A stretch of 10,893 bases of DNA from an uncultured Lachnospiraceae bacterium (lineage in GTDB: Bacteria; Bacillota; Clostridia; Lachnospirales; Lachnospiraceae): contig CACZNZ010000335.1 in the NCBI GenBank assembly GCA_902782625.1, positions 1-10,893 of the forward strand. Reading direction: 5' to 3'. Of this stretch, positions 1 to 10,893 are shown piece after piece; the stretch's first letter is position 1, and the number at the start of each line of letters is the position of its first letter. The notes under the pieces are model-generated. The model was not told the origin of the DNA. It saw nothing but the letters and a program-made list of their open reading frames with translations, and ran no database searches. The position numbers and the translations under genes were made by a program.

Positions 1-153
1 AGTATATTCCGGAGGAATCCTGTTGTAATGATGTATCCGGGCAGATATGAGATCAAAGAGAAAATGACGCTGCGGTTGTTTGAACGGCTGGACGATGACA
101 ATTATTACCGGGCATTCCCGCTGGTTGAAAGGAGAATTGGAAATGATTATTAA
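1..153 (+). CDS. brxB: BrxB (DUF1788), C-terminal 50 residues only
   Basis: The window opens inside a reading frame that runs from base 1 to a TAA at 151-153 and encodes 50 residues, with no start codon of its own in view. Visible text includes NPVVMMYPGRYE near the start and YYRAFPLVERR near the end. I recognise this as the typical tail of BrxB, the DUF1788 protein that lies immediately before brxC in BREX type 1 loci. BrxB is usually about 200 residues, so roughly three quarters lie outside the window. It is a small core BREX protein required for function in studied systems, with no known catalytic motif. Its last 11 bases overlap the start of brxC, which suggests translational coupling. 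The call rests on the tail sequence plus position; the position is very strong support. Confidence 0.85.
   Translation, partial: SIFRRNPVVMMYPGRYEIKEKMTLRLFERLDDDNYYRAFPLVERRIGNDY
130..135 (+). promoter_or_regulatory. Ribosome binding site of brxC, inside brxB
   Basis: AGGAGA at 130-135 lies 7 nt before the ATG at 143. It fixes the brxC start there rather than at the in-frame TTG at 80, which has no comparable site. It is embedded in the last codons of brxB, as expected for coupled translation. Confidence 0.8.
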
Positions 154-3100
154 AGAGCTCTTTAAAAAAGATATTACCCGTCCGATCCAGGGCGTAGTAA
201 CGATAGGAAATGAGAATGAAGAGCAGAAGTGGCAGGAACTTGAAGAGTATGTCTGCACTGATGAGATTACAAAATCTTTCCGTACATTCTTTCGCAGATA
301 TCGCGAGTCCATCAACAATCCGACAGAGAAGATCGGCGTGTGGATTACCGGTTTCTTTGGATCCGGTAAATCTCACTTCCTGAAGATCTTGGGCTATATC
401 CTTGAAAATGAGGAAGTGGCCGGCTGGGAAGCTGTAAAGTATTTTGAAGACAAGATCAAAGACCAGATGGTGCTGGCAGATATCAAGACCTGTGCAAAAG
501 CAAATAACAAGGTCGTTCTCTTCAACATCGACAGCAAGGCAAAATCCGATTCCAAGACCAGAACGCAGGCCATCATGGATATCATGCTCAGAGCCTTTAA
601 TGAGTCTGTAGGATACTGCGGTACCAGTCCGTGGGTCGCTGATCTGGAACGTACTCTGGATAATGAAGGCAAGCTGAAGGATTTCATTACTAAGTTTGAA
701 GAGTATTCCGGCCGTAACTGGGAACAGACCAGAGCCAAGGCTCTGCTGAACCGTGATTATATTATCAGGGCACTGGTTGCTTCCCGCGATATGAGCGAGG
801 AAAGCGCAAAGAAGTTCATTGAAGATCAGACCAAGAACTTCACGAATACCACAGAGGAATTTGCAAAGATCGTAGATGACTACTGCACGAAGAATAAGAC
901 ACGCGTTATCTTCCTCATGGATGAAGTGGGACAGTTCATCGGTGATAATACGCAGCTGATGCTGAACCTGCAGACCTGCGTCGAGGATCTTGGAAAGTTC
1001 TGCCGCGGTCAGGCGTGGGTAGTTGTTACATCCCAGCAGGAACTGAAGGCGATGATTGACAGCACCAAGGATAAGCAGCAGGACTTTTCAAAGATTCAGG
1101 GTCGTTTCGATACCAGGCTGCTCCTAAGCGGTGCCAATGCGGATGAGGTTATTAAGAGACGTATCCTTGAAAAGAAGGATATCGCAGAGACTCCGCTCCG
1201 TGCATTATATGATGCCAACAGCAATAAGTTGTCACAGCTGATCCTTTTCCAGGCAAAGCCTACATGGTCCGGGTATAAGGATGCTGACGATTTTAAGAAC
1301 GTGTATCCGTTTGTATCCTATCAGTTTGAGCTACTCCAGAAGGTGTTCGAGGCAATCCGTGAGCACGGCATGAGTGAAGGCCGTCACCTGTCTCAGAATG
1401 AGAGATCCCTTCTTTCAGCTTTCCAGAATTCAGCGAAGAAGGCTGCCAATCTTGATTCCGGAATCCTGGTTCCGTTTGACAGCTTCTATTCCACCATTGA
1501 GGAATTTATCGATTATGATATCAAGACTGTTTTCTCCAATGCGGAGAGAAGAGCCGGGCTAGATGGTTTCGCCATCCGGGTGCTTCGTGTGCTCTTTATG
1601 ATTAAGCATGTGAAGGAGATGCCGGCAACGATCGATCGCCTGGCAACGCTGATGGTGGATAACATCAATGCGGATAAGGCGGCGCTGAAGAATAAGATTT
1701 TCGAGGCGTTGCAGCAGCTGGAGGAAGAGACGCTGATCCAGAAGAACGGTGAAGAGTACGACTTCCTGACCAATGCAGAGCAGGATGTGAATAAGCAGAT
1801 CAATAACTCTGCTTACAACGAAGGCGAAGTGCAGCGCACCATCTTCGATATCATCTATGACAAGGTGCTGGAAAGCAATAAGTACAGATATGAAGGGCGC
1901 TACGATTTCGGCTTGAACCGCTATGTGGATTCTGAGATAAAGGGATCCTTTAGTCAGGACAGCATCACCATCAAGGTGATCACACAGTTCTCTGGAATGC
2001 GTGATGAAACAGAATTCCAGGCAGAGTCTGTCCGTTCCAATTCCATTGTAGTCGATTTGACAGAGGGGACATTTATTGATGAACTGATCCGAGCAAATAA
2101 GATCGCAACCTTTAAACGTAATAATAGCGCTTCTATGTCCGCAGCCCTTACAGAGATCATGAGTAAGAAATCTGCGGAACTTTCCGACCGCATTAAACGT
2201 GCAGAAGATATTATACGTGCATCCCTTCGGACGGCTCCAATCTATCTCTCCGGGACAAAGCTGGATATTAAACAGAAGGATGGGAAAGACCGCTTGCAGG
2301 ATGCTTTAAAGGAGATGGTGAAGCATGATTATTTCAAGCTCCCGCTGGTGTCGTATTTCTATCAGGATCAGAGAAGCATCCTCTCCATGCTGAATGATAA
2401 CAACCTGACCTTAAGCGGAGATGATCTGTCCGGCGATTCCAATTTCGGTGCTTATGGTGAGATTACGACTAAGGTTAAGGATGATATGGGACTTCACAGG
2501 AAGGTTACTGTGAAGAGCCTTCTGGACCATTTTTCCAAGAAACCGTATGGATGGCGTGATCTGGATATACAGGGCATGATTGGTGTGCTGTGGAAGCATC
2601 ACAAGATCCAGATCCTTATTCATGATAATGAAGTGGATGAGCGCAACACATCTTTCAAGAATGACCTGGTACGAAAGAATAATACAGATACAATGGTAAT
2701 CCGCCTGCAGGAGAAGATCGATGAGCAGGTTCTGTATGCTGTAAAGCGCATCATGTCAGATGTTTATTCGGAAAACCTTCCGTTGGAAGAAAGCAAACTG
2801 AAGGAAGGCGTAGTTTCCTTTTTTACCAGAAAGAAAGATTTCTTAATCGGACTGAAGACAAAATACGGATCCGAATATGCCGGCTGCAGTGCGGCTGCCG
2901 AAGTGTATAAAGACTTCGACGCTATCCTACATGCTTCTGATACGCTGTCCATCTTCCAGGAGATCATCGACAGAAAAGAGAGCCTGGAAGACAAGGCAGA
3001 GACGCTGGAACAGTTGGAAGCATTCTACAAGGATGGCAGCAATCAGCAGAAGAATTATCAGGATGCAAAGGACATTTGCAGATGGTATGAACAGAACTGC

Positions 3101-3664
3101 TCACTGCAGAATCTGTCCGGTCTTGAAGATATCGTCAGGCAGATGAATGACATCATCTCTCTGGATATGCCGTTTACCAGAATGAATGAGTTAGCAAACC
3201 TTGTCTTCCAGGCGAACGCTGCCAAGGAAAAAATCCTTGATGAAAAGCTGGACCGTACGAAGAAAGCGGTGGAGAGAGACAGGGATACTGTAAGCCGTGA
3301 ACTGGCCGATGCTCTTGGAGCAGATCTTAATGATGATCAGAAGAGCCGTATTCAGGATAAGGCTGCCGAAGTGCTGGCTCAGTATGCTGAGTGGCTTGGG
3401 TCACTCAGCCGTCAGACTGCAAATATGGATTCCTATGTAACAGCAAGTGCGAGTAATCTTTCGGGATTCCGTCGTTTCATTTCGACTGTGATGAGTGAAG
3501 GAAGTGATATCCCGGTACGCGCAAAGAGAGTCCGCATCATTGATTGTGTTCCTACGGTCAATAAGAAGGTAAAGACGGCGGCCGATGTAGATGTGGTGTT
3601 GAGTGCTATTCGCGAGAAACTGCTGGCTGAGCTGGAAAATAATGACGAGATCGATCTGGGATAA
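143..3664 (+). CDS. brxC: BREX P-loop ATPase BrxC
   Basis: This is the large ATPase of BREX type 1, 1173 residues long, close to the roughly 1200 usual for the family. It begins MIIKELFKKDITRPIQGVV, a typical BrxC N-terminus. The Walker A motif GFFGSGKS is at residues 70-77 (Lys76, Ser77). A Walker B-like strand VIFLMDE ends in Asp260-Glu261, followed by VGQFIG. The C-terminal third is rich in charged helices: a stretch near residues 1010-1080 (KEKILDEKLDRTKKAVERD and onward) looks like coiled coil. No signal peptide or membrane segment is visible, so it should be cytoplasmic. An in-frame TTG at 80 would add 21 residues read from brxB in another frame; ATG 143 is preferred because of its ribosome binding site and the family N-terminus. 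Family knowledge: BrxC is needed for both methylation and phage exclusion, and probably uses ATP in a complex with other BREX proteins. The frame is intact, and pglX starts 11 nt downstream. Confidence 0.95.
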   Translation: MIIKELFKKDITRPIQGVVTIGNENEEQKWQELEEYVCTDEITKSFRTFFRRYRESINNPTEKIGVWITGFFGSGKSHFLKILGYILENEEVAGWEAVKYFEDKIKDQMVLADIKTCAKANNKVVLFNIDSKAKSDSKTRTQAIMDIMLRAFNESVGYCGTSPWVADLERTLDNEGKLKDFITKFEEYSGRNWEQTRAKALLNRDYIIRALVASRDMSEESAKKFIEDQTKNFTNTTEEFAKIVDDYCTKNKTRVIFLMDEVGQFIGDNTQLMLNLQTCVEDLGKFCRGQAWVVVTSQQELKAMIDSTKDKQQDFSKIQGRFDTRLLLSGANADEVIKRRILEKKDIAETPLRALYDANSNKLSQLILFQAKPTWSGYKDADDFKNVYPFVSYQFELLQKVFEAIREHGMSEGRHLSQNERSLLSAFQNSAKKAANLDSGILVPFDSFYSTIEEFIDYDIKTVFSNAERRAGLDGFAIRVLRVLFMIKHVKEMPATIDRLATLMVDNINADKAALKNKIFEALQQLEEETLIQKNGEEYDFLTNAEQDVNKQINNSAYNEGEVQRTIFDIIYDKVLESNKYRYEGRYDFGLNRYVDSEIKGSFSQDSITIKVITQFSGMRDETEFQAESVRSNSIVVDLTEGTFIDELIRANKIATFKRNNSASMSAALTEIMSKKSAELSDRIKRAEDIIRASLRTAPIYLSGTKLDIKQKDGKDRLQDALKEMVKHDYFKLPLVSYFYQDQRSILSMLNDNNLTLSGDDLSGDSNFGAYGEITTKVKDDMGLHRKVTVKSLLDHFSKKPYGWRDLDIQGMIGVLWKHHKIQILIHDNEVDERNTSFKNDLVRKNNTDTMVIRLQEKIDEQVLYAVKRIMSDVYSENLPLEESKLKEGVVSFFTRKKDFLIGLKTKYGSEYAGCSAAAEVYKDFDAILHASDTLSIFQEIIDRKESLEDKAETLEQLEAFYKDGSNQQKNYQDAKDICRWYEQNCSLQNLSGLEDIVRQMNDIISLDMPFTRMNELANLVFQANAAKEKILDEKLDRTKKAVERDRDTVSRELADALGADLNDDQKSRIQDKAAEVLAQYAEWLGSLSRQTANMDSYVTASASNLSGFRRFISTVMSEGSDIPVRAKRVRIIDCVPTVNKKVKTAADVDVVLSAIREKLLAELENNDEIDLG

Positions 3665-3675
3665 GGAGCAGGCAA

Positions 3676-6600
3676 ATGGATAAACGAGTATTACAGACTT
3701 ATTCTACATGGGCAAAAGAAAACCTTGAGAACCAGATCGAGGTTTCTCTGAAGGCTCTTGGAATCAATAGTGATAAAGATATAAAAAATGCAAAGAAAGT
3801 GGGCGACGTCACCACGATCGAGGGTGATCCCACATCCTATCCTGCAGACCTGTATGGGAAGAGAGAATCCATTATCAATCTTATAAAACGAAACGGATAC
3901 CGGAATATCATCGAGGAATTTGCCTATACATGGTTTAACCGGTTTGTTGCCCTGAGGTTCATGGAAGTTCACGGCTTCCTGCCGCATGGCTTCCGCGTAC
4001 TGTCCAATCCGGCAGGGGGGATTGAGCCAGAGATCCTTAAGAATCTGAATCTGGTGAAGGATGATCTGAAGCTGGATATAAACCTCTGCAATGAATATAA
4101 ACAGCAGGGAAAAATAGAGGAACTATTTCGGCATGTACTGATCAAGCAGTGTAATGTACTGTCCGGGATTCTGCCGATGCTCTTCAGCTCTGATATGGGT
4201 TATTTGGAACTTCTTCTGCCGACTAATCTCTTAAAGGGTGAAACTGTCATTACCAGACTGAATGAGATTCCGGAAGAAGCCTTCATGGAGGATGTAGAAA
4301 TCATCGGCTGGATGTACCAGTTTTATATCTCTTCCAAGAAGGATGCGGTATACGCTTCCAAGAAAACAATCACAAAAGATACACTACCAGCGGTAACGCA
4401 GCTATTTACGCCGGACTGGATCGTGCGCTATATGGCGCAGAATTCTGTGGGGAGACTGTGGCTGGAAAGCTATCCGAATTCTTCACTCCGTTTTGAGATG
4501 AAATACTATGTCGAGGATGCAGAGCAGACTCCGGAAGTGCAGAAGAAGATCGAAGAAATCAAGTATAAAAATGTGAATCCGGAAGAGATCCGTATCATCG
4601 AGCCATGCTGCGGTTCCGGCCATATCCTTGTCTATGTATTTGATCTGCTCTACAAGATGTATGAAGAGCGGGGATACCAGAAGAGGGACATCCCGACATT
4701 GATCCTGAAGAATAACCTCGTGGGCCTTGACGTTGATAAGCGTGCGGCTCAGCTGGCATCCTTTTCGCTGATCATGAAGGCCAGGAGCGTAAATAACCGA
4801 TTCTTCAATGATCAGTATTATGAAACTCCACATGTTTATGAAATGCAGGATTCCAAGCTCTTAAAGGAACTGGAATACCGTAAGCAGCTGAAGGATTTGA
4901 ACCTTCTGAATGACGAAGAAACAAAACTGATCACCTATTTGGTTGACACATTTGAAAACGGAAAGACCATCGGATCATTGCTGAAAGTGAAGCCGATTGA
5001 TTTTGCACGTCTGAATGGAGCGTTGGATAAGATCTCAAAGAATGCAGTTTCGAACCTGTTCAATATCGAGTTCCTGAACATGGGAATAAAGCGGCTGAGG
5101 GAATTGTCTAATCAAGCCAAGGTTATGTCAGCAAAATATGATGTGATGATTACGAATCCTCCCTATATAAATCCGTCTTCTATGGAAACTGTAGTTAAAG
5201 AATATGCTATTAAGAACTATCCGGACAGTAAGACTGATATGTTTGCTATGTTTATGGAGACCGGATTTCTAAAACACAATGGTTTTACAGCAATGGTAAA
5301 CATGCATAGTTGGATGTTTTTAGCAAGCTATGAAAAGCTTAGAAATACTGTTGAAAACGCTAGAATGCTTGTTACGATGGCGCATTTGGGCACACGTGCA
5401 TTTGAGGCTATTGCTGGAGAGGTAGTTCAAACCACTTCATTTGTATTAAGAACCAATTATATACGCGGTTTTAAAGGAACATATTTCAGGTTGATAGATG
5501 CTTCAACACAACAAGAAAAAGAAAACAAATTTTTACTAAGAGATAATGAATTTGTAGTTAGCCAAGATGTATTTGCTAAGATACCGGGTAAACCAATTGC
5601 TTATTGGTTAAGCAATCAAGTAGTTAATAATTTTGATACGATGAAAACGGTAGGAGATTACGGGAGCGGGAGAATTGGATTAGTTACAGGCGATACAGGA
5701 AGATTTATACGTTTTTGGCATGAAGTATCTAAAAACAAAATTGGCTTTGGAATGAAGGATAACGACGAGTCAATTGCATCAAAAAAGAGATGGTTTCCTA
5801 TTCATAACGGCGGAGAATTCAGAAAATGGTATGGGAATCTGGATAGTGTAGTCAACTGGGAAAATGATGGATATTTAATGAAATTCGACAATTATATGGG
5901 GAAACGAGTTAGATCTCATAATTATAATGGCGAGTATGCTTTCCAGAGAGCTCTGAGTTGGACCACCATTTCGACAGGGGATTTTTGCTGCAGGTATGCT
6001 GAAAATGGATTTATTTTTGATACAGCAGGTCCTTTCTTTATTGCTAATAGGCAGCAGGACTTGTTATGCATTATGGCATTTCTGGAATCAAAAGTTGCAA
6101 GTATGTATCTACGAGTATTAAATCCGACCATTAATTATCCTCCGGGATATATTCAAAGCGTGCCTTTCAGTGAAAGGTGTTTATCTCCAGAAATAAATTG
6201 TCTTGCTGAAATTAATGTTGGAATATCTCGAAATGACTGGAATTCATTTGAAATATCATGGGATTATGACGAGCATCCCCTTGTAAGATGGTCAAAAGGT
6301 TTATGGGATGCGACCGCTATAGGCGCGACAATGCATCATTATTACGGTGGACATCCTGAGGTAAAATCACCTGTTGAACTTTGCTTTATGTTATGGCAAG
6401 GGGAGTGCAAAGAACGTTTTGATAATCTGAAGGCTAACGAGGAAGAACTTAACCGAATCTTTATTGACATCTATGGCCTTCAGGATGAATTGACACCAGA
6501 GGTAGAGGATAAGGATGTGACCGTTCGTCTTGCTGATAAAGAGCGTGATATCCGTTCCCTAATTTCCTATCTTGTCGGTGTTGCTATGGGCAGATACTCG

Positions 6601-7296
6601 CTTGATGTTCCCGGTCTTGCCTACGCTGGCGGCGATTGGGATGCATCGAAGTATGTTACCTATCAACCGGACGATGATGGCATTATTCCGATTTACAACG
6701 AAATCGGCATGGAAGACGGACTCACCACAGTGTTGATTCAACTTATAAAGCAGATCTACGGTGAGGACACCTACAGGCAGAATATCGACTTTATTGCAGA
6801 AGCCCTTGGCAAGAATTCTAACGAATCCTCAGAGGAAACACTGAATCGTTATCTGAATGACGGCTTCTACGCAGATCATCTGAAGATCTATCAGAAGAGA
6901 CCGATCTACTGGCTCTTTACCAGTGGAAAAAAGGCTGGCTTCAAGTGCCTGATCTATATGCATAGGTACAATGAAGACACACTTGCCCGGATCAATGGTA
7001 AGTACTTCCTGCCAGAATCCACCCGGAAGAAGAACGAGCTGGATGAATTGAACGGCAGGATCGCGCATGCGGAAGGACGTGATAAGCTGAAGCTCGAAAA
7101 GCAGCGTCAGAATCTGGCTGCGGCATATAACGAGGCTGTTGAATACGGACAGATTCTGGATCACATGGCGAACCAATATATCTCCATTGATTTGGATGAT
7201 GGCGTGAAGGTGAACTATGCAAAATTCCAGGGCGTTGAAATTGTAACAGACAGTGGAACCAAGGTTAAAAAAGACCTGCTTTCCCCGTTGAAATAA
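3676..7296 (+). CDS. pglX: BREX-1 adenine-specific DNA methyltransferase PglX
   Basis: The gene encodes an N6-adenine DNA methyltransferase of 1206 residues, the usual size for type 1 PglX. It transfers a methyl group from S-adenosylmethionine to an adenine in an asymmetric motif, marking host DNA as self. The SAM-binding motif I is EPCCGSGHI at residues 309-317. The catalytic motif IV is NPPY at 494-497. The N-terminal 300 residues (including EFAYTWFNRFVALRFMEVHG) match the family's helical front part. Residues from about 1115 to 1160 are charged and probably coiled coil. The ATG at 3676 is preceded by AAGGAG at 3663-3668 (7 nt spacer), which overlaps the brxC stop. Odd points: bases from about 5110 to 6420 (residues about 478-915) are AT-richer than the flanks, as if the recognition part had been exchanged, and a run of six G occurs at 4015-4020. 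The target motif cannot be read from sequence alone. The frame is open throughout. Confidence 0.96.
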   Translation: MDKRVLQTYSTWAKENLENQIEVSLKALGINSDKDIKNAKKVGDVTTIEGDPTSYPADLYGKRESIINLIKRNGYRNIIEEFAYTWFNRFVALRFMEVHGFLPHGFRVLSNPAGGIEPEILKNLNLVKDDLKLDINLCNEYKQQGKIEELFRHVLIKQCNVLSGILPMLFSSDMGYLELLLPTNLLKGETVITRLNEIPEEAFMEDVEIIGWMYQFYISSKKDAVYASKKTITKDTLPAVTQLFTPDWIVRYMAQNSVGRLWLESYPNSSLRFEMKYYVEDAEQTPEVQKKIEEIKYKNVNPEEIRIIEPCCGSGHILVYVFDLLYKMYEERGYQKRDIPTLILKNNLVGLDVDKRAAQLASFSLIMKARSVNNRFFNDQYYETPHVYEMQDSKLLKELEYRKQLKDLNLLNDEETKLITYLVDTFENGKTIGSLLKVKPIDFARLNGALDKISKNAVSNLFNIEFLNMGIKRLRELSNQAKVMSAKYDVMITNPPYINPSSMETVVKEYAIKNYPDSKTDMFAMFMETGFLKHNGFTAMVNMHSWMFLASYEKLRNTVENARMLVTMAHLGTRAFEAIAGEVVQTTSFVLRTNYIRGFKGTYFRLIDASTQQEKENKFLLRDNEFVVSQDVFAKIPGKPIAYWLSNQVVNNFDTMKTVGDYGSGRIGLVTGDTGRFIRFWHEVSKNKIGFGMKDNDESIASKKRWFPIHNGGEFRKWYGNLDSVVNWENDGYLMKFDNYMGKRVRSHNYNGEYAFQRALSWTTISTGDFCCRYAENGFIFDTAGPFFIANRQQDLLCIMAFLESKVASMYLRVLNPTINYPPGYIQSVPFSERCLSPEINCLAEINVGISRNDWNSFEISWDYDEHPLVRWSKGLWDATAIGATMHHYYGGHPEVKSPVELCFMLWQGECKERFDNLKANEEELNRIFIDIYGLQDELTPEVEDKDVTVRLADKERDIRSLISYLVGVAMGRYSLDVPGLAYAGGDWDASKYVTYQPDDDGIIPIYNEIGMEDGLTTVLIQLIKQIYGEDTYRQNIDFIAEALGKNSNESSEETLNRYLNDGFYADHLKIYQKRPIYWLFTSGKKAGFKCLIYMHRYNEDTLARINGKYFLPESTRKKNELDELNGRIAHAEGRDKLKLEKQRQNLAAAYNEAVEYGQILDHMANQYISIDLDDGVKVNYAKFQGVEIVTDSGTKVKKDLLSPLK
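5110..6420 (+). other. AT-rich mosaic segment in pglX (putative target-recognition region)
   Basis: Composition shifts inside the open pglX frame. Hand counts of 60-base lines give 33% GC at 5461-5520, 27% at 5521-5580, 32% at 5581-5640 and 32% at 6181-6240. The same counts give 48% at 4561-4620 and 57% at 7021-7080, also in pglX, and 52% at 8581-8640 in pglZ. Codons change too, towards TTA, ATA, GTA, AAA and AAT. The shift starts just around the NPPY motif and ends before residue about 920, which is where sequence-specificity domains lie in this class of methyltransferase. Boundaries are approximate. I interpret it as an imported specificity module; relaxed codon selection in a fast-evolving domain is an alternative. 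Confidence 0.6.
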
Positions 7297-7309
7297 TCGG
7301 AGGTAGCAT

Positions 7310-9838
7310 ATGGCAAGTATAGATTATCAGGAGGCTAGAAAAGAGATTGTTAGGCTGTTCGGTCAAAAGCAGGCCAGCGGCCGCAAGATTCTTTTTTGGT
7401 ATGATCCCCCGGCAAATTTCAAAGAAGATATCGAGGGCGACAGCTATGACTGCTGTAAGGTGTTGTTTTGCGATAAGAATGAGTTTGCCATTAAGAAGAC
7501 AATAGAACACGACGATACCACATCTGATTATCTGGTGTATATTCCATCGGAAAAACCGGCAGACAATGAAAACTGGCTGCTGGATATATTGATGTATAGC
7601 GAAGAATATTATGCAGATACCGTGGCTCTCACCATGCGTCGCATGAATCTGACAAATACGGATCTTCGCCGTGTGATCGAGTGGCATTCCAAGTTCTTCG
7701 ATGCTGAAAGTAGGACGAAGAGACTGTCCAATTATGTGACAGTAAATGATGAGATGAAGCCGGCGGATCTGCGCATGGCGATGATGTGTGTGCTTACCAG
7801 GGCTTCTTCCAGATCTATCGAGAGCGTACTGACAGAGTTGGTATTCGATAATTCCGAATCCAGTAAATATAAAGATCTTAAAAAATTCGGCTTTGAGGAA
7901 TCTCTCTGGGATGAGATCTGCCGGTATTACAACTATGAGGGCGATCAGAAAATCGAAACACTGATCAAGCGATTTATGTTTACGGCGCTTCTGGAACAGA
8001 AGGCGGAGTTTGATACGTTGCCATCATTCTACGATCAATATAAGATCAAAGGCCCAGGACAGATGGATGCTAAGTTCTTCATAGACAAGATCAAGGCGGA
8101 TAAGCGATATGAATCCCTTCAGCTGGATGTGGCTACGGATCTGAAGATCGAGGGACTGCTTGTATCAAGGGATATCACCTGCGTGCAGACGGCAGATATC
8201 TTCGAATGCATTGATATCGATATTATAAAGAAGATATCGGTCAGCCTTGTGAATGGCAGCCTAGATTACAGTACCTTTGAGCGTGTGATTTCAGATCGTC
8301 TGAATTCCATGTGGTACGAGGCACATAGCCAGGAATATGCCATCTTAAGTTCTGTAATGGCGTTTTATAAGAAACTGGAAACACCAATCTCTTCAGGACT
8401 TCTGGCAACTGATTATGTTCAAAATTATACAGAAAGCTACTATCTGGTAGATACCTATTACCGTCGGATCTGCGCTAACTTCAATCAGCTGGAGAACCCG
8501 ATTTCCGAGATGGAAGATCTGTTGCGCATGGTGGAAGCAGCATATCAGAGCAAGTTCCTGGATCCGCTGGGCAAGGCATTCAGTGATGCATTAAAAGAGC
8601 AGGGCAACTGGGATTTCCCGGGGCTCAAGATGACACGGAATTTCTATCAGGAAGTCCAGAATAAGAATTATAAGAAATGCTTTGTTATCATTTCCGATGG
8701 CTTACGCTATGAGATCGGAAGGGAATTGTATGAGAAGATGAAGACGGATACGGTGCTGAAGGGAAATGAAGAGATCAAATTTGCCATCTCCCCACTGCCT
8801 TCAGAAACACGGTTCGGTATGGCTTCACTGCTTCCGCATCGGATCATGGCATATGCAAGCAAGCTGGTTACAGTAGATGATCAGTCTACGGACAGCACTG
8901 CAGCAAGGGATGCAGTCCTGAAGAATAAAAAGCCTTCTTATGCAGCAATCCAGTACAAGGATATCAATAAGATGTCCCGTAATGAACTACGTACCTATAT
9001 GGCGGATAAATCTTTGGTGTATATCTATCACAACGTTATAGATAATGCCGGTGAGCATAATGAAAGCAAGGTTTTTGATGTAGCTCAGACTGCCGTGGAT
9101 GAGATCCTGACGCTGATCCGGAAACTGTACAACAATCTTCAGATATCCAATTTCTATGTGACGGCAGACCACGGATTCCTGTACAGACGAAATGAAGTAG
9201 AAGAATCACAGAAGTACAGCAATGTTGTGTCACTGCATCCGACGGAAGCTTCCAAGCGTTTTGTCCTGACAGATGACAAGTCGCTGGAGATCCCGTATAC
9301 CGTTGAATTTACGCTGGAGAATGTTTCGGATGGAAAATATAAGGTCATTTCGCCTTATGGATATGATCTGTTCAAGACTCAGGGCGGCGGACTTCAGTAT
9401 GTACATGGTGGGGCTTCCCTGCAGGAAATCATCGTTCCGGTCATCCATCTGGGAGAACTGCGGGCTGCCGGAAATAAGGAAGCTGTTGCGCCGGTAGGCG
9501 TTCGCCTTAAGAGCATTACCAGAAAGATTACGAACCGAAGCTTCACGCTGGAATTTGAACAGTATGAGAAGGTGGAGGAACGCAAGCAGGCCATTACCTG
9601 TGAGACGTATCTGGTAGATGAGGATGGTAATAAGGTGTCTGGCGAATACCGCTTTGTGGCTGCATCCGAAAGTGACGATGTGGATGCAAGAAGCACGAAG
9701 ATCCGGTTCAATCTCATGAATATCGAGTTTGACCGCAGCAAGAGGTATTACCTGATTTTGAAGAATATCGCAAAGCCGGATGAATATATAGAACGGGAGC
9801 AGTTTACGATAGACATCCTGCAGTTCAAGATGTTCTAA
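7310..9838 (+). CDS. pglZ: BREX-1 alkaline-phosphatase-superfamily protein PglZ
   Basis: The gene encodes an 842-residue protein, the normal size for type 1 PglZ. The PglZ domain lies in the second half. A metal-site-type strand CFVIISDGLRYE holds Asp463 and Arg466-Tyr467-Glu468. Next comes PLPSETRFGMASLLP, with Thr500 in the position expected for a superfamily nucleophile. A second metal-site motif, YVTADHGFLYRR, has Asp620 and His621. The motif HGGASLQEIIVP further on is also typical of PglZ. The first half is mostly helical with no catalytic motif that I can name. The C-terminal part from about residue 720 looks like a beta-rich domain. PglZ is a core BREX component needed for methylation and defence; its exact reaction is not settled, although metal-dependent phosphodiesterase or nuclease activity is expected from the fold. 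GGAGG at 7299-7303 sits 6 nt before the ATG, and the gap from pglX is 13 nt. The motifs appear intact. Confidence 0.95.
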   Translation: MASIDYQEARKEIVRLFGQKQASGRKILFWYDPPANFKEDIEGDSYDCCKVLFCDKNEFAIKKTIEHDDTTSDYLVYIPSEKPADNENWLLDILMYSEEYYADTVALTMRRMNLTNTDLRRVIEWHSKFFDAESRTKRLSNYVTVNDEMKPADLRMAMMCVLTRASSRSIESVLTELVFDNSESSKYKDLKKFGFEESLWDEICRYYNYEGDQKIETLIKRFMFTALLEQKAEFDTLPSFYDQYKIKGPGQMDAKFFIDKIKADKRYESLQLDVATDLKIEGLLVSRDITCVQTADIFECIDIDIIKKISVSLVNGSLDYSTFERVISDRLNSMWYEAHSQEYAILSSVMAFYKKLETPISSGLLATDYVQNYTESYYLVDTYYRRICANFNQLENPISEMEDLLRMVEAAYQSKFLDPLGKAFSDALKEQGNWDFPGLKMTRNFYQEVQNKNYKKCFVIISDGLRYEIGRELYEKMKTDTVLKGNEEIKFAISPLPSETRFGMASLLPHRIMAYASKLVTVDDQSTDSTAARDAVLKNKKPSYAAIQYKDINKMSRNELRTYMADKSLVYIYHNVIDNAGEHNESKVFDVAQTAVDEILTLIRKLYNNLQISNFYVTADHGFLYRRNEVEESQKYSNVVSLHPTEASKRFVLTDDKSLEIPYTVEFTLENVSDGKYKVISPYGYDLFKTQGGGLQYVHGGASLQEIIVPVIHLGELRAAGNKEAVAPVGVRLKSITRKITNRSFTLEFEQYEKVEERKQAITCETYLVDEDGNKVSGEYRFVAASESDDVDARSTKIRFNLMNIEFDRSKRYYLILKNIAKPDEYIEREQFTIDILQFKMF

Positions 9839-9853
9839 AGGAGGCATAGGTTC

Positions 9854-10893
9854 ATGGATCAATTAGATAAAAAAGTGTTTGAGGTCTTTTCGGGACGTGT
9901 GGTTCCAAAAGGCGCCACAAAGAAGATCAAGGACAGTGCGAATGTGCCTACTTACGTGCTGGAGTATCTTCTGGGCAACTATTGTACATCCGACGATGAG
10001 AGCGAAGTGGAAGCCGGGATTGAGCAGGTGAAGCGAATTCTTTCCGATAATTACGTGCGTCCGGATGAGGCCGAGCAGATCAAAGCTAGGATTAAGGAAG
10101 AAGGAACCCATACAGTCATTGACAAGATTAGCGTCAAGCTGAATGAGCGCACGGATCAGTATGAGGCAGATTTTCTCTTCCTGGGGATAAAAGGGATTTA
10201 CGTGCATCCGAAATACATCCGCTCCTATGAGAAGCTTCTGGCAGGCGGTATCTGGTGCATCGTTGATCTGACGTATTTTTACAACGAGGATGAAAAGAAA
10301 AACAGCCCGTTCGTTATCAATGAGATTACTCCAATACAGATGCCGAATCTGGATAAGAATGAAATCATTGAAGCCAGAAGTCAGTTCACGAAAGAAGAGT
10401 GGATAGATCTGCTGCTACGTTCCTGTGGCATGGAGCCGACACAGTTTGATTACCGTGTGAAGTGGCATCTGCTGACAAGACTGGTTCCGTTGGTAGAGAA
10501 CAATGTTAATATTTGCGAATTAGGTCCGAGAGGAACCGGTAAGTCGCACATCTAGAAAGAACTATCACCGAATTCTATTCTGATCTCCGGTGGACAGACT
10601 ACGGTTGCCAACCTTTTCTATAACATGGGAAGGCGGCAGGTTGGTCTTGTCGGACTTTGGGATGTGGTTGCTTTTGATGAGGTTGCAGGTATCAATTTCA
10701 AGGATAAGGACGGCGTTCAGATCATGAAGGACTATATGGCTTCCGGATCCTTTGCAAGAGGTAAGGATGCCATTCAGGCGAACGCTTCCATGGTATTTGT
10801 CGGTAATATCAATCAGAGTGTGGATTTTCTGCTGAAGACATCTCATCTGTTTGAGCCATTCCCGGATGCCATGATTGACAGCGCCTTCTTTGA
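9854..10893 (+). pseudogene. brxL: BREX-1 Lon protease-like AAA+ protein BrxL, interrupted by an in-frame TAG and cut by the window end
   Basis: Translation from the ATG at 9854 gives 233 residues, MDQLDKKVFEVFSGRVVPKG onward, matching the BrxL N-terminal domain and ending in the Walker A motif GPRGTGKS (residues 224-231) followed by HI and a TAG at 10553-10555. The same frame then continues open for 112 codons to the window edge. It begins KELSPNSILISGGQTTVANL and carries a Walker B strand DVVAFDE (Asp275-Glu276, numbering the stop as 234) and a sensor-like VFVGNIN (Asn318). All of this is recognisable BrxL AAA+ sequence. BrxL is normally about 680 residues with a C-terminal Lon-like domain; that end lies beyond the window. 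The family member with a known structure forms a ring-shaped DNA-binding AAA+ assembly and acts as the restriction factor. A 233-residue product would lack Walker B and could not hydrolyse ATP. AAAGGAGG at 9837-9844 overlaps the pglZ stop, 9 nt before the ATG. Readthrough or a sequencing error would restore the protein. Confidence 0.88.
10553..10555 (+). other. In-frame amber codon in brxL
   Basis: The codon after GKSHI is TAG, where BrxL relatives as I remember them have Tyr (GKSHxYKE). TAT or TAC to TAG is one base change. Frame and similarity are preserved on both sides, so this is a substitution rather than an indel. The change sits in TCTAGA at 10551-10556. Confidence 0.85.

Follow-up and report, generated by a model that had tools for sequence, protein, structure and literature searches.

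A probable nonsense mutation just after the Walker A motif of brxL in a type 1 BREX operon from a Lachnospiraceae draft genome

INTRODUCTION

BrxL, the effector of type 1 BREX phage defense, has been characterized as an AAA+ protein that forms rings and binds DNA in an ATP-dependent manner. According to the same report, disrupting the ATPase site cuts restriction as much as deleting the gene, and the substitution E280Q abolishes restriction (PMC10164562). Removal of brxL is likewise reported to abolish or reduce restriction, with methylation almost or fully kept, both in Escherichia coli HS (PMC6326788) and in Acinetobacter (PMC9122589). In the one-plasmid context of E. coli HS, other brx genes acquired frame-shifting deletions once brxL was deleted, and E. 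coli is reported to suffer toxicity when brxL is expressed by itself (PMC6326788). For Salmonella BREX, published statements disagree: the introduction of PMC12839542 says that phage inhibition does not depend on BrxL, whereas according to PMC9009780 it is required for restriction. In the portions of the literature searched, we found no description of a nonsense allele of brxL occurring in nature. Here, we describe a BREX operon from a Lachnospiraceae genome in which brxL is interrupted by a single stop codon, and we weigh what that codon may mean.

RESULTS AND DISCUSSION

The operon is a type 1 BREX locus. The window, meaning the whole stretch of DNA analyzed, is an entire contig (C335) of 10,893 bases from a 639-contig draft genome (2.84 Mb) that is 76.2% complete and 5.16% contaminated. 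PADLOC and Pfam find brxC, pglX, pglZ, and brxL together, and the gene order is brxB-brxC-pglX-pglZ-brxL (Table 1). The contig starts inside the gene preceding brxC, and the name brxB is taken from the original prediction and from gene order, the frame itself having only been read. As had been claimed, brxC, pglX, and pglZ are open to a TAA without an internal stop, and the short brxB tail also ends in TAA. The end of brxB overlaps the start of brxC by 11 bases (143 to 153), which suggests coupled translation.

Table 1. Features of the window, with positions counted from its first base
Feature	Position	Strand	Evidence
brxB 3' end, 50 codons, stop TAA at 151-153	1..153	+	frame read
brxC, intact, 1,173 aa	143..3664	+	PADLOC BrxC (E = 0); Pfam BREX_BrxC domains; no internal stop
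pglX methyltransferase, intact, 1,206 aa	3676..7296	+	PADLOC PglX (E = 0); Pfam Eco57I
pglZ, intact, 842 aa	7310..9838	+	PADLOC PglZ (5e-209); Pfam PglZ
brxL, interrupted, 3' part lost to contig end	9854..10893	+	PADLOC BrxL PDLC02506, both pieces
Walker A motif GPRGTGKS	10523..10546	+	translation
TCTAGA, sole one in window	10551..10556	.	sequence
In-frame TAG at Tyr/Phe position	10553..10555	+	sequence, Pfam, relatives
Next in-frame ATG past stop; restart product lacks Walker A	10625..10627	+	sequence
Walker B Glu codon past stop, aligned to 8emc residue 280	10679..10681	+	alignment, position hand-counted

One codon interrupts brxL. The frame that opens at the brxL ATG runs for 233 residues to GPRGTGKSHI, in which we take GPRGTGKS to be the Walker A motif, and meets a TAG two codons past that motif, within the BrxL ATPase domain. 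It then continues unchanged for 112 residues to the window end. The gene is visible to about residue 346 (1,040 bases), and roughly its last half, where a C-terminal Lon-like or HKD domain would be expected, is unseen because the contig stops. Between them the two pieces carry the BrxL_N (PF20442) and BrxL AAA+ (PF13337) domains, and they match positions 1 to 81 and 83 to 194 of the 313-position Pfam BrxL_ATPase profile. The PADLOC BrxL profile is matched at 6 to 237 and 239 to 351 (E values of 1.3e-107 and 2.9e-65), and the solved BrxL structure 8emc at residues 8 to 237 and 239 to 350. Thus, a stop replaces exactly one position and the visible remainder is undisturbed, as the original prediction had read from the letters. 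With BrxL matches of this strength on either side of the TAG, the shared frame is not a chance effect. The window gene therefore resembles the type 1 BREX BrxL of 8emc and 8emh along the length of both pieces but differs in being interrupted after residue 233 and in having its last half out of view. As predicted, the TAG also makes a TCTAGA sequence, which occurs once in the window. No second brxL was found in the incomplete genome, the sole other match, on contig C10, being of a weak, Lon-like kind.

No relative carries a stop at this position. A scan of a collection of species genomes gave 28 brxL loci, the closest three of which are 97 to 98% identical to the window in the N piece. These three, L058, L059, and L060 (two Lachnospiraceae records and one Eubacteriales record), resemble the window at 97 to 98% protein identity in the C piece as well, but they have no stop, and their DNA is 83 to 85% identical over the visible brxL. 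More broadly, the site is covered in 81 of 86 relative loci (all but L022, L023, L085, L133, and L134), which collapse to 68 distinct sequences with Tyr in 58, Phe in 10, and a stop in none. Among 23 other genomes of the genus, DNA of the pglZ-brxL region was matched in three at 67 to 87% identity over 39 to 950 bases, taking at most the best 12 candidates per genome, and so no near strain is among them. Phage or plasmid carriage was considered and set aside, as viral_contigs held no close brxL relative and plasmid and phage DNA matched at only 60 to 90% identity over at most 80% of the query. Separately, pglX is unevenly conserved across loci L058 to L068. Residues about 900 to 1206 are 72 to 87% identical in L058 and L063 to L068, and residues about 625 to 870 are only 34 to 41% identical in L060, L063, L064, and L066, a pattern that points to swapped recognition modules.

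Translation might pass through the TAG, either by an amber suppressor tRNA or because the host or a mobile element is recoded, such that full-length BrxL is restored. The gene does look fully constrained, in keeping with readthrough. The genome, however, encodes an intact RF1, its best PylS candidate scored 20 bits against a cutoff of 178, and brxC, pglX, and pglZ contain no internal TAG. Among 80 stop-to-stop frames of at least 150 codons on 15 of the genome's own contigs (5 masked), 11 terminate in TAG. A TAG-recoded genome would be expected to lack RF1 or to have multiple TAG codons inside genes where residues are conserved, and neither sign was found, in agreement with the original prediction that recoding is not genome-wide. 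A suppressor, which that prediction had offered as one possibility, did not appear either. Of 19 tRNA matches, ARAGORN names 17, none with a CUA anticodon, and the two weaker matches are a tRNA at a contig end that reads by eye as tRNA-Leu and one left unnamed; this negative weighs little, as even a tRNA-Tyr is missing from the set recovered from this incomplete genome. Finally, RNA structure after the stop did not exceed that of shuffled sequences (z = -1.09). We consider readthrough very improbable.

The stop could instead be a reversible off state, also raised originally, and phase variation is indeed reported for the BREX gene pglX/brxX (PMC9122589, PMC6326788). Nothing at the lesion resembles a switch. 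No direct or inverted repeat of at least 16 bases, the lengths searched, lies in 9800 to 10893, no homopolymer run is seen by eye at the site, and no repeat tract, inversion, or recombination site was found there. Moreover, a point substitution offers no fast way back. Programmed switching of brxL is thus highly unlikely.

In a third reading, the 233-residue piece would still work as a short protein that binds DNA or regulates, whether or not a C piece is made by restart. The stop falls after the entire BrxL_N domain, and overexpression of a 3' brxL fragment is reported to alter transcription globally in Salmonella (PMC9009780). None of the 68 distinct relatives, however, is cut at the same place, and no common stop position was seen among other broken brxL genes, whose interruptions lie near 147, 457, 516, and 518, among other places. 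Nor does the restart ATG have a clear ribosome site by eye, and a simple scan of 9700 to 10893 gave no promoter for internal restart. We give a working short product very little credence.

The TAG could also be an artifact. It may stem from an error in base calling or in the consensus, or the assembler may have fixed an allele of a minority strain close to where a thin contig ends. The draft is fragmented, the contig breaks 338 bases past the stop, and brxL lacks other decay, as would be the case after a base error. Against this, nonsense errors are not common in the draft. When 53 readable contigs of the genome (345 kb, including the window; another 22 of the 75 contigs taken were masked) were compared with 800 kb of another genome of the same genus, 76 regions matched and 35 of them (36.7 kb) passed a cutoff of at least 50% identity and at least 100 codons; not one of the 35 contained an internal stop, and neither did brxC, pglX, or pglZ. 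In addition, only 123 of the 3,105 possible single-base changes in the stretch would create a stop. On balance, an artifact seems less likely than a real allele, though a single error is a serious possibility.

The rest of the visible brxL shows no damage. In comparisons with the three closest copies, dN ranges from 0.008 to 0.020 and dS from 0.9 to 2.5 (saturated in one of six comparisons), alike before and after the stop, and dN/dS is 0.007 to 0.015 on both sides in the five of six comparisons that could be computed. The window gene never departs from columns invariant in its 11 closest relatives, which themselves depart 0 to 5 times, and it has one private residue relative to the three closest copies, Tyr to Phe. 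Its terminal branch measures 0.45 at third positions and 0.0027 at first plus second positions, such that at face value at most 2 to 3% of the branch was unconstrained; with synonymous sites close to saturated and a third-position branch of 0.0 for the post-stop part alone, these figures can be used only to say that the lesion is recent or not real. The original prediction, that the stop would be recent if real, fits the visible gene. Dating the loss by synonymous change was tried and abandoned, as the estimate is near saturation and inconsistent between the parts of brxL.

We favor the reading that the stop in brxL of this type 1 BREX operon is probably a genuine nonsense mutation of recent origin, leaving modification predicted on and restriction predicted off. 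Under this reading, RF1 would end translation at the TAG and release a 233-residue peptide. This peptide would keep the N domain and Walker A; missing from it would be Walker B, the remainder of the AAA+ domain, and the C-terminal domain. No BrxL ATPase would then be made. As the other BREX genes are open, host DNA methylation should continue, and by analogy to the laboratory deletions, phage restriction would be lost or much reduced. The window would thus share its predicted state with the brxL deletions of E. coli HS and Acinetobacter, methylation kept and restriction lost or reduced, but it differs from them in being a natural single-codon lesion whose phenotype is a prediction. Several points count against this reading. 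The assembly is a fragmented draft, the lack of decay is equally expected of a base error, and the near saturation of synonymous sites makes the dating rough. The visible neighbors are intact, whereas brxL deletion in the one-plasmid context of E. coli HS led to frameshifts in other brx genes, and the need for BrxL in Salmonella BREX is disputed. In support, brxL is interrupted often enough elsewhere (see below) that real losses are to be expected. If real, a natural BREX locus in which only the effector is broken would be the wild version of a restriction-off, modification-on state made in the laboratory. It would hint that BrxL is often unneeded or that maintaining it carries a cost, in line with the toxicity reported for brxL expressed alone in E. 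coli (PMC6326788). One nonsense codon in a draft genome, however, settles nothing alone.

Broken brxL is fairly common in the order. We surveyed 392 genomes, scored the best two candidates in each, and counted those of at least 140 bits against the BrxL profile. Fifteen loci of a short BrxL kind were left out (G301, G221, G098, G336, G238, G211, G395, G460, G189, G335, G370, G137, G420, G350, and G342, the last assigned by its low score per residue), as were weaker fragments, some with stops (G335, G173, G298, and G431). With the best two candidates per genome, there were 37 long-type loci including the window, and brxL was interrupted in 6 of the other 36: by a TAA near 516 in G116, by a TAA near 457 at a contig end in G338, by one frameshift in G428, by frameshifts in G321 and G355, which belong to the same genus, and by an internal deletion in the C4 copy of G365, whose other copy is intact. 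G272 and a C-terminal fragment in G139 were ambiguous and were scored as not interrupted. Two further cases lie among the 28 loci of the species-genome collection, a frameshift near 518 in L072 and, at L085:1639-1842, a brxL cut after residue 64 and followed by unrelated sequence. The original prediction had treated the interruption as remarkable, and the survey makes it ordinary, with no sign of a new mechanism.

Loss of the effector might be preferential, in that brxL would be lost repeatedly while the modification genes are kept, yielding modification-only BREX, with the window as a fresh case of the first step. Outside the window, pglZ was broken in 1 to 3 of 40 loci (G272, and G227 and G355, which lack internal or N-terminal parts), and brxC was broken in 3 of 39 (G268 by a TAG, G220 by a frameshift, and G040, in which the second half is missing and brxL is intact). 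By Fisher tests, the 6 of 36 for brxL compares with 1 of 40 for pglZ at P = 0.05, with 3 of 39 for brxC at P = 0.30, and with pglZ and brxC pooled (4 to 6 of 79) at P = 0.07 to 0.19; against 4 of 79, P is 0.13 when the two brxL cases from one genus are counted as a single event. The pooled values mean that the counts do not show preferential loss of brxL, and we regard the order-wide reading as improbable. In G321, G428, and G365, the pglZ beside the broken brxL is whole. The G116 copy is open as far as the contig end that truncates it, and the G355 copy lacks its N-terminal part; in L072 and L085, the matched part of pglZ has no stop.

We note that one locus shows the opposite arrangement. 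In L240 (G040:C21, about 5700 to 7832), brxC is truncated at roughly residue 596 and continues into a small remnant of pglX, and pglZ and brxL are open, making it a BREX locus with modification genes lost and brxL kept. Moreover, stops or partial second copies of pglX are frequent in the order. In G440, G461, G391, G445, and G126, a partial second pglX adjoins a full pglX or stands in series with it, as if parts recombine, and the stops listed for pglX may be the ends of such partial genes.
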